In this document: in pieces, positions 1 through 64,000 of the stretch | How positions within the stretch are numbered: position 1 is the first letter of the stretch | How the letters are laid out: each line of letters begins with the position of its first letter | Assembly (NCBI GenBank): GCA_913057645.1 | Contig: CAJXOU010000001.1 | Coordinates: 1 to 64,000, forward strand | DNA: 64,000 bases | Origin: an uncultured Rhodobiaceae bacterium | Lineage (GTDB): Bacteria; Pseudomonadota; Alphaproteobacteria; Parvibaculales; Parvibaculaceae | Reading direction: 5' to 3' | Made by a program: the position numbers and the translations under genes | The notes under the pieces: generated by a model | The model's database searches: none | Told to the model about the DNA's origin: nothing | Seen by the model: only the letters and a program-made list of their open reading frames with translations

Positions 1-20
1 AAACACCGTAGATTGGTAGC

Positions 21-90
21 GCATGGCTTGGGCTCTCCGAGCTTCATTCAACCGCGTTCGTCGCAAAACACAGTTGAATCCAAGCCATGC
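21..90. repeat. imperfect inverted repeat at window edge
   Basis: GCATGGCTTGG at 21-31 is the exact reverse complement of CCAAGCCATGC at 80-90, and TTCAAC at 47-52 pairs with GTTGAA at 73-78, so the segment can form a long interrupted hairpin. The following 120 bases hold no gene. They carry GGGACAAGCCGGGCCATGAC at about 125-144 followed by a run of T, which resembles half of a dispersed palindrome common in alphaproteobacteria. Function unknown; it could end transcripts running off the MaoC gene. Confidence 0.5.
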
Positions 91-210
91 AACCCGTCCA
101 CCCATTCCTTAACCGGACAGCAGTGGGACAAGCCGGGCCATGACGGTTTTTTGTTAATTGAGACGAGTGGAATAGAAGCCTCCCGTCCGTCCATCTCAGG
201 AGCGGATTTC

Positions 211-651
211 TTACGTCTTCCGCGCGATCAGCAATGTCGTCGTCTGGGTAAAGACCGTTTCGTCGTTCTGGTTCATCAGAATGTGGCGGTTCTTCACGAC
301 GCCGCGATCCGGCTTCGAGGAGGACGGCTTCGTCTCGATGCATTCGATGACGAGGCGGAGCGTGTCGCCGAGTTTCGCGGCCTTGTGGAACCGCACCTCG
401 TCATAGCCAAGCGCACCGATAACGGCCGTCTCTTCGGGCAGGCGCGCGGCGAGCCAGAGAACGATCGCCTGGATATGCGTGCCGCACGCGGTGAGCGTGC
501 CGTAGATGGATTTCGCAGCAGCTTCTTCGTCGACATGGAAGGGCTGCGGGTCCCATTTCGTCGCGAAGGAGACGATCTCATCCTTCGTCATGTCGTAGCG
601 GGCGGGAATGTCGTGGCGCTCGCCCACGGCGAAGTCGTCGAAATAGCGCAT
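211..651 (-). CDS. MaoC-like hotdog dehydratase family protein
   Basis: A 146-residue single-hotdog protein of the MaoC/(R)-hydratase type, probably cytoplasmic and acting on an acyl-CoA thioester. The hydratase-like motif DPQPFH at 34-39 contains the expected Asp (34) and His (39), followed by VDEEAA. The start was chosen at 651 because AGGAGAACG stands directly before the ATG; the longer reading frame upstream has no such site. It lies downstream of a thiolase gene on the same strand with a hairpin between them, so it may be a partly attenuated second gene of that operon. Substrate not determinable; it could be a hydratase or simply a MaoC-fold binding protein. Confidence 0.8.
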   Translation of the reverse strand: MRYFDDFAVGERHDIPARYDMTKDEIVSFATKWDPQPFHVDEEAAAKSIYGTLTACGTHIQAIVLWLAARLPEETAVIGALGYDEVRFHKAAKLGDTLRLVIECIETKPSSSKPDRGVVKNRHILMNQNDETVFTQTTTLLIARKT

Positions 652-660
652 CGTTCTCCT

Positions 661-696
661 CCAAAGCAAAGGGCCCGCGAGTTTCCCCGCGGGCCC
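661..696 (-). terminator. hairpin between thiolase and maoC genes
   Basis: GGGCCCGCG at 671-679 pairs with CGCGGGCCC at 688-696. Read on the minus strand the stem is followed by TTTGCTTTGG, so it looks like an intrinsic terminator or attenuator 23 bases after the thiolase stop codon. The downstream MaoC gene keeps its own ribosome binding site. Confidence 0.6.
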
Positions 697-718
697 GAAG
701 CATAGACGGTGAAATCGC

Positions 719-1939
719 TTACGCGAATTCGAAGAGGCCGGCTGCGCCCATGCCGCCACCGATGCACATGGTGACGACGCCGTATTTCACGTTCTGGCCT
801 GCCTGCTTGCGGCGGCGGCCTTCGAGCAGGATGTGGCCGGTGCAGCGCGCGCCGGTCATGCCGAAGGGGTGGCCGATGGCGATGGAGCCGCCGTTGACGT
901 TGTACTTTTCCGGGTCGATGCCGAGACGGTCGCGGCTGTAGAGGCACTGGCTCGCGAAGGCTTCGTTCAGTTCCCAGAGGTCGATGTCGTCGACCTTGAG
1001 GCCGTGGCGTTCGAGCAGGCGCGGCACGGCGAAGACGGGGCCGATGCCCATTTCGTCGGGCTCGCAACCGGCGACGGCAAAGCCGCGGAAGACGCCGAGA
1101 ATGTCGGAGCCGTTCTTTTCGGCTTCCTTGCGCTCCATGAGCACGACGGCGGCGGCGCCGTCGGAAAGCTGCGAGGCGTTGCCGGCGGTGACGTATTTGC
1201 CTTCCTTGACCTTCTGGCCGTTCTTGAAGACCGGCTTCAGCGACGAGAGGCCTTCCAGCGTCGTTTCCGGACGGTTGCACTCGTCCTTGTCGACCGTGTA
1301 GTCGACGATCGACTCTTCGCCTGTCTCCTTGTTCACGACCTTCATCTTGGTCTGCATCGGCACGATCTCATCCTTGAAGAGACCGCCCTGCTGCGCGGCC
1401 GCGATGCGCTGCTGGCTGCGGAGCGAATATTCGTCCTGGTATTCGCGGCTGACGTTGTAGCGCTCGGCCACGATTTCCGCCGTTTCGATCATCGCCATCC
1501 AGAGCTCGGGCTTTTCCTGCATGAGCTTTTCTTCGGTCAGGCGGTTGTAGTTCTGGCCACCCATCTGGACGAGCGAGATCGACTCGACGCCCGCGCCGAC
1601 CATGACCGGTACGCCTTCGTTGACGATGCGGCCCGCGGCCATCGCGATGGTCTGGAGGCCCGAAGAGCAGAAACGGTTGACCGTAGTGCCCGACGTCGTG
1701 ACCGGGCAGCCCGCCCAGATCGCGGCAAGACGGCCGACATTCATGCCGGTGGCCCCTTCCGGCGCGCCGCAGCCCATGATGACGTCTTCGACGGCACCCG
1801 GCTCGATCTTCGCGCGCTCTATGGCGTGCTTGATCGCGTGACCGGCCATGGCGGCGCCGTGGGTGTTGTTGAAACCACCGCGGCCAGCCTTGGCAAGGCC
1901 GGTGCGCGCGGTCGAGACGATGACTGCTTCTCTGGACAT
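719..1939 (-). CDS. acetyl-CoA acyltransferase (thiolase)
   Basis: A 406-residue thiolase catalysing CoA-dependent cleavage of 3-ketoacyl-CoA, or the reverse condensation. The nucleophilic Cys is C91 in NRFCSSGLQ, the catalytic His is H357 in [10 protein letters not shown], and the second Cys is C392 in [10 protein letters not shown] near the C-terminus, so all three active-site blocks are intact. Length fits the degradative thiolase family. It precedes a MaoC hydratase on the same strand, which fits a small acyl-CoA degradation unit. Chain-length preference cannot be read from the sequence. It is a paralogue of the thiolase at 32854-34059. Confidence 0.93.
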
Positions 1940-2305
1940 GGACGGTCTCCCGAAAGGGTTGAATTGGCGTATTGAATGCCCGGTTGACGTGTGGCCGGTC
2001 CGGCGTTTGCCGCCTTATTTCCAGGATGGCCCGGCTACTTTGAGGCGCACCATAAACGCCGCGCCCCCCCTCTCAAAGCGGAATCTCCGTCCATTTCCGT
2101 AGCGTTTGCGAGGCTCGGTTGTTGGATATTGAACAGCCCGCCGACCAACAGAGAACCTGTGGAGTGCCTCAATATTGCCTTGAAATTTCCCCGTAACCGC
2201 CCGCGGGGGACCCGGGTCGCGACACATTCGGAGCCCAGATTGGCAGCATGAAGACGGGTGCATTGGCGCCCGCCGGGACCCAAAAGGACTGGAAGGGGAC
2301 GAGAC
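1940..2305. other. 366-bp divergent intergenic region
   Basis: The region lies between the minus-strand thiolase and the plus-strand secreted protein, so it must hold two divergent promoters. I see no convincing -35/-10 pair, operator palindrome or RNA gene; the open frames across it are shadows without ribosome binding sites. Confidence 0.4.
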
Positions 2306-2803
2306 ATGAAACGGCTGATGATCGTCGGCGCACTGAGCCTGACAACCGCAATCGGCGCCGCCTTGAGCGCGCAGGTGGCGGCCGCATCGAGCCCGCTGCC
2401 CCTGCCGCGACCGGATGTGGCGGATGTTTCCTTCGACGAGGCGGCGCCGGGCCTCGACGCGCGCACGGTCTACGTGACGGCAATCGACCCGAGCGCGCCG
2501 CGCTCCGCCGGTTACGGCGTGAACGACAGCGAGCGCGTGGTCTTCCCGGTCTATTTCTCCGAAGGCTGGACAACGCCGAGCGACGAGGCGGAGACGATGC
2601 TGCGCGCCGTCGCCGAGGAGATCACCTATCGCGGCCTGCGCAACATCTATGTCGTCGCCTCGGACGCCGCCCTGACCTCGACCGACATGTCGGTCCAGCA
2701 GGACGCGGAAGACCGCGTGGCGGCCGTCGCCTCGGCACTCGAGAAATTCGGTGTGCCGGAACGCTGGATCGCCATGCAACCCGGCGCGGCTTCGGACGTT
2801 TAA
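2306..2803 (+). CDS. secreted hypothetical protein
   Basis: A 165-residue protein with a clear Sec signal peptide (MKRLMIVGALSLTTAIGAAL..., probable cleavage after AQVAAA near residue 27). The C-terminal half holds a beta-alpha segment (IYVVASDAA, then a helix with DAEDRVAAVASALEKFGV and RWIAMQPG) whose layout recalls the last part of an OmpA-like peptidoglycan-binding domain. The usual OmpA signature residues are not clear, so this is only a structural hint. The start was placed at the ATG after GGAAGGGGA rather than 48 bases upstream, because it begins the signal peptide. Followed by an intrinsic terminator. Function unknown; periplasmic or outer-membrane-associated role inferred. Confidence 0.7.
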   Translation: MKRLMIVGALSLTTAIGAALSAQVAAASSPLPLPRPDVADVSFDEAAPGLDARTVYVTAIDPSAPRSAGYGVNDSERVVFPVYFSEGWTTPSDEAETMLRAVAEEITYRGLRNIYVVASDAALTSTDMSVQQDAEDRVAAVASALEKFGVPERWIAMQPGAASDV

Positions 2804-2943
2804 TACGGACTTGATGGCTTCTGCAGCGGCGGGCTCCTCACCGGCCGTTGCACCCACCGAAAGATTCGGCGTCATCCTGCCCTCACCCCTCCCCCACCCG
2901 GGATGGCGCCGGATCCTTCAAAATCGTTCCTCGTAAACTTCAT

Positions 2944-2973
2944 GGCCCGCGGTTCGCCGCGGGCCCTTTTCTT
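2944..2973 (+). terminator. intrinsic terminator
   Basis: GGCCCGCGG (2944-2952), a TTCG tetraloop and CCGCGGGCC (2957-2965) are followed by CTTTTCTT. This is a textbook Rho-independent terminator for the secreted-protein gene ending at 2803. Confidence 0.8.
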
Positions 2974-3038
2974 GTCTCCGGCGCTCCGAGCGTCTAGATA
3001 GAGCCCATCCGATCTTCATTCTCCTCCCCGGTGTTCCC

Positions 3039-3434
3039 ATGAGTTCAACACAAGTCGACACGAGCGGCTTCGGCGGCTATGCGGGCCCCGTCTTCCGGGA
3101 CGGCGACGCCTTCACCTTCGAGATCGCCGAGCATCACCTGAACGGCGCCGACAGGCTCCATGGCGGCATGATGATGACGCTTGCCGCCATCGTGCTTGCG
3201 GACGTCGCGAAGGACGCGGCGCGCGAAAAGGAAGCAGAGGCGCAGGTGCGCGCGCTCTCGCTCAATTGCGATTTCGTGAGCGCGGGCGAAAAGGGCGAGA
3301 CGATCACCGGACGCGCGGAAGTGACGCGCGCGACGCGCACCGTGCTCTTCATTTCGGGCGAGCTTCGCGCAGGCGACCGCATCCTGATGACGGCGACCGG
3401 CGTCTACGCGATCAAGGGACCCGACGAGACGTGA
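3039..3434 (+). CDS. PaaI-type hotdog thioesterase
   Basis: A 131-residue single-hotdog protein of the PaaI/4HBT group, expected to hydrolyse acyl- or aryl-CoA thioesters in the cytoplasm. The signature block is LHGGMMMTLA at 40-49, with H41-G-G and an acidic residue (D55) on the long helix. The final codons overlap the GTG start of a second hotdog gene (GTGA), so the two products are probably made together and may form a hetero-oligomer. Substrate unknown. Confidence 0.85.
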   Translation: MSSTQVDTSGFGGYAGPVFRDGDAFTFEIAEHHLNGADRLHGGMMMTLAAIVLADVAKDAAREKEAEAQVRALSLNCDFVSAGEKGETITGRAEVTRATRTVLFISGELRAGDRILMTATGVYAIKGPDET

Positions 3435-3865
3435 GAAAGCCCCTTTCTTCGCCCGTCGATGTCGCCGTGCCCGACGGCTGGCGATCGAGCGCGCTGCACG
3501 ATCCGTTCGAGGCTCATGTGGGGCCGCTTTTCGAGCGCGGGGAAGACGGCGAGCGCCTCTTCGCCTTCATCGTGGACGAGCGGCATGTGGGCGAGGACGG
3601 CACGGTTCACGAGGGCATGATGCTTACCTTCGCGGACGCCTTTCTCGGCTCGGCCGCGCATCGCGGCGCGGATGGAAAGACCTGCGTTACATTGAGCCTG
3701 CAGGCGAGCTTCCTCAAGGGCGCGAAGCCCGGCGATCTCGTCGTCTGCCACCCGAAACTCGAGCGGAAGACGCGCGCCATCATCTTCGTCTCCGGACGCT
3801 TCAGCGTGGGAGACGAAGACGTGATGACGGCAACAAGCCTGTGGAAAGTGATCGGCGAACGCTAG
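3431..3865 (+). CDS. hotdog thioesterase, coupled to the preceding gene
   Basis: A 144-residue hotdog-fold protein starting at a GTG that overlaps the previous stop codon by one GTGA junction, which implies translational coupling. The helix block is TVHEGMMLTFADAF at 58-71: the usual HGG is HEG here, with H60 and D69 kept in the catalytic positions. The upstream in-frame ATG at 3266 would lie deep inside the preceding gene and was not used. Probably a diverged duplicate of its neighbour. Either acts as a thioesterase or as a regulatory partner; activity not provable from sequence. Confidence 0.75.
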   Translation: MRKPLSSPVDVAVPDGWRSSALHDPFEAHVGPLFERGEDGERLFAFIVDERHVGEDGTVHEGMMLTFADAFLGSAAHRGADGKTCVTLSLQASFLKGAKPGDLVVCHPKLERKTRAIIFVSGRFSVGDEDVMTATSLWKVIGER

Positions 3866-3872
3866 GGCCGCG

Positions 3873-4739
3873 TCAGAGCGCCGACTGGTCCGGCAGCAGA
3901 TCGTCGAACTCCGGATCGCGCTTCTCCGACTTCGCCGCGAAACTTTCCATCATGTCCGCCGGCTGGAACATGCCGCTCTGCCAGACGGCGATGTGGCGCA
4001 GCCCGTCCGCGATGGAATGGTCGCGGGCGTAGTTCAGCATTTCCTTCGAACCCAATACGGCGAGCGGCGAACGCGCGGCGATGTCTCGGGCGATGCCCAT
4101 GACGGCGTCGAGCATTTCTTCCTGCGTGTCGAAGACGGCATTGACGAAACCGCAGGAGCGCGCCTCCTCCGCAAAGAGACGGCGGCCGGTATAGGCGAGC
4201 TCGCGCACAAGGCCCTGCGGCATCAGATGCGGCAGGCGCGGGAAGGTGCCGACATCGGCCGTCATGCCGATGTTGATTTCCTGGATGCAGAAGAAGGCGT
4301 CCTTCGTGCAGTAGCGCATGTCGCAGGCGGAGGCGAAATCGACGCCGCCGCCGATGCAGCCGCCCTGCACGGCCATGAGGACCGGCATGCGCGCCTCATC
4401 GAGACAAGAGAAGGTCTTCTGGAGCTGAAGCACGGTGCGCATCAGGTTCGCGCGGACGCGCCCCGTCTCCTTGCCCTTCATGTCGGGACCGGAGGTGAAG
4501 ACCGAGAGGTCCATGCCGGCGGTGAAGTGCTTGCCGGTCGATGAAATCACAATCACACGGGCGAGCGCGCCCTCGTCGATCTCGCGGACAATGCGCGGCA
4601 GATCGCGCCAGAAGTCGCGGTTCATCGCATTCATCTTTTCCGGCCGGTCGAGGACGATATGGGCGATGTGGTCCCTGATCTCGACCTTGAAGCATTCCCC
4701 TGCGTCCTGTTGCAGGCGGGCGGCGGCGGATGTGCTCAT
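3873..4739 (-). CDS. enoyl-CoA hydratase/isomerase, dienoyl-CoA isomerase type
   Basis: A 288-residue crotonase-superfamily protein. The oxyanion-hole block is GGCIGGGVDFASACD at 126-140. The stretch EINIGMTADVGTFPRLP (154-170) matches the ECH1 family (delta3,5-delta2,4-dienoyl-CoA isomerase), where a Glu and an Asp eight residues apart are catalytic; here they are E154 and D162. That pair distinguishes it from plain hydratases, so a role in degrading unsaturated fatty acids with odd-position double bonds is likely. It is divergent from the R-hydratase gene at 4848, sharing a 108-bp control region. The alternative is another crotonase with the same loop. Confidence 0.85.
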   Translation of the reverse strand: MSTSAAARLQQDAGECFKVEIRDHIAHIVLDRPEKMNAMNRDFWRDLPRIVREIDEGALARVIVISSTGKHFTAGMDLSVFTSGPDMKGKETGRVRANLMRTVLQLQKTFSCLDEARMPVLMAVQGGCIGGGVDFASACDMRYCTKDAFFCIQEINIGMTADVGTFPRLPHLMPQGLVRELAYTGRRLFAEEARSCGFVNAVFDTQEEMLDAVMGIARDIAARSPLAVLGSKEMLNYARDHSIADGLRHIAVWQSGMFQPADMMESFAAKSEKRDPEFDDLLPDQSAL

Positions 4740-4847
4740 GACGGGTCTCCCTTAATCCGTTTTCCCATTGATAGCATGCTTGCGCCGGGGACACGGAACC
4801 GCTTTCTTATGGCCCAAGAAACGGACGCACATCCAAGGGAGGCCGAT

Positions 4848-5699
4848 ATGGCGATCAATTACGACAAGCTCATGAGCCTGAAGGCGGAAGGCCAGGAATT
4901 CAGCTATGGCGACCGCGAGACGATGCTCTATGCGCTCGGCATCGGCTTCGGCCGCGACCCGATGGACGAGAAGGAACTGCCCTTCGTCTACGAGAAGAAC
5001 CTGAAGACCGTGCCGACGCTCGCGACGGTCGTCGCATGGGGCGCGGGCGCCATCGGCGACAGCGGCATCAACTACGCGATGGTGGTGCATGGCGAGCAGC
5101 GGCTGAAACTCTACAAGCCGCTTCCGATCGCCGCGAAGCTTTCGGCCGACAGCCGCGTCGTCGGCGCGTGGGACAAGGGCGAAGGCAAGGGCGCGATCAT
5201 CGTCACCGAAACCGACCTCAGCGAGAATGGCGGCGACAAGCTCTGCACGCTGACATCGACGATCTTCGCGCGCGGCGATGGCGGCTTCGGCGGTCCGCGC
5301 GAGGGCGCACCGCAGCCGCACAAGCTGCCGGAACGCGAACCCGACATGAGCGTCGACGCGGAAACAAAACCCGACCAGGCGCTGCTCTATCGTCTTTCAG
5401 GCGACCGCAACCCGCTGCATTCCGATCCGGAATTCGCGAAGGCGGTGGGCTTTCCGAAGCCGATCCTGCATGGTCTGTGTACGTATGGAACGTGCTGCCG
5501 CGCGATCATCTCGTCTGCGCTCGACTACGATCCGACGAAGATCACGGGCTTCGATGTGCGCTTTTCGGCACCGGTTTTCCCGGGCGATACGGTGACGGTC
5601 GACATCTGGAAGGACAAGGGAGAGATCTCCTTCCGGGCCCGCGTGAAGGAGCGCGACGCGGTCGTGATCAACAATGGCCGGTGCGAGATCAAGGGCTGA
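4848..5699 (+). CDS. MaoC-type (R)-enoyl-CoA hydratase 2
   Basis: A 283-residue double-hotdog protein matching the hydratase-2 part of eukaryotic multifunctional enzyme 2, hydrating trans-2-enoyl-CoA to (R)-3-hydroxyacyl-CoA. The hydratase-2 motif YRLSGDRNPLHSDPEFA runs from 181 to 197, with catalytic D186 and H191, followed by GFPKPILHGLCTYG. The N-terminal hotdog (about 1-150) is the degenerate substrate-binding half. The start is at 4848, after AGGGAGG; a longer upstream frame overlaps the divergent gene and was rejected. Such enzymes serve bile-acid or branched-chain oxidation or PHA precursor supply; no neighbour decides which. Confidence 0.9.
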   Translation: MAINYDKLMSLKAEGQEFSYGDRETMLYALGIGFGRDPMDEKELPFVYEKNLKTVPTLATVVAWGAGAIGDSGINYAMVVHGEQRLKLYKPLPIAAKLSADSRVVGAWDKGEGKGAIIVTETDLSENGGDKLCTLTSTIFARGDGGFGGPREGAPQPHKLPEREPDMSVDAETKPDQALLYRLSGDRNPLHSDPEFAKAVGFPKPILHGLCTYGTCCRAIISSALDYDPTKITGFDVRFSAPVFPGDTVTVDIWKDKGEISFRARVKERDAVVINNGRCEIKG

Positions 5700-5730
5700 C
5701 CCGGGGATAAAGCGGGCCGTTTCGAGGGCA

Positions 5731-5759
5731 CTGTCATCGAACTGTCACGATAACGTCAC
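5731..5759 (+). promoter_or_regulatory. Pho-box-like triple direct repeat
   Basis: CTGTCATCGAACTGTCAC at 5731-5748 closely matches the PhoB box, which is two 11-bp direct repeats of CTGTCAT type. A third weaker half-site (CGTCA at 5754) follows in the same 11-bp phase: TGTCA at 5732, TGTCA at 5743, CGTCA at 5754. A nearly identical arrangement occurs at 45480. I see no good -10 hexamer downstream. Likely target: the short transcript or methyltransferase gene that follows. Confidence 0.6.
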
Positions 5760-5817
5760 AAAGCACTTCCGCAGCTTCGTTCCCTGTTTACGGATGAACA
5801 GGCCGGGGATAAATGCA

Positions 5818-5850
5818 GGGGCCGGACGGGGATAACCCGCCGGCCCTTTT
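5818..5850 (+). terminator. intrinsic terminator ahead of methyltransferase gene
   Basis: GGGCCGG and an inner CGGG pair with CCCG and CCGGCCC around a GATAA loop, followed by TTTTGTT. The stem ends only about 17 bases before the ATG at 5867. A smaller hairpin, CCTGTT/AACAGG, lies at 5783-5802. It may end transcription of the hydratase gene, or of a short RNA starting at the Pho-box-like site. Confidence 0.6.
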
Positions 5851-5866
5851 GTTCTGGCGAAAAAAG

Positions 5867-7234
5867 ATGTCCCCGATTTCAGACGACCCGCAAGGCGGCG
5901 AGGCGAGCGCGGCGGCCCTGCCCGACGACATACCGCCGTCACTGACCGTCAACCCTCCGTTCACGGATCATGCCCGGCCCGGCGAGACGGAGGGAAGCGA
6001 CCCGCTTTCCGCGATGGAGCGCCTGATCGCGGCGGGCGACCGCGCGGGGGCGATCGCCCATGCGGAAAGCATCGCGGCGGCGCGGAACGAGGAAGGATGG
6101 TCGGCCGGGCTTCTCTCATCTCTCGCGCATTGCCTGATCGACCTCGGCGAACCGGCAAGGGCCTCCAGCCTTCTCGAACCGGTGATGGCGGCGGGACAGG
6201 CCAATGCCCGCGCGCTCACCGTGCTCGCCCGCGCGATGAGCCTCGAAGGCCGCCACCAGGAAGCGCTCGCGGCGCTCAACGAGGCGAGCTTCCTCGACGG
6301 ACGCTCGGCGGAGGTGCTGCTCGCGCTCGGCGCGGCGCGGATGGCGGCGGAGGACACGGCGCGCGCCATCGGCGATTTCGAGCGCGTGCTGCGGATCGCG
6401 ACGGACGAGACGGAGAGCGATACGCATGCCCGCACCGAAGCGCATTTCCGGCTCGGCGAGACATGGGCGTCGCTCGACGAGCCCGAGCGCGCGGCGCGGC
6501 ACTATCGCGCGTCGCAGGCGGAAGACGCGGCGGACCGGCGCGGCGCCGCGATCCGGCTTGCCGAACTCGAGGCGCAGCCGGCGCCGGTGAAGGCGAGCGC
6601 GGCCTATGTGCGCGCGCTCTTCGACGGCTATGCGCCGCGCTATGACGGCCACATGACGGGGACGCTCGCCTATCGGGGCCCGGAGCTGCTGGCCGCGGCG
6701 GCGGAGGCGGCGGAAGGATTTTCGTCAGGCGGACCCCATGACGCCATCGATCTCGGCTGCGGGACCGGACTTTCGGGGGCGGCCTTCCAGCGGCATTGCG
6801 CGGCGCTCACCGGCGTCGATCTCAGCCCGCGCATGTGCGCGGCGGCGGAGGCGTCCGGCTTCTACACGAAGGTGATCGCGGGCGAACTCATCGCGACGCT
6901 TGAAAGCGAGCGCGGACCTTTCGGGCTCGCCATCGCCTGCGACACGGTGATCTATCTCGGCGATCTCGATCCGCTTTTTGCGGCGCTCGAAAAGGTGCTT
7001 CTGCCGCAGGGCTGGTTCGTATTCTCGACGGAGAAATCGGACGGCGCTTCGGAAGAAGCAATGTCGCGCGGCTTCGAAATCGGCCCGACGCGGCGCTTCC
7101 GGCACACGGAGACCTATCTGCGCGGGCTTGGCGAGGTTCATGGCTTCGGCGTGGTGTCGCTCGGAACGGAAGTGCTGAGAACGGAAAAGCGGCAGCCGGT
7201 AGAAAGTTTCGTGTGCGTGATGCGGCGGCGCTGA
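5867..7234 (+). CDS. TPR-repeat SAM-dependent methyltransferase
   Basis: A 455-residue cytoplasmic protein with an unstructured N-terminus (1-50), helical TPR-like repeats rich in Ala and Arg (about 50-230), and a C-terminal class I methyltransferase domain (about 265-455). The SAM-binding motif I is AIDLGCGTGLSG near 292, followed by TGVDLSPRM as the acidic loop. Substrate not known; TPR-methyltransferase fusions often act on protein or small-molecule targets through the repeats. The start at 5867 sits directly after an intrinsic terminator and has only a weak ribosome binding site, so expression may require read-through. A more upstream in-frame ATG (5813) would lie inside the terminator hairpin. 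Confidence 0.85.
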   Translation: MSPISDDPQGGEASAAALPDDIPPSLTVNPPFTDHARPGETEGSDPLSAMERLIAAGDRAGAIAHAESIAAARNEEGWSAGLLSSLAHCLIDLGEPARASSLLEPVMAAGQANARALTVLARAMSLEGRHQEALAALNEASFLDGRSAEVLLALGAARMAAEDTARAIGDFERVLRIATDETESDTHARTEAHFRLGETWASLDEPERAARHYRASQAEDAADRRGAAIRLAELEAQPAPVKASAAYVRALFDGYAPRYDGHMTGTLAYRGPELLAAAAEAAEGFSSGGPHDAIDLGCGTGLSGAAFQRHCAALTGVDLSPRMCAAAEASGFYTKVIAGELIATLESERGPFGLAIACDTVIYLGDLDPLFAALEKVLLPQGWFVFSTEKSDGASEEAMSRGFEIGPTRRFRHTETYLRGLGEVHGFGVVSLGTEVLRTEKRQPVESFVCVMRRR

Positions 7235-7312
7235 CGCGACCAGGATCAAGACAGCTTCTCCTGACCCGCACTGCAAACTTCCGATGCTGCGGCAAGGGGA
7301 ACTGCGAGTGGG

Positions 7313-7427
7313 TCCCGGCCTTCGCCGGGATGACACTTCTGGTTGGGGAGAGGGTTGAGAGAAAAGGTCGGCGCGACCCCCGCCCCGAAATTCGCGAAGC
7401 GAATTTCGACCCTCCCCGAGGGGAGGG
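7313..7427. repeat. cluster of palindromic repeats downstream of methyltransferase gene
   Basis: Three separate palindromes fall in the 312-bp gap after 7234. TCCCGGCCTTCGCCGGGATG begins at 7313 and belongs to the six-copy REP-like family. GAAATTCGC-GAA-GCGAATTTC at 7387-7407 recurs exactly at 45583-45603. CCCTCCCC-GA-GGGGAGGG occupies 7410-7427. No coding signal is visible between them. Confidence 0.7.
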
Positions 7428-7460
7428 TGGAAAGCATGCAGGCATCAGCACCAAGAAAGC

Positions 7461-7522
7461 GGCCCGCGTTCCGGAGAACGCGGGCCTGAACGATGGCGGG
7501 TCTTGGGGGGTTAAGACCCGCC
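7461..7522 (-). terminator. two hairpins downstream of the 7547 gene
   Basis: GGCGGGTCTT at 7495-7504 pairs perfectly with AAGACCCGCC at 7513-7522. GGCCCGCGTT at 7461-7470 pairs with AACGCGGGCC at 7477-7486. Read on the minus strand, the second stem is followed by GCTTTCTTGG, a modest T-rich tail, so this is the likely transcription end for the small membrane protein gene. Confidence 0.65.
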
Positions 7523-7546
7523 GCCGGTACTTCGCTGGGGCAGCGA

Positions 7547-7843
7547 TCAGAAGATCGGCAGCACCGAAATCGCGGACAGGGCGACGAGGCTGACGCCTGT
7601 TGCCAGGTAGCCGAGGCTTTCACCGTTCCATGCGGTGCGCGTGCGCTCTTCGTGCTTCGCGTCTTCGAGACGGCGGGCGCGGCAGCGGGCCAGGATGCGC
7701 TCGACCTCAAGCTCGCCGGCCGGAGAAGGGGCGACGCGGCCGAAGGTGCGGCGGCCAAAGGCGCCAGCGGGTGCGCCGTGACCGGGCTCCCGAATGAAGC
7801 GGCGTTCCAGTCTGTTGAAACCGGGGCTCGACATGGTGCTCAT
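7547..7843 (-). CDS. small C-terminally anchored membrane protein, hypothetical
   Basis: A 98-residue protein with a basic, polar N-terminal region (RLERRF, GRRTFGRV, a helix with ERILARCRARRLEDAKHEER) and a single hydrophobic segment at the extreme C-terminus (SLGYLATGVSLVALSAISVL), so it is probably tail-anchored in the inner membrane. The start at 7843 follows GGAG with 8-base spacing; the frame extends 12 codons further upstream without a site. Two hairpins follow the stop. No family recognised. Confidence 0.6.
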   Translation of the reverse strand: MSTMSSPGFNRLERRFIREPGHGAPAGAFGRRTFGRVAPSPAGELEVERILARCRARRLEDAKHEERTRTAWNGESLGYLATGVSLVALSAISVLPIF

Positions 7844-8049
7844 GATGCTCACTCCACTGCGGCGCCGCTGCAACTTCACTCCGGCGCCTTCCTGACCCGA
7901 AGCTTGTGCCGGGCCCGCGCGCCACTCAACGAGGGTTATGTTCAGATTTGTCGATGACTGTGTGCGTCAATGATTTCGGGGGCTTCCGAAGGCGGAAGAA
8001 GGCCGGTATCCTTGGTAAACAGCCCTTCTCCGAGGAAGCACGTGTCCCG

Positions 8050-8421
8050 ATGATCCGCCTTTCATTTCTCGCCGCGCTGCTGACGGCGCTCGCGGCACCC
8101 GCCCATGCCGCCTGCCAGACGGGCGGCCTACTCGACACCTGCGCCGAGGCGCCGGACCGCCAGACGCCGCCGGCCGAGGAGGAATACCAGCGGCTCGACG
8201 GCGGCGGCTTCGGCGGGCGGCCCGCGGCGGCGGCACCCGGAAAGGTCATCACGGTCGGCGACACGACCGTGACGCTCGGCCAGACGGACGAGGCGGAGAC
8301 CCAGCCCTGGCAGCCCTTCAACCGGGAGTTCGGCGACTATGACAGTCTTTCGCGCGAAGACAGGCCGAAGGACCCCGGCGACCCGCTGAAGACGCAATGC
8401 TATGCCGATGGCTGCTACTGA
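8050..8421 (+). CDS. secreted hypothetical protein with four cysteines
   Basis: A 123-residue protein with a Sec signal peptide (MIRLSFLAALLTALAAPAHA, cleavage near residue 20). The mature part is short, acidic and Gly/Pro-rich, with paired cysteines at both ends (ACQTGGLLDTC and the terminal QCYADGC), suggesting disulfides in the periplasm. A short region, KVITVGDTTVTLGQ, may form a beta hairpin. It is followed closely by another secreted four-cysteine protein. No homologous family recognised. The start was chosen for the signal peptide. Confidence 0.65.
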   Translation: MIRLSFLAALLTALAAPAHAACQTGGLLDTCAEAPDRQTPPAEEEYQRLDGGGFGGRPAAAAPGKVITVGDTTVTLGQTDEAETQPWQPFNREFGDYDSLSREDRPKDPGDPLKTQCYADGCY

Positions 8422-8485
8422 GAGCGGAGGACGACAGGAGGGACCGCGCGGGCTAAGATTTCAAAAAACAAGCAGGCTCGCGCCC

Positions 8486-9331
8486 ATGATGCCGTTTCAC
8501 CGTCTTTTCCTTTTCGCCTTTCTGGTTTCCGCCTTTCCCGTTCTTCCGTCCGCCGCTTCGCCGGTCCTGGAACTCGCGCAAAGCGTGCCCGTGTGGGAAC
8601 CCGGCGATCCGGTGCCGGATGCCGGACCGGACACCGGCATGACGGATGCGACGTTGGATTACGAAGCCGAAGACGCGGAGATGGCGCCTGCACCGCTGCC
8701 CAAAGGGCCGCCGCTGCGGCAGAGCGCGGCCAGCGAGAGCGAAGCGAGCGTGCCGGGCGAGAGCGGCGAAGGCTCGGGGAGCACGGCGAGCATCGCGGAA
8801 GATCCGACGGATTTCCTCTGTGGACGCGCACCGGCGGGCAAGACGGCTCCCGTGCCTCAGCCTTTCGACCGGTGGCTCGTGCGCGTCTGTTCGCCGAAGG
8901 GGCAGGCGCTGGTGCCGGTACAGGGGGAAGCCTGGGTGGCGCATGGCTCGGCGGACCCCGTGTCGATCCTCGCGATGCCGCCGGGCGCGGTGCCGCCGCC
9001 GGCCGACGCCACCTTCGATGCGCGCTACGACATCCGCTTCGAAACACTGGTGGGCGGACAAACGGCCGAGAAGCGGCTTGCCCGCGCGAGCGCGCTTATC
9101 GAGGCCGCCGCCGGCGAAAACGAGAAGACGCCGCCTCACGACGAGGTGTGGCAGCTCGATGCGGTGAGCAATGTGGGCGGCGCGCATTACAACATCTTCT
9201 TCTATGTCGCGGGCGCCAGCGCGGAGGGCGCGCGGCCGCACCACCTGATCGCCTGTCTCGACCAGTGCCGGCAGGCGCTCTATCTCGACGTGCTGACGGG
9301 AGCGGAGGCGGCGGAAGTGACCGGGCGGTGA
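8486..9331 (+). CDS. secreted hypothetical protein
   Basis: A 281-residue protein with a signal peptide (MMPFHRLFLFAFLVSAF..., about 23-26 residues). It then has an acidic low-complexity stretch rich in Ser, Glu and Gly (about 35-115) and a folded domain (about 120-281) with four cysteines (FLCG, RVCS, IACLDQC). Two adjacent ATG codons (8486, 8489) are possible starts. It lies 64 bases after another small secreted Cys-containing protein, so the two may be co-transcribed. No known domain recognised; a periplasmic or surface location is inferred. Confidence 0.65.
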   Translation: MMPFHRLFLFAFLVSAFPVLPSAASPVLELAQSVPVWEPGDPVPDAGPDTGMTDATLDYEAEDAEMAPAPLPKGPPLRQSAASESEASVPGESGEGSGSTASIAEDPTDFLCGRAPAGKTAPVPQPFDRWLVRVCSPKGQALVPVQGEAWVAHGSADPVSILAMPPGAVPPPADATFDARYDIRFETLVGGQTAEKRLARASALIEAAAGENEKTPPHDEVWQLDAVSNVGGAHYNIFFYVAGASAEGARPHHLIACLDQCRQALYLDVLTGAEAAEVTGR

Positions 9332-9431
9332 CGGGCGGCGGTGTGAATTGACATAATTCGTGCCAATAAATAGAAGGCACGGGATGAGGCGCCCCCTCAC
9401 CCTTCCCACCTGCGCGGCTTCGCCGCTCCGG

Positions 9432-9490
9432 CGGGCGTTCGAGGACGAAACGTCCTCCGGACGTTTCCATTGTCCTCTCACCCCTCTCCC
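9432..9490. repeat. covarying hairpin repeat, copy 1 (diverged)
   Basis: GGGCGTTCGAGG leads into GAAACGTCC (9447-9455), loop TCC, GGACGTTTC (9459-9467), then CCTCTCACCCC. The flanks match the other copies near 45640, 49990 and 56740, but the stem sequence differs and stays fully paired. Confidence 0.65.
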
Positions 9491-9527
9491 CAAAGGGGCG
9501 AGGGAGAGATAGCGAAAGCGGAGAACG

Positions 9528-10634
9528 ATGACCAAGGGATACGAGTTCTACGGCGCGGAAGTGAGCTACTTCTCCGGCAAGGTGCGCGCCTATCTGCGCT
9601 ACAAGCGGATTCCCTTTTCCGAAATCACGCCATCGCGCGAGATCTACCGCACCATCATCATGGCGCGGGTCGGCTGGCCGGTGATCCCCGTCGTCGTGAC
9701 GCCGGAGGACGAGACGTGGCAGGACTCCTCCGAGATCATCGACAATTTCGAGGCCCGGTTTCCGGAAGGCGACATCTATCCGGAAGGCGCGAAACAGAAG
9801 CTCGCGGCGCTGCTGATCGAGGCCTATGCGGACGAGTGGCTGAAAATTCCGGCGATGCACTACCGCTGGACGAAGAACCGCGACTGGGCGATTTCGGAGT
9901 TCGGGCGGCTGTCGCGGCCGGACCTCGACGAGGCGGGCCAGCGCGCGACGGGCGAGGAAACGGCGAAGCCCTTCGCCGGCGCCCTGCCCTTTCTCGGCGT
10001 GACGCCGGAGACGGGACCGGCCATCGAGAAGAGCTATGAGGGATTGCTCGGCGAACTCGACGCACATTTCGCGAAACACGACTATCTCTTCGGCACGCGG
10101 CCCTCGATCGGCGATTTCGGCCTTTACGGGCCGCTCTACGCGCATCAGTACCGCGACCCGGCCTCCGGCGAGATCATGAAGAATCTCGCGCCCCATGTCG
10201 TCAAATGGGTGCTGCGGATGACGAAGCCGCCGCAGCCGAAGGGCGGCGCGTTTCTCGCAAACGATGAGGTGCCGGAGACGCTGATGCCCGTCCTTGCACG
10301 GATGATGCGCGAATATCTGCCGGTGCTCATCAAAACGGCAGATGCCCTGAAGTGCCATGTGGAGGCGCATCCCGAGCTCATCGCGGGCAAGGAACCGCTG
10401 CCGCGCGCGCTGGGGCAACATGAATTCACGCTGGAAGGCACGACCGGCACGCGCGCGATCTTCGCCTTCGATCTCTGGATGCTGCAACGGCCGCTCGATT
10501 TTCTGGCGACGTTGCAGGGAGAACAACGCGAGGCGGCGCTTTCCATGCTAAGACAGGCAGGCGGGGAGCGGCTGATCGATTTCCCGCCTTACCCGCGCCT
10601 GACACGGCGCCAGTTCCGTCTGGTTGTTGAATGA
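9528..10634 (+). CDS. glutathione S-transferase family protein
   Basis: A 368-residue cytoplasmic protein, longer than a typical 200-230-residue GST. An N-terminal thioredoxin-like domain (about 1-85: YEFYGAEVSYFSGKVRAY, then VIPVVVTP and the DSSEIIDNFE block that resembles the glutathione-binding Glu/Asp-Ser site) is followed by a helical C-terminal domain with GTRPSIGDFGLYGPL near 200. About 130 extra residues follow, with no recognised motif. The stop codon overlaps the ATG of the next gene (ATGA), linking it to an EncFtn-like ferritin. Its reaction is unknown; a detoxification or redox role is inferred. Confidence 0.8.
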   Translation: MTKGYEFYGAEVSYFSGKVRAYLRYKRIPFSEITPSREIYRTIIMARVGWPVIPVVVTPEDETWQDSSEIIDNFEARFPEGDIYPEGAKQKLAALLIEAYADEWLKIPAMHYRWTKNRDWAISEFGRLSRPDLDEAGQRATGEETAKPFAGALPFLGVTPETGPAIEKSYEGLLGELDAHFAKHDYLFGTRPSIGDFGLYGPLYAHQYRDPASGEIMKNLAPHVVKWVLRMTKPPQPKGGAFLANDEVPETLMPVLARMMREYLPVLIKTADALKCHVEAHPELIAGKEPLPRALGQHEFTLEGTTGTRAIFAFDLWMLQRPLDFLATLQGEQREAALSMLRQAGGERLIDFPPYPRLTRRQFRLVVE

Positions 10635-11029
10635 GCGATAGCGGTTTCCTCTCTCGCCTTTTCGGCCGGCGGCGCGCCGCGCCATCCAGACCCGAAACGG
10701 CGGTGACAGACGAACCGCCGGAATTTCCGAAGCCCACAGGAGCCCCCATGTCCAGCGAAGGCCTGCACGAACAAAACCTCTCGGCGGAAGCCCTCAACCT
10801 GCACCGCGCCATCGTGTCGCTGATGGAGGAGCTGGAAGCGGTCGACTGGTACAACCAGCGCGCGGAAGCCTGCACCGATCCGGAACTCACGAAAATCCTC
10901 GAGCATAATCGCGACGAGGAAATCGAGCATGCGGTGATGGTGCTCGAATGGCTGCGGCGCAACAATCCGCGCTTCGACAAGGAGATGAAGGAGCGGCTGT
11001 TCAAGGACGGGTCTATCGGGAAGGACTGA
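10631..11029 (+). CDS. encapsulin-associated ferritin-like (EncFtn-type) protein, orphan
   Basis: The core (LHRAIVSLMEELEAVDWY, then TDPELTKILEHNRDEEIEHA and LEWLRRNN) matches the Rhodospirillum rubrum encapsulated ferritin EncFtn, a short two-helix ferroxidase that oxidises Fe(II). Counting from the internal ATG at 10748, the ligands correspond to E28, E58 and H61, with W34-Y35 also kept. Two starts are possible. The ATG at 10631 overlaps the GST stop codon (ATGA) and adds 39 residues (GFLSRLFGRRR then a Pro-rich linker). The ATG at 10748 follows ACAGGAG at good spacing and gives a 93-residue EncFtn-sized product. The protein ends soon after the core, without the C-terminal cargo peptide known in EncFtn, and no encapsulin shell gene is in the window. 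Confidence 0.8.
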   Translation: MSDSGFLSRLFGRRRAAPSRPETAVTDEPPEFPKPTGAPMSSEGLHEQNLSAEALNLHRAIVSLMEELEAVDWYNQRAEACTDPELTKILEHNRDEEIEHAVMVLEWLRRNNPRFDKEMKERLFKDGSIGKD

Positions 11030-11045
11030 GGGTTTACACATTTCA

Positions 11046-11140
11046 TGTCACCCCGGCGAAAGCCGGGGTCCATGAGCGGAACGTCTCAAGATAACATTCG
11101 CGGACAGGCCCATGGATCCCGGCTTTCGCCGGGATGACAG
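11046..11140. repeat. inverted pair of REP-like palindromes
   Basis: CCCCGGCGAAAGCCGGGG at about 11051-11068 and GATCCCGGCTTTCGCCGGGA at about 11115-11134 are two copies of the same palindrome in opposite orientation, about 46 bases apart. They form a BIME-like doublet between convergent genes. A similar pair is at 51341-51481. Confidence 0.75.
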
Positions 11141-11172
11141 TTTTGGGTTTGGTACCTCAGACCCAAATTCAG

Positions 11173-11961
11173 CTACCGCACCTGACCGCCATCGACGACG
11201 AGGACCTCGCCCGTGATGAAGCTCGCGCGGGGGCTGGCGAGGAAGGCGGCGGCGTCGGCGATTTCCTCGACCGTGCCGAAGCGGCGGAGCGCGACTTCGC
11301 GCCTGATCCAGCGCTCCCAGGCTTCCGGGCGCTCCTTCGTGTTCCTGTCCCAGACGCCGCCCTCGAAAAGAATGTTGCCGGGCGCGATGGCGTTGACGCG
11401 CAGACCCTCCTTGCCGGTGAATTTCGCGAGCTGGCGCGTGAAGTGATTGATGCCGGCTTTGGAGGCCGCATAGGTGAGCGAGGTGCCCATGGCGTCGACG
11501 CCCGCAATGGATGAAATCAGGATGAGGCTTGCGTGCTCGCGCTCCTCGCGCGGGCGCTTGAGAATGCGGCGCGCAGCCTCGCGGGCGAGCCAGACGGAGC
11601 CGAAGAGGTTCTGCTTCATGTCGGCGTCCCAGTCCTCGTCCGAAACATCGAAGCCTAAGGGCGCGCGCGACAGGCCGACATTCGCGATGGCGCAGTGAAG
11701 GGGGCCGAGCTTCTCCTCCGCCGCGTCGAGCGCGGCGGCGATCTCGCCGGACGCCGTCATGTCGCCCGCGACGGTGAAAAGATTCTCCGGCTTCACGCCT
11801 TCGGCAATCAGCGCCTCGTGCGCCTCGTCGAGCGATTTCTCGCCGCGCGCGGCCATGCCGACCTTCGCGCCCTCGGCGGCGAAGGTCCGCGCCATGCCGA
11901 AGCCGATGCCGCGGCTCGCGCCCGCGATGAAGACATGCTTGCCGGTCAGTTCGAGATTCAT
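11173..11961 (-). CDS. short-chain dehydrogenase/reductase
   Basis: A 262-residue classical SDR of the 3-ketoacyl reductase type. It has GASRGIG (14-20) for the cofactor, ANVG at 93-96, catalytic Ser in LISSIAG (150/151), Y164 and K168 in YAASK, and a C-terminal GEVLVVDGG block. R18 and R39 near the cofactor loop suggest NADP(H), which is inference. It is convergent with the EncFtn-like gene and divergent from the membrane gene at 12086. Substrate unknown. Confidence 0.9.
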   Translation of the reverse strand: MNLELTGKHVFIAGASRGIGFGMARTFAAEGAKVGMAARGEKSLDEAHEALIAEGVKPENLFTVAGDMTASGEIAAALDAAEEKLGPLHCAIANVGLSRAPLGFDVSDEDWDADMKQNLFGSVWLAREAARRILKRPREEREHASLILISSIAGVDAMGTSLTYAASKAGINHFTRQLAKFTGKEGLRVNAIAPGNILFEGGVWDRNTKERPEAWERWIRREVALRRFGTVEEIADAAAFLASPRASFITGEVLVVDGGQVR

Positions 11962-12085
11962 GAGACCCCTCCGATGTTCCGTCTGCCGAGAGACTAACGG
12001 CGGGGGCTCGCCTTCGCCAGCGAAACGGGGTTATGCTCGCGGCGAGGGTCGCGCGGGGAGGCGCGACCGGGATGGGGGAAAACAC

Positions 12086-12529
12086 ATGAACAAGAACATG
12101 CAGATGCTGCTCGCCGGACACGGCGCGCTTGTATTCCTTGCGGGCATGCTGGCGGGGTTTCCCTTCGCCTCCGTGCTCGTCGCCTCGCTCGATCCGGGCG
12201 CGGCGACGATGTGGCCGGGCGACGTGCGCGCGTGGCGGATGGCGCATATGGAAGGCGCGCTGAACGGGATGCTGATGATCGCGGTGGCGGGTGCGATGGC
12301 GCATGCGGCGATGGGCGCGACGATGGCACGCGTGATCGTCTGGGGACTGATCGTGACGGGCTGGGGGAACATCATCGCCTCCGTCGTCTCGGCGATGACG
12401 GGCGGACGCGGCCTCGGCTTCACGGGCGCCGACTGGAATACCGTCACCTTCACGCTCTTCATGGCGGCGATCCTCGGCGTCATCGCGGCGATGATCGCGG
12501 TGGCGTGGGCGAGCTTCAAAAGCCGCTAG
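12086..12529 (+). CDS. styrene oxide isomerase-like membrane protein
   Basis: A 147-residue protein with four predicted transmembrane helices (about 8-35, 56-75, 81-103, 118-143). It resembles StyC/styrene oxide isomerase, a haem-b membrane enzyme that rearranges epoxides to aldehydes. The shared pattern is GHG near the N-terminus (11-13), W-x3-H-x5-LNGM (H54, N60), GWGN at 92-95 and RGLGFTG. By recalled StyC numbering, H54 and N60 match the haem ligand H58 and N64, while the position of catalytic Tyr103 appears to be S99. It could therefore bind haem yet have changed chemistry. The start follows ATGGGGGAAAACAC. No styrene monooxygenase is nearby. Confidence 0.6.
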   Translation: MNKNMQMLLAGHGALVFLAGMLAGFPFASVLVASLDPGAATMWPGDVRAWRMAHMEGALNGMLMIAVAGAMAHAAMGATMARVIVWGLIVTGWGNIIASVVSAMTGGRGLGFTGADWNTVTFTLFMAAILGVIAAMIAVAWASFKSR

Positions 12530-12545
12530 AGCGGCTCCGGCCGGT

Positions 12546-12857
12546 TCAGAAGCGCTCGCCGCGAATCACCATGACGTCCGAGATGGTGACGATGCCGATG
12601 TGACGGCGGACCAGCTCGAAGACAGGTTCGAGAACCTCGTCGAGCTTTTCTTCCGCCACGATGATGGCGACCGACACCATCGCGCCCGCAGCGGAGGGCA
12701 GACCGTCGCGGCTCCAGACGCCGTGATGCCCCCTGCCGCCGATGACGGGCAGGACCGTGTATCCCGTGACGTCCAGGCGATCCAGCAGGTCGGTCAGGCG
12801 CTTCTGCGCCGGAGCTTCGAGCAGGATCTCGATGCGTTTCTTGCTGTGCATTTCCAT
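12546..12857 (-). CDS. sbtB: PII-like signalling protein, SbtB type
   Basis: A 103-residue protein with the ferredoxin-like layout of PII proteins: KKRIEILLEA as strand 1, a helix with QKRLTDLLDRL, a T-loop region (VIGGRGHHGVWSRDGL) and SVAIIVAEEKLDEVLEPVFELV as the second repeat. It sits 9 bases downstream of an SbtA-like permease gene. In cyanobacteria SbtB binds adenine nucleotides and controls the bicarbonate transporter SbtA at the membrane, so the same partnership is inferred. The start at 12857 follows GAGGTGACGAG. Confidence 0.8.
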   Translation of the reverse strand: MEMHSKKRIEILLEAPAQKRLTDLLDRLDVTGYTVLPVIGGRGHHGVWSRDGLPSAAGAMVSVAIIVAEEKLDEVLEPVFELVRRHIGIVTISDVMVIRGERF

Positions 12858-12866
12858 CTCGTCACC

Positions 12867-13859
12867 TCATCCGGCGATGCGCTGGGCGACCGCCGCATAA
12901 AGCGGGATGCCGAGCGAGAGGTTGAAGGGAAAGGTCACGCCGAGCGACAGCGTGAGATAGATCGCGGGGTTCGCCTCCGGCAGCGCGAGACGCATGGCGG
13001 CAGGCACCGCGATGTAGGAGGCGGAGGCCGCCAGCGTGATGAAGAGCGCGGCGCCGCCGACGGAGAGGCCAAGCGGAACGACGAGGGCCGCAGCAAGGGA
13101 GGCCGAGACCAGCGGGAAATAGATGCCGAAGGCGATCAGTGGCGGCGACAATTCGCGCGCGCCCTGGCGAAGGCCGCGGCCCGCGACGAGGCCCATGTCG
13201 AGCAGGAAGAGGCAGAGGATGCCCCGGAAGGGATCGACGATGAAGGGCGAGATCATCGACATGCCGCGCTCGCCCGTGATCCAGCCGATGAGGAAAGCGC
13301 CGACGAGAATGACGATGGAGCCGTTGGTCGCGACTTCGCGGAGCAGCGGCCCCATGCCCTCCCTCGGGCCGTCCCCCGCTGCGGGCGCCGCCCGGCGCGC
13401 GAGAAGAAGCGCCGCGACGATGGCCGGCGTTTCCATGACGGCGGCGACGGCGATCAGATATCCCTCGTAAGCGAGGCCGAGGCCGCGCACGATCTCCGTC
13501 GCGGCAACGAAGGTGACGATGGAGATGGAGCCGTAATGCGCGGCGACGGCGGCAGCGTCGATCGCGCCGAGGCGGGTCGTCATGCGGATGAAAAAATATC
13601 CCGCGAGCGGGATTGCGAAGGAGAGAAGAATGCCGGCACCGATCGTCAGACCCATGGCCGGATCAAGACCGGATTTCGAGACTTCCACGCCGCCCTTGAA
13701 GCCGATGGCGAGCATGAGATAGAGGGCGAGGAATTTCGCCGCCGCTTCCGGCACCGAGAGATCGGAGCGGAGGAGCGCGGCAGCCACGCCCAGGGCGAAG
13801 AAAAGCACCATCGGCGAGGCAAGGTTCTGCACCGCCAGATCGACAATCGACACGCTCAA
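12867..13859 (-). CDS. sbtA: sodium-dependent bicarbonate transporter, SbtA family
   Basis: A 330-residue integral membrane protein with about ten hydrophobic helices in two inverted halves, matching the SbtA (DUF897) family of Na+/HCO3- symporters. Features include LASPMVLFFALGV at the N-terminus, the LAIGFKGGVEVSKSG loop near 55 and AHYGSISIVTF near 107, which line the substrate site in SbtA. The second half carries LCLFLLDMGLVAGRG and ITLAASASYIAVPAAMR. The adjacent downstream gene encodes an SbtB-like regulator, strengthening the call. No RuBisCO or carboxysome genes are visible, so bicarbonate probably feeds acyl-CoA or other carboxylases. Confidence 0.85.
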   Translation of the reverse strand: MSVSIVDLAVQNLASPMVLFFALGVAAALLRSDLSVPEAAAKFLALYLMLAIGFKGGVEVSKSGLDPAMGLTIGAGILLSFAIPLAGYFFIRMTTRLGAIDAAAVAAHYGSISIVTFVAATEIVRGLGLAYEGYLIAVAAVMETPAIVAALLLARRAAPAAGDGPREGMGPLLREVATNGSIVILVGAFLIGWITGERGMSMISPFIVDPFRGILCLFLLDMGLVAGRGLRQGARELSPPLIAFGIYFPLVSASLAAALVVPLGLSVGGAALFITLAASASYIAVPAAMRLALPEANPAIYLTLSLGVTFPFNLSLGIPLYAAVAQRIAG

Positions 13860-13951
13860 CCTCCTGGAAATTTCGACCGGCGGCTACCGGCCCAAGGGGA
13901 CGCAACGTCAAGCAGGCGCGGCTGCGCCTCCCTTGTGGCGGCTTCAGGCGC

Positions 13952-13968
13952 TGCCTAGACTTTAGGCA
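13952..13968. promoter_or_regulatory. inverted repeat upstream of crotonase gene
   Basis: TGCCTA (13952-13957) and TAGGCA (13963-13968) flank GACTT, giving a perfect 17-bp dyad in the divergent region between sbtA and the crotonase gene at 13994, just before AAAGATATAC. A regulator site is plausible but no regulator gene is adjacent. Confidence 0.4.
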
Positions 13969-13993
13969 AAAGATATACGGGAGGACACCGGAA

Positions 13994-14818
13994 ATGGATT
14001 ACACGCAAATCAAGACCGAGAAGCGCGGCAACATCCTGCTGCTGACCATGAACCGGCCGGACAGGCTGAACGCCTGGACGCCGAAAATGGCGGAGGAGCA
14101 GGCGGACGCGATTCAAAAGGCGAATGACGATCCCGATATCGGCGCCATCGTGATGACGGGCGAAGGGCGCGGCTTCTGCGCGGGCGCGGACATCGAGGGT
14201 ACGTTCAAGACGCGGCTCGACGGGAAAGACCCCGGCAACGACACGGCGGGCGGGAGCGGCGGCATGCCGCGCGGCGTCGACTGGATCGAACTCGTGCGTT
14301 CCTCGAAGCCGATGATCGCGGCGGTGAACGGACCGGCGGTCGGGATCGGCGTCACCATGATCCTGCCCTTCGACGTGATCGTTGCCGCGGAGGAAGCGAA
14401 GTTCGGCATGGTGTTCGTGAAGATGGGAATCGTGCCGGAGCTCGCCTCGTCGCATTTCCTCGTCAGCCGGATGGGCTGGGGCCATGCGAACGAGATGATG
14501 CTTTCGGGACGGCTGTACCTCGCGGCGGAAGCGCAGGAGAAGGGGCTCTGCGAATATGTCGTGCCGGGCGACAAGCTCATGGACAAGGCCTTCAGCATCG
14601 CGGCGCAGATCGCGGAGAACCCGTCGCGGCAGCTTCGCATGACGAAGGAACTGCTGACGCAGAACGCCTGCACGACGGACCTGACGGCGGCGCAGAAGCG
14701 CGAGACCGATGCGCTGAAAATCTGCTGGACGACGCCGGAGCATCACGAGGCGGTGGACGCCTTCCTCAACAAGCGCAAGCCGGACTTCAAGAAGGCAGCA
14801 AAAAGCGCGGCGGAGTGA
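13994..14818 (+). CDS. enoyl-CoA isomerase-like crotonase
   Basis: A 274-residue crotonase-family protein. The CoA-binding block is FCAGADIEG (61-69) and the oxyanion block is NGPAVGIGVTMILPFDV. In place of the first hydratase glutamate there is T121, while E149 in KMGIVPELASSH is kept. That single-Glu pattern is typical of delta3-delta2-enoyl-CoA isomerases rather than hydratases. It would shift double bonds during unsaturated fatty-acid oxidation. A ribosome binding site (GGGAGGACACC) precedes the ATG. The next gene starts within a few bases, so they are co-translated. Confidence 0.85.
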   Translation: MDYTQIKTEKRGNILLLTMNRPDRLNAWTPKMAEEQADAIQKANDDPDIGAIVMTGEGRGFCAGADIEGTFKTRLDGKDPGNDTAGGSGGMPRGVDWIELVRSSKPMIAAVNGPAVGIGVTMILPFDVIVAAEEAKFGMVFVKMGIVPELASSHFLVSRMGWGHANEMMLSGRLYLAAEAQEKGLCEYVVPGDKLMDKAFSIAAQIAENPSRQLRMTKELLTQNACTTDLTAAQKRETDALKICWTTPEHHEAVDAFLNKRKPDFKKAAKSAAE

Positions 14819-14823
14819 ACAAC

Positions 14824-15996
14824 ATGGGCGAGCGCCACGAGGTCGAACGCATTCCCTTTCACCTGCACTGGCAGGAAAGTTCGCCGTTCAAGGAGACCTA
14901 TGCGGGCGCGCTCGACACCATCGTGGTGGAAGGCCAGCACCTGAAGCCGAAGGGTTCGACGTCGAAGACGGTGCTGATCTTCATGCATCCGACGGGGACG
15001 ATGAACCTGCTGCCGATGCCGAATGCGCTCGCGGCCGCCGGCATTCCCTGCCTCACCTGCGGCAGCCGCTATCCGCATAATGACAGCGCGCTGATCATGG
15101 AGAAGGTGCTGCTCGATCTCGGGCATTACGTGCGCTACGCGAAGGAGAAGCTCGGCTACGAGAAGGTGGTGATGGCGGGATGGTCGGGCGGCGGCTCGCT
15201 GTCGATGTTCTACCAGTCACAGGCCGAGAAGCCGACGATCACGGCGACGCCCTGGGGCGACCCTGTGGACGTGAAAGGCGCGGGGCTCATTCCCGCCGAC
15301 GCGGTGCTGCAGCTCGCGGCGCATGTGAGCCGGGCGATCACGCTGACCGAATGGCTCGACCCGTCGATCCGCAACGAACTCGACCCGGAGGACCGGGATG
15401 TGGAGCTCGATCTCTACGACCCGAAGAACCCGAACCAGCCGCCCTATACCGACGACTATCTCGCCCGCTTCCGCGCGGCGCAGATCGCACGCTCAGGCCG
15501 GATCGATGCATGGGTGCGCGGCAAGCTCGAACAGCTGAAGCGGGAGGGCAAACCGAACGAGGAACGCGCCTTCGTGGTTCACGGGACGATGGCGGACCCG
15601 CGCTGGCTCGACCTGTCGATCGACCCGAACGACCGCAAGGGCCCGAACTGGTGCTTCATGGGCGACCCCAAGACCGTCAACATGATGCCGGCGGGGCTTG
15701 CGCGCTACTCATCGCTCCGGGCCTGGCTGTCGCAATGGTCCTACCGGGAAAGCCGGGCGAACGGGCCGAAATGCGCGGGCGATATCAGCGTGCCGGTGCT
15801 CGTGATCGAGAACAGCGCGGATGACGGCTGCACGCCGAGCCACGCGGCGCGCATATATGCGGGCGTGCAACATGACGACAAGGAACTTCATGTCGTCAAA
15901 GGCGCGACGCATTATTATATTGGCCAGCCGGACAAGATGGCCGAAGCTGTCGTCCTCGTGGCCGGGTGGCTCAAGAAGAAGAAACTGCTGGATTGA
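14824..15996 (+). CDS. alpha/beta hydrolase
   Basis: A 390-residue cytoplasmic alpha/beta hydrolase. The nucleophile elbow is AGWSGGGSLS near residue 120. FMHPTGTMN near 55 provides the oxyanion-side HP/HG block. ENSADDGCTPSHA holds the acid region and KGATHYYIGQP the catalytic His. An alternative GTG start at 14815 overlaps the preceding stop, but GGAG stands 8 bases before the ATG at 14824. Co-transcribed with the isomerase-like crotonase and another hydrolase, so an ester or thioester product of that pathway is a likely substrate; this is inference. Confidence 0.82.
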   Translation: MGERHEVERIPFHLHWQESSPFKETYAGALDTIVVEGQHLKPKGSTSKTVLIFMHPTGTMNLLPMPNALAAAGIPCLTCGSRYPHNDSALIMEKVLLDLGHYVRYAKEKLGYEKVVMAGWSGGGSLSMFYQSQAEKPTITATPWGDPVDVKGAGLIPADAVLQLAAHVSRAITLTEWLDPSIRNELDPEDRDVELDLYDPKNPNQPPYTDDYLARFRAAQIARSGRIDAWVRGKLEQLKREGKPNEERAFVVHGTMADPRWLDLSIDPNDRKGPNWCFMGDPKTVNMMPAGLARYSSLRAWLSQWSYRESRANGPKCAGDISVPVLVIENSADDGCTPSHAARIYAGVQHDDKELHVVKGATHYYIGQPDKMAEAVVLVAGWLKKKKLLD

Positions 15997-16002
15997 AGCT
16001 TC

Positions 16003-16923
16003 ATGAATTCCGTTGTGCGTGAGACGCCGGTGCGGCGAGACCTGCCGCTGCCGGACGGGGCGATTTCGTTTCTCGAATGGGGAGCGGGAGAGCCCGGCAA
16101 GGCTCCCCTCCATTTCGCCCATGCCAACGGCTTCAACGGCTTTACCTATCGGCGGATTCTTTCCGGCCTCTCCGACCAGTTTCATGTGCGCGCCTGGGAT
16201 GCGCGCGGGCACGGGGAGACGACGCTCACCGCCGATCCCGCCCGCCACCGCAACTGGTATGTCTATCGCGACGACCTGATCGCGATGGCGGAGGATTTCA
16301 AGCAGGCGACGGGGAAGAAGATCATCCTTGCCGGACATTCGATGGGCGGCACCGCGAGCGTGATGGCGGCGGCGGCGCGGCCGGACCTCGTGCGCGGGAT
16401 CGCGCTGTTCGATCCGGTGATGATCCCGACGGCTGCGCGCATCGTCATGCTGGCGTCGCAGCTTCTGCGGCGACGCGGCAACCCGCTTGCCGACGGGGCG
16501 GAAAAGCGGCGCGCCGTATTCGCCGACCGGCAGACGATGGTGGACCGCTACGAAGGACGCGGCGCCTTCCGCACATGGCCGCGCGGGTTCCTGGAAGATT
16601 ACGTCGAGGGCGGCACGAAGCCGCGAGAGGACGGTCAGATCGAGCTTTCCTGCGCGCCCGCATGGGAGGCCGCGAACTTCCGCGCGCAGGGACACAACAT
16701 CACGACGGCCGTCCGGAACCTGCATGTGCCCTTCGCGCTCGTTCGCGCCGAACGCGGCTCGACCTGCCGCCCGCCCTTTCCGATGCTGCTGAAGCGGCGC
16801 GACCCGGCGGCGCACATGATGCAGGTGCCGGGCTCGACGCATTTCCTGCCGATGGAATTTCCGGAGATCGTGGCGAAGGAAATACGCGGCTTCGCGGCGC
16901 GGCTGGAGCGCGAGGGGCGTTAG
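16003..16923 (+). CDS. alpha/beta hydrolase
   Basis: A 306-residue alpha/beta hydrolase with HFAHANGFNG near 38-47 (oxyanion block), GHSMGG near 113 (Ser nucleophile), and PGSTHFLPME near the C-terminus (catalytic His). AWDARGHGET is the typical strand-4 loop. It follows the preceding hydrolase by 6 bases and its stop overlaps, by 4 bases, the convergent acyl-CoA dehydrogenase. A lipase/esterase or thioesterase role is likely; no specific substrate can be assigned. Confidence 0.82.
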   Translation: MNSVVRETPVRRDLPLPDGAISFLEWGAGEPGKAPLHFAHANGFNGFTYRRILSGLSDQFHVRAWDARGHGETTLTADPARHRNWYVYRDDLIAMAEDFKQATGKKIILAGHSMGGTASVMAAAARPDLVRGIALFDPVMIPTAARIVMLASQLLRRRGNPLADGAEKRRAVFADRQTMVDRYEGRGAFRTWPRGFLEDYVEGGTKPREDGQIELSCAPAWEAANFRAQGHNITTAVRNLHVPFALVRAERGSTCRPPFPMLLKRRDPAAHMMQVPGSTHFLPMEFPEIVAKEIRGFAARLEREGR

Positions 16924-18083
16924 GCGGGACCGTAGGCCTTGAGGAGGCCCGCGCCGATGCGGTCGTTCATGATTTCGGTGCTGCCGTCGGTGTAGGCGGC
17001 GATCCTGGCGCAGGCGAGGTGGCGGTGGAGGCCGTATTCCTCGCGCAGCCCTGCCGCCCCCATCGACTGGATGCAATCGGCGATACGGGGGAGCGTGACG
17101 CGGCCGGCGAATTTCTTGGCGTGGGCGGCGGCCATGACGGCATCTTCCTCGCGGTCGATGAGCCCGCCCGCATGCGCGACGAGGCCGCGCAGGGCTTCGA
17201 GGTCGTTCGCGACATCGCCGAGCGACCAGTTGAGCCCCTGATGGTCGAGCAGGGATTTGCCGAAGGCGTGGCGCTCCGCGCCGTAGCCGAGCGCGGTTTC
17301 GAGCGCATTGCCAAGCAGCCCCGCACACATGGCGGCGACATAGACGCGGGCGCCGTTGACGCCCTTCATGGCAAGTTTGAAGGCCTCGCCCGGCGGCGCG
17401 ATCATGTCGTCTTCCGAGGCGATGTAGTTTTCGAGCGCGAAGCCGCCCGCGCCGATCGCGTGGCCGCCCATGAGATCGTAGGCGGGGCGGCGGGTGAAGC
17501 CCGGTTTGCGCGCATCGACGAGGAAGCAGGCGATACCGCGCCAGCCGGCGGCGGGGTCCGTCTGCACATAGGTGATGAAGAGGTCGGCTATCGAGGCGTT
17601 GGTGATCCAGGCCTTTTCGCCGTCGAGACGCCAGCCGCCTTCCGTCCTTTCCGCGCGGGTGCGGATCGCGGAGAAGTCGCTGCCCGCGCCGGGCTCGCTC
17701 AATGCGGTCGCGCCGAAGATGCCGCCCGAGATGAGCGCGGGGACGTGTTCGTCGCGGTGTCGCGCGGCGGGCGAGAGGGCGAGACGCGAAGCGACGTTCT
17801 GCGTGTTCACCATGGAGAAGGTGAAGGCCATGTCGGCGCGGGACATTTCCTCGCATAGCGCGAGCTTCACGAGATAGCGGTGGCCGAGGCCGCCCTGCTC
17901 CGTCGGCGTTTCGAGACGCAGGAGACCGAGGGAGGCAGCTTCGCGGAGCGCCTCGACGGGCTGGCCCCGCGCGCGCTCCCATTCATTCGCGTTCGGGCGG
18001 ACGGTCCTTTCGCTGAAGGCGGCGGCGCTGTCGAGCAGTGCGCCTTCTTCCGCCGTCAGTGCGCCACGAAGAAATCCTTCCAT
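16920..18083 (-). CDS. acyl-CoA dehydrogenase family protein, Asp at catalytic-base position
   Basis: A 387-residue flavoprotein of the acyl-CoA dehydrogenase fold: N-terminal helical domain (1-115), middle beta domain with ALSEPGAGSDFSAI near 130 and WITNASIADLFI near 165 for FAD and substrate contacts, and a C-terminal helical domain. The usual catalytic Glu segment (YEGTxxIQ) reads YTDGSTEIMND, putting D366 where Glu is expected, and the alternative Glu position of the IVD/LCAD class reads VNGARVYVA, with no Glu. Activity may therefore be altered. The start is at 18083, after GGGGAGGGAC. It is the last gene of the thioesterase operon running from 22403. Confidence 0.85.
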   Translation of the reverse strand: MEGFLRGALTAEEGALLDSAAAFSERTVRPNANEWERARGQPVEALREAASLGLLRLETPTEQGGLGHRYLVKLALCEEMSRADMAFTFSMVNTQNVASRLALSPAARHRDEHVPALISGGIFGATALSEPGAGSDFSAIRTRAERTEGGWRLDGEKAWITNASIADLFITYVQTDPAAGWRGIACFLVDARKPGFTRRPAYDLMGGHAIGAGGFALENYIASEDDMIAPPGEAFKLAMKGVNGARVYVAAMCAGLLGNALETALGYGAERHAFGKSLLDHQGLNWSLGDVANDLEALRGLVAHAGGLIDREEDAVMAAAHAKKFAGRVTLPRIADCIQSMGAAGLREEYGLHRHLACARIAAYTDGSTEIMNDRIGAGLLKAYGPA

Positions 18084-18103
18084 GTCCCTCCCCTTTTCCT
18101 TTG

Positions 18104-19024
18104 TCAAACGCCGAGGCCTTCGATTACCAGCGACTCGAGATTGGCGCGCATTTCTTCCGGTATCGGGATCGCCTTGCGCGTCGTGAGATCGAGGGCGATA
18201 GCGACGGCTTCGGCTGTCGCGATCGCCTCGCCGGTTTCGAGATCGAAGAGCCAGTGGCACCAGGTGTAGGTCTTGGGGCCAACCTGCTTCAGCCCGCTCC
18301 TCAGCGTCAGCACATCGCCGACGCGCGGATGACGGCGGTAAACGAAACGGTATTCGAGGGCGGCGCCGCCGACTGTCGGCGTTCTGGAGCGGTCGGCGCC
18401 GCTCGTCTGCGCGAGAAGGTTCGGGATGCCGTCCGAGACGATGCCCATGAAATGGCGGATGGTGAGGAAGCCCTGGCCGTCGCATTGCGGCGTTTCGATT
18501 TCGCCCTGCCAGGTGCGGACCATGCCCATCGCGTCCGCCTCCTTCAGCTTCGGCGCGGGGCGCGGTTCGTAGATTTCGAGGCCGCGCGGGCTGCCATGCA
18601 GGGGGAGTTCGACGACAAGATTTTTCGCGGCTGCTTTTGCCTTTGCGGGAAGCGGCTTTACCTCGCGGGTTTCCTCGTCGAGCCATTCGACTTCGGCGAT
18701 GAAGCTCGCGGCGGGTTCGCCCGACACCGTGTTCACCATCTCTTCGTAGACGCGCAATCCAAAGTCGCGCGTTTCGAGGACGCCCGCGCGGATGAAGAAG
18801 GGCGCGCCGGGGCGCTGCTCACGCAGGAAGCGTACGTGATGATCGCGCACGAACAGCCGCGCGCCCTCGCCGCGCGAGGCGCGGGGGCCGAGACCGAGCG
18901 CAAGCGAGAGCGCCGCGAGACCGGCGCCCGCCTTTTCCACATAGAACTGCACGTTCATGTGGCCCATCTGGTCGCATTCCCATGTCTGGACGCTGGACCG
19001 CGCGACTTCGATCATCTCACTCAT
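18104..19024 (-). CDS. double-hotdog acyl-CoA thioesterase, copy 3
   Basis: A 306-residue protein built of two hotdog (4HBT-like) domains, about 5-140 and 165-300. The first carries QTWECDQMGHMNVQFYV, the D-x-x-GHMN block in which the Asp is the usual catalytic residue of 4HBT proteins. In the second domain the corresponding block (ETPQCDGQGFLTIRHFM) has lost the GHMN pattern, so that site may be inactive. Third of three adjacent paralogues; it is the most diverged. It should hydrolyse acyl-CoA or act on a related thioester. An acyl-CoA dehydrogenase gene follows. Confidence 0.83.
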   Translation of the reverse strand: MSEMIEVARSSVQTWECDQMGHMNVQFYVEKAGAGLAALSLALGLGPRASRGEGARLFVRDHHVRFLREQRPGAPFFIRAGVLETRDFGLRVYEEMVNTVSGEPAASFIAEVEWLDEETREVKPLPAKAKAAAKNLVVELPLHGSPRGLEIYEPRPAPKLKEADAMGMVRTWQGEIETPQCDGQGFLTIRHFMGIVSDGIPNLLAQTSGADRSRTPTVGGAALEYRFVYRRHPRVGDVLTLRSGLKQVGPKTYTWCHWLFDLETGEAIATAEAVAIALDLTTRKAIPIPEEMRANLESLVIEGLGV

Positions 19025-19056
19025 TCTCGTGTTTCCGTTTCTTCAGGTGACGAATT

Positions 19057-19956
19057 TCATGTCTCGAGGCGGGCGCGCACCGTTTCCGGCAGAGGCACGG
19101 CCTTGCGGCTTGCCTTGTCGAAGAGGAGGCCCGCGCCTTCCGCGGCGCAGGCAGGCTCGCCGGTGTCGCCGCTGAACAGCCAGTGCCGGTAGCGGATCGT
19201 CCTGCCCTCGCCGGGCAGGATGCCCGTGCGCACGAAGAGCGTTTCGCCGGCGCGGAGTTCGCGGAAATAGACGAGGCGCATTTCGACGGTGGCCGTGGCG
19301 AGACCACGCGCCGCCTGTTCGTGGCGGCCGAGACCGGCATGCGCCCACATATGCCCTTGAGCATCCGAGAAGCGCGCCATGAAGAAGCGCGCGTTCATGT
19401 GATTGTTGGTGTCGCATTCCCAGGTGTTCACGACGGAGCGGTTGGTCTCGACCATGCCGAGTTCATCCGCGCGGGCGAGCGAGACGTCGCGCTCCACCGC
19501 TTCGCGCGGGATGGAGCGGGGAAGCGCCTCGGCCGGCAGCTCCGTCTGCAGATTTTGCGCGGCGGCGCGCACATGCTCCGGCCAGGGCGCGAGACGGCGC
19601 GTTGCTAGATCGAGGCAGCCGGTGTCGACGACGAAGGTGGCGGCGAGCGTGCCGTCCAATGCCTCGCGCATCTCCTGATAGATGCGCAGCGTCTTGTCGC
19701 GCACTTCCACGACGCCTGCGCGGATCACCACGAGATCGCTGGCGCGGAGTTCGCGGTGGAAGCGGATGTGATGTTCGAGCGCGACATAGCCGAGGCCGGT
19801 TTCGGCCTGAGTCAACGCGCCGTGGCCGAGAGCGACACGCAGGTTGAACGAACTGTCGGAGCCCTTGGCGATGTAGTGCTGGATGTTCATGTGGCCCATC
19901 TCGTCGCATTCCTGCAGCGAGACGTAGCCGCGATAGGTGTCGATCATGCCGCTCAT
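19057..19956 (-). CDS. double-hotdog acyl-CoA thioesterase, copy 2
   Basis: A 299-residue tandem hotdog protein. Domain 1 has LQECDEMGHMNIQHYI near 14-29 and domain 2 has NTWECDTNNHMNARFFM near 175, so both halves keep the acidic residue and the HMN block. HIRFHREL and RLVYFREL are the matching beta-strand motifs of the two halves. The start overlaps the stop of the next upstream paralogue by ATGA, showing translational coupling. Probably a CoA thioesterase forming a pseudo-dimeric active unit. Confidence 0.85.
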   Translation of the reverse strand: MSGMIDTYRGYVSLQECDEMGHMNIQHYIAKGSDSSFNLRVALGHGALTQAETGLGYVALEHHIRFHRELRASDLVVIRAGVVEVRDKTLRIYQEMREALDGTLAATFVVDTGCLDLATRRLAPWPEHVRAAAQNLQTELPAEALPRSIPREAVERDVSLARADELGMVETNRSVVNTWECDTNNHMNARFFMARFSDAQGHMWAHAGLGRHEQAARGLATATVEMRLVYFRELRAGETLFVRTGILPGEGRTIRYRHWLFSGDTGEPACAAEGAGLLFDKASRKAVPLPETVRARLET

Positions 19957-20864
19957 GCGAGCGCCCTGACATGCGGCGCGAGCGAGGCACGCTCCTCCTC
20001 GGTGAAGGCGACGGTCTTGCGCGCATCGAGATCGAGCAGGACGGCGATGGCCTCGCCTGTCGCGACGAGCGCGCCCGTCTCGGCGTCGAACATGAAATGG
20101 GTGAAGGTGAGCGTCTTGCCTTCGAGACCCGTCAGCGTGCTCTTCGCGACAAGCATGGCGCCGGAGCGGACCTCGCGGACATAGTTCAGGCGGATTTCGA
20201 GGACGACGGTGCCGCGGCGCTTTTCCTGCATGGTGCGCTTGTCGAAGCCGAGCGCCTGCCAGAGATGGCCGGCGCCATCGGAAAAGCGCGCCATGTAGAA
20301 GCGTGAATTCATGTGGCCGAAATCGTCGCATTCCCACGGCATGACGGCGCCGCGATAGATCTCGATGAAATCCCCGGCCTCGGCGAGCGTCAGATCCGGC
20401 AGGCGTTTCTCGCGTTCGACGCCGCGCGGCTCGGCATGAGCGGGGAGCGGAGCGAGGAACGGCGCGGCAAGAGCGCGCGCGTCATCGGGCCAGGGGATAA
20501 GCTTGCGCTTTTCCAGATCGAAATGGCCGGAGACGGCGACGACGGTGGCGGAGGTTTCGCCGGTGGCGGAATTGAAGAGCTCGTGGAAGCTCACCATCGT
20601 CCTGTCGCGAAGCTCCACGGGGCGCGAGCGCATGTGCATGATGTCGCCAGCGCGGAGCTCGCGGTGAAAACGGATGTGTTCTTCCAGCGCGATCATCGCG
20701 CGGCCCTCGGCGCGGACGCGCGACGGCGACAGGCCCAGCGCATGGCGGAGATAGAAGGCGGCGTCGGAGGCGCGGGCGACATAGAACTGCACGTTCATGT
20801 GGCCGACATCGTCGCACTCCCATGTGTTCACGGTGCCGCGAAAGGTATCGAGAAAATCTGTCAT
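19953..20864 (-). CDS. double-hotdog acyl-CoA thioesterase, copy 1
   Basis: A 303-residue protein with two hotdog domains, each with a full motif: NTWECDDVGHMNVQFYV near residue 13 and MPWECDDFGHMNSRFYM near 177. HIRFHRELRAGD and RLNYVREVRSGA mark the central strands. It is the first of three adjacent homologues and the best preserved. It follows a TetR gene by 58 bases on the same strand and overlaps the next copy by ATGA. Cytoplasmic acyl-CoA thioesterase activity is inferred from the family. Confidence 0.87.
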   Translation of the reverse strand: MTDFLDTFRGTVNTWECDDVGHMNVQFYVARASDAAFYLRHALGLSPSRVRAEGRAMIALEEHIRFHRELRAGDIMHMRSRPVELRDRTMVSFHELFNSATGETSATVVAVSGHFDLEKRKLIPWPDDARALAAPFLAPLPAHAEPRGVEREKRLPDLTLAEAGDFIEIYRGAVMPWECDDFGHMNSRFYMARFSDGAGHLWQALGFDKRTMQEKRRGTVVLEIRLNYVREVRSGAMLVAKSTLTGLEGKTLTFTHFMFDAETGALVATGEAIAVLLDLDARKTVAFTEEERASLAPHVRALA

Positions 20865-20922
20865 GTGAATTTGAAAGCGATGAATGGCGGGTGCCGCAGC
20901 ATAGGGACCGGCGCGCGCGTTG

Positions 20923-21525
20923 TCATGCCTCGGGCAAGGCGGCCAGACGGTGCGCGAGGAGGCTTTCGGCGCTGAAGCCGAGGGGGGCGAGGCGGCCGGA
21001 GGCATCGAGGACGCGCAGGCCGATGAGAAGGGCTGCAAGACAGAGGATTTCGCGGTGGGCGGCCTCGCCTTTCAGGCCCGTTGCGGCGCGGAGCGGGCGG
21101 CCCAGCGTTTCGAGGATGGCGATGACGCGACCCGTGACCGAGCGGTCGAGCTCGGAGGGGAGACCGTCGGCCGACATGAGACGGCCGGCGAGCCGGACAT
21201 GGGGGGCGTTTCCGGCGGTCGCCTTGAGCGCCTCCAGTGCGGCGGCTTCGAGCGCGGCGGCGGGGCCGTTCGCTTTTTCGGCGGCTTCACGCATGCGGCG
21301 CGCGAGGTGGCCGAGTTCTTCGGCCGTGAGGGCGATGGCGAGTTCGTCGATGCCGGCGAAATAGGAATAAACGGCGCCCGGCGCGTAGCCCGCTTCCGAG
21401 GCGACGGCGCGGATGGTGAGCGCTTCCGGGCCCGCCTCATCGCAGACGCGGCGCGCGGCGGCGAGGATCGATTTCCGCTTGTGGTCGCGGAGATCGGCGC
21501 GGCGCTTTTCGGCTGTATCTGCCAT
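20923..21525 (-). CDS. TetR-family transcriptional regulator
   Basis: A 200-residue regulator with an N-terminal TetR helix-turn-helix (about 18-64: ILAAARRVCDEAGPEALTIR, then VASEAGYAPGAVYSYFAG) and a helical ligand domain. Its ATG overlaps the stop of the crotonase gene (TGATG). It lies inside the operon it probably controls. A perfect 21-bp palindrome sits over the promoter at 22446-22466. Ligand likely an acyl-CoA or related compound, by context. Confidence 0.9.
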   Translation of the reverse strand: MADTAEKRRADLRDHKRKSILAAARRVCDEAGPEALTIRAVASEAGYAPGAVYSYFAGIDELAIALTAEELGHLARRMREAAEKANGPAAALEAAALEALKATAGNAPHVRLAGRLMSADGLPSELDRSVTGRVIAILETLGRPLRAATGLKGEAAHREILCLAALLIGLRVLDASGRLAPLGFSAESLLAHRLAALPEA

Positions 21526-22403
21526 CAGAACTTGTAGGTGGAACGGGAGACGCCTTCGGCAATGGGGGTGCCGCCGTCGCGCTCCTTCACCGCCTGCTGG
21601 AAGCCGACTTCCTCCGCGCGTTGCTTGAACCAGACGCCTTCGGGCGAATGGCGGGTGATGCCGTCGAACAGGGTCGCGAACATCTGCGTCGTCTGGAGGC
21701 CCATGTTCTCATAGGCCTGATTGACCAGGAGCTTCTGCATCATGAGCTGGTTGCGGGGGACGCCCGCCATTCGGTCCGCGATGGCGGCGACGCGGGCATC
21801 AAGCTCCGCTTCCGGCACGGCTTCGAGGATGAGGCCCATTTCGGCGGCTTGCGTCCCGCTTACGAGGTCGCCGGTGAAGAGCATGCGCTTCGCGCGCTCG
21901 GGCCCCAGACGATAGACCCACATGGCCGTCGTCGGGCAGCCCCAGACGCGGGCGGGCGGGTAGCCGATCTTCGCGTCGTCGGCCATCACCACCATGTCGC
22001 AGCAGAGCGCGATGTCGGAGCCGCCCGCGACGGCGAAGCCGCGCACCTTGGCGACCGTCGGCTTGTGGGAGCGCCAGAGCGACATGAAGTCCTTCGTGTT
22101 CGCGAACATCATGTTGAAGTCGACCATCGGGTCCCAGGGGCGCGCATCGCCCGCGGCAACGCCCGGCCCATGATTGCCTGCCGGAGCTTCCGCGAAATCC
22201 TTGAGATCGTAGCCGGCGCAGAAGGCGCGGCCCGCACCCGTCAGCACGATCGCGTGGACCTCGTCATCGTCGTTCGCCATTTCGACGGCTTTCGCGATCT
22301 CGCGCGGCATGCCCGACGCGATGGCGTTGAGCCGGTCCGGGCGGTTCAGCGTGATGGTCGCGATGCGGCCCTGCCGCTCATAGAGGATGTGCTCGAAGGG
22401 CAT
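21525..22403 (-). CDS. crotonase-family protein with altered catalytic residues
   Basis: A 292-residue crotonase-fold protein, with FCAGYDLKDF (61-70) and GFAVAGGSDIALCCD (122-136). Where hydratases have two glutamates, this protein has D130 and the segment ARVWGCPTTAM (151-161) without Glu, so ordinary enoyl-CoA hydration is doubtful. A hydrolase, dehalogenase-like or isomerase activity is equally possible. The start at 22403 follows AGGAGGAATCC; the ATG 21 bases upstream lacks a site. First gene of the operon that continues with tetR, three thioesterases and an acyl-CoA dehydrogenase. Confidence 0.83.
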   Translation of the reverse strand: MPFEHILYERQGRIATITLNRPDRLNAIASGMPREIAKAVEMANDDDEVHAIVLTGAGRAFCAGYDLKDFAEAPAGNHGPGVAAGDARPWDPMVDFNMMFANTKDFMSLWRSHKPTVAKVRGFAVAGGSDIALCCDMVVMADDAKIGYPPARVWGCPTTAMWVYRLGPERAKRMLFTGDLVSGTQAAEMGLILEAVPEAELDARVAAIADRMAGVPRNQLMMQKLLVNQAYENMGLQTTQMFATLFDGITRHSPEGVWFKQRAEEVGFQQAVKERDGGTPIAEGVSRSTYKF

Positions 22404-22434
22404 GGATTCCTCCTGTTTTCCCAAATTTTATGAA

Positions 22435-22466
22435 CATATATCGTAAAATTGAACGTTGTTCAATTT
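22435..22466 (-). promoter_or_regulatory. promoter with overlapping TetR-type operator
   Basis: On the minus strand TTGAAC (22463-22458), a 17-base spacer and TATATG (22440-22435) form a good sigma70-type promoter ending about 32 bases before the crotonase ATG at 22403. A perfect palindrome covers the -35: AAATTGAAC at 22446-22454, centre GTT, GTTCAATTT at 22458-22466. Binding there would block polymerase. The operon-encoded TetR protein is the obvious candidate. Confidence 0.75.
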
Positions 22467-22568
22467 CTGGGGTGAACGTGACGGCTCGTGCCGCGCGGGG
22501 CCCTGCTTGACTTATTCATAACTCAACGGTTATTGGTTCGGGCCATAAATCATGCGCCTAGGATTGCA

Positions 22569-22889
22569 ATGCAGCAGCCTCACGAAGTCCTTTTCAGAAC
22601 GCTTGCCGACCCGACGCGCCGCGCCCTGTTCGAGCGGCTGTGCCGCGACGGGGACCAGACGGTCCGGGCGCTGACGGCCAAGGCGGGCGTCTCGCAGCCG
22701 GCCGTCTCCAAGCATCTCGGGGTCCTGAAAAAGGCCGGGCTGGTGCGCGACCGGCATGAGGGCCGGCAGACGCATTACAGCGCGCAGCTCGACGCGCTGG
22801 CGCCGCTCACCGACTGGGCCAACCAGATGACCCGGTTCTGGGAGAGCCGGTTCGACGACCTCGAAGCGCTGTTGAGAAGGATGGACTGA
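22569..22889 (+). CDS. ArsR-family transcriptional regulator
   Basis: A 106-residue winged-helix protein: LFRTLADPTRRALFERL (8-24) is the typical start of this SRPBCC-linked ArsR branch, followed by VSQPAVSKHLGVLKKAGLV as recognition helix and wing. No metal-binding cysteines are seen in the helix alpha-3 position (TVRALTAKAG), so it is not a classical arsenic sensor. A TTGACT at 22507 and TATTGG at 22531 (18-base gap) could be its promoter. It is translationally coupled (TGATG) to an SRPBCC protein, the usual arrangement for this subfamily. Confidence 0.9.
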   Translation: MQQPHEVLFRTLADPTRRALFERLCRDGDQTVRALTAKAGVSQPAVSKHLGVLKKAGLVRDRHEGRQTHYSAQLDALAPLTDWANQMTRFWESRFDDLEALLRRMD

Positions 22890-23299
22890 TGGCCGAAAGC
22901 CAGGGCGAAACACTCAACGTCACCATCGAGCGGGAAATCCCCTTTCCGGCGGAGAAGATCTGGCGGGCGCTCACGCAGCCGCACCTGCTGGAAGAGTGGC
23001 TGATGAAGAACGACTTCAAGCCTGCCATCGATCACCGGTTCAGCTTCAGCGCCGAGTGGGGCGCGGTCGAGGGGCAGGTGCTGGAGATCGAACCGCACAG
23101 AAAGCTCTCCTACACATGGGGCGACCATAACCTCAAAAGCACCGTCACCTGGACGCTGACGCCGACAGACAAGGGAACGCTGCTCCGGATGGAGCAGACG
23201 GGCTTCCGGCCGGACCAGCCGCGCTACTACCAGGGGGCACAGGCGGGGTGGCCGAAGTTCCTTGCGGCGCTGGAGGAGCTTCTGGCGCGGATCGACTGA
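22889..23299 (+). CDS. SRPBCC / AHSA1-domain protein
   Basis: A 136-residue protein of the START-like SRPBCC fold in the Aha1-type branch: TIEREIPFPAEKIWRALTQP at 12-31, a WLM motif, EVLEIEPHRKLSYTW-like central strands, and a long C-terminal helix (WPKFLAALEELLARI). These bind hydrophobic ligands. The ATG overlaps the stop of the ArsR gene, indicating one mRNA and coordinated synthesis. Its ligand and role are unknown. Confidence 0.85.
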   Translation: MAESQGETLNVTIEREIPFPAEKIWRALTQPHLLEEWLMKNDFKPAIDHRFSFSAEWGAVEGQVLEIEPHRKLSYTWGDHNLKSTVTWTLTPTDKGTLLRMEQTGFRPDQPRYYQGAQAGWPKFLAALEELLARID

Positions 23300-23354
23300 C
23301 GCGTCTGCGGCCAGCCGAACGAAGAACGAGATAACGCTACGAGAGGAGGCTCAA

Positions 23355-23567
23355 ATGAACTGGAACTACGGCATCCGCCAGACGCATCGATGGCTGTCGA
23401 TCGTCTTCACGCTGACTGTCATCGCCAACTTTGCGACCATGGCAGCGGTGGGCGAGCCTCCCATGTGGGTGGTCTACTCGCCGCTCCCGCCGCTTTTCCT
23501 GATGCTCGCGACCGGGCTCTGGCTGTTCGTTCTGCCCTATACAAGGAAGGGCCGCGGCGCGGCCTAG
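23355..23567 (+). CDS. small two-helix membrane protein
   Basis: A 70-residue inner-membrane protein with two hydrophobic helices (about 12-31 and 38-61) separated by GEPPMW, with a basic end (RKGRGAA). GAGAGGAGGCTCAA precedes the ATG. Third gene of the ArsR/SRPBCC operon; small membrane proteins of this kind recur in that context, suggesting a common but undefined function. Its stop overlaps the convergent esterase by 4 bases. Confidence 0.75.
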
Positions 23568-24529
23568 CCTGCGATGCCTTTCAGGAAATCGTCGCAGCGC
23601 CTGTTGGCGGCGGCGGCGATTTCGCCGGGGAAGGCGATGAAACCGTGGGCGCCGCCAGGATAGACGGCGAGCTCGGCCTGGTTGCCTGCCGCGATCCAGC
23701 GGGCATGCATGAAGAGGCTGTCGTCGAGCAGCGCGTCGCGCGTGCCGATGGTGAAGAGCGCGGGCGGCATGTCGTGGAGGCGGGCGTAGAGCGGCGAGAC
23801 GTCCGGGTCGCGGCGGTCGATATGGGGCGGCATGAAAGCGTCGCCGAATTTCTCGATGTCGACAGTGCGCAGGATCAGCCGTTCGTCGCCGAAGGCGCGC
23901 TGGCTCGGCGTCATCGACATGTCGAAGGCGCCGAAAACGAGGTTCGCGCCTGCAAAGCCGGTGAAGCCGTGCTTGTCGCGCATGCGGAGCAGCGTGACGG
24001 CGGCGAGATGGCCGCCCGCGGACTCGCCGCCGATGGTGAGCACTTCCGTGCCGAATTCCGACTTCGCGTTCTTCACGAGCCAGATGGCGGCGGCCTCGCA
24101 ATCGTCCGGCCCCGCGGGATAGGGGTTTTCAGGCGCGAGGCGGTATTCGACGCTGACGCAGGCGAGGCCCGTATTGTCCGCGATGCGTTCCAGCATCGGG
24201 TCCTGCTGGTCGGCGCCGCCGAGCGTCCAGCCGCCGCCATGAATGTGGAGATAGACGCCTTTCGGACTTCCCTCCGGCGCGATCACGCGCAGCGTCACCT
24301 TGTTGCCCTTGCCGTCGATCTCGATTTCGCGGGCGCGGGGCGATTTCGGCGCGAGCGGGAACGCGCCCTCGCCGCGCGCGCGCTGCTCGCGGAAGGTCTG
24401 CACGCCGACATCCCACCATTCCGGCAGGTCCTTCATGCCCGCGATGATGAAATCGTTGATGCCCTTGGTTTCGGCGGAAATGGCCTCGGCGGTGTAGAGC
24501 TTCGGATCGAACGGATTGCTGCCTGACAT
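23564..24529 (-). CDS. alpha/beta hydrolase, hormone-sensitive-lipase family
   Basis: A 321-residue esterase of the HSL family. HGGG at 97-100 forms the oxyanion hole, GESAGG holds nucleophile S170, TRDALLDD the acid (near 268) and GGAHGF the His (near 296). The N-terminal 60 residues form the usual cap. No signal peptide, so cytoplasmic. Likely to cleave short- to medium-chain esters. Confidence 0.88.
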
Positions 24530-24586
24530 CTTTTCTGGTGCCCCTCGTAGCGGATTTGTCTGGTTGAAATGAAGTAGAGCGGATGC

Positions 24587-25609
24587 TCAGAAAATCCGCC
24601 AGCCCCAATGATCCGCGCCCGCGTCCATGCGCGAGGTGACCTCAAGCTTCAGGCGGCGGTTGTGGACGACGAGCGCACCTTCGAAGAGCGCGTTCCAGGC
24701 GTCGAAGCAGGCAGGGGTGACGCCTTCCTTGCCGTTCATCATGCGCCAGGTGCGCGTCGAGACTTCCGCGCCGTTCACTTCCGCCGCGTCGCCGCCCGCA
24801 TCAAGCAGAGTGGCGAGGTAGTGCGCGAAGGATTGCGGATCGTTCGATTTCGTGCCGATGAAAGCCGCGGTCGCGTCGTAGCACTGCATGCCGATCAGGC
24901 GGCCCGTCTCCCAGCCGAGTTTCCCTGCCTCCTCTTCGCCGAAAAGCGAGACGGCGGCGGGGAGGATCGAGCGGATATACTGCACGGCATAATTCCGCTT
25001 CGCCTTCACCATGCGCTCTTCCGACCATTCGACATGGGGAAGTTTCGACGGGTCGACGTCCGGTCCCTCCTCGTCGAAGCGGAAACGCAGCCGTTCGTTC
25101 TCGGCAAGCGGGCGCTCCTCCTCGATGAAATAACCCTCAAGGCAGGGGTCGACGCGCGTTGTGATGGAAGTGCAGACGAAGCCGAGGTTCGGATTGCCGA
25201 GCGAGACGCCGACCTGCGAATGGAAGCCGCGCATGAAGGCGACGGAGACCTCGTTGGGCACGGCGCAGATCGCGGCACCGTCCCAGATCCAGCGCGGCGG
25301 CAGGTAGCGCACCCAGGCCTTCCGGTCGCTTTCGGGAATGAACTCGCACTTCACGCCGCCGACATGGTTGGCGAGGTAGATGTATTGCGCGCAGGCGACG
25401 GCGGGCGGGAGCCCGTCGAGGCCGAGGCTCTTCCAGCCGGCGAGGAACTTCTCCAGATGCTGGGCGCGGAAGGTGCGGAAGTTGAGTTCGGTGGCGGCGG
25501 CCTCGCCCTTGAAGACGACGGCACGGAGGATCAACCCCGTGAGGAACCGCTGATGCAGTTCCGCGCTGGCGCGCCAGGCGTTGAGTTCGGTTTCGCTTGC
25601 GGCCGCCAT
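24587..25609 (-). CDS. conserved hypothetical protein
   Basis: A 340-residue, probably soluble protein without signal peptide or transmembrane helix. It has a helical N-terminus, aromatic-rich strands (KAWVRYLPPRWIWDG, then CLEGYFIEEERPL) and a C-terminal helical part ending in ADHWGWRIF. I do not recognise the family. The start at 25609 has GGGGAGAAG directly before ATG. It lies 36 bases beyond a DJ-1-family gene on the same strand, so it may be the last gene of the 28017-24587 operon. A small-molecule-binding or hydrolase role cannot be judged from sequence. Confidence 0.65.
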   Translation of the reverse strand: MAAASETELNAWRASAELHQRFLTGLILRAVVFKGEAAATELNFRTFRAQHLEKFLAGWKSLGLDGLPPAVACAQYIYLANHVGGVKCEFIPESDRKAWVRYLPPRWIWDGAAICAVPNEVSVAFMRGFHSQVGVSLGNPNLGFVCTSITTRVDPCLEGYFIEEERPLAENERLRFRFDEEGPDVDPSKLPHVEWSEERMVKAKRNYAVQYIRSILPAAVSLFGEEEAGKLGWETGRLIGMQCYDATAAFIGTKSNDPQSFAHYLATLLDAGGDAAEVNGAEVSTRTWRMMNGKEGVTPACFDAWNALFEGALVVHNRRLKLEVTSRMDAGADHWGWRIF

Positions 25610-25645
25610 CTTCTCCCCCGATTGTCTTTCGGGGGAGTTTAGCCA

Positions 25646-26278
25646 TCAAACGGCGGCAGTGTAAGGCGGGGCCGGATCGTATTGCATGAAGCGCTGGGTG
25701 AAGCGCGCGTGTTCCTCGCCATGCATCTGGCCGACGAGCCAGAGCGCCATGTCGATGCCCGCCGAGACGCCCGCCGCCGTGACGACGTTGCAGTCGCGGA
25801 CATAACGGACCTCTTCGAGAACCTTCGCCGCCTCGCCGCGCTCGCGCAGCGCCTCGATGAAACCCCAATGGGTGGTGACGCGCCTGCTCTTGCCCGGCCC
25901 CGCCGCGCAGAGAAGAAGCGCGCCGGTGCAGACGCTCGTCACCCATTCGCAACCGCCCGATACCTTCGCGATCCAGGCTAGGAGCGCCTCGTTCTCGACC
26001 TCGCGGCGTGTGCCCTGCCCGCCGGGAATCAGAAGCACATCGAGCGCATCGATGTCGGCTATGCCGGCATGGGCCTCCACCGTCATGCCCTTGGCGCCGG
26101 TGACGGACTTGCCCGTCTCGGTGATGAGGGTCACGCGATCCGGCTGGTCGCGGCCTTCGCGGCCATGCACCTCGTTCGACATGGTGAAGACTTCATAGGG
26201 GCCGACGAAATCGAGTTCCTCGACGCCGTCGAAGATGAGAATGCCGATGTTGCGGGTCTTTTCGTTCATGGCGGGCAT
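25646..26278 (-). CDS. DJ-1/PfpI family protein
   Basis: A 210-residue protein of the DJ-1/PfpI (class I glutamine amidotransferase-like) fold: GILIFDGVEELDFVGPYEV at 12-30, IPGGQGTR at 84-91 and the nucleophile elbow SVCTGALLL with C117. This branch includes isonitrile hydratase, but the specific reaction cannot be fixed. GAGGAAAACGCA precedes the chosen ATG; a second ATG follows three codons later. Middle of an operon with another DJ-1 gene and a DJ-1/AraC regulator. Confidence 0.85.
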   Translation of the reverse strand: MPAMNEKTRNIGILIFDGVEELDFVGPYEVFTMSNEVHGREGRDQPDRVTLITETGKSVTGAKGMTVEAHAGIADIDALDVLLIPGGQGTRREVENEALLAWIAKVSGGCEWVTSVCTGALLLCAAGPGKSRRVTTHWGFIEALRERGEAAKVLEEVRYVRDCNVVTAAGVSAGIDMALWLVGQMHGEEHARFTQRFMQYDPAPPYTAAV

Positions 26279-26288
26279 TGCGTTTTCC

Positions 26289-26969
26289 TCAGAGCGATGG
26301 CTGCGGGAAGCATGGTTGTGTCGTTTCCATCTGCTCCAGCAGACCGGTTTCTTCCGCCGCGCGAATGGTGTTGTGGATACTTTCCGGCACGTCGTCGGGC
26401 GAAGCGTAGCTGAAGGGCGGATGCGGATAGTATTCGATGCCGAGCTGGATCGTCTTGGCGATTTCCTCTCCCGCGATAAGCCGCGCGAGGAAGAGCGCGC
26501 CGTCGATGCCCGCCGAGACGCCCGCCGTGGTGACGATCTTGCCGTCGCGATGATAGCGGGCGGGGACGACATTCGCCCCGAACGACGCCACGGATTCACG
26601 GGCGTAATAGTTGGTGGTAACCGTCCTGCCCTTCAGGATGCCCGCAGCCGCGAGAATTTCGACGCCGTTGCAGACGCCGAATGTCCATGTGGAGGTCTCG
26701 TGCAACCGGCGGATGAAGGCGAGCGTCGCTTCGTTGGTGAGCTGTGGCCTGCCGCCGGGACCGCCCGGCACATAGAGAATGTCGGTCTTTTCCACTTCCG
26801 AATAATCGCGCCACGCGGCCATGCCGCCGGAGCGGAGATCGTCGGCGATGACGGTTTTCGTCTCGGCGACGAATTCGACTTCGGCGTCCGGCAGCCAGCC
26901 GAGAACGGCGTAGCCACCGACGGCATCGAGCATGGTGAAGCCATCAAAGAGGAGCACGGTGATGCGCAT
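26289..26969 (-). CDS. DJ-1/PfpI family protein
   Basis: A 226-residue DJ-1-superfamily protein: LLFDGFTMLDAVGGYAVLG near 6-24, VPGGPGGR at 67-74 and FGVCNGVEILAAAG with C100 as the nucleophile. It resembles the ligand domain of the regulator encoded just upstream, whose coding region overlaps its start by 26 bases. That overlap shows tight co-translation. Enzymatic role unknown; it could convert the compound sensed by the regulator. Confidence 0.85.
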   Translation of the reverse strand: MRITVLLFDGFTMLDAVGGYAVLGWLPDAEVEFVAETKTVIADDLRSGGMAAWRDYSEVEKTDILYVPGGPGGRPQLTNEATLAFIRRLHETSTWTFGVCNGVEILAAAGILKGRTVTTNYYARESVASFGANVVPARYHRDGKIVTTAGVSAGIDGALFLARLIAGEEIAKTIQLGIEYYPHPPFSYASPDDVPESIHNTIRAAEETGLLEQMETTQPCFPQPSL

Positions 26970-28017
26970 CGTGTGTACCTGCGGTTGGGGGGAGGATGAT
27001 TTCCCGGTGCGCGGTGCGGAAGCGTTCGCGGTAGCGGCCGGGTGTGACGCCGAGATGGCGGATGAAAGCGCGGCGCATGCGCTCGGCAGCGCCGAAGCCC
27101 GCATCGGCGGAAACGGCGTCGAGCGAGACGTCGCCGCCTGCGAGACGGCGGCAGGCCTCGTCGAGGCGCGCGCGCTCGACGAACTGCGCCGGGGTGAAGC
27201 CCGTTTCCGCCACGAAGTGACGCGCGAAGCTGCGCTCGCTCATATGGGCGCGGGCGGCGAGCGCAGGCACCGTGAGATCGGCGCGCGGGTTTTCCACGAT
27301 GAAGGCGCAGACGCGGGCAAGGCGCTCGTTCTCGACGCGCTGGGCGGCGAGCTGCGCGGAGAACTGGGACTGACCGCCGGGGCGCATCAGATACATGACG
27401 TGGTGGCGGGCAAGCGTGAGCGCCATTTCGCGGCCGAGGTCTTCCTCGATCAGCGCGAGCGCGAGGTCCATGCCCGCGGTGACGCCGGCCGACGTCCAGA
27501 TGTTGCCGTCGCGGATATAGATCGCGTCGTCCTCGACGGAAACCTTCGGGAAGCGCTTTCGCATGGTGGGCGCATAGGCCCAGTGGGTCGTCGCACGGCG
27601 GCCGTCGAGAACGCCCGCGGCGGCGAGGATGACCGAGCCGGTGCAGATGGAGACGGTGCGGGAGGCGCGCGCGGATGCCTTGCGCACGAAGGCGAGGAGG
27701 CGCTCGTCCTCCATCGCGGTCCGCGACCCCTCGCCGCCGGTGACGAGGAATGTGTCGATATCTTCCAGTTCCTCCGGCGCAATATCGACGATCGAGCGCG
27801 CAACACACAGGACGAGGCCGCTGGTGGTGGCGACGGGACCGCGCTCCCCGGCGACGATCTCGACATCATAGGCGGGGCCGCCGGTCGCGGGGTCGATAGC
27901 GGACGAGAGAAGCTGCACCGGCCCGGCAATGTCGAGCACTTGGGCATCGTCATAGACGAGCATCATGGCGCGCCGAGAGGGGGGTGGAGCGGCAGGCTTT
28001 CTCGGCGATCTGGACAT
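26944..28017 (-). CDS. GlxA-type AraC-family regulator with DJ-1 domain
   Basis: A 357-residue regulator: an N-terminal DJ-1/PfpI domain (about 17-210; LVYDDAQVLDIAGPVQLL, VTGGEGSR, SICTGSVILAAAG with C125) and a C-terminal AraC helix-turn-helix (about 235-335; ARAHMSERSFARHF, then GFGAAERMRRAFIRHLGVTPG). It probably activates the two DJ-1 genes downstream. The start could instead be the ATG pair near 27966. It is divergent from the DUF1302 region. Confidence 0.88.
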   Translation of the reverse strand: MSRSPRKPAAPPPSRRAMMLVYDDAQVLDIAGPVQLLSSAIDPATGGPAYDVEIVAGERGPVATTSGLVLCVARSIVDIAPEELEDIDTFLVTGGEGSRTAMEDERLLAFVRKASARASRTVSICTGSVILAAAGVLDGRRATTHWAYAPTMRKRFPKVSVEDDAIYIRDGNIWTSAGVTAGMDLALALIEEDLGREMALTLARHHVMYLMRPGGQSQFSAQLAAQRVENERLARVCAFIVENPRADLTVPALAARAHMSERSFARHFVAETGFTPAQFVERARLDEACRRLAGGDVSLDAVSADAGFGAAERMRRAFIRHLGVTPGRYRERFRTAHREIILPPTAGTHDAHHRAPL

Positions 28018-28557
28018 GGGCGCCAGACTAGGCCTGCGGCTTCATGGCGGAAATGACAAATAACCTGCATTTTCCGCCAAGAAGGTCTCGAATCGTGAAC
28101 TGGTTCCGCCGTCAATGCAGCCGAACGCCATCACGCGGCCCAAGAATGTCGCATCACGGACACATTCGCGGAAATTCATTCCTCCGTTTACGCAAGGGTA
28201 CTGGCACATAAAGTGGGACACGCACCAGCGATATTGGATCCGCATTGATTTCAGCTACTATTACTGCTGACTATGAGGCCTGCAGTTGTGGACTGGCCTG
28301 ACTTCGAACCGCTAGGGACCAAGTCGTGCATATGTGGCGCACCGCCCGGAGAGGGGCGGTATGGTCGGTCGAAGAGGGGGGACATTGGTTGCACGCAGCC
28401 GGATTGCCAGAGGCCTCGTTGCCGAAGGCAGCCCGGTACAGGCGAGCCAAGCTTTCCCAATTAGCAGAGAATGCAGCGGCGTCCCGCGAGGGGCGTTTCG
28501 TTGCCAGGAGAGGGGTGCCCCGGGGAGGGGCTTTAAAAAGCTGGAGGAAGCAAGATA
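28018..28557. other. 540-bp intergenic region, AT-richer than surroundings
   Basis: Between the GlxA-type regulator and the broken DUF1302 gene. Base composition is lower in GC than flanking genes and no reading frame shows a ribosome binding site or known motif. A sigma54-like TGGCAC near 28201 lacks the matching downstream GC element. GGAGG at 28543 serves the downstream ATG at 28558. I see no clear promoter or RNA. Confidence 0.4.
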
Positions 28558-30372
28558 ATGCCATCGAATATGGGGAGAGCACGGCTGCCGGTTTTGGCCG
28601 CCGGCGCGCTGCTGGGAGCGGCATTAGCCGTTCAGCCGGCCAATGCCACCGAGTTCAAATTCGGCGATTCGACGCTCACGATCGACTCGATCGCGTCGGT
28701 TGGATTGTCGGTGCGCGCATCGAAGCAGGAATGCATCTATATATCCGCACCTAACGGGGGCTGCGCCGACCCCGCAGGCGTCTTTGCCAACGTCAATCTT
28801 GACAATGGCAATGTCAATTTCGAGCAGTGGGATCCTGTGTCGGCGGTCGCCAAGATCGTTTCCGATGTCGAGTTCCGCAAGGATAACTGGGGTGCGTTCG
28901 CCCGCGTGAAGGCATCCTAAGATTACATCATCACGGAAGAAGCCGGCGAAAACGCCACGCAATACGGCCGGATTCCCCTGAACGACGATTCGAAGCATGG
29001 GGGACGCTCGATCGATCTGCTGGACGCCTTCGTTTTCGCCAACTTCGACATTGGCGACATTCCGACGACCGTGCGCGTCGGCAAGCAGGTCATCAACTGG
29101 GGCGAAAGCCTCGTGATCCAGGGCGGCATCAACCAGTTCAACTCGATAGATGTGGGCGCAATTCGGACACCGGGCGCCGAACTCAAGGAAGCCCTGCTTC
29201 CCGAAGAAAGCGTCTACGTGAATTTCGCGCTGCCATACGACCTCAGCCTTGAAGCCTTCTACGCCTTCAACTGGCGGCGGACGGAGCTCGACCCGGTCGG
29301 TTCCTTCTTCTCCGGCGTCGATTTCTTCGGCCGGGGCGGCACCTATATCACTACGGCCGGCCTGGGCGCTGCCGACAACATCACCGACCCGAACGTCATT
29401 CCCGCCGCGCCCGGTCAGATGGCCGACGATCAGGGCCAGTTCGGCGTCAAGCTCGGACACTGGGCGACGTGGCTCAATGACGGCACGGAACTGGCAGCCT
29501 ATTATGTGAACTACCATTCCAAGGTGCCGTATCTGGAATACAGCAACGGCTTTTCGCCGGCCGTCGCTGGATTGTTCGGTGTTCCGCCCGGAACGCCGGC
29601 CCAATTCTACCGCGAGGTCTATCCCGAAGACATCGAGTATGCCGGCGCCAGCTTCGCCACCACAATCGAGGGCATCGCGGTTTCCGGCGAAGCGCTCTAC
29701 TCATGGAACATGCCGCTGCAGATTTCCTCCGGCGAAATTCTCGGTGGCCGCTGGCTGGGCAATCTGGGTCTTCCGGGCAATGTTCTGCCTTACGACAGCA
29801 CCCCCGGAGCGTTCCCCAAGGGCTACTTCCGGGAGGATGTGATAAACGGTCAGTTGACGGCGATCGCGATCGAGAATCCGTCGAGTCCGATCACCAGCCT
29901 CTTCGGGGCGGACCTGACAACGCTCATTGCAAACTGGGGCTTTCAATACCTTCCCAGTATCAGCGACGAACGCCTGTCCGTCACGAATGCAGGCCGCGGC
30001 TCAGAGATCACGCATCCGCTGGCTTTGACCCAAGGGCTTGTCTACGGCGCAAGCGCGGGATGGTCCCTCAGACATGCCGACTCGTTCTCGCATGGGTACC
30101 GTCTGATCGGCATTGTGGACTACAACAACGCTTTCGGAACTCCGTGGAAGCTCTCACCGAGCATCCAGTGGGCGCACGATCTCGGCTCCTCGGCGGGAAC
30201 GATCGGACCGGGCTTCCTCAAGGACAAGAAAACCGTCTCGGTCGGCGTGACGGCCGATCTCCAGAATACGTGGAAAGCCGAACTTCGTTACACGAACTCA
30301 TTCGGCAACAAGTGGATGAACTATACGCAGGATCGCGACTTCATCTCCATGAGCGTGTCCTACGCGTTCTGA
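28558..30372 (+). pseudogene. DUF1302 outer-membrane protein gene interrupted by in-frame TAA
   Basis: One frame runs from ATG 28558 to TGA 30372 (605 codons) with a single stop, TAA at 28918-28920 (codon 121): coding continues in the same frame as DYIITEEAGENATQ and on through RVGKQVINWGES to a C-terminal Phe (SVSYAF), the usual end of an outer-membrane beta barrel. The N-terminus is a signal peptide (PVLAAGALLGAALAVQPANA). Family length is about 550-620 residues. DUF1302 proteins are exported barrel-like proteins often found near steroid or lipid catabolism genes, usually with DUF1329, absent here. The base change TAC or TAT to TAA would explain the break. Codon use is less GC-rich than its neighbours, hinting at acquisition. 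Confidence 0.85.
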
Positions 30373-30382
30373 TGGCAAGAAT

Positions 30383-30405
30383 GGAGGCGGGCAATGCCCG
30401 CCTCC
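30383..30405 (+). terminator. hairpin after DUF1302 gene
   Basis: GGAGGCGGGC and GCCCGCCTCC form a near-perfect stem just after the stop at 30372. There is no long T-run, so it may stabilise the mRNA end rather than terminate. Confidence 0.5.
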
Positions 30406-30492
30406 CACGTCACAAAGCACAACAAGCAGACAGGGCCGAGCCGCTCGATCCGGCGCACTTCGCGGCCAAAGTCGGCATCCCTCACAACCTGA

Positions 30493-30527
30493 CGCGGCTT
30501 CGCCCCCCGAAGCCGCGTTTTTCTTTT
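30493..30527 (+). terminator. intrinsic terminator (plus strand)
   Basis: CGCGGCTTCG (30493-30502), loop CCCCC and CGAAGCCGCG (30508-30517) are followed by TTTTTCTTTT. Strong Rho-independent terminator for the DUF1302 transcript. Confidence 0.85.
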
Positions 30528-30536
30528 GCCGAAGCC

Positions 30537-30567
30537 AAAAGAAAACACCCCGTCTTGCGGCGGGGCG
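30537..30567 (-). terminator. intrinsic terminator (minus strand)
   Basis: On the minus strand CGCCCCGCCGCAAGACGGGGTG folds into a stem and is followed by TTTTCTTTT (complement of 30537-30545). It ends the beta-oxidation operon converging on the DUF1302 gene. Confidence 0.75.
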
Positions 30568-30592
30568 TTTCCCATTTAGCCATCCGGCTGGA

Positions 30593-32845
30593 TCAGGCGG
30601 CTGCCTTCTCGTTTTTGGGAGCGAAGCGGCCATAGAAGGTTTCGCCCTTCGAGGCCATGTCGCGCAGCAACTTGTTGGGCGTGAAGCGGGGCCCGTATTT
30701 CTGGGCGAGCTTGTCGCAGGCCTCCACGAAGGCCGCCGTGCCGACCATGTCGATGAGGGAGAGCGGGCCGCCGGACCAGGGCGCGAAGCCCCAGCCAAGG
30801 ATCGCGCCGACATCGGCGTCGCGCACGTCGGTCACCACGCCTTCCTCGAAGCAGCGCGCCGCTTCGAGCGCCTGGATGTAGAGGAAGCGGTTCTTCAGCT
30901 CCTGCACTTCGAGCGCTTCGGGATCGAGACTCTTGCCGACGAGATCGGGAAGGCCCGGCCAGAGCTTCTTCTTGCCGTCCGCGGGATAGTCGTAGAACCC
31001 CTTGCCCGCCTTCTTGCCGACGCGGCCGAGCTTCACGACCATTTCTTCCAGCAGCTCGTCCGCGGGACCGGAAACATACTTGTCGCCGAGGTCCTTCTTC
31101 GTCTGCTCACGCACCTTGTAGGCCAGGTCGAGCGCGACCTCGTCATTCAGGGCGAGCGGCGCCATCGGCATGCCGGTCATCCTGCCGACATTCTCGATCA
31201 TGGCCGGGGGCACGCCCTCGCCCAGCATCGCGATGCCTTCGCCGACATAGGTTCCGAAGCAGCGCGAGGTGTAGAAGCCGCGGCTGTCGTTGACGACGAT
31301 CGGCGTCTTGCGGATCTGCTTCACGTAATCCATCGCCTTGGCGAGCGTTTCGTCGCTCGTCTTCTTGCCCATGATGATTTCGACAAGCTGCATCTTGTCG
31401 ACGGGCGAGAAGAAATGGATGCCGATGAAGTTGTCGGGCTTCGCCGAGGCTTCCGCGAGACCGGTGATCGGCAGCGTCGAAGTGTTGGAGCCATAGATGC
31501 CGCCCTCGGCGAGCATGGGCTCGGACTTCTTCGTCACTTCCGCCTTGATGTCACGGCTTTCGAAGACAGCCTCGATGACGAGATCGCAGCCCTTGAGGTC
31601 GTCGTAATTCGTCGTCGGCGTGATGAGACCGAGGAGCTTTTCGGCCTTGTCCTCGGTGGTCTTGCCGCGCTCCAGCGCCTTCTTCAGCAGCTTCTCGGAA
31701 TAGGCCTTGCCCTTTTCGGCGTTCGCCTGGTCCGTGTCGAGGAGGACGACTTCCATGCCGGCCTGCGCCGACACGTAAGCGATGCCCGCGCCCATCATGC
31801 CGGCGCCGAGAATGCCGAGTTTCTTCACCTGGAAGGGAGCGACACCCGCCGGACGGCGCGCGCCTTTCGCCAGTTCCTGCATCGACAGGAAGAGTGACCG
31901 GATCATCGCCTTGGAGCGCGGATCCTGCAGCAGCTTCGTGAAGTAGCGCGTCTCGATGCGGATGCCCGCTTCCATCGGCACCTGCAGGCCTTCATAGACG
32001 CAGGACATGATGTAGCGCTGCGCCGGGAAGTTGCCATGCGTCTGCTTGTGGAGCGTCGCGTTGCCGATGGTGAAGACCTGGCTGCCGCCCTTCCCGTTCG
32101 GATCGCCGCCCGGCACCTTGTAGCCCGGCATATCCCAGGGCTGCACGGCAATCGGATAGACCTCGGGGCCCTTCTTGCCGAGCTTGATCTTCTCCTGAGC
32201 GAGACCTTCCTTGAGCCATGCCTTGGCGGCCGAGACGAGTTCGCCGGCGGGGACGACCTTGTGGAGGATGCCCGCCTTCAGCGCCTTATCCGGCGTGAGC
32301 GAAGTGCCCTGAAGGATCAGCGGCAGCGCCGCCTGCGCGCCGATCAGACGCGGCAGACGCTGTGTGCCACCACCACCGGGGAGCAGGCCGACCTTGGCTT
32401 CGGGGAGGCCGATCTGCGTCTTCGGATTGTCGCTGGCGACGCGGTAGTGACAGGCGAGCGTGACTTCGAGGCCGCCGCCCAGCGCGGTGCCGTTGATCGC
32501 GGCGGCGACCGGCTTGCCGCAGGTTTCGAGCGAACGCAGCAGCATGTTGAATTTGAGGTTGCCCTCGTACATCGCCTTGACGCGGTCTTCCTTCGAGCCC
32601 TCTCCGGAGCCGCCGGCCTGGCCGCCCATCATGGAGAGGTCGGCGCCGGCGCAGAAAGCATCCTTGCCGGAGGTGAGGACGGCGCCCTTGATGGCGTCGT
32701 CGGACATGATCTTCTCGATGATGGAGGCCATGTCGCCCATCGAGCTCTGGGAGAGCACGTTCATCGAGCGGTTCGGCATGTCCCATGTGACGAGCGCGAT
32801 GCCGTCGCTATCGACTTCGAACTTGAAGTTTTCATAAGTGGTCAT
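30593..32845 (-). CDS. fadJ: multifunctional fatty-acid oxidation protein (enoyl-CoA hydratase / 3-hydroxyacyl-CoA dehydrogenase)
   Basis: A 750-residue two-part enzyme. Residues about 1-200 are a crotonase domain ([26 protein letters not shown] and [17 protein letters not shown], with both hydratase glutamates). Residues about 330-520 are the NAD-binding domain ([17 protein letters not shown], then HFFSP and [11 protein letters not shown]), and the rest is the C-terminal dimer domain of 3-hydroxyacyl-CoA dehydrogenase. It hydrates enoyl-CoA and oxidises (S)-3-hydroxyacyl-CoA. The thiolase gene lies 8 bases upstream on the same strand, giving a FadJ/FadI-like pair. Start at 32845; the frame upstream runs into the thiolase. 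Confidence 0.93.
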
Positions 32846-32853
32846 TTTTGGCC

Positions 32854-34059
32854 TCACACGCGTTCGATGATGGTGGCGGTGCCCATGCCCGCGCCGACGC
32901 AAAGCGTGATGAGCGCGGTGTTCAGGTCGCGGCGTTCGAGCTCGTCGAGCACGGTGCCGAGGATCATGCCGCCGGTGGCGCCGAGCGGATGGCCCATGGC
33001 GATGGCGCCGCCGTTCACGTTCATCTTGTCGTGCGAAATGTCGAGCGCCTGCATCATGCGGAGCACGACGGAGGCGAAGGCTTCATTGAGTTCGTAGAGG
33101 TCGATGTCTTCAGGCTTCATGCCTGCCTTGGCCAGCACCTTGCGGGACACATCGGCCGGGCCCGTCAGCATGATGCAGGGCTCGGAGCCGATGGAGGCCA
33201 TCGCGCGGATGCGGGCGCGGGGCTTCAGGCCCATCGCCTTGCCGGTCGCCTCGTTGCCGACGAGAACGGCGGAGGCACCGTCCACGATGCCGGAGGAGTT
33301 GCCCGCGTGGTGGCAATGCGTGATCTCTTCCACTTCCGGGTAGCGTTCGAGCGCGACGCCGTCGAAGGCGAATTCACCGAGCGAGGCGAAGGAAGGCGCG
33401 AGCGCACCGAGCGACTGCATGGTCGCTTCGGGACGCATGTGCTCGTCATGGTCGAGGATGGTGAGGCCGTTGATGTCCTTCACCGGGATGACGGACTTCG
33501 AAAAATAGCCCTTGTCCCAGGCATTCTTCGCGCGCTTCTGGCTTTCGACGGCATAGGCGTCGACATCGGCGCGGGAGAAACCGTATTTGGTGCAGATGAG
33601 ATCGGCACCGATGCCCTGCGGCGTGAAATAGGACTTGAAGGCGATGCCCGGATCGGTCGACCAGGAGCCGCCCGACGCGCCCATGCCGACACGCGACATG
33701 GACTCGACGCCGCCGCCGATCGCCATGTCGGCTTCGCCGGACATGACCTTCGCCGCCGCCATGTTGGTCGCTTCGAGGCCGGAGGCGCAGAAGCGGTTGA
33801 TCTGCACGCCGGCGGTCGTCTGCGCGTAGTCGGCGTTCAGCACGGCGATGCGGGCGATGTCGCCGCCCTGCTCGCCGACGGGGTCGACGCAGCCGAGCAC
33901 GACATCGTCGACCTTCGAGGTGTCGAGGTCATTGCGGTCGCGGATCGCCTTCAGCGTCTGCGTGGAAAGTTCGAGCGCCGTCACTTCGTGCAGCGCGCCG
34001 TCCTTCTTGCCCTTGCCGCGGGGCGTGCGGACGGTGTCATAGACAAAACATTCGGTCAT
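32854..34059 (-). CDS. fadI: acetyl-CoA C-acyltransferase (beta-oxidation thiolase)
   Basis: A 401-residue thiolase with nucleophile C91 (NRFCASGLE), H357 (GHPLGATGG) and C387 (LCVGAGMG). It should perform the last step of the cycle whose middle steps are done by the adjacent multifunctional protein. GGGAGACATCAAG precedes the ATG at 34059. The symbol is by operon position and family; the sequence alone does not separate FadI from FadA. Confidence 0.9.
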
Positions 34060-34106
34060 CTTGATGTCTCCCTGGGGGACTTTGTTTCTCTCGGCAACGC
34101 GCGCGG

Positions 34107-35258
34107 TCAGAGCGTGCGGGCGATGAGCATCTTCATGATTTCGTTCGTGCCGCCGTAGATCTTCTGAATGCGGGCATCGGTGTAGAGCTTCGCGATGGGA
34201 TATTCCATCATGTAGCCGTAGCCGCCGAAGAACTGCAGACAGGTGTCGACGATCTCGTTCTGCTTCTGTGTGGTCCACCACTTGGCCATGGCCGCCGTGG
34301 TCGGATCGAGCTTGCCGTCGAGCAGCTTCACCGCGCAGTCGTCTGTAAACACGCGAGCGATGGTAGCTTCCGTCTTGCACTCGGCAAGCTTGAACTGGGT
34401 GTTCTGGAAGTCGAGGATGCGCTGGCCGAAGGCGGTGCGCTCCTTCACATAATCGGCCGTATATTTGAGGGCCATTTCCATCGCGACGCAGGCCTGCACC
34501 GCGATGATGAGGCGCTCCTGCGGCAGCTGCTGCATGAGCTGGATGAAACCCTTGCCCTCTTCCGTGCCGAGGAGGTTCGAGGTCGGGACCTTCACCTCGT
34601 CGAAGAAGAGCTCGGAGGTGTCCTGCGCCTTCTGGCCCATCTTCTTCAGGTTGCGGCCGCGGCGGAAGCCTTCGACCTCGTCGGTCTCGACCATGATGAG
34701 AGACGTGCCCTTGGCGCCCGCCGAGGGATCGGTCTTCGCAACGACGCAGACGAGGTTCGCCTGCTGGCCATTGGTGATGAAGGTCTTCTGACCGTTCACG
34801 ACATACTGGTTGCCGGACTTCTTCGCAGTCGTCTTCACGCCCTGCAGGTCCGAGCCCGTGCCCGGCTCCGTCATGGCGATGGCGCCGACGATTTCGCCCG
34901 TCGCCATTTTCGGCAGCCACTTCTTCTTCTGCTCTTCGGTGCCGTAGGACTGGATGTAGTGCGCGACGATGCCGGAATGCACCGAGTTGCCGAAACCGGA
35001 AATGCCGGCGCGACCCTGTTCTTCGGCGATCACCATCTCATGGCCGAAATTGCCGCCGCCGCCGCCATATTCCTCCTTGATGGAGGCGCAGAGAATGCCC
35101 GCCTCGCCCGCCTTCAGCCAGGCATCGCGATCGACGCAGCCCTGGTCGTCCCAGCGCTCGACATGAGGCTGGAATTCCTTTTCGTAGAACTTCGCGACCG
35201 CGCTCTGGAGGATCTGCAATTCCTCGTTGAGCCAAGGCGATTTGTATTGGGCATCCAT
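34107..35258 (-). CDS. acyl-CoA dehydrogenase, long-chain/isovaleryl type
   Basis: A 383-residue FAD enzyme oxidising acyl-CoA to enoyl-Co[17 protein letters not shown] near 130 and [12 protein letters not shown] near 158 are the flavin-site blocks. The C-terminal segment reads [10 protein letters not shown], with Gly where MCAD has its catalytic Glu. Instead [11 protein letters not shown] near 240 carries the Glu used by the IVD/LCAD class, so catalysis is expected. The start at 35258 follows AGGGAGTGCGACGA. Same operon as the second dehydrogenase and thiolase. Confidence 0.92.
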
Positions 35259-35283
35259 TCGTCGCACTCCCTGAGACGTTCTG

Positions 35284-37077
35284 TCAGAATTCACTGGCGG
35301 CCAGCGCCATCATGGGGTCAGCGCCGTGACGGATGCGCGCGAGATGCGTCGCCGTTTCGGGCACCACATGATCCATGTAGTAGCGGCCGGTTTTTATTTT
35401 CGTTTCGTAGTAGGCCCTGTCGCCATCCTTTGCGGCGGCAAGCTTGTCATTCGCGACCCGGGCCATCATCGCCCACATGAAAGCGATGCCCGTCACCCCG
35501 AAGAGATGCATGTAGGGCGTCGAGCCCGCACCGGCGTGATCCGGGTTTTCGAGCGCGTTCTCCATGAACCACATGGTGGCGGCCTCGAGGTCCTTGCGGG
35601 CGCGGGCGAGCGGCTCGACGAAGGGCTTCAGCGTTTCGTCGCCGCCGTTCGCGGCCACGAAATCGTCCACCGCCTTGAAGAAGGCGAAGACGGCGCGGCC
35701 GCCGTTCTGCGCCAGCTTGCGTCCGACAAGATCGAGCGCCTGCACGCCGTTCGCACCTTCGTAGATCATGGCGATGCGGGCGTCGCGCACGAACTGCTCC
35801 ATGCCCCATTCGCCGATATAGCCGTGACCGCCATAGACCTGCTGCGCGTCAACCGCGTTCATGAAACCGCGGTCGGTGAAGTAGCCTTTCAGCACGGGCG
35901 TCAGCAGCGCCATCATGTCGTCGCCGAATTCGCGCGTCTTTTCATCGTCCGAACGGTGCGAAAGGTCGCCATGCATCGCCGTCCAGACGAGAAGCGCGCG
36001 GGCGCCCTCGTTGAAGGATTTGATGTCGAGCAGCATGCGGCGGATGTCGGGATGGACGATCAGCGGGTCGGCGGGCTTGTCCTCCGCCGTCGTGCCTGTG
36101 AGCGAGCGGCCCTGAAGGCGCTCCAGTGCGTAGGTCACCGCGTTCTGGTAGGCGACTTCGGATTGCGACAATCCCTGAAGCCCGACGCCGAGGCGCGCTT
36201 CGTTCATCATCGTGAACATGGCGCGCAGGCCCTTGTGCTCTTCGCCGACGAGCCAGCCGATGGCCTCGTCGTAGTTCAGCACACAGGTCGCGTTGCCGTG
36301 AATGCCCATCTTCTCTTCGAGCGAGCCGCAGGAGACGCCGTTGCGGTTTCCCAGCGAACCGTCGTCATTGACAAGGAACTTCGGCACAAGGAAGAGCGAG
36401 ATGCCCTTCACGCCCGCGGGCGCGCCTTCGATGCGGGCAAGAACGAGATGGAGGATGTTCTCGGCGAGGTCGTGTTCGCCCGCGGAAATGAAGATCTTCT
36501 GGCCGCTGATCCTGTAGGAACCATCGCCTACGGGCACGGCCTTCGAGCGCAGAAGGCCGAGATCGGTGCCGCAATGAGGCTCGGTGAGGTTCATGGTGCC
36601 GGTCCATTCGCCCGTCACGAGCTTCGGCAGGTATTTTTCCTTCTGCTCAGGTGTCCCGTGCTGCGAAAGGGCGGAATAGGCGCCGTGGGAGAGGCCCGGA
36701 TACATGCCGAAGGCCATGTTGGCGGAGGAGACCATCTCGTTGAAGATGACGCCGAGCGCATTCGGCAGCCCCTGACCGCCATATTGCGTGTCCGCGACGA
36801 GCGCCGGCCAGCCGCCGTCCACGAGCAGCTTGTAGGCTTCCTTGAAGCCCGTCGGTGTCGTCACCACGCCGTTTTCGAGCTTGCAGCCCTCGCGGTCGCC
36901 GACCTGATTGAGCGGCAGCAGCACTTCTTCCGTCAGCTTGGCGGCCTCCTCGAGGATCGCATCCACCAGATCGGCAGGCGCATCCGCGAAGCCCGGCAGG
37001 TTCGCATATTGCGAAAAGTCGAGCAGCTCGTTGAGCAGGAAACGGTATTCGCGCAGCGGCGCTTTGTAGGTCGGCAT
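35284..37077 (-). CDS. acyl-CoA dehydrogenase, large FadE-like
   Basis: A 597-residue dehydrogenase. An N-terminal extension is typical of the large bacterial class ([19 protein letters not shown]). The core follows, with [18 protein letters not shown] and [12 protein letters not shown]. The catalytic Glu lies in [14 protein letters not shown] near 430, and the C-terminal domain (about 465-590) is of the acyl-CoA dehydrogenase C-terminal type. First gene after the MerR regulator on the same strand; it feeds the thiolase and multifunctional protein downstream. Confidence 0.92.
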
Positions 37078-37129
37078 GGACGATCCTCCGGCAGGTAAGG
37101 CGCCTCCCGGGACGGGAGGCGCATTTACC

Positions 37130-37657
37130 TCAAACGATAGCCTTTTCGGGCTTCTTCGTCTTCGCCGGCTTTGCTTCCGCCTTCGCCGCCACGCCGGTTT
37201 TCCGGGCTTCCTTCACCTGTTCCTCGATCTGTGCCTCAAGGCGGGCGCAGCTTTCCTCCAGCGTCCTGATCTGGAGGTCGATTTCCGTGCGCTGCTCGGT
37301 AAGCTGGGCGATGCGCTTGCGGAACTTGTCGACGGCGACACGGTTCTGCGTCTCGCAACCGTCGTGAAGGTCGTAGAGGCTCAGGATTTCCTTGATCTCG
37401 GACAGGGCGAGACCGACATTCTTGCCGCGCACGATCAGCGTCAGCCGAGCGCGATCACGCGGATGGTAGACGCGGGTCTGGCCCTTGCGCTCAGGTGTGA
37501 GGAGGCCCTTGTCCTCATAGAAACGGATGGCGCGGGTGGTGAGGCCGAATTCGTCGGCGAGTTCGGTGATCGAGAAGGTGCCGCCGGCGCAGTCGCCCCT
37601 GTCGAGGCCGTTGCGCTGCGACGCGGAGCCCGAGGCGACGTGAAGCTGCTGTTCCAT
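37130..37657 (-). CDS. MerR-family regulator of the beta-oxidation operon
   Basis: A 175-residue MerR protein: winged helix [20 protein letters not shown] near 27-46, then [19 protein letters not shown] coiled-coil helix (about 110-155; [20 protein letters not shown]) and a Lys/Ala-rich tail follow. No cysteine pair as in metal sensors. Alphaproteobacterial homologues (LiuR-like) control branched-chain or fatty-acid degradation, and the position beside two dehydrogenase genes fits. GGGAGACAGTTC precedes the ATG. Operator-like dyads lie at 37783-37812. Confidence 0.88.
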
Positions 37658-37782
37658 GAACTGTCTCCCTGACTGGCGAACGGAAGCGGCAACCCGGGTT
37701 GCGGCTGCACCGTTCGATCGTGTTTGCAGCCCGGATTTTCGGCTGTTTTCAGCCATTTTTATGAAAGTGGACCGGACTCTAG

Positions 37783-37812
37783 TTGACGTTGACGTAAGCG
37801 TCAATGACGTCA
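37783..37812 (-). promoter_or_regulatory. MerR-type operator array
   Basis: TTGACG-TAAG-CGTCAA at 37789-37804 is a perfect inverted repeat of the type bound by LiuR-like MerR regulators. An extra TTGACG precedes it (37783-37788) and a TGACGTCA dyad follows (37805-37812). It lies about 130 bases upstream of the MerR start on the minus strand and about 75 bases upstream of the divergent lipoprotein gene. Confidence 0.7.
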
Positions 37813-37885
37813 CGAAATCTTTTTTGGCGATGGGTGCCGCCAATGCTCTAGTAGCGGCAACAGGAAGCCGACCGGAGAGAAATCA

Positions 37886-38443
37886 ATGCAGCGCCTCGCG
37901 ACCACCGCCACCGTTCTCGTCACCTGCGCGCTGCTTGCCGCATGCGCCAGCGGCGGATCGTCCATGAAACCGCAGGAAGTCAGCACGGCAAGCCTGCCGG
38001 CGGAAGCGAGCGCCGCGGCGCAGAGCGAGACGCCGCTCGGACGGGCGATCCTGAAAGCCGTGAACGATTTCCGGGCGACGAAGGGCGTCGACGCGCTCGC
38101 CTCCGACGCGATACTGCAGCGGGCCGCCAGCGTGCACGCGGCCGACATGCAGCTTCGCGGATTTTTCGGGCATCACAATCCGGATGGCCAGGGCCCGCGC
38201 GAGCGCCTGCTGACGCTGGATCCGGACTTCAATGGCCGGGTTTCCGAAAACATCCAGGTCGTCGAGGGACAGAGCTATGCCTCGATGAGCGATCAGGCGC
38301 TGGCAGAAACGCTGGTCGACAAATGGGCGAAGAGCCCGTCCCACCGCAAGAACATGCAGGCCGCGGAGATGACCAAGAGCGGCATCGGCATCGCGCGGAG
38401 CGGCAACCGGATCATCGCGGTGCAGGTCTTCTCCGGTCCGTGA
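37886..38443 (+). CDS. CAP-domain lipoprotein
   Basis: A 185-residue lipoprotein: signal peptide with lipobox LLAAC (C20 as lipidation site), then a CAP/SCP domain (about 50-183) with VNDFRATKGVDAL, AASVHAADM, FFGHHNPDGQGPRERL, SENI and WAKSPSHRKNM. These preserve the His/Glu residues lining the CAP cavity. Located at the outer or inner membrane; family roles include lipid binding and peptidase-like activity. It is divergent from the MerR operon and may share its control region. Confidence 0.88.
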   Translation: MQRLATTATVLVTCALLAACASGGSSMKPQEVSTASLPAEASAAAQSETPLGRAILKAVNDFRATKGVDALASDAILQRAASVHAADMQLRGFFGHHNPDGQGPRERLLTLDPDFNGRVSENIQVVEGQSYASMSDQALAETLVDKWAKSPSHRKNMQAAEMTKSGIGIARSGNRIIAVQVFSGP

Positions 38444-38510
38444 AGACCGTTGCCGGGGGTGCGCGCGAGGTGACATGCTCGCGCGACAGATTCTCCGGGG
38501 GACGACAAAG

Positions 38511-39584
38511 ATGAAACGCAGGGACTTTCTCGGTGCGGCGGCAGGCGCGATCGCACTGCCGGCGCTCGCCACTTCCGCGCGCGCGGCGGACGCCATCGAG
38601 TGGCGCATGGCAACAGCATGGCCGAAAGGCGCGCCCGGCGTCGGCGTCAACGCGCAGCGCCTCGCGGACCGGATCGGCGCGATGTCTGGCGGGCGGCTGA
38701 CCGTGAAGCTCTATGGCGCGGGCGAGATCGTGCCGCCGTTCGAGGTCTTCGACGCGGTATCGCAGGGCGCCTGCGAAATGGGGCACGGAACGCCTTACTA
38801 CTGGCAGGGCAAGAATCCGGTCTTCCATTATTTCACGGGCGTTCCCTTCGGTCTGATGGCTCCGGAGATGGCGGGCTGGCTGCAATTCGGCGGCGGACAG
38901 GCGCTCTGGGAAGAGGCCTATCGGCCCTTCGGCGTGCTGCCTTTCTATGCCGGGTCGAGCGGCGTTCAGGCGGGCGGCTGGTTCAACCGCGAGATCAATG
39001 CACTCGACGACATCAAGGGCTTGCGCATCCGCATCGCGGGGCTTGGCGGCGAGGTGATGCGCCGCCTCGGCGCAAGCGTGGTGCTGACGCCGCCCGGCGA
39101 AATCTTTACCTCGATGAAGAACGGCACGATCGACGCGGCCGAATGGGTGGGGCCCTGGAACGACATCGCGTTCGGGCTCGACAAGGTGGCGCGCTACTAC
39201 TACCTGCCCGCCTTCCACGAGGCGGGGCCGGCGCTCGAACTGATCGTCTCGAAGGAGAAGTTCGAGGCGCTGCCGGAGGACCTGCAGCAGATCGTGCGCG
39301 GCGCGGCGCTGGCAACGGCCGCCGAGACGCTGGCCGACTTCACCTTCCACAATATCGAGGCGTTTGCAGGGCTGACGGCCGATGGCGGGGCCGACCTCAG
39401 GCGCTGGCCCGACCCCGTCGCCGCCGAAATGACGAAGGTGGCGGGCGACGTGATGGCGGAACTGGCGGAGGCAAGCGACCTTGCCGCCCGGGTTGCCGCC
39501 TCGCACGATGCCTATCTCGCAAAGGCCCGGGACTGGTCGCGCTGGAGCGACGCCGAGATGCTCCGGCTGCGGAACGGCGCCTGA
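38511..39584 (+). CDS. TRAP transporter substrate-binding protein (DctP family), Tat-exported
   Basis: A 357-residue periplasmic binding protein. The N-terminus has a twin-arginine signal (MKRRDFLGAAAGAIALPALA). The mature part matches the TRAP DctP family, close to the 2-oxoacid binders: WRMATAWPKGAPGVGVNA, YYWQGKNPVFHYFTGVPFG, and a central GLRIRIAGLGGEVMRRLG helix with the Arg that binds carboxylates. The start at 38511 was chosen for the Tat motif. No DctQ or DctM permease lies in the window, so it must pair with a distant membrane component. Confidence 0.88.
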   Translation: MKRRDFLGAAAGAIALPALATSARAADAIEWRMATAWPKGAPGVGVNAQRLADRIGAMSGGRLTVKLYGAGEIVPPFEVFDAVSQGACEMGHGTPYYWQGKNPVFHYFTGVPFGLMAPEMAGWLQFGGGQALWEEAYRPFGVLPFYAGSSGVQAGGWFNREINALDDIKGLRIRIAGLGGEVMRRLGASVVLTPPGEIFTSMKNGTIDAAEWVGPWNDIAFGLDKVARYYYLPAFHEAGPALELIVSKEKFEALPEDLQQIVRGAALATAAETLADFTFHNIEAFAGLTADGGADLRRWPDPVAAEMTKVAGDVMAELAEASDLAARVAASHDAYLAKARDWSRWSDAEMLRLRNGA

Positions 39585-39820
39585 GCAGCCCCCCTCGCAA
39601 AAAAATATCGCCATGGCGCGCACTTAGGGTCGCGGGTTAACGCGGTATTTACCGACCTTGCCGCTTTATTGGTGTGCTGAAACAGCACGTCCCCGCCGCA
39701 TCCACGCGCGCCGGCGGCGACAAGAAGAGCCGTGACAAGATTTAGGGTCAGTCTGCGTTTAGAAATACCAGATAGCGCGGTTTATACTGGCCTGAAGGGT
39801 TAACGGGCATAGTGATTCGG

Positions 39821-42800
39821 ATGCGATCGGGGGTTCCATGGAGCGTCAAGGGCATTGAGCCCGAGGCGCGAGAAGCGGCCAAGCAGGCCGCACGCCGGGC
39901 GGGCGTGACGCTCGGCGCCTGGTTGAACCAGGTGATCATGGATACGGGCACCGACGAAGTGGGGCAACAGGAGCCACCGGCGATGCAGAACCGGTACTCG
40001 GAGCCAGAGCACAGAGCTCCGCAGGCGTCCGTACCCGAACCCAAGATCGACCTTGGACCGGTGGCGGAAGCCGTGCGCGAACTCGTGCAGCGCGTCGACA
40101 ACAGCGAGCGGCGCACCGCGGAGATGACGCGCAAGCTCGAAGCGACGGTGAGCCAGCTCGCCGACCGCATCGAACAGCCGGAGCACGACATGGGCGAGAG
40201 ATATTCGGAAAGCAGGGCGATCGATCCGCTGGAGCGCAAGCTCCAGATGCTCGGGGAACGCATGGAACGCGCCGAACGCGGGCGCGGCGGCATGCGTCCG
40301 GAAGACCAGCGCACGATCCAGACGCTCGAGAAAGCCGTGAACGCGGTCGTCGATCATCTGGAAACGACCGAACGGCGTACCGACGACACGCTGGGCGAAA
40401 TCCGCGAGACGCTGGCCTCGCTGTCGAACCGCGTCGAGAATGCCGAACAGGAAGCCGAACGCGAGGAAGCGAAGAAGCGCGCCCAGGCGCTCGAAGGCAC
40501 GCTGATGCAGCTCGCAAACCGGCTCGAAAAAATGGAGCACGGCGTCAGCGGCATCGGTCCGCAGGCCGTGGAAGCGGCACTGAAGGCGATCGAGGAAAAA
40601 TCGTCGGCGGAGAACCAGCGCGCCGCCATCGAGCGGCTGCAGAGCAATATCGAAAAGATGGCCGAACGTCTCGAACGGACGGAGAGCCGCACCGACGAAA
40701 CGGTGAAGACCTTCGAGAGTTCGGTGACGAACATTGCGCGCAAGCTCGAAGATCTGGACCGTTCGCACCGGACCGAAGTGCCCGAGGCGCTTGCCCAGCG
40801 CTTCGAACAGATGGCCCAGCGGCTCGAACATAATGAGCGGCTGACGATGGAAGCGGCGCAGACCGTCGAGAAGGCGATTGCCGGGATCGGTGAAAACCTG
40901 TCGGCAACCGAAGGCCGCGACCGCGAGGCGCTGACATCGCTGCAGGCGATGATCGAGCGCATGACGAGCCGGCTGAACCATCTCGAAAAGGAAACGAAGG
41001 CCTTCAAGGCGCGGGCAACGCTGTCGCCGCAGCTCAATGCGGGCAGCGTCGCCGCAGGCTTTCCGCCCGCCGGTCCCGGTTTCGGTCTGCCGAGTTTCGA
41101 TGCGCCGCCGATGATGTCGCCGGGGATCGGCAACAATCTGGGGCCGTCCTTCGGACCGAACGACTGGGACCGCGGCTATGAGAGCGAGCGGCGCGCTTCG
41201 AGCGTTGCCGCACCGCCGCCCCCTTACGAAGAAGCGCGCTACGAGGCGCCGCCGTCCTTCGAACGGACGCAGCGCGAACCGGAGAGCTACGACGAGGCGC
41301 CGCCGCCCTTCGCGGCCGAACCCGACGAGGATTATCACGCGGACTATCGGGACGGCGCGCAGATGCGCGGAGAGATCGACGACGGCGTCGTCCCGCCCGA
41401 TGCCGCCGAACCGCCACAGAATGCCGGCGAGCGTGCGGCGAACGATTTTCTTGCAGCTGCGCGGCGCGCGGCGCAAGCCGCTGCACAAGGCGGCAGCAGC
41501 GCACGGCAGGAACCCCATTACGGAAGCACGCCCGGTTCGGGCTATGCGGACTCTTCCGCCCGCTTCTCCGCCGAGGAGGATGGCGAAGGCCGCCGCCGGA
41601 AACTCATTCTGGGTGTCGCGGGAAGCTTCGTGCTGCTTGCCGTTTTCGCGGGCGCCTATGTGATGCTGAAGGACGGACCGGCGCCGCTGCCGCCCGCGGC
41701 CGAGCGCACCGCCCCCCTCACGCTTCCCGAGACAACGCAAAATCCGGAGGCCAGTCCGGAAGACGCCGGTGCCAGCGAAACGGAAAACGGAGCGACGGCT
41801 CCGGCGTCACCCGCCACAGGCGAAGACACGACGGCGCCCAGCGACGCCATCGTGCCCTCGACGCAGCCGGCCGCGAAACCTTCGGCTGGAGAGCCGGCGG
41901 GCACGGCCACGCTGACGCCTGCACCGGCGCTGACACCGTCGCCGTCGACGCCGGTCGAAACGGCACCGGTCGAGCCCGAGAAGGTGACGCTGATGGACGC
42001 CGCGCAGCGCGGCGACGCGGCGGCACAGTATGAAGTCGGCCAGCGCTATGCGAATGGCGAAGGCGTGACACAGGACATGGGCGAAGCGGCGAAATGGTTC
42101 GAGCGCGCGGCCGAACAGGACCTTGCCGCCGCGCAATACCGGCTGGCGACGCAGTACGAGAAGGGCCGCGGCGTAAAGCAGGACGATGCCCTCGCGCGCG
42201 AGTGGTACGAGAAGGCGGCGAAGAGCGGCAATGTGAAGGCAATGCACAATCTTGCCGTCATCCATGCCGAGGGACGCGGCACGGCGCAGGATTTCAAGAC
42301 CGCGGCGGGCTGGTTCAACCAGGCCGCGAATTACGGGCTGGGCGACAGCCAGTACAATCTCGCGATCCTGAACGAACGCGGACTGGGCATCGAGAAGAAC
42401 CCCGTCGAGGCCTACAAGTGGCTCGACATCGCGGCGAAGGGCGGCGACAAGGGCGCGGCGGCAAAGCGCGACGCGATTGCCACGGAACTGAGCGCCGAAG
42501 ACCTCGCCAAGGCGAAAGTCGCCTCCGGCACATGGAGCGCGAAGACGCCCGACCCGCTTGCGAATGGCGACATGAGCTCGCTGAAGCAGTGGGACGTTTC
42601 ATCGCTTGAAGGCAGCAGCGGCGGCGGTGCGGCGACCCAGGCCGATATCGCGCGGGTGCAGGAACTGCTCAACCGGCTCGGCTATGACGCGGGCTCGCCC
42701 GACGGGCTGATGGGCCCGCGCACGCGGGACGCGATACTCGAATACCAGCTGACAGAAGGGCTGGAGACGACAGGGACGGTGACGCGCGAAACGCTTGCGT

Positions 42801-42823
42801 CGCTCGAGGCGCGGCTCAGCTAG
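39821..42823 (+). CDS. PodJ-like polar organelle development protein
   Basis: A 1000-residue single-pass membrane protein. Its N-terminus VPWSVKGIEPEAREAAKQAA is the hallmark of alphaproteobacterial PodJ homologues. Residues about 70-400 are long coiled coils rich in Glu, Arg and Leu (MAERLERTESRT pattern repeated), then a Pro/Ser-rich acidic linker. One transmembrane helix sits near 594-615 (ILGVAGSFVLLAVFAGAYVM). The periplasmic part holds Sel1/TPR repeats (about 722-867; AKWFERAAEQ, AREWYEKAAKSG) and a peptidoglycan-binding domain near 940-998 (VQELLNRLGYDAGSPDGLMG). It organises a cell pole. A GTG at 39812 is an alternative start. Confidence 0.88.
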   Translation: MRSGVPWSVKGIEPEAREAAKQAARRAGVTLGAWLNQVIMDTGTDEVGQQEPPAMQNRYSEPEHRAPQASVPEPKIDLGPVAEAVRELVQRVDNSERRTAEMTRKLEATVSQLADRIEQPEHDMGERYSESRAIDPLERKLQMLGERMERAERGRGGMRPEDQRTIQTLEKAVNAVVDHLETTERRTDDTLGEIRETLASLSNRVENAEQEAEREEAKKRAQALEGTLMQLANRLEKMEHGVSGIGPQAVEAALKAIEEKSSAENQRAAIERLQSNIEKMAERLERTESRTDETVKTFESSVTNIARKLEDLDRSHRTEVPEALAQRFEQMAQRLEHNERLTMEAAQTVEKAIAGIGENLSATEGRDREALTSLQAMIERMTSRLNHLEKETKAFKARATLSPQLNAGSVAAGFPPAGPGFGLPSFDAPPMMSPGIGNNLGPSFGPNDWDRGYESERRASSVAAPPPPYEEARYEAPPSFERTQREPESYDEAPPPFAAEPDEDYHADYRDGAQMRGEIDDGVVPPDAAEPPQNAGERAANDFLAAARRAAQAAAQGGSSARQEPHYGSTPGSGYADSSARFSAEEDGEGRRRKLILGVAGSFVLLAVFAGAYVMLKDGPAPLPPAAERTAPLTLPETTQNPEASPEDAGASETENGATAPASPATGEDTTAPSDAIVPSTQPAAKPSAGEPAGTATLTPAPALTPSPSTPVETAPVEPEKVTLMDAAQRGDAAAQYEVGQRYANGEGVTQDMGEAAKWFERAAEQDLAAAQYRLATQYEKGRGVKQDDALAREWYEKAAKSGNVKAMHNLAVIHAEGRGTAQDFKTAAGWFNQAANYGLGDSQYNLAILNERGLGIEKNPVEAYKWLDIAAKGGDKGAAAKRDAIATELSAEDLAKAKVASGTWSAKTPDPLANGDMSSLKQWDVSSLEGSSGGGAATQADIARVQELLNRLGYDAGSPDGLMGPRTRDAILEYQLTEGLETTGTVTRETLASLEARLS

Positions 42824-42944
42824 ACCACAGGCGCGGGCACGCTAGGAATCGGCCGGGGGACGTGCTACCCCAATTCGCGACCTTTTCCTCCGTGGGGCGG
42901 CTTCCCCGCCCCGAAGGTCTCCGCCAGCCGGAGCCGCGCGCGAC

Positions 42945-43868
42945 ATGCAGATCTATCTCCCGATCGCCGAGTTGCCGGTCAGCGTCCTGACCATTCTCGC
43001 CATGGGCGCGGCTGTCGGCTTTCTCTCGGGCATGTTCGGCATTGGCGGCGGCTTCCTGATGACGCCGCTGCTCATCTTTCTCGGCATTCCGCCCGCGGTC
43101 GCCGTCGGCACGCAGGCGACGCAGATCGTCGCGTCGTCCGTCACCGGCGCGCTGGCGCATTTCGCGCGAAAATCCATCGACTTCAAGATGGGCGGCGTGC
43201 TGCTGATCGGCGGCATACTCGGATCGCTGAGCGGCATCTATCTCTTCAAGCTGCTGGCGGCGATCGGCCAGATCGACCTCACCATCTCCGTCGTCTATGT
43301 CGCATTTCTGAGCGTCATCGGCGCAATGATGATGGTGGAAAGCGTGCAGGCGATCCGCGCGGCGCGCGGCGGAACGGTGACGCGGCGGCGCGGCGGACAT
43401 CACAGCTGGATCCACGGCCTGCCCTTCAAGATGCGGTTCCGCCGCTCGAAACTCTATATCAGCGTGATCCCGCCGATCCTTGTCGGTTATTTCGTCGGCA
43501 CGCTGGCGGCGATCATGGGCGTGGGCGGCGGCTTCATCCTCATTCCGGCGATGATCTACATTCTCAGGATGCCGACCAATGTCGTGATCGGCACGTCGTT
43601 CTTCCAGATCGTCTTCGTCGCCGCGCTCACCGGCGTCATGCATTCGCTGGAGAACCAGGCGGTCGATATCGTGCTCGGATTCCTGCTCGTGGTCGGCGGC
43701 GTGATCGGCGCGCAATATGGCGTGCGCGCGGCGGAGAAGATGCCGGCCGAACAATTGCGCGCGCTGCTCGCGGCGATCCTGCTGCTGATCGGGATGCGGC
43801 TCGGCTACGACCTCATCAGCACGCCCGCCGACCCCTATTCCGTCGTCGAAGTGGAGGCGGAGCAATGA
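42945..43868 (+). CDS. TauE/SafE-family sulfite/anion exporter
   Basis: A 307-residue inner-membrane protein with eight or so helices in two halves, each with the family glycine motif: GMFGIGGGFLMTPLL near 29-43 and MGVGGGFILIPAM near 190-202. The family exports sulfite, sulfoacetate or related anions. Its last codons overlap the next gene by ATGA. The three-gene set TauE, TIGR02186 and CcdA suggests involvement in periplasmic sulfur or thiol handling; substrate not shown by the sequence. Confidence 0.87.
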   Translation: MQIYLPIAELPVSVLTILAMGAAVGFLSGMFGIGGGFLMTPLLIFLGIPPAVAVGTQATQIVASSVTGALAHFARKSIDFKMGGVLLIGGILGSLSGIYLFKLLAAIGQIDLTISVVYVAFLSVIGAMMMVESVQAIRAARGGTVTRRRGGHHSWIHGLPFKMRFRRSKLYISVIPPILVGYFVGTLAAIMGVGGGFILIPAMIYILRMPTNVVIGTSFFQIVFVAALTGVMHSLENQAVDIVLGFLLVVGGVIGAQYGVRAAEKMPAEQLRALLAAILLLIGMRLGYDLISTPADPYSVVEVEAEQ

Positions 43869-44665
43869 GGAGGTTCGCCGCCGCCCTTTTCACGCTCGCC
43901 GCGCTTGCCGCCCTCACCGCACCGGAACCCGCGCGCGCAGATCAGCTCGTCACCGATCTTTCCGAACACCAGGTCGCGATCCGTTCGAACTTCACCGGCA
44001 CGCAGATCCTGCTCTTCGGCGCGGTAGAAGCGCGCACGCCCCGATCGCGCGCGCTCAACCGCGACGTCGTGGTGGTGGTTCAGGGACCGACGCGGCCGAT
44101 GACGGTGAGGCGCAAGGAACCGATCGCCGGCATCTGGATCAACCACGACTCCGTCACCTATCCGACGGTGCCCGGCTACTACGCGATTGCGAGCACACGG
44201 CCACTCGAGGTGACCGCCGATCCCGACACGCTGAAGGCGCTGCGCATCGGCATCGAGAACATCAATCCCGGCACGCCGACGGCGCGCGCGATCGACGGCA
44301 CGCTGCAGATCCTGCCGCCGGACGAGGAGAACGCTTTCTGGAAGGCCCTCATCCGCAATCAGCGGCGGAACGGGCTCTACACGAGCCTGCCGGGTGGCGT
44401 GACCTTTCTCGGGCAGACGCTTTTCCGGGCGACCGTCGACATTCCCGCCAACGTGCCTGTCGGGCTCTACACGGCGAAGGTTTACCTGTTGCAGGAGGGC
44501 GAAATCGTCGACACGATCTCATCGCCGCTCTATATCGACAAGCGGGGCGCGGAGCGGTTTCTCTTTCGCATGGCGCATAGCGATCCGCTGCTTTACGGAT
44601 TGATCGCGGTGCTCATCGCCGCCCTTGCGGGCTGGCTCGCTTCCGCCGTGATGAACAGGCAATGA
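43865..44665 (+). CDS. TIGR02186 family membrane-anchored periplasmic protein
   Basis: A 266-residue protein with signal peptide (RRFAAALFTLAALAALTAPEPARA), a large periplasmic beta-rich part (QVAIRSNFTGTQILLFGAVE, VVVVVQGPTRPM, IWINHDSVTYP) and one C-terminal helix (LLYGLIAVLIAALAGWLAS). It matches the TIGR02186 family, which regularly accompanies TauE-type exporters in alphaproteobacteria. No biochemical function is established. Translation is coupled to the exporter gene. Confidence 0.85.
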   Translation: MRRFAAALFTLAALAALTAPEPARADQLVTDLSEHQVAIRSNFTGTQILLFGAVEARTPRSRALNRDVVVVVQGPTRPMTVRRKEPIAGIWINHDSVTYPTVPGYYAIASTRPLEVTADPDTLKALRIGIENINPGTPTARAIDGTLQILPPDEENAFWKALIRNQRRNGLYTSLPGGVTFLGQTLFRATVDIPANVPVGLYTAKVYLLQEGEIVDTISSPLYIDKRGAERFLFRMAHSDPLLYGLIAVLIAALAGWLASAVMNRQ

Positions 44666-44678
44666 CCGGACTGTCGTG

Positions 44679-45449
44679 ATGGATGTAGGCTATCTTGCCG
44701 CCGCGATCGGCGGGCTCATCAGTTTTCTCTCGCCTTGCGTGCTGCCGCTGGTGCCGGCCTATCTGTGTTTCATCGCGGGTACCTCGCTCGAGGAGCTGAC
44801 GCGCGAAGATGCACAAGGCAAGCCGCTTGCCTCAGAGGGACTGACGCAACGCGTCGCGCTCGGCGCGGTGGGTTTCGTGCTCGGCTTCACGACGATCTTC
44901 GTTGCGCTCGGTGCAAGCGCCTCCGCCATCAATCCGCTGATCGTTCAGCACAAGGATATTCTGTCGCGTATCGCGGGCGGGATCATCATCGTGTTCGGGC
45001 TTCATTACATGGGGCTGTTCCGGCTTGCCTTTCTCGACCGCGAGGCGCGCTTCCACATCGCGGGCAGCGGCGAAGGCGAGCGCAGCCCCTTGATGCAGTT
45101 CGCGAGCCCCTATCTGCTCGGGCTTGCGTTTGCTTTCGGATGGACACCCTGCATCGGACCGATCCTCGCGACCATCCTCACCATCGCGGCGGCGCAGGAA
45201 AGTCTGACAGCGGGCGTGTCGCTTCTCACCGTCTATTCGCTCGGGCTCGGCATTCCGTTTCTTGCAGCGGCATTTGCCGTACGCGGATTTCTGAGCTTCG
45301 CGGGACGCTTCCGCAGGCACATGCACAAGGTCGAAATCGCGGCGGGCGTGCTGCTTGCGGGCACGGGTCTGATGATGCTGACGGGGACCTTCGAGCGGCT
45401 CGCGATCTTCCTGCTGGAGACGTTTCCGGTGCTCGCCACGTTTGGTTGA
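44679..45449 (+). CDS. ccdA: CcdA/DsbD-type thiol-disulfide transporter
   Basis: A 256-residue membrane protein with six or more helices and the two CcdA cysteine motifs, LSPCVLPLVPAY near 19 and FGWTPCIGPIL near 155, each on a transmembrane helix. These shuttle electrons from cytoplasmic thioredoxin to periplasmic partners, for example for cytochrome c maturation. A GTG three bases upstream is an alternative start. Follows the TIGR02186 gene by 13 bases. A Pho-box-like site and structured repeats follow it. Confidence 0.87.
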   Translation: MDVGYLAAAIGGLISFLSPCVLPLVPAYLCFIAGTSLEELTREDAQGKPLASEGLTQRVALGAVGFVLGFTTIFVALGASASAINPLIVQHKDILSRIAGGIIIVFGLHYMGLFRLAFLDREARFHIAGSGEGERSPLMQFASPYLLGLAFAFGWTPCIGPILATILTIAAAQESLTAGVSLLTVYSLGLGIPFLAAAFAVRGFLSFAGRFRRHMHKVEIAAGVLLAGTGLMMLTGTFERLAIFLLETFPVLATFG

Positions 45450-45479
45450 GCGGGGATAAAGCGGCCTGTTTTCGGGCGA

Positions 45480-45508
45480 CTGTCATCGAACTGTCACTGA
45501 AACGTCAT
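45480..45508 (+). promoter_or_regulatory. Pho-box-like triple direct repeat, second copy
   Basis: CTGTCATCGAACTGTCAC at 45480-45497 is identical to the site at 5731, with TGTCA at 45481 and 45492 and CGTCA at 45503, again 11 bases apart. The flanks also match: GGGGATAAAGCGG before and GAAAAAAG with TCCCCGATTTC after. Here it lies between convergent genes, with no gene start downstream, so it may be a relic or drive an unannotated RNA. Confidence 0.5.
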
Positions 45509-45582
45509 GAAGGACGATTGGGCGGGTGGTGAAAAAAGTAATCCCCGATTTCGCTGCCTTATCGTGACGTCGCCCCCGCCCC

Positions 45583-45710
45583 GAAATTCGCGAAGCGAAT
45601 TTCGACATGGCCCTTCGCATGGCTCAGGGCGTTCGAGGCTCGAAAAGGTCCACCGGACCTTTTCGTTCGCTAACGCGAACCGCCTCTCACCCCACGAGGG
45701 GAGGGTGGGA
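45583..45710. repeat. covarying hairpin repeat, copy 2
   Basis: GAAATTCGC-GAA-GCGAATTTC (45583-45603) is followed by the main repeat. CGAAAAGGTCC (45641-45651) pairs with GGACCTTTTCG (45655-45665), then GTTCGC with GCGAAC (45665-45680), and the element ends in CTCACCCCACGAGGGGAGG. The same order occurs at 56709-56815 and in part at 49955-50040 and 9432-9490. Confidence 0.75.
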
Positions 45711-45735
45711 ATAACTTATTTGGTCGAAAATCGGA

Positions 45736-46452
45736 TCAATCGGCTTCGAGGCGGGCGGCGGAAACGGGGATAACCGTGCGGGCGCCCATCATCCAGGCGT
45801 GGAAGCCGAAGCCGGGCAGCAGGTCGTCGTAAGCCGTGTCGAGGACATTGAGGCCGCCGGCATAGGCGCCGAAGGCGGGCATGATCATGCGCGTACCATC
45901 CGAGGCGAAGCAGCGGCGGCGGAGACGACGGCCGCGCACGCGAACCGCCGCACAGGGATGAAGATGGCCCGCGATCTCGCCCGTCGCGGGCGCGGCGCGC
46001 GGCTCGTGGCGGAAGGTGAGCGGACCGACGCGGAGCTCCTCCATGACGGCGCCGCCGAAGGCGCGGGGCGGAACGGGATCGTGATTGCCCGCGATCCAGA
46101 TCCAGTCGAGCGAGCGCGAGAGACGCGCGAGACGGGCGGCGTCTTCCGCGTCCATGCGCTCCGCGGCCTTCATGTCGTGGAAGCTATCGCCGAGCGCGAC
46201 GAGGGTATCGGGTTTCAGTTTCGCGACGAGGGCTTCGAGACGGGCGATGGTGGCGCGCGTGTCGTAGGGCGGGAGCGCGATGCCTCGCTCGGCGAAGGCG
46301 GAGCCTTTCTCGAAATGGAGATCGGCAACGACGAGCAACCGTTCGTCCGCCAGCCATGCCGCGCCTTCCGGCATGAGGTCGAAGCGCGCGCCGGAGACAC
46401 GGAGCGAGGGATGCGTTGCGAGACGGGCTTCCTGTTTCTTGACTCCGTACAT
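45736..46452 (-). CDS. pdeM: ligase-associated DNA damage response endonuclease PdeM
   Basis: A 238-residue calcineurin-like metallophosphoesterase with the full set of motifs: VVADLHFEKG near 41, LGDSFHDM near 86, AGNHDPVP near 120 and GHLHP near 160. It matches the PdeM group found beside ATP-dependent DNA ligase, an exonuclease and an Lhr-type helicase. Here the helicase gene lies upstream on the same strand, separated by an unrelated membrane gene, and ligase and exonuclease are not in the window. A role in DNA repair is inferred from family context. Confidence 0.85.
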   Translation of the reverse strand: MYGVKKQEARLATHPSLRVSGARFDLMPEGAAWLADERLLVVADLHFEKGSAFAERGIALPPYDTRATIARLEALVAKLKPDTLVALGDSFHDMKAAERMDAEDAARLARLSRSLDWIWIAGNHDPVPPRAFGGAVMEELRVGPLTFRHEPRAAPATGEIAGHLHPCAAVRVRGRRLRRRCFASDGTRMIMPAFGAYAGGLNVLDTAYDDLLPGFGFHAWMMGARTVIPVSAARLEAD

Positions 46453-46529
46453 AAGACGACGATCCGCAAAGCCCGGCGGCGGGCGTTTCCATTCCCGACT
46501 GACGATAACCCGATTCCGCCCGGAGGCCG

Positions 46530-47222
46530 CTATGCGGGCGCTGGATTTCCCAGAAGTTTACGGCAGACCGTCACCAGGAAAAGTGGCGTAAGCCAGATGA
46601 TGATGACGGCAAGAAAGAACAAAATCATCAATTCGGTCTCATTGCCGCTCAGTTTAAGCCCCTCGTAGCGCCGCGACGACATGGGCATGAACGGAAAACA
46701 GGCAGCAATGAAGAGGTAGAGAACCAGTATCGCGTTTTGAACTGTTTTAACCCCGGTACGCGGCCAGAGGCCTTTCGTGAAGATCATGAACCCAAAGTGG
46801 CTCATCATAAACCACTCCCACTGGGAGTATCCGCGCACCGACCGCAGATCACCCTGTTCGATCAGTGACCGCACTTCCTGGTCTTCGGTGGGGAACGGCG
46901 TGAAGAATTTCAGCCAGAGCCCGGAGAAAAGGAGGAAACACAGGAAAAGGGCGAGTTCGAGAGAAACGAAAGTCAGCACGCGCAGCTTGAACAACCATGC
47001 AAAGTCAGCAAGGGATTCTCCATACTTGTATTCGAGGAGAGTCCAAGGCCGGTCTACAACTCCTCCCACCAAATTGAGCACGAAGTCGTCGACAGTCGAG
47101 GGCTCGCCGAAGCCCAACAGGAGATTGCAGAGCGCAAAGAGCCCAATCATCGCGACGCCGCAGTAGTTCAAAAACCGGTCGCGCGCATGGTCCTCTTCCG
47201 TAAAGCCGGGTATGTCGTACAT
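46530..47222 (-). CDS. multi-pass membrane protein of unknown function
   Basis: A 230-residue protein with four hydrophobic helices (about 22-40, 78-104, 155-176, 198-220) and aromatic loops (YSQWEWFMMSHFGFMIF). Its third codon positions and overall base composition are clearly more AT-rich than all neighbours. It is placed between the helicase and PdeM genes, which normally adjoin. CGAGGGGGGAGCG precedes the ATG at 47222. I do not recognise the family; the composition suggests recent insertion. Confidence 0.75.
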   Translation of the reverse strand: MYDIPGFTEEDHARDRFLNYCGVAMIGLFALCNLLLGFGEPSTVDDFVLNLVGGVVDRPWTLLEYKYGESLADFAWLFKLRVLTFVSLELALFLCFLLFSGLWLKFFTPFPTEDQEVRSLIEQGDLRSVRGYSQWEWFMMSHFGFMIFTKGLWPRTGVKTVQNAILVLYLFIAACFPFMPMSSRRYEGLKLSGNETELMILFFLAVIIIWLTPLFLVTVCRKLLGNPAPA

Positions 47223-47235
47223 CGCTCCCCCCTCG

Positions 47236-49791
47236 CTAGACAAGCCGCGTCGCCTCGGCGATCAGGTCGTCCGCCGCTTCGGAGAGTAGCGCCTCGTTTG
47301 CCTCGCCGTCGACCGAGACCTTGCCGATGTCGAGGAGGACGGGGACGGCGAGGGGGGAGACGCGGTCGAGGCGTTTCAGGAGGATGCGGCCTTTGACGCG
47401 CTTCAGCATCTCCGCGACGCGGCCGACATCGAGAAGGCCGGTCGCGGCGTCATTGTAGGTGGCGCGGAGCAGGATGTGGTCCGGCTCGTGCTCGCGGAGC
47501 ACGTTGTAGATGAGGTCGGAGGAGAAGGTGACCTGGCGGCCCGATTTCTCCATGCCGGGATAGCGGCGCTCGATGAGGCCGGAGATGATGGCGCAGTCGC
47601 GGAAGGTGCGTTTCAGCAGGCTCGACTCCGCTAGCCAGGCATCGAGATCGTCGCCCAGCATGTCTTCGGCGAAGAGTTCGCCGAGCGGCAGTTCGTGGCG
47701 CTCATGCATCAGGCCCGGATCGCGCAGGCACCAGATCGCAAGCGAATATTCCGAGGCAACGAAGCCGAGCGGACGCGCGCCCGCGCGGTCGAGGCGGCGC
47801 GTCAGCAACATGCCGAGCGTCTGGTGCGCGAGGCGGCCTTCGAAGGGATAGCAGACGAGATAGAACTTGTCGGCACGGGGGAAGGTTTCCACCAGCAAAT
47901 TGGTCTCGCCCGGCAGGACGGAACGCCAGGCCTGAATTTCCAGCCACTCGCGGACCGGTGCGGGCAAGGCCTGCCACTCCTCGCGATGCGCGAAGAGGCG
48001 GCGGACGCGGGCGGCGAGATAGGTCGAAAGCGGGAACTTGCCGCCATAGTAGGACGGGATCATGGGCGACGGGTCGTTCGACTTCGTGACCAGCGCTTCC
48101 GTTTCGGCGAGGCCCTCGAAGCGGAGGATGTGGCCCGCGAAGAGGAAGGTGTCGCCCGGCGCGAGCTGGTCGATGAAATATTCCTCGATCTCGCCCAGGT
48201 ATCGTCCACCCCTATTTCCTCCTGGGCCGCCGATGGGCCGGCGCCCTCCCCGCTTCACCATGCGCACCTTCAGCATGGGCGCCTCGACGATGGTGCCGAC
48301 ATTCATGCGGTATTGCTGGATGACGGCGGGAGAGGCGGCGCGGAGGCGCATATCGCCTTCCGCCTTCGCGTTCGGCCGGAGGCGGGCGAAGCGGTCGTAA
48401 TTCTTCAGCGCATAGCCGCCGGTCGAGACGAAATCGACGACCTTGCCGAACTCCTCGCGCGTGAGGGAGTGGTAGGGCGCGGCGGAGCGGACTTCCTCGT
48501 AGAGCTCGTCGGGATCGAAGGGCGCGGAGCAGGCGCAGCCGAGAATGTGTTGTGCGAGAACGTCGAGCGCGCCCGTGCGCGCCACCATGCCGTCCTGCGC
48601 GCCTTCGAGCGCGGCGGCGCGGGCGGCTTCGCATTCCAGCACCTCGAAACGGTTGGCGGGGACGAGCACGGCGCGCGAGGGATCGTCGAGGCGGTGGTTC
48701 GCGCGGCCGATGCGCTGGAGCAACCGGCTCGCGCCTTTCGGGGCGCCCATGTTGACGACGAGATCGACCTCGCCCCAGTCGATGCCGAGATCGAGGGTCG
48801 AGGTGCAGACGACGGCGCGCAGCGTGCCCGCCGACATGGCGGCCTCGACCTTGCGGCGCGCTTCCGATCGCGCTTCACCACGGCTCGCTCTCGCCGGAAG
48901 CGCGTCCTCGTTGAGACGCCAGAGTTCCTGAAAGACGAATTCGGCCTGGGAGCGCGTGTTGACGAAGACGAGGACGGTGCGGTTCGCGCGGATCGCCTCG
49001 TAGACGGCGGGGAGCGCATGGCGCGCGGAATGGCCCGACCAGGGGATGCGGACCTCCTCGTTCTCCGAACCGGCGGGCGTCAGCACCGAGATTTCCGGCA
49101 ACGCGCCGGGCGGCGCGACCACGATCTCGCTCAGGGCTTCACCTTCCGGAGGCTGCGGCATCAGGTAGCGGCGCAGCGCATCGGGCTCGGCGACGGTCGC
49201 CGAGAGGCCGGTGCGGCGAAGGTCTGGCGCGAGTTTCGCGAGACGCGCGAGGCCGAGCGAGAGGAGATCGCCGCGCTTCGAATTCGCCAGCGCGTGCAGC
49301 TCGTCGAGAACGAGATGCGTGAGCGAACCGAAGAATTCATGCGCGTCGGGATAGGAGAGAAGCAGGGCGAGCTGCTCCGGCGTCGTCATCAGGATATCGG
49401 GCGGTTCGCGGCGCTGGCGCTGGCGGCGGTTCTGCGGCGTGTCGCCGGTGCGCGTCTCGATGGAAATGTCGAGGCCCATTTCGGCGACCGGCATTTCGAG
49501 ATTGCGCTTCACGTCGACGGCGAGCGCCTTGAGCGGCGAGATGTAGAGCGTGTGGAGCGCGCGCTTTTTCGGCGTGGCACGGGAAGCGAGATCGAGCAGG
49601 CTCGGCAGGAAGCCCGCCAGCGTCTTGCCGGCGCCTGTCGGCGCGATCAGGAGCGCGGACTTGCCCTCCACCGCGAGTGCCGCGAGCGCGAGCTGATGCG
49701 CGCGAGGGCGCCAGCCGCGGGAGGCGAACCAGCGGGCGAAGAGCGGAGGGAGTGTTTCGGCGTCCGGCGCGACGGCGAGGGGCTTCGTCAT
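47236..49791 (-). CDS. ligase-associated DEXH-box helicase (Lhr-core type)
   Basis: An 851-residue superfamily 2 helicase: Walker A APTGAGKT near 48, TRTGDT, TTPEQLALLL, DELHALANSKRGD as the DEXH box, GLSATVAEPDAL (motif III), VFVNTRSQAEFVF (motif IV) and QRIGRANHRLDDPSRA (motif VI). The winged-helix and Lhr-specific C-terminal domain follow (about 420-851). It is the helicase of the ligase-associated repair set that includes PdeM. The start at 49791 has only a weak site; the frame extends 26 codons upstream into a repeat and was not used. Confidence 0.9.
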   Translation of the reverse strand: MTKPLAVAPDAETLPPLFARWFASRGWRPRAHQLALAALAVEGKSALLIAPTGAGKTLAGFLPSLLDLASRATPKKRALHTLYISPLKALAVDVKRNLEMPVAEMGLDISIETRTGDTPQNRRQRQRREPPDILMTTPEQLALLLSYPDAHEFFGSLTHLVLDELHALANSKRGDLLSLGLARLAKLAPDLRRTGLSATVAEPDALRRYLMPQPPEGEALSEIVVAPPGALPEISVLTPAGSENEEVRIPWSGHSARHALPAVYEAIRANRTVLVFVNTRSQAEFVFQELWRLNEDALPARASRGEARSEARRKVEAAMSAGTLRAVVCTSTLDLGIDWGEVDLVVNMGAPKGASRLLQRIGRANHRLDDPSRAVLVPANRFEVLECEAARAAALEGAQDGMVARTGALDVLAQHILGCACSAPFDPDELYEEVRSAAPYHSLTREEFGKVVDFVSTGGYALKNYDRFARLRPNAKAEGDMRLRAASPAVIQQYRMNVGTIVEAPMLKVRMVKRGGRRPIGGPGGNRGGRYLGEIEEYFIDQLAPGDTFLFAGHILRFEGLAETEALVTKSNDPSPMIPSYYGGKFPLSTYLAARVRRLFAHREEWQALPAPVREWLEIQAWRSVLPGETNLLVETFPRADKFYLVCYPFEGRLAHQTLGMLLTRRLDRAGARPLGFVASEYSLAIWCLRDPGLMHERHELPLGELFAEDMLGDDLDAWLAESSLLKRTFRDCAIISGLIERRYPGMEKSGRQVTFSSDLIYNVLREHEPDHILLRATYNDAATGLLDVGRVAEMLKRVKGRILLKRLDRVSPLAVPVLLDIGKVSVDGEANEALLSEAADDLIAEATRLV

Positions 49792-49819
49792 GGGTAGAGA
49801 GTAGCAGCGAACCCCAAAA

Positions 49820-49930
49820 CCGTCATCGCGAGGAGGCCGGAAGGCCGACGACGCGATCCAGGGCGGCAAGTTCGGTGCTCGCCGCCCCTGGATTGCTTCG
49901 TCGCGGCTTCGCCGCTTCTCGCAATGACGG
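49820..49930. repeat. 111-bp long inverted repeat
   Basis: CCGTCATCGCGAGGAG (49820-49835) mirrors CTTCTCGCAATGACGG (49915-49930), and GACGCGATCCAGGG inside mirrors CCCTGGATTGCTTCGTC, so almost the whole element pairs with itself. It lies just upstream of the helicase gene. No transposase is present; size and symmetry are MITE-like. Confidence 0.75.
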
Positions 49931-49954
49931 TGTTAACATTTTCGTGTGCCGCTC

Positions 49955-50040
49955 CGGCCCTTCGCGGGGCTCAGGGCGTTCAGAGGCTCGAAAAGGTCCA
50001 CCGGACCTTTTCGTTTGCCAAGGCAAAACGCCTCTTCACG
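49955..50040. repeat. covarying hairpin repeat, copy 3
   Basis: CCCTTCGCGGGGCTCAGGGC is followed by CGAAAAGGTCC-ACC-GGACCTTTTCG (49989-50013). A second stem follows, with TTTGCC pairing GGCAAA (about 50014-50027), where copy 2 has GTTCGC/GCGAAC. It ends with CGCCTCTTCAC. Confidence 0.72.
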
Positions 50041-50109
50041 GTTCAATTTGGCGGCTTGCCGTGTGAAACTGCGCTTCCCCAGCAGATCACCTCCGAGGAG
50101 TCCCCCCAC

Positions 50110-50946
50110 ATGTTCGATCAATTGCCGCCTTCCGTCCGGGAGCAGATGGACGTTCTTCTGCCGCAGGTTCTCGAGGGCGGCGTGAACATCCTGATCGCGG
50201 TCATCATCCTGATCGCCGGTCTCTGGTTTGCCGGACGGCTTCGGGCCTGGACGATGCGCGGACTCGGGCGGTGGCCGACGATGGACGAGATGCTGAAGAA
50301 CTTCTTCGGCAACATCGTGCGCTACCTGGTGCTGATCTTCACGATCCTCGCGGTGCTGGCGAAATTCGGCGTGCAGACGGCGAGCCTCATCGCCGTTCTG
50401 GGCGCGGCGGGCCTCGCGGTCGGCCTCGCGCTGCAGGGGACGCTGTCGAATGTCGCGGCCGGCGTGATGCTGCTGATCTTCCGGCCGTTCCGCTCGGGGC
50501 ATTATGTGGAAGCGGGCGGCGTCGCCGGGACGGTGAAGGAGCTCACGCTTTTCACGACGGAGCTCGCGACACCCGACAATGTCCAGATCATCGTGCCGAA
50601 CAGCGACGTCTGGGGGCAGCCGATCACGAATTACAGCTACCACCCGCAGCGCCGTCTCGACATGACCTTCGGGATTTCCTATGGCGACGACATCGGCAAG
50701 GCGATGGACATCATCCGGCGCGAACTGGAAGCGGAACCGCGCTGCCTCGCCGACCCGGAGCCCTTCATCGGCGTCATCAATCTCGGCGAGAGTTCGGTCG
50801 ATATCGTGGTGCGCGTCTGGGTGATGAATGACGACTACTGGCCGACGAAATTCGACCTGACACGGCGCATCAAGGAAGGCTTCGACGAGGGCGGCATCAC
50901 GATCCCGTTCCCGGTGCGGACTATCTATAATACTGCGGCGGACTAA
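50110..50946 (+). CDS. MscS-family mechanosensitive channel
   Basis: A 278-residue small-conductance channel. Three helices span about 25-46, 65-85 and 88-118, the last being the pore helix (LGAAGLAVGLALQGTLSNVAAG) with the Gly/Ala packing of MscS. LLIFRPFRSGHYVEAGG starts the cytoplasmic beta domain and VIVPNSDVWGQPITNYS follows. The ATG at 50110 is preceded by GAGGAG with 9-base spacing. It releases solutes under osmotic downshock. Confidence 0.92.
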   Translation: MFDQLPPSVREQMDVLLPQVLEGGVNILIAVIILIAGLWFAGRLRAWTMRGLGRWPTMDEMLKNFFGNIVRYLVLIFTILAVLAKFGVQTASLIAVLGAAGLAVGLALQGTLSNVAAGVMLLIFRPFRSGHYVEAGGVAGTVKELTLFTTELATPDNVQIIVPNSDVWGQPITNYSYHPQRRLDMTFGISYGDDIGKAMDIIRRELEAEPRCLADPEPFIGVINLGESSVDIVVRVWVMNDDYWPTKFDLTRRIKEGFDEGGITIPFPVRTIYNTAAD

Positions 50947-51015
50947 CGCCGCCATGTGGGCTACACTGCGGACCAGCCGCGAGAGGCACGGCGACACAAA
51001 GGACTGAGAACGGAC

Positions 51016-51288
51016 ATGGATCGTTTTTTCGGCGGGCCTATCCTGCCCACGCTTTTCAAGCTCGCCATCGCCTCCATCGCGGTGGGCGTCGTGCTCGCGG
51101 TGTTCGGCATCAAGCCGATCGACCTCTGGCGCGACTTTCTCGACACCATCGCGCAGATCTGGGCGATGGGGTTCGACGCCATCGACTGGTCGTTGCAGTA
51201 CCTGCTGCTCGGCGCCGTGGTCGTGATTCCGATCTTCGTCGCGATCCGGCTGTGGAGCGTGCTTATGGCGCGCGACAAGAAGGAGTGA
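51016..51288 (+). CDS. DUF6460 small membrane protein
   Basis: A 90-residue protein with two transmembrane helices (about 12-31 and 61-82) and the pattern MDRFFGGPILPTLFKLA and LQYLLLGAVVVIPIFVAIRL typical of DUF6460. It has a short basic C-terminal tail (ARDKKE). It follows the MscS gene by 69 bases and may be co-transcribed. Function unknown. Confidence 0.8.
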   Translation: MDRFFGGPILPTLFKLAIASIAVGVVLAVFGIKPIDLWRDFLDTIAQIWAMGFDAIDWSLQYLLLGAVVVIPIFVAIRLWSVLMARDKKE

Positions 51289-51340
51289 GAGCGGCTGGCC
51301 CACGCGACAGGCGGCTTCAAGCGCGAACCAAAACAACATT

Positions 51341-51481
51341 TGTCATCCCGGCGAAAGCCGGGACCCACTCGCATTTCAACTTGCCGCAGCTGTTGAAGGA
51401 GGCACTTCCCTTTCCGCGACGGTAGCACATCGCCGCGCTTGCTGAGGGAACCAATGGGTCCCGGCCTTCGCCGGGATGACA
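51341..51481. repeat. inverted pair of REP-like palindromes
   Basis: TGTCATCCCGGCGAAAGCCG begins at 51341 and GGTCCCGGCCTTCGCCGGGA lies at about 51458-51477, in opposite orientation, ending in TGACAT. Same family and layout as 11046-11140, with a longer spacer. The rest of the gap to 51600 shows nothing else except the ribosome binding site of the next gene. Confidence 0.75.
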
Positions 51482-51600
51482 TTTCATTTTTATCTTTTGC
51501 TGCGTTTCAATCTCCCCTTCCCTTGCGTCAAACCGAAAGGCGAGACGGCGCGCGCGTGAGAAGCTAATCTCGCCGGCAAAACATGTCAGCGGAGGGAAAG

Positions 51601-52488
51601 ATGGTTTCGATGTTTCGCGACGGCGCGCTCAAGGGCAAGCGCATTCTGGTGACGGGCGGCGGCACGGGGCTCGGCAAGGAGATGGCCGAAGATTATCTCC
51701 GGCTCGGCGCGGCGGTCTATATCTGCGGGCGGCGGAAGAACGTGCTCGACGACACCGCGAAAGAACTCATGGACAAACATGGCGGCTCGGTGAAGACGCA
51801 CAGCGTCGACATTCGCGTGGCGCAGGCGGTCGACGAGATGGTCGAGGAAATCTGGGCGGACGGACCGCTGACGGGGCTCGTGAACAATGCGGCGGGGAAT
51901 TTCATCTCGCCGACGAAAGACCTTTCCTCGCGCGGCTTCGACGCCATCGCGAATATCGTGTTTCATGGCTCGTTCTATGTCACGCATGCGGTCGGCACGC
52001 GCTGGATCCGCGACAAGGTCAAGGGCAGCGTCATCTCGATCCTCACCACATGGATCTGGAACGGCGGGCCCTTTACCGTGCCCTCCGCGATGTCGAAGGC
52101 GGGCGTCAACATCATGACGAAATCGCTCGCCGCCGAATGGGGGCCCTACGGCATCCGGCTCAACGCGATCGCGCCCGGCCCCTTCCCGACCGAAGGCGCC
52201 TGGGCGCGGCTGTCGCCCGGGCAATCGACCGATGGCGAGGGCTCGCGCGAGGGCATTCCGATGGGGCGCGTCGGCGAGATGGGCGAATTGCAGAACCTCG
52301 CGACGTTTCTCATGGCGGATGGCTGCGAATATCTCACCGGGCAGACCATCGCCATCGACGGCGGCGGCTTCTCGGGCGGCGGCGGCAACTTCTCGCGGCT
52401 GTCGAAACTCTCCGACGAGGAATGGGACAAGATGCGCGAGATGATCCGCAGCGCGAACGACAAGGACAAGGCGCAGCGGAGCGTTTGA
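51601..52488 (+). CDS. 2,4-dienoyl-CoA reductase-like SDR
   Basis: A 295-residue SDR whose closest recognisable relative is mitochondrial DECR1. It has TGGGTGLGKEMAE for cofactor binding, NNAAGNFISP, and the block PSAMSKAGVNIMTKSLAAEW followed by GPYGIRLNAIAPGP. DECR enzymes use a Tyr 15 residues before the Lys of SxxxK; here that position is W151, with K166 kept, so the proton donor may be missing or replaced. GGAGGGAAAG stands directly before the ATG at 51601, favouring it over 51583. Role in unsaturated fatty-acid degradation inferred. Confidence 0.85.
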   Translation: MVSMFRDGALKGKRILVTGGGTGLGKEMAEDYLRLGAAVYICGRRKNVLDDTAKELMDKHGGSVKTHSVDIRVAQAVDEMVEEIWADGPLTGLVNNAAGNFISPTKDLSSRGFDAIANIVFHGSFYVTHAVGTRWIRDKVKGSVISILTTWIWNGGPFTVPSAMSKAGVNIMTKSLAAEWGPYGIRLNAIAPGPFPTEGAWARLSPGQSTDGEGSREGIPMGRVGEMGELQNLATFLMADGCEYLTGQTIAIDGGGFSGGGGNFSRLSKLSDEEWDKMREMIRSANDKDKAQRSV

Positions 52489-52603
52489 AGGATGGAGGGC
52501 TTGCACGCCCACGGGTATCGCCTTCGGCGATCCCGAGGGCAGGCTCCGGCGCAGAGCCGCAGAGAAGAAGCGGCACACGGAGACACGGAGGAGGAAGGGT
52601 TCC

Positions 52604-52734
52604 ACGCGAAGGCGCGAAGACGCGAAGAAGAAGAATTGATTGCGCCTGCGGCGCGAAGAACCTTCCGGCGCAAAGCGCCAGAAAATCTTCTCTGCGCCTC
52701 CATGTGCACAACTCTTCTTCGCGTCTTCGCGTGA
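52604..52734. repeat. inverted repeat of GAAGACGCGAAG type
   Basis: GCGCGAAGACGCGAAGAAGA (52612-52631) and its complement TCTTCTTCGCGTCTTCGCGT (52713-52732) flank a 81-base interior. Outer CACGGAGG-like and GGCGCAAAGCGCC segments add further pairing. The 260-bp gap holds no credible gene. Confidence 0.7.
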
Positions 52735-52749
52735 GTCCTTTCCTCCCGT

Positions 52750-53724
52750 TCACATCTCGATGACGACCTTGCCGACCGCTTTACGCTCCTGGAGCATGCG
52801 CAGGGCGTCGACGGCGCGTTCCAGAGGGAAACGGGCGCAGATGTGGGGTTTGATCTTGCCTTCGGCCGCGAGCCGGTCGATGGCGTCGATGTTCGCCCTG
52901 CCCGCTTCCGGGTCGCGGCGGCCATATTCGCCGGCGCGGACGCCGATGACGGAGAAGCCCTTGATGAGCGGCATGTTGACGGAAACGGTCGGGATGCGGC
53001 CGCTGGTGAAGCCGATGACGAGGAGGCGGCCGTTCCAGGCGATGCAGCGCACGCTTTCGTCGAAGACGTCGCCGCCCACGGGATCGTAGATCACATCCGC
53101 GCCGCGCCCGCCGGTGAGCTCCTTCACCTTTTCGCGGAAGCCGCCGCTCACATTGATGACGTGATCGGCGCCGCGTTCCTTCACGATTTTCAGTTTCTCA
53201 TCGGACGCGGAAGTGGCGATGACCGTTGCGCCGAGAAGCTTGCCCATCTCGACGGCGGCGAGGCCCACGCCGCCCGTGCTGCCATGCACCAGCAGCGTCT
53301 CGCCCTTCTGCAGATGGCCGCGGCAGACGAGCGCGACATAGGCCGTCAGGTAAGCGGCGGGATAGGCGGCAGCCGCGGCGAAATCCATGCTGCCCGGGAT
53401 CGGACGGCAGGCGAGTTCGGGCACGTTCACTTCCTCGGCGAAGCCGCCGACGCGGAGCCCGGCAACGACGCGGTCGCCCGGTTTCAGCCGCGTGACGCCA
53501 TAGCCGACCTCGGCGACGATGCCCGCGCCCTCCATGCCGGGCGAGAAGGGAAGATCGGGCTTGAACTGGTACTTGCCCTGAACCATGAGGATGTCGGGAA
53601 AGTTGACCGAGCAGGCCTTGAGGCGGAGCCGCACCTCGCCCGGGCCGGGCGCGGGCAGTTTCACCTCATCCATCCGGAGCACGTCGACATTTTCCGATAG
53701 TTCATGCACACGCATGGCCCGCAT
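52750..53724 (-). CDS. NADPH:quinone oxidoreductase-family protein (MDR)
   Basis: A 324-residue zinc-independent medium-chain dehydrogenase. An N-terminal GroES-like domain (KACSVNFPDILMVQGKYQFK, PGMEGAGIVAEVG) is followed by a Rossmann domain with the quinone oxidoreductase motif LVHGSTGGVGLAAVEMGK near 140. YDPVGGDVF and LLVIGFTSG follow. No Zn-binding Cys set. Likely substrates are quinones or enones. The start at 53724 follows GGGGAGAGAAAT; an ATG three codons later is possible. Confidence 0.88.
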   Translation of the reverse strand: MRAMRVHELSENVDVLRMDEVKLPAPGPGEVRLRLKACSVNFPDILMVQGKYQFKPDLPFSPGMEGAGIVAEVGYGVTRLKPGDRVVAGLRVGGFAEEVNVPELACRPIPGSMDFAAAAAYPAAYLTAYVALVCRGHLQKGETLLVHGSTGGVGLAAVEMGKLLGATVIATSASDEKLKIVKERGADHVINVSGGFREKVKELTGGRGADVIYDPVGGDVFDESVRCIAWNGRLLVIGFTSGRIPTVSVNMPLIKGFSVIGVRAGEYGRRDPEAGRANIDAIDRLAAEGKIKPHICARFPLERAVDALRMLQERKAVGKVVIEM

Positions 53725-53852
53725 ATTTCTCTCCCCGGTGTCGCTTATGGCAAATTGCTTTGCTTCGATCATAGAGACGCGGCCCCAACTTCGCCATGCT
53801 CGGCACTAGAATGGGGGCGCACGCAGGGGAAGCCCCGGAGGACAGAAAACAG

Positions 53853-54731
53853 ATGAAGACCGGCATGGAAGATGCGCGCTTCGGCGTCGCGCATCTCGAC
53901 AGGATCGCCTTGCACTACGCGGAGATGGGCCCCGAGGACGGGCCGCTCGTCATTCTGCTGCATGGCTTTCCCGACAATTGCCTCGGCTGGCGGCACCAGA
54001 TGCCGGCCCTCGCCAAGGCCGGGTTTCGCGTGATCGCGCCGGACCAGCGCGGCTATGGCGTGAGCGGCAAGCCGCGCGGCGTGAAGGCCTATGACCTCGA
54101 CGAGCTGGCGCAGGACGTGATCGCGCTCGCGCATCATTTCGGCGAGGCGAAACTGCGCGTGGTCGGGCACGACTGGGGCGCGAGCGTCGCCTGGTGGCTC
54201 TGCTCGACGCGACCGGCCGCGATGGAAAAGGCGGCGATGATCAACGCGCCGCATCCCGCCGTCTGGAAGCAGGCGATGTTCGCCGACAAGGAACAGCGCA
54301 AGAAGAGCCGCTATGTGAAGATGTTCCGCTTGCGCGGCATTCCCGAATGGGCGATGCGGCGGAAGAACTACGCGGCGCTGATCGAGGCGCTGGAGGCGTC
54401 GGCGCGCGACGGCGCGTTCGACAAGGCGGAGTGGGAGCAGTACCGCCGGACATGGAGCGAGCCGAAGGCGCTCACCTCCATGATCCACTGGTACCGGGCG
54501 CTGCTGAAGAAGGACCTCTCCGCGCCCGTTGCACGCATCGATGTGCCGGTGCTGCTGATCTGGGGCGAGAAGGACGAGTTCGCAGACATGTCGCTGGCGA
54601 AGCAGAGCATCGAGCTCTGCGAGCGCGGCGGCACGCTGTTCTTCGGCGAGGGCACGCACTGGGTGCTGCGCGAGGAGCCGAAACCCATCAACGACATGCT
54701 GATCACCTTCCTGCGCTCCGATCAGGAATAG
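53853..54731 (+). CDS. epoxide hydrolase-like alpha/beta hydrolase
   Basis: A 292-residue alpha/beta hydrolase of the epoxide hydrolase group: HGFP at 37-40, DQRGYGVSGKP, and GHDWGAS with D107 as nucleophile. A cap domain with WEQYRRTW and MIHWYRALL contains candidate Tyr residues for epoxide activation. ITGEKDE-like acid region reads LIWGEKDEFAD, and GTHWVLREEP holds the His. GGAGGACAGAAAACAG precedes the ATG. Haloalkane dehalogenase is a less likely alternative. Confidence 0.87.
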   Translation: MKTGMEDARFGVAHLDRIALHYAEMGPEDGPLVILLHGFPDNCLGWRHQMPALAKAGFRVIAPDQRGYGVSGKPRGVKAYDLDELAQDVIALAHHFGEAKLRVVGHDWGASVAWWLCSTRPAAMEKAAMINAPHPAVWKQAMFADKEQRKKSRYVKMFRLRGIPEWAMRRKNYAALIEALEASARDGAFDKAEWEQYRRTWSEPKALTSMIHWYRALLKKDLSAPVARIDVPVLLIWGEKDEFADMSLAKQSIELCERGGTLFFGEGTHWVLREEPKPINDMLITFLRSDQE

Positions 54732-55297
54732 GACAGCGCGGAAGCGAGCCCCGCGAGGCCGAGCACGATGAAGATCGCGGCGGCCGCGAACCGCATGAGG
54801 GCGAGCGGCACGCGTTTCGCCGCCGCCTCGCCGAACAGGACGACGGGGACATTCGCCGCCATCATGCCGAGGGTCGTGCCGAAGGCGACGAGCGCGAGCG
54901 CCTCGTAGCGCGCGCCGAGCGCGACGGTCGCGAGCTGCGTCTTGTCGCCCATCTCGACGAGGAAGAAGGCAATCGTCGTTGCCATGAAAGGACCGTAGCG
55001 GGACGGCGCCTTCGTCTCGTCCTCCAAGGGCGGCGCGTCGGGCACGAGCGCCCAGAGGCCCATGGCGAGGAAAGACACCCCGAGCACCCAGGCGAGAATT
55101 TCCGGCGTGAGCCAGTCCGCGACCAGCGTGCCGGCGAAGGCGGCGAGCGCGTGGTTCGCAACGGTCGCGGCGAAGATGCCCGCGATGACGGCGAGGGGCG
55201 CGCGGAAACGGATCGCGAGGATGAGGGCGAGCAGTTGCGTCTTGTCGCCGATTTCAGCGACGGCCACGGCACCGAGCGAGACGAGGAAGGCTTCCAA
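54722..55297 (-). CDS. UPF0016/GDT1-family Mn2+ exporter, TTG start
   Basis: A 191-residue membrane protein with six helices and the two family motifs E-x-G-D-K-T: AVAEIGDKTQLLAL near 15 and LVEMGDKTQLATVAL near 115. Family members (TMEM165, MneA) transport Mn2+ or Ca2+. No ATG is available near the N-terminus; the TTG at 55297 has GGAG 7 bases upstream and gives MEAFLVSLGAVAVAEIGD, the usual family N-terminus. A yybP-ykoY-type Mn riboswitch lies upstream, which supports Mn2+ efflux. The last 10 bases overlap the convergent hydrolase. Confidence 0.88.
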   Translation of the reverse strand: MEAFLVSLGAVAVAEIGDKTQLLALILAIRFRAPLAVIAGIFAATVANHALAAFAGTLVADWLTPEILAWVLGVSFLAMGLWALVPDAPPLEDETKAPSRYGPFMATTIAFFLVEMGDKTQLATVALGARYEALALVAFGTTLGMMAANVPVVLFGEAAAKRVPLALMRFAAAAIFIVLGLAGLASALSYS

Positions 55298-55361
55298 GAG
55301 ACGACTCCGCTGCCGGGCGCGACACCAATGACCCATCGCGGCCGCCCGGCAAAGGCAGCGC

Positions 55362-55478
55362 GTGAGCCAAAGGTCTCGCCAGTTCAGCGGTGCTGAGCGC
55401 GGACGCCACGGGGGAAAATACCCCCGAGTTTGTTGACGTCCGCCCCTCTCGAAACGGAGGGCGGCTACTCCCCTAAGG
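55362..55478 (-). ncRNA. yybP-ykoY manganese riboswitch
   Basis: On the minus strand the leader of the UPF0016 gene reads TTAGGGGAGTAGCCGCCCTC (about 55476-55457) then GGGCGGACGTCAACAAACTC, a GGGGGTATTTTCCCCC hairpin and, near the end, GGCGAGACC (55380-55372). The GGGGAGTAGCC, GTCAACA and GCGAGACC blocks are the conserved parts of the Mn2+-sensing yybP-ykoY aptamer. About 65 bases then separate it from the TTG start. High Mn2+ should turn on expression. Confidence 0.85.
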
Positions 55479-55550
55479 ACAATGTCGAGATAGCATGCTG
55501 GCCGCGCGGGCGGCAAGGGCGCTTTATGCGAATGAACCCGAGGTAAGGCC

Positions 55551-55580
55551 CATGGATCCCGGCTTTCGCCGGGATGACAA
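55551..55580. repeat. single REP-like palindrome
   Basis: CATGGATCCCGGCTTTCGCC with GGGATGACAA completes one copy of the six-member palindrome family, 9 bases beyond the stop codon of the esterase gene on the minus strand. Confidence 0.75.
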
Positions 55581-55588
55581 TTCGTTTT

Positions 55589-56614
55589 TCAACGTAACGC
55601 AGCGCCGATGTCGCGGGCGATCCTTTCGCAAGCCGCATTCGCCGCAGGGATGACGCCCGTCATGGCGGTGAAGGCGTGGGGGAGCGAATCCTCGCAGGAA
55701 TACGCGACGGAGACGCCCGCCGCTTTCAGCTTCTCCGCGTAGGCCGCGCCCTGGTCGCGCAGGGGATCGAAACCGGCGGTGACGATAATGGCGGGGGCGA
55801 GGCCTGACAGGTCCGCTTCCTTCATCGGCGAGACGCGGACATCGTCCTTCTCCGAAGCGGCGTTCAGATAGTGTGCGCCGAACCACTCCATGATTTCGGC
55901 GGTGAGCGGGTAGACGTTGGCGCAGCTTTCCATCGAGCCGCCCTTCCAGCCCCAATCCGTCACCGGATAGATGAGAAGCTGCAGGGCGGGAGCCTCGAAG
56001 CCTTCGCGCTTTGCTTCCTGCGCGACGACGGCGGAGAGATAGCCGCCCGCGCTGTCGCCGCCGACGCCGATGCGGCCGGGGATCATGCGCAGGTCTTCGG
56101 CGTTGCCTTGCGCCCATCTGTAGGCCGCGACGGCGTCATGTACCTGGGCCGGGAACCTGTGCTCCGGCGCGAGGCGATAGGCGACGTTGAGGACCGCAAT
56201 GCCGGCGATGTCCGAGATCATGCTGCAGAAAGTGTGGCAGGTGTCGAGATCGCCGATGACGCAGCCGCCGAAATGGAAGAAGACGAGGCCGGGCAGCGGC
56301 CCGGTGCTTCCTGCCGGGAGATAGAGCCGCGCATCGAGCGGACCGCCGGGGCCCGGCACTTCGAGCGGCTGCACCTCGACGCCGGAGCGCGGCGCACCGT
56401 CGAGAAGGCTCAGGCCTTCGGAGGTGGCGCTGCGCGCGGTCACCGGATCGAGCGTGGTGATGGAGGGCTGGCGCGCGCCCTGCACGGCGAGCAATTGCGC
56501 GCGGGCATCGAGGATGCGGCCGTCTATCGCGAGCGGCTTGCCGCCCGACATCTTCACGAGGATGCCGTCGGGCAATTTCAGCAGGGTGCGGACGATGAAT
56601 TTCTGAAGGTTCAT
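55589..56614 (-). CDS. alpha/beta hydrolase, hormone-sensitive-lipase family, variant oxyanion motif
   Basis: A 341-residue esterase of the HSL type. The oxyanion motif normally written HGGG is HFGG here (114-117). GGDSAGG holds nucleophile S188, AGFDPLRDQG the acid and SLPHAFTAM the His. The N-terminal 85 residues form the cap. No signal peptide. The Phe substitution would change the oxyanion loop. It is not closely related to the HSL-type gene at 23564. Confidence 0.87.
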   Translation of the reverse strand: MNLQKFIVRTLLKLPDGILVKMSGGKPLAIDGRILDARAQLLAVQGARQPSITTLDPVTARSATSEGLSLLDGAPRSGVEVQPLEVPGPGGPLDARLYLPAGSTGPLPGLVFFHFGGCVIGDLDTCHTFCSMISDIAGIAVLNVAYRLAPEHRFPAQVHDAVAAYRWAQGNAEDLRMIPGRIGVGGDSAGGYLSAVVAQEAKREGFEAPALQLLIYPVTDWGWKGGSMESCANVYPLTAEIMEWFGAHYLNAASEKDDVRVSPMKEADLSGLAPAIIVTAGFDPLRDQGAAYAEKLKAAGVSVAYSCEDSLPHAFTAMTGVIPAANAACERIARDIGAALR

Positions 56615-56708
56615 TTTTTATTCTTTCTTTTTGGTCGAGGCGGATTGAGCGGCGCCACGACGCGGCCCTACCCTCCCCGAAAAATCCTTCGCAAGCTCGA
56701 ATTTTCCT

Positions 56709-56815
56709 GCCCTTCGCATGGCTCAGGGCGTTCTAGGCTCGAAAAGGTCCACCGGACCTTTTCGTTCATTGAAGCGAACCGCCTCTCACCCCACAGGGGG
56801 AGGGTGGCCTCAAAC
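56709..56815. repeat. covarying hairpin repeat, copy 4
   Basis: CCCTTCGCATGGCTCAGGGC is followed by CGAAAAGGTCC-ACC-GGACCTTTTCG (56740-56764), a GTTC/GAAC stem with altered interior, and CGCCTCTCACCCC with AGGGGGAGGGTGG. Same order as copy 2. Confidence 0.75.
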
Positions 56816-56823
56816 AATATTCA

Positions 56824-57486
56824 TCACGGCGTTTCCGTCTCGCCCTTGTGCGGGAGGGCGCGGAAGCCGTTCAGGACCAGCGCCGTGGCGAAGGCCGACG
56901 CATGATCCGGGTCCATTTCCGGGCGGCGGAGCATGCGGTCGCCGATTTCCATGGCGATGCCGACGACGGCGGCCATGAGGTATTCCGCGTCGACATCCGG
57001 CAGCGTGCCGTTGCGGATGTCTTCCTCGATATATTCGCGAATTTCCTCGAAGCCCGCGATGATCTCGGGCGAATCCATGCGCACGCGCACCGTGTTCGGG
57101 TTGCGGCGCATGACCTGGAAGGTGACGCGGTCGGTCGCGAGATAATCGAAATAGGTGCGGTAGGCGTTGCGGATGAAATCCTCGAAGGTGCGCGAGCGGA
57201 TGCGCTCGGCGCGAAGCCGCGGACGGATGCGGCGCATGCCCTCGTCCATCAGCGCCTCGAAGACTTCTTCCTTGCTCTTGAAGTAGTTGTAGAAGGTGCC
57301 GGACGCGAGGCCGGTCTTGCGGATGATGTCGCGCACGGATGTTGCGCCATAGCCGAGATCGGCGAAGACGGTGCGCGCGGCATCGAGGATCGCCTCGCGG
57401 TTGTTGTGCTTTGTGAGTTCGCGCTTGCCCGGCGTCTTCGTCTTCTTGTCGTCGCCGGGCGGCGCGTCCCTTACGCCGGTGCTCAT
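56824..57486 (-). CDS. TetR-family transcriptional regulator
   Basis: A 220-residue regulator with a charged N-terminal arm (DKKTKTPGKRELTK), a TetR helix-turn-helix (about 32-78; AILDAARTVFADLGYGATSV, then IIRKTGLASGTFYNYFKSKE) and a C-terminal ligand domain. The start at 57486 is the second ATG of the frame. A palindrome TGACGA-AAA-TCGTCA lies 126 bases upstream. It probably controls itself and the neighbouring genes; ligand unknown. Confidence 0.9.
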   Translation of the reverse strand: MSTGVRDAPPGDDKKTKTPGKRELTKHNNREAILDAARTVFADLGYGATSVRDIIRKTGLASGTFYNYFKSKEEVFEALMDEGMRRIRPRLRAERIRSRTFEDFIRNAYRTYFDYLATDRVTFQVMRRNPNTVRVRMDSPEIIAGFEEIREYIEEDIRNGTLPDVDAEYLMAAVVGIAMEIGDRMLRRPEMDPDHASAFATALVLNGFRALPHKGETETP

Positions 57487-57611
57487 GCGCCGCCGCCTGC
57501 CCCGCAAGGGGCTTTCGCTCGTATCATCATCCCTCCGAGGTGCGCCGGACGGGGCTGCCCCGCCCCGATGCCGGCACGCCAGACTCAGTCACATGACGCA
57601 CTCTAGCCCAA

Positions 57612-57626
57612 TGACGAAAATCGTCA
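57612..57626. promoter_or_regulatory. TetR-type operator palindrome
   Basis: TGACGA (57612-57617), AAA and TCGTCA (57621-57626) form a perfect dyad upstream of the TetR gene and about 70 bases beyond the stop of the PAS gene. Distance and symmetry fit autoregulation. Confidence 0.55.
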
Positions 57627-57697
57627 ACTTTCCGCAGGGTCAACCTGCCCCAGAAGACCTTATATTTCATATGGTTAGCTTCGGATGGGCGGCGCGC

Positions 57698-58219
57698 TCA
57701 ATCGAATGAATAGGCCGCGACAAGCCGCGTGACCGTTTCGTCGTCATCCGACAGCGGCAGGTGCACGCACTGGAACTTGCGGTAGCCGCGGCCGAGCCAG
57801 TCGAGCCGGCCGCCAAGCGCGACGGGGCCCTTGCCCGCGAGCAGATTTTCGAGAGCGGCGAGACGCTCTTCCAGGCGTTCACCTTCATGCCCCTCGCGGA
57901 GCGCCTGACCGGTGCGGTCGATGCCGCCCATTTCGACGATGCGCGTGCCGACGAGACGGTAACGGAAATCGAGCGGATGGTAGGTGACGTCGGCGATGGT
58001 GATCCAGGGCATGAGGCGGGGGATCTCGACCGGATCGATGTCGGACGGTGCGGGCATGCGCCGCGCACCCCGCTTCCTTTCCCAATATGAGATCAGGCCC
58101 GGAAGCGGCTGCCAGAGCGCATCCAGATCCTCGAGCGGCGTCAATCCTCCCTCGGCGACCAGCATGGCCGACCTCCTGACCGGAATATTCTCTGCCTCGG
58201 ATTCACGCGATGCAACCAT
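57698..58219 (-). CDS. PAS-domain sensor-like protein
   Basis: A 173-residue protein with one PAS-like domain of the short alphaproteobacterial type: YWERKRGARRMPAPSDIDPVEIPRLMPWITIADV, here split as the N-cap and first strand, then DFRYRLVGTRIVEM and FQCVHLPLSDD strands. No kinase, GGDEF or DNA-binding part follows. The ATG at 58219 has CGGGA close before it; a GTG at 58261 is an alternative. Divergent from a thioesterase gene. Likely senses a small molecule through protein contact; not known. Confidence 0.75.
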   Translation of the reverse strand: MVASRESEAENIPVRRSAMLVAEGGLTPLEDLDALWQPLPGLISYWERKRGARRMPAPSDIDPVEIPRLMPWITIADVTYHPLDFRYRLVGTRIVEMGGIDRTGQALREGHEGERLEERLAALENLLAGKGPVALGGRLDWLGRGYRKFQCVHLPLSDDDETVTRLVAAYSFD

Positions 58220-58305
58220 TTCAATCCCGTTCAAACGGCGGGGAAATGCCGGTTGACTCACATGCGGGCGATGGCGCTACTAGGGGCCCACAATGCGAGG
58301 GCGGC

Positions 58306-58827
58306 ATGACGGACGACGAGATTACCGAGGAACATATTGCGCTGATGAAGGACGTGCTGATCCAGCATGTGCCGCATGCACGCGCGCTCGGCATGAACGT
58401 CGTCAACGCGAAGCGCAGCGAGGCGTGGCTGTCGGTGCCCTACGACGAAAAGCTGGTGGGCAACCCGGAGACGGGCGTGATCCATGGCGGCGTCATCACC
58501 TCGCTCCTCGACAATGCCTGCGGCATCGCGGTGCAGCTCGCGCTGCCCGCGCGGATGTCGATCGCGACGCTCGACCTGCGGCTCGACTACATGAAGCCCG
58601 CGACGCCGAAACTCGACCTCACCGCGCATACGCATTGCTACAAGGTGACGACGAACATCGCCTTCGTGCGCGGCACGGCCTATCACACGGATGAGGACGA
58701 CCCCATCGCGACCTGCGTCGGCACCTTCATGCTGGCGGCGAACCGCGCGGTGCCGATGCCGATCTCGCCGGAAGCGGCGGCGGAAGCGATGAAGTTCCTC
58801 GAGAAGAACAAGGGCGACAAGGCATGA
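58306..58827 (+). CDS. PaaI-type hotdog thioesterase
   Basis: A 173-residue single-hotdog protein with signature VIHGGVITSLLDNACG: H60-G-G and D69 as catalytic residue, plus the DLRLDYMKPA strand. It begins after GAGGGCGGC. The stop overlaps the next hotdog gene by ATGA. Likely hydrolyses acyl- or phenylacetyl-CoA-like thioesters, possibly in a complex with its neighbour. Confidence 0.87.
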   Translation: MTDDEITEEHIALMKDVLIQHVPHARALGMNVVNAKRSEAWLSVPYDEKLVGNPETGVIHGGVITSLLDNACGIAVQLALPARMSIATLDLRLDYMKPATPKLDLTAHTHCYKVTTNIAFVRGTAYHTDEDDPIATCVGTFMLAANRAVPMPISPEAAAEAMKFLEKNKGDKA

Positions 58828-59276
58828 GCGAGAAGAAGACGCCGCCCGACATCAACGCGCTCATGCAGGCGATCCCCTATGCGCGCTTTCTCGGCATCAC
58901 CGTCGACCAGCGCGGCAACGAGATCACCACCGTGATGCATTTCAAGGAAGAGCTGATCGGCAATCCGGTGCTGCCCGCGCTTCACGGCGGCACCATCGGC
59001 GCGTTTCTCGAAACGACGGCCATCGCGCAGCTCGCCTTCGAGTTTTCCGAGGGCGACGCGGCGGGGAGCGCGCTGCCGAAGCCCATCGGGCTCACCATCG
59101 ACTATCTGCGCTCCGGCAAGCCGGTCGATACTTACGGCCGCGCCGAAATCACCAAACAGGGGCGGCGTGTCGCCACCGTGCGGGCGGAAGCCTGGCAGGA
59201 CGACCGCTCGCGGCCGATCGCGGCGGCGCATGGCCATTTCCTGCTGAAGCCGGCGGACGACCCCGCCGGGTCATGA
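58824..59276 (+). CDS. PaaI-type hotdog thioesterase, second of pair
   Basis: A 150-residue hotdog protein with LHGGTIGAFLETTA: H54-G-G and E63 in the position where the partner has Asp. The GLTIDYLRSGKP strand follows. Both its ends overlap neighbours by ATGA, so the three genes (two thioesterases and a MATE pump) are translated as one unit. The Glu variant suggests a different catalytic subclass. Confidence 0.87.
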   Translation: MSEKKTPPDINALMQAIPYARFLGITVDQRGNEITTVMHFKEELIGNPVLPALHGGTIGAFLETTAIAQLAFEFSEGDAAGSALPKPIGLTIDYLRSGKPVDTYGRAEITKQGRRVATVRAEAWQDDRSRPIAAAHGHFLLKPADDPAGS

Positions 59277-60601
59277 GCGCCGCCGAGGGAAACAGGCACC
59301 GGCAGGTCAGTCACCGGACCGTGCTCGCCATCGCCGTTCCCATCGTCATTTCCAATATCTCGACGCCGCTGCTCGGCTTTGCCGATACCGCCGTGATGGG
59401 GCGCATGGGCGACCCGAAATATATCGGCGCGGTGGCGCTCGGCGCGCTGATCTTCACGATGGTCTACTGGACGTTCGGTTTCCTGCGGATGGGGACGACC
59501 GGACTGACGGCGCAGGCGGAAGGCGCCGACGACGGCGAGGAAATCCGCGCCGCACTCGGGCGCGCGGTGCTGATTGCGGGCGCGATCGGCGCAGGGCTCA
59601 TCGTGGCTCAATGGCCGGTTTCCTTCATTGCCTTCCGGCTGCTCGACGGCGGCGCGGAGGTGGAAAGCCTCGCGCGCGTCTATTTCGACATCCGCATATG
59701 GAGCGCGCCTTTCGCGCTCGCGAATTACGCGCTTGCCGGATGGTTCATCGGGCTCGGGCGCGCGAAAGTCGCGCTGGTGCTGCAGGTGTTCCTCAACCTG
59801 GTGAATGTCTTCTTCAACATCTGGCTGGCGCTCGGGCTCGGCTGGGGCGTGGCGGGCATTGCGGCGGGGACGCTGATCGCGGAAGTGTCGGCGGCGGCGC
59901 TCGGTCTCCTGCTCGCGGCCCGCGCGCTCGGCGCCTATCCGGGCACGTGGACGCGGGCGAGGCTGCTCGATGCGGCGCGGCTCGCGCGCACCATCGCCGT
60001 CAACCGCGACATCATGATCCGCACCATCGTGCTGCTGCTGTCGTTTGCCTGGTTCACGGCGAAGAGCGCGGAGGCCGGGACGGTGACGCTCGCCGTCAAC
60101 TCGATCCTGCTGCAATTCGTGACGGTGAGCGCGTTCTTCCTCGACGGCTTCGCGCTTGCCGCCGAAACGCTGGTCGGCAAGGCGACGGGGGCGCGGAACC
60201 TGAGACAGTTCGACATGGCGGCGAAACTCTCGACCGCCTGGGCGGGCGGCATTTCGCTCGTGCTGAGCGCGGCGATCTTCCTCTTCGGCGAGGCGGTGAT
60301 CGATTTCCTGACCATCGATGCGGAAGTGAGGAGCGCGGCGCGGGTCTATCTCGCCTGGGCGGCGGTGCTGCCGGTGCTGTCGGTCTGGTGCTACCAGCTC
60401 GACGGCATCTTCATCGGCGCGACGCGCAGCACCGAGATGCGGAATGCGGCGCTCGTTTCGAGCGGCCTCTTCCTCGTTCTCTGGTGGCTCTTCCTGCCTT
60501 ACGGCAATCACGGCCTCTGGGCGGCGCTGGCGGGCTTCAACCTGATGCGGGCGGCCTCGCTCGGGTTCTATTATCCGAGGCTCAGGCGGGCGCTCGCCTG
60601 A
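59273..60601 (+). CDS. MATE-family efflux transporter
   Basis: A 442-residue inner-membrane protein with twelve helices and DinF-like features: VLAIAVPIVISNISTPLLGF with GFADTAVMGRMG near 33-46, TTGLTAQAEG near 78, and the second-half repeat (ILLQFVTVSAFFLDGFALAAE). It exports organic cations or other compounds using Na+ or H+. Translation is coupled to the hotdog thioesterase pair, so a carboxylate or acyl product of those enzymes may be the exported species; that is inference. Confidence 0.9.
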   Translation: MSAAEGNRHRQVSHRTVLAIAVPIVISNISTPLLGFADTAVMGRMGDPKYIGAVALGALIFTMVYWTFGFLRMGTTGLTAQAEGADDGEEIRAALGRAVLIAGAIGAGLIVAQWPVSFIAFRLLDGGAEVESLARVYFDIRIWSAPFALANYALAGWFIGLGRAKVALVLQVFLNLVNVFFNIWLALGLGWGVAGIAAGTLIAEVSAAALGLLLAARALGAYPGTWTRARLLDAARLARTIAVNRDIMIRTIVLLLSFAWFTAKSAEAGTVTLAVNSILLQFVTVSAFFLDGFALAAETLVGKATGARNLRQFDMAAKLSTAWAGGISLVLSAAIFLFGEAVIDFLTIDAEVRSAARVYLAWAAVLPVLSVWCYQLDGIFIGATRSTEMRNAALVSSGLFLVLWWLFLPYGNHGLWAALAGFNLMRAASLGFYYPRLRRALA

Positions 60602-60604
60602 GCG

Positions 60605-60955
60605 TTACAGAATCTCCAGCACGCTTTCGGGCGGACGGCCGATCTTCGCCTTGCCGCCCGCGACGACGATGGGGCGCTCGATCAGGATCGGGTTGTCGAC
60701 CATGGCCCGGATGAGCTTTTCATCCGTCAGCTTTTCGCTGTCGAGGCCGAGCTCCTTGTAGACCGCCTCGCCTTTCCGGATGAGATCGCGCGGCTTCATC
60801 TTCAGTTTCTTCAGGATCGCCTGAAGTTCGGCGGCGCTGGGCGGGGCCTTCAGATAGTCGACGACGAGCGGCTCGATGCCCCGCTCTTCCAGGAGCGCGA
60901 GCGTCTGGCGCGACTTCGAGCAGCGCGGGTTGTGATAGATGGTGGGGCGGGCCAT
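60605..60955 (-). CDS. arsC: arsenate reductase (glutaredoxin type)
   Basis: A 116-residue ArsC-family protein: catalytic C12 in HNPRCSKSR, TLALLEERG, DLIRKGE with an Arg near 60, and NPILIERPIVV with an Arg near 94. This set matches the active-site triad. Follows pyrD by 12 bases on the same strand. Many chromosomal paralogues of this kind have unproven substrates, so arsenate reduction is the family assignment rather than shown. Confidence 0.85.
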   Translation of the reverse strand: MARPTIYHNPRCSKSRQTLALLEERGIEPLVVDYLKAPPSAAELQAILKKLKMKPRDLIRKGEAVYKELGLDSEKLTDEKLIRAMVDNPILIERPIVVAGGKAKIGRPPESVLEIL

Positions 60956-60967
60956 GAGCTTGCCTTT

Positions 60968-62026
60968 CTAGAGTTCGACGTCCGCGCCGACGGCATCCTT
61001 CAGATGCGCGAAGCCATCCGCGGCAAGGCGGGCGGCGAGCCCCTGCTTGATGCGGGAGACGAGCGCGGGACCTTCATAGGTGAGCGCGGAGTAAAGCTGG
61101 ACGAGGGACGCCCCGGCGCGGATTTTCGCATAGGCGTCGTCGCCCGACATGATGCCGCCGACGCCGACAAGCGGAATGCGGCCTTTCGTCAGACGGTACA
61201 TGTCGCGCAACACGCCGGTCGACATGGCGAAGAGCGGCGCGCCGGAAAGACCGCCGGTCTCGCCCGCGTGCACGCCGGAGACGAGGCCCTCGCGGGCGAT
61301 GGTGGTGTTCGAAACGATGAGGCCGTCGAGGCCTTCGGCGAGGGCGACCTCGGTAATGTCGGTGAGTTCCTCCTCGTTCAGATCCGGCGCGATCTTGAGA
61401 AGGACCGGCGTCGGGCGCGCGCGGTCCGTGCGGCGCGCGGCAAGGACACGGGCGACCAGGCCCTGCAGCTCCGCCCGGCTCTGCAGCGCGCGCAGGCCCG
61501 GCGTGTTGGGCGAGGAGATGTTCACCGTGAAATAGGCGGCGAGCCCGTCGAACATGCGGATACCCGCCTCGTAGTCGGCAACGCGGTCGGCGGCGTCCTT
61601 GTTGGCGCCGATGTTGACGCCGACGATGCCCGGACGGCGGCGCCGCGCGAGCAGGCGCTTCTTCAGCGCCTCGTGGCCTTCATTGTTGAAGCCGAGACGA
61701 TTGATGACGGCGCGATGGACCGGCAGGCGGAAGATGCGCGGGCGCGGATTGCCGGATTGCGGCAGCGGCGTCACCGTGCCGACTTCGGCAAAGCCCATGC
61801 CGAGCGCGAGCATGGCGTCCGGCACCTCGCCGTTCTTGTCGAAACCGGCCGCGATGCCGACCGGGTTCTCGAAGTGAAGACCGAAAAGATCGACGCCGAG
61901 GGAGACGGGATCGGACCCGTGCCGGCTCGGCCCGAGGCCCATGCGGAGCGCGCGGATCGTCAGACGGTGCGCGGTTTCGGGATCGACGATGCTGGCGAAG
62001 GGACGGACGAGCGGGAAAAGATCCAT
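60968..62026 (-). CDS. pyrD: dihydroorotate dehydrogenase (quinone), class 2
   Basis: A 352-residue membrane-associated flavoenzyme of pyrimidine synthesis, oxidising dihydroorotate to orotate with quinone. The N-terminal helical extension (about 1-45) is the quinone tunnel of class 2. FENPVGIAAGFDKNGE at 52-67 binds FMN, NISSPNTPGLR near 169-179 contains the catalytic Ser, and GVGGIMSGDDAYAKI is the phosphate site. In order with DUF952 upstream and arsC downstream. Confidence 0.95.
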   Translation of the reverse strand: MDLFPLVRPFASIVDPETAHRLTIRALRMGLGPSRHGSDPVSLGVDLFGLHFENPVGIAAGFDKNGEVPDAMLALGMGFAEVGTVTPLPQSGNPRPRIFRLPVHRAVINRLGFNNEGHEALKKRLLARRRRPGIVGVNIGANKDAADRVADYEAGIRMFDGLAAYFTVNISSPNTPGLRALQSRAELQGLVARVLAARRTDRARPTPVLLKIAPDLNEEELTDITEVALAEGLDGLIVSNTTIAREGLVSGVHAGETGGLSGAPLFAMSTGVLRDMYRLTKGRIPLVGVGGIMSGDDAYAKIRAGASLVQLYSALTYEGPALVSRIKQGLAARLAADGFAHLKDAVGADVEL

Positions 62027-62031
62027 GCGGT

Positions 62032-62403
62032 TCAGCTTTCCACCCCGCCGGTCACATGAGAAGGGAAAACATGCGCGCCCTCGCCGTCGAGCGGCAGGGG
62101 GTCGACGCGGGCGACGGCCGCGACGGGCAGAACGTCATAGAGATGGGGGAAGAGCGCGCCGCCGCGGGACGGCTCCCATTTGAGCGCTTCGCCGAGCGCT
62201 TCCGCATCGACAGCGACCAGCAGAAGCCCCTTGCGGCCGGCAAAATGACGCTCGGCCGTTTCCGCTGCCTGTTCGGCGGTCGAGAAATGGATGAAGCCGT
62301 CGTCGATGTCGACGGCGGAGCCGATAAAGCGGCCTTCCGCCTCGGCGGCGATCCATTCGTGCTCGCTGACGATCTTGTAGATAAGGCTGGTACTCGATGA
62401 CAC
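62032..62403 (-). CDS. DUF952 domain-containing protein
   Basis: A 123-residue cytoplasmic protein matching DUF952: IYKIVSEHEWIAAEAEG, DGFIHFSTAEQAAETAERHF, LLLVAVDAEALG, LKWEPSRGGALFPHLYDVLP. The conserved DGFIHFS and FPHLY blocks are present. It starts the DUF952-pyrD-arsC gene string, with 5 bases to pyrD. Biochemical role not known. Divergent from the S24 gene. Confidence 0.88.
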   Translation of the reverse strand: MSSSTSLIYKIVSEHEWIAAEAEGRFIGSAVDIDDGFIHFSTAEQAAETAERHFAGRKGLLLVAVDAEALGEALKWEPSRGGALFPHLYDVLPVAAVARVDPLPLDGEGAHVFPSHVTGGVES

Positions 62404-62523
62404 GGCGGGTCTCCCGATGCGGGCGCACTTTAGCGAGGGGCCGCCCCGGCTACAAGACTATGGATAGGAACTAAATCCTGTGCCATTCTGCGGGCCGCCC
62501 CTCGCGGAGGAGGAACACCGGCC

Positions 62524-63159
62524 ATGCCCCGCCCGCTTTCCCATGCCCGCATCTGGGCCGCCATCGACGCGCTGGCGGCGCGGCACGGCATGAGCGTTTC
62601 GGGCCTCGCCAAGGCGGCGGGGCTCGACCCCACGACCTTCAACAAGTCGAAGCGCGTGACGGCGGCCGGGCGGCCGCGCTGGCCGAACACGGAAAGCCTG
62701 TCGCGCATCCTGCAGGCGACGGGAGCGGAACTCGAGGACCTGCTGCTGCCGGAAGACGGCGCAGCGCGGACGCCGAACCGGGTGCCGCTGATCGGGCTCG
62801 CGCAGGCGGGCACAGGCGGCTATTTCGACGATGCGGGCTTTCCCGTCGGCGGCGGCTGGGAGGAAACGGCGTTTCCCGAAATCAGGGACGAGCATGCCTA
62901 TGCGCTGGAGGTCACCGGCGACAGCATGGAACCCTTCTACCGCGAGGGCGACGTCATCGTGGTGTCGCCCGCGGCGGAAGTCCGGCGCGGCGACCGCGTG
63001 GTGGTGAAGACGATCGCGGGCGAGGTGATGGCGAAGGTGCTGGTGCGGCGGACGCAAACCCGCGTGGAACTTCATTCCTTCAATCCCGAGCACGACCCCC
63101 GCGTGCTGAAGCCGCAGGAGATCCTCTGGATGGCGCGGATCGTCTGGGCGAGCCAGTAG
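62524..63159 (+). CDS. S24-family repressor/peptidase with helix-turn-helix
   Basis: A 211-residue LexA-like protein: N-terminal HTH (about 8-75; ARHGMSVSGLAKAAGLDPTT, then LSRILQATGAEL) and a C-terminal S24 domain. The active Ser is S134 in TGDSMEPF and the Lys is K171 in GEVMAKVL. An Ala-Gly pair (95-96, AQAGTGG) lies 38 residues before S134, similar to the LexA cleavage site. GGAGGAACACC precedes the ATG. Could be RecA-responsive or a standalone regulator. Confidence 0.88.
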   Translation: MPRPLSHARIWAAIDALAARHGMSVSGLAKAAGLDPTTFNKSKRVTAAGRPRWPNTESLSRILQATGAELEDLLLPEDGAARTPNRVPLIGLAQAGTGGYFDDAGFPVGGGWEETAFPEIRDEHAYALEVTGDSMEPFYREGDVIVVSPAAEVRRGDRVVVKTIAGEVMAKVLVRRTQTRVELHSFNPEHDPRVLKPQEILWMARIVWASQ

Positions 63160-63162
63160 CTT

Positions 63163-63990
63163 CTATCTCTTGCCGGGGGTGGCGGCAGGCCGGTCCAGCG
63201 GCTCCATGCGGCCGAGGCGGAGGGCGACGATGCGCGACACGGCCGCCATGTCGCCGCCGTCGAGCGCCTGCTTCAATTCGAGGGCGGCGTCGCGGAGAAT
63301 GGTTTCGAGCGCCGTGCGGGGCTTGCGGGCGGTAATGCCGCCGATCAGTTCGGAAGCGCGCGCGAGGCGGTCCGCGCCGCCGAAACCGGCAAGCTGGAAC
63401 GCATATTGCCAGGCGATCGACATGTTGGCGGGGTCAAGCGCGAGAGCCTGTTCGTAGGCGGCGATGCCCGCTTCCGCCGACGCACCATAGACGACATTGC
63501 CGAGCGGCCCGCCCTCATAGGCGATTTCGAGATGCCAGCCGCCAAGCGCGGCATGGGCCCAGGCATTGTCCGCATTGAGGGCGAGCGCGCGGTCGATATG
63601 GTCACGGGCCTCGCTCGCCATGCCCTTGAAATGCGCGGCCATGCTGCCTTCGCGCCGCGCGACGAGGCCGAGTGCGACGGCGACGGCGAGATGCGCCTCA
63701 GGCCTGTCCGGCGCGCGCGCAACGGCGCGGCGGCCGTCGCGCAGCGCCGCTTCGAAATGCGCGAGACGCGCTTCGCCGGTGGCAACGAAATCGCCGCGCA
63801 CCATTTCCGCGCGCGAGGCGAGCGCGTCGCCCTCGCCTGTCTGAACCTTGCGGGCGAGCAAGGCGGCGCGGCCGAAAGCGCCGCTGTCGAACGCCGCCTG
63901 CGCCTCGACGAGACCGCGATCGAGCGCGACGGCGGGCGCGGCGGCAAACAGCGCTGCACAGAGGAGCATGACAGCGCACACGACCCTCAT
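63163..63990 (-). CDS. secreted TPR-repeat protein
   Basis: A 275-residue protein with signal peptide (MRVVCAVMLLCAALFAAAPAVALD) and TPR-like helical repeats over about 30-230 (AAFDSGAFGRAALLARKVQ, DRALALNADNAWAHAALGGW, AYEQALALDPANMSIAW). The last has the standard TPR consensus. It is a periplasmic scaffold candidate. Its stop is 3 bases from the convergent S24 gene. Partner unknown. Confidence 0.8.
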   Translation of the reverse strand: MRVVCAVMLLCAALFAAAPAVALDRGLVEAQAAFDSGAFGRAALLARKVQTGEGDALASRAEMVRGDFVATGEARLAHFEAALRDGRRAVARAPDRPEAHLAVAVALGLVARREGSMAAHFKGMASEARDHIDRALALNADNAWAHAALGGWHLEIAYEGGPLGNVVYGASAEAGIAAYEQALALDPANMSIAWQYAFQLAGFGGADRLARASELIGGITARKPRTALETILRDAALELKQALDGGDMAAVSRIVALRLGRMEPLDRPAATPGKR

Positions 63991-64000
63991 CGCGCGAAAG

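What the first reader, a model, noticed from the sequence alone, without database searches (positions are those of the whole stretch)
10631..11029. Orphan EncFtn-like ferritin coupled to a GST gene, with no encapsulin and no cargo peptide
The protein core has the EncFtn ferroxidase pattern (E28, W34, Y35, E58, H61 counted from 10748). Known EncFtn proteins are encapsulin cargo, with a C-terminal targeting peptide and an adjacent shell gene. Here the C-terminus stops after the core, the neighbour is a GST gene joined by ATGA, and no shell gene is in the window. The longer form adds an N-terminal amphipathic arginine segment and Pro-rich linker. It could be a free-standing EncFtn or use an N-terminal targeting signal.
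Basis: partly seen in the sequence, partly recalled or inferred. Interest (0 to 1): 0.75.

Follow-up and report, generated by a model that had tools for sequence, protein, structure and literature searches.

The report
Shell-less ferritin with optional N-terminal tether
A Parvibaculum gene encodes a small iron-oxidising ferritin of the kind first known from inside protein nanocompartments, but this genus has no compartment gene; such free ferritins turn out to be common, and the unusual part is a conserved extra N-terminal segment that seems to be added to only some copies through a second start codon.

Summary
ORF 10631-11029 carries an intact EncFtn core (PF22277, E=5e-40; R. rubrum 5da5, E=1e-29; every ferroxidase, entry and exit residue present). 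It has no targeting peptide, and no PF04454 shell gene exists in this genome or in 27 Parvibaculum genomes. The premise "EncFtn = encapsulin cargo" does not hold. In a sample of 385 Alphaproteobacteria, 50 of 63 EncFtn genomes have no shell, and so do 37 of 40 other EncFtn genomes tested, mostly Beta/Gammaproteobacteria. This is the published short, targeting-peptide-free class (s-FLP; 3k6c). GST adjacency is real but not obligatory: GST is in 27/27 Parvibaculum genomes, EncFtn in 21. The unusual part is the N-terminal extension. Its first 13 codons are under purifying selection (pN/pS 0.23), with a conserved F[FL]SR[LIF]F[GR]R motif and a variable Pro-rich linker. The internal ATG (10748) keeps a Shine-Dalgarno in all 12 long-form genomes, always through the rare codon GGA, so two products (132 and 93 aa) are likely. 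Seven of 19 GST-linked genes lack or have broken the extension, so it is dispensable. Its role as a tether (membrane or nucleic acid) is inferred; the amphipathic moment is not above shuffles.

The parts
10631..11029 (+). EncFtn-like gene, long reading (132 aa), start overlapping the GST stop by ATGA
   Evidence: PF22277 E=5.1e-40; 5da5 E=1.1e-29; AF2 core helices 52-80, 84-111, 113-122; Foldseek 5da5 TMt 0.91, rmsd 1.1
10748..11029 (+). Short reading (93 aa, MSSEGLHE...GSIGKD), the EncFtn decamer-forming unit
   Evidence: Internal ATG with AGGAG Shine-Dalgarno; the only usable start in 7 of 19 GST-linked Parvibaculum copies
10769..11008 (+). PF22277 EncFtn-like core with all ferroxidase, entry and exit residues
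10631..10669 (+). Codons 1-13: conserved MSDSGFLSRLFGR block (F[FL]SR[LIF]F[GR]R in relatives), possible tether
   Evidence: pN/pS 0.23 in frame, 0.94 and 4.34 in the other frames; changes by codon position 11/3/27, p=2e-5
10670..10747 (+). Pro-rich linker, weakly constrained (pN/pS 0.63); most relatives keep EFPKP
10738..10742 (+). AGGAG Shine-Dalgarno for the internal ATG 10748, inside the linker codons ACA GGA GCC; GGA codon invariant in 12/12 long-form genomes
10631..10634 (+). ATGA stop/start overlap between GST and the long EncFtn reading (no strong Shine-Dalgarno)
9528..10634 (+). GST-family gene (368 aa, GST_N_3 + GST_C_2), upstream neighbour; genus core gene
11173..11961 (-). Convergent short-chain dehydrogenase (SDR), conserved downstream neighbour in most relatives
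11046..11139 (.). Long imperfect inverted repeat between the convergent genes (32-nt arms, 91% complementary); not in Rfam

Best explanation
This is a free-standing, shell-less EncFtn of the short (s-FLP) class. The 93-aa unit should assemble on Fe(II) into the EncFtn ring decamer, with di-iron ferroxidase sites at the subunit interface, and oxidise Fe(II) in the cytosol as an iron/oxidative-stress protein beside the genome's two ordinary ferritin-family proteins. Two products are most likely made from one gene. The main, short product starts at ATG 10748 from a strong Shine-Dalgarno. A minor, long product comes from translational coupling at the ATGA overlap with the GST gene and adds a conserved FLSRLFGRRR segment on a flexible Pro-rich linker. 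The long subunits would let a mixed decamer be tethered, either to the membrane inner surface (the block matches the FLxRLFG pattern of the MinD membrane anchor, as I recall it) or to another polyanion. Shown here: family, active-site residues, absence of the PF04454 shell, coding selection on the extension, conserved internal ribosome-binding site. Inferred: decamer and activity (from close homologues), production of both isoforms (about 0.6 likely), tethering (about 0.3 for membrane). The confidence given is for the free-standing short EncFtn itself.
For: Core family and fold; residues. No PF04454 shell in 27/27 Parvibaculum genomes, with the control search ringing in 3 reference genomes. 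In 385 Alphaproteobacteria, 63 have a strong EncFtn and 13 a shell; all 13 shell genomes are among the 63. C-terminal tails are bimodal: 37-48 aa with a targeting motif in 12/13 shell genomes, 7-21 aa with the motif in 0/48 shell-less ones (Fisher p=7e-12). 37 of 40 further EncFtn genomes, mostly Beta/Gamma, have no shell. Extension under purifying selection. Internal Shine-Dalgarno -6.6 to -9.6 kcal/mol against -2.7 to -4.2 at the long start of the GST-linked genes (random median -3.2); GGA at that site in 12/12 although GGA is 4 of 58 Gly codons in the local genes. Comparable N-terminal aromatic/Arg blocks with their own strong Shine-Dalgarno occur in other lineages: L079 Parvularcula, L139, L027. 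In Beta/Gammaproteobacteria shell-less EncFtn often sits in the rubrerythrin - Fe-S oxidoreductase - DUF3501 cluster, a setting for peroxide/iron chemistry (the three-gene cluster is described in PMC5114695).
Against: No expression or protein data. AlphaFold leaves residues 1-40 unstructured (pLDDT 41-60) and the hydrophobic moment is not above shuffles, so membrane binding is weakly supported. The extension is deleted or frame-broken in 7 of 19 GST-linked copies and needs 4 state changes on the GST tree, so it is dispensable. Published work reports that EncFtn without a shell oxidises iron but does not store it as mineral (PMC11202242), so the use of a shell-less form in vivo is unproven. No Irr-type iron box was found upstream in Parvibaculum.
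Confidence: 0.82

Rival explanations
1. Only the 93-aa form is made in practice; the upstream open frame is a leftover of overlapping gene ends and the reader's 'extension' is an annotation artefact.
For: Weak Shine-Dalgarno at the long start in the GST-linked genes; extension absent or broken in 7 of 19; homologues start at MSSE/MANE.
Against: Codons 2-13 evolve as coding in this frame only (pN/pS 0.23 against 0.94 and 4.34; 27 of 41 changes at third positions, p=2e-5); linker length differs between species only by whole codons (37-43 aa); similar blocks with strong Shine-Dalgarno in three other loci.
Confidence: 0.15
2. The protein is encapsulin cargo packaged by an unrecognised shell, using the N-terminal extension or the last ten residues as signal.
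For: PMC11202242 leaves open whether s-FLPs can be encapsulated; family 2 encapsulins use N-terminal signals (PMC8346489).
Against: No PF04454 hit in 27 genomes; shells found elsewhere in the class score 222-335 bits and lie next to long-tailed EncFtn; SrpI-like PF19307 0/27, but that control search was silent, so it is weak; extension absent in many relatives.
Confidence: 0.04
3. The basic N-terminal segment binds DNA or RNA rather than membrane, as the charged tails of some Dps proteins do.
For: Net charge about +3 in the first 18 residues, Arg cluster.
Against: The most conserved positions are the hydrophobic pairs F[FL]..[LIF]F, not only the arginines; no direct test.
Confidence: 0.25
4. 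The GST gene is a functional partner (for example thiol chemistry that releases iron), so gst-encFtn is a two-gene system.
For: Adjacency in 19 of 21 Parvibaculum genomes with EncFtn and in another family (f121: L135, L140, L141; GST 56-59% identical).
Against: GST is present in all 27 Parvibaculum genomes, including 6 without EncFtn and 2 with EncFtn elsewhere.
Confidence: 0.15

Closest known systems
s-FLP class of EncFtn (Nitrosomonas europaea NE0167, PDB 3k6c); 'non-encapsulated FLP' of Giessen & Silver 2017 as cited in PMC11202242
   Same: Short core, same fold (Foldseek 3k6c TMt 0.90), no C-terminal targeting peptide
   Different: The window gene has a conserved N-terminal extension with a second start; 3k6c does not
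Rhodospirillum rubrum EncFtn (Rru_A0973, PDB 5da5)
   Same: About 60% identity over the core, identical ferroxidase, entry and exit residues
   Different: Rru has a long C-terminal tail with the targeting peptide and an encapsulin shell; neither is present here
MinD-type C-terminal membrane-targeting sequence (recalled from knowledge, not searched)
   Same: Pattern FLxRLFG
   Different: Here at the N-terminus, shorter hydrophobic stretch, no test of membrane binding; hydrophobic moment lower
Rubrerythrin-DUF3501-RFO cluster (PMC5114695)
   Same: Houses the shell-less EncFtn of many Beta/Gammaproteobacteria
   Different: Not the context in Parvibaculum, where the neighbour is GST

Membership tests
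EncFtn-like (PF22277) | Profile match over the curated cut-off | tested here: met
   135.6 bits against 27; TIGR04535 124.1 against 125, just under
EncFtn-like (PF22277) | Ferroxidase residues E32/Y39/E62/H65, entry E31/E34, exit H57/E61/E64 (Rru numbering) | tested here: met
   residues named in PMC5012862
EncFtn-like (PF22277) | Two long helices plus a short third helix per subunit | tested here: met
   AF2 helices 52-80, 84-111, 113-122; Foldseek 5da5 TMt 0.91
EncFtn-like (PF22277) | Iron-dependent decamer and Fe(II) oxidation | not testable with these tools
   Inferred from homologues (PMC5012862)
Encapsulin cargo (FLP-TP) | C-terminal targeting peptide | tested here: not met
   Ends 7 aa after the core
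Encapsulin cargo (FLP-TP) | Shell gene in the genome | tested here: not met
   PF04454 0/27 genus genomes
s-FLP (short EncFtn) | Core without long tail or targeting peptide | tested here: met
   class defined in PMC11202242
Membrane-tethered protein | Amphipathic helix above composition expectation | tested here: not met
   Shuffle p 0.18-0.82; AF2 gives no helix
Membrane-tethered protein | Binds membrane | not testable with these tools
   -

The most novel reading that the evidence does not exclude
A shell-less EncFtn ring made from one gene as two isoforms by dual translation starts, in which the long isoform anchors the ferroxidase to the inner membrane (or another surface), an alternative to encapsulation for placing iron oxidation in the cell.
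Probability: 0.27. Interest if true: 0.6.

Novelty: new variant of a known kind. Interest (0 to 1): 0.42.

Why it matters
The 2024 review of encapsulated ferritins leaves open whether short EncFtns are encapsulated. The genome counts here say that most alphaproteobacterial EncFtns have no shell to enter, so 'encapsulated ferritin' is a misnomer for much of the family. That makes a shell-independent job for the ring directly testable. The dual-start extension offers a simple comparison of tethered and free ferroxidase in one organism.

Tried and rejected
Irr/ICE iron box upstream: found only in L140 and L141 (another family), not in Parvibaculum. Hydrophobic-moment test for an amphipathic helix: negative. 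More relatives of L139 with the extension: its order holds one genome only. Family 2 shell (PF19307): 0/27, but the control search also found nothing, so uninformative. Rfam in 9000-12500: none. Plasmid collection: two partial matches in other genera. An apparent 70-locus neighbour family was the reverse strand of the core itself and was discarded. GST as obligatory partner: rejected by its presence without EncFtn. The EncFtn tree has few columns and low support, so the single or multiple origin of the extension is unresolved.

Full report
Observation. The ORF 10631-11029 (+, 132 aa) is present and overlaps the stop of a 368-aa GST-family gene (9528-10634) by ATGA. Residues 47-126 match Pfam EncFtn-like PF22277 with E=5.1e-40. 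The NCBI model for encapsulin-associated ferritin scores 124.1, just under its cut-off of 125. The best solved relatives are R. rubrum EncFtn 5da5 (E=1.1e-29), H. ochraceum EncFtn and N. europaea NE0167 3k6c. The AlphaFold model has the EncFtn core at high confidence (helices 52-80, 84-111, 113-122) and an unstructured N-terminus; Foldseek ranks EncFtn chains first (5da5 TMt 0.91).

Organism and shell. Near-identical loci come from Parvibaculum. EncFtn occurs in 21 of 27 Parvibaculum genomes. The classical shell family PF04454 occurs in none of the 27, while its control search found three reference genomes. The genome is 99.99% complete by the tool's estimate. SrpI-like shells were also not found, but that search lacked a working control. 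Each genus genome also carries ordinary ferritin-family genes, two in this one.

Is an orphan EncFtn unusual? No. In a sample of 385 alphaproteobacterial genomes, 63 have a strong EncFtn match and 13 have a shell. All 13 shell genomes are among the 63. The C-terminal tails separate without overlap: 37-48 aa in shell genomes (targeting motif in 12 of 13) against 7-21 aa in 48 shell-less genomes (motif in none; Fisher p=7e-12; the 21-aa case is next to a contig end; the two Parvibaculum genomes of the sample bring the shell-less total to 50). Among 40 further EncFtn genomes, mostly Beta- and Gammaproteobacteria, 37 have no shell; completeness is not reported for these. The literature already names this type: 's-FLP', without a targeting peptide, example 3k6c, 'initially classified as non-encapsulated', with the possibility of encapsulation left open (PMC11202242). 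The finding therefore belongs to a known kind, and the genome counts argue that this kind is mainly shell-free.

Gene neighbours. EncFtn sits beside GST in 19 of 21 Parvibaculum genomes (one of these with GST split over a contig edge) and in a second alphaproteobacterial family (L135, L140, L141; GST 56-59% identical). But the GST gene is in all 27 Parvibaculum genomes and in 35 of 40 of the order, including genomes without EncFtn, and two Parvibaculum species keep EncFtn at another locus. In many Beta/Gammaproteobacteria the shell-less EncFtn lies between a CCG-domain Fe-S oxidoreductase and DUF3501 (15 loci with both), 8 of these with rubrerythrin nearby. The rubrerythrin-DUF3501-oxidoreductase cluster is described in PMC5114695 as an oxidative-stress module. 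This places shell-less EncFtn in peroxide/iron chemistry by association.

The N-terminal extension. Twelve of the 19 GST-linked Parvibaculum genes have it (37-43 aa, always whole codons); in six it is absent and in G006 a one-base deletion breaks its frame. The first 13 codons have pN/pS 0.23 in this frame against 0.94 and 4.34 in the other two; the linker has 0.63 and the core 0.17. On the GST tree, changes in codons 2-13 fall 11/3/27 on positions 1/2/3 (p=2e-5), and presence/absence needs 4 changes. The block therefore behaves as translated and constrained sequence, yet it is dispensable. L079 (Parvularcula), L139 and L027 (a Parvibaculum with EncFtn at another locus) carry comparable aromatic/Arg blocks plus Pro-rich linkers with strong ribosome-binding sites of their own.

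Two starts. The long start in the GST-linked genes has no strong Shine-Dalgarno (-2.7 to -4.2 kcal/mol, like random sequence). The internal ATG has AGGAG (-6.6 to -9.6) in all 12 long-form genomes. At this site glycine is always GGA, although GGA is only 4 of 58 glycine codons in the neighbouring genes and the flanking residues change (TGAP, KGAP, RGAS, EGDA). The simplest reading is selection for both starts: a main short product and a long product by translational coupling.

Mechanism and limits. Shown: family, active-site residues, no PF04454 shell, coding selection on the extension, conserved internal ribosome-binding site. Inferred from homologues: iron-dependent decamer and ferroxidase activity. 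Inferred, weaker: both isoforms are made, and the long one tethers the ring. Membrane tethering rests on a remembered MinD-like pattern; the hydrophobic moment is not above shuffles and the model shows no helix, so binding to nucleic acid or to a protein partner is about as likely.

Verdict. The orphan EncFtn is ordinary for its class. The conserved, dual-start N-terminal extension is a new variant worth a direct test.

Noticed in passing
window 11046-11139: 32-nt arms, 91% complementary, 30 nt apart, between the convergent EncFtn and SDR genes; CCGGCGAAAGCCGG or its reverse complement recurs at 51348 and 55559, so it looks like a dispersed intergenic palindromic repeat; not in Rfam.
   Followed up: partly
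L140 and L141, about 100 nt upstream of the EncFtn core: Long near-perfect inverted repeat containing TTAGAnnnnnTCTAA, resembling an Irr-type iron control element, in front of EncFtn in another alphaproteobacterial family with the same GST-EncFtn order.
   Followed up: partly
L051, L054, L056, L065, L072, L087, L100, L119: Shell-less EncFtn embedded in the rubrerythrin - Fe-S oxidoreductase - DUF3501 cluster; the published three-gene cluster (PMC5114695) shows a 'hypothetical protein' that may be this EncFtn.
   Followed up: partly
L091 (Sulfuricella sp. T08, shell at G445:C35): A genome with a short-tailed EncFtn and a PF04454 shell not shown to be linked to it; a useful natural test of whether s-FLPs are ever packaged.
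   Followed up: no
window 9528-10634: The GST is closer to the GST of family f121 (56-59%) than to that of a sister genus in its own family (51-54%), hinting at transfer of the gst-encFtn pair.
   Followed up: no
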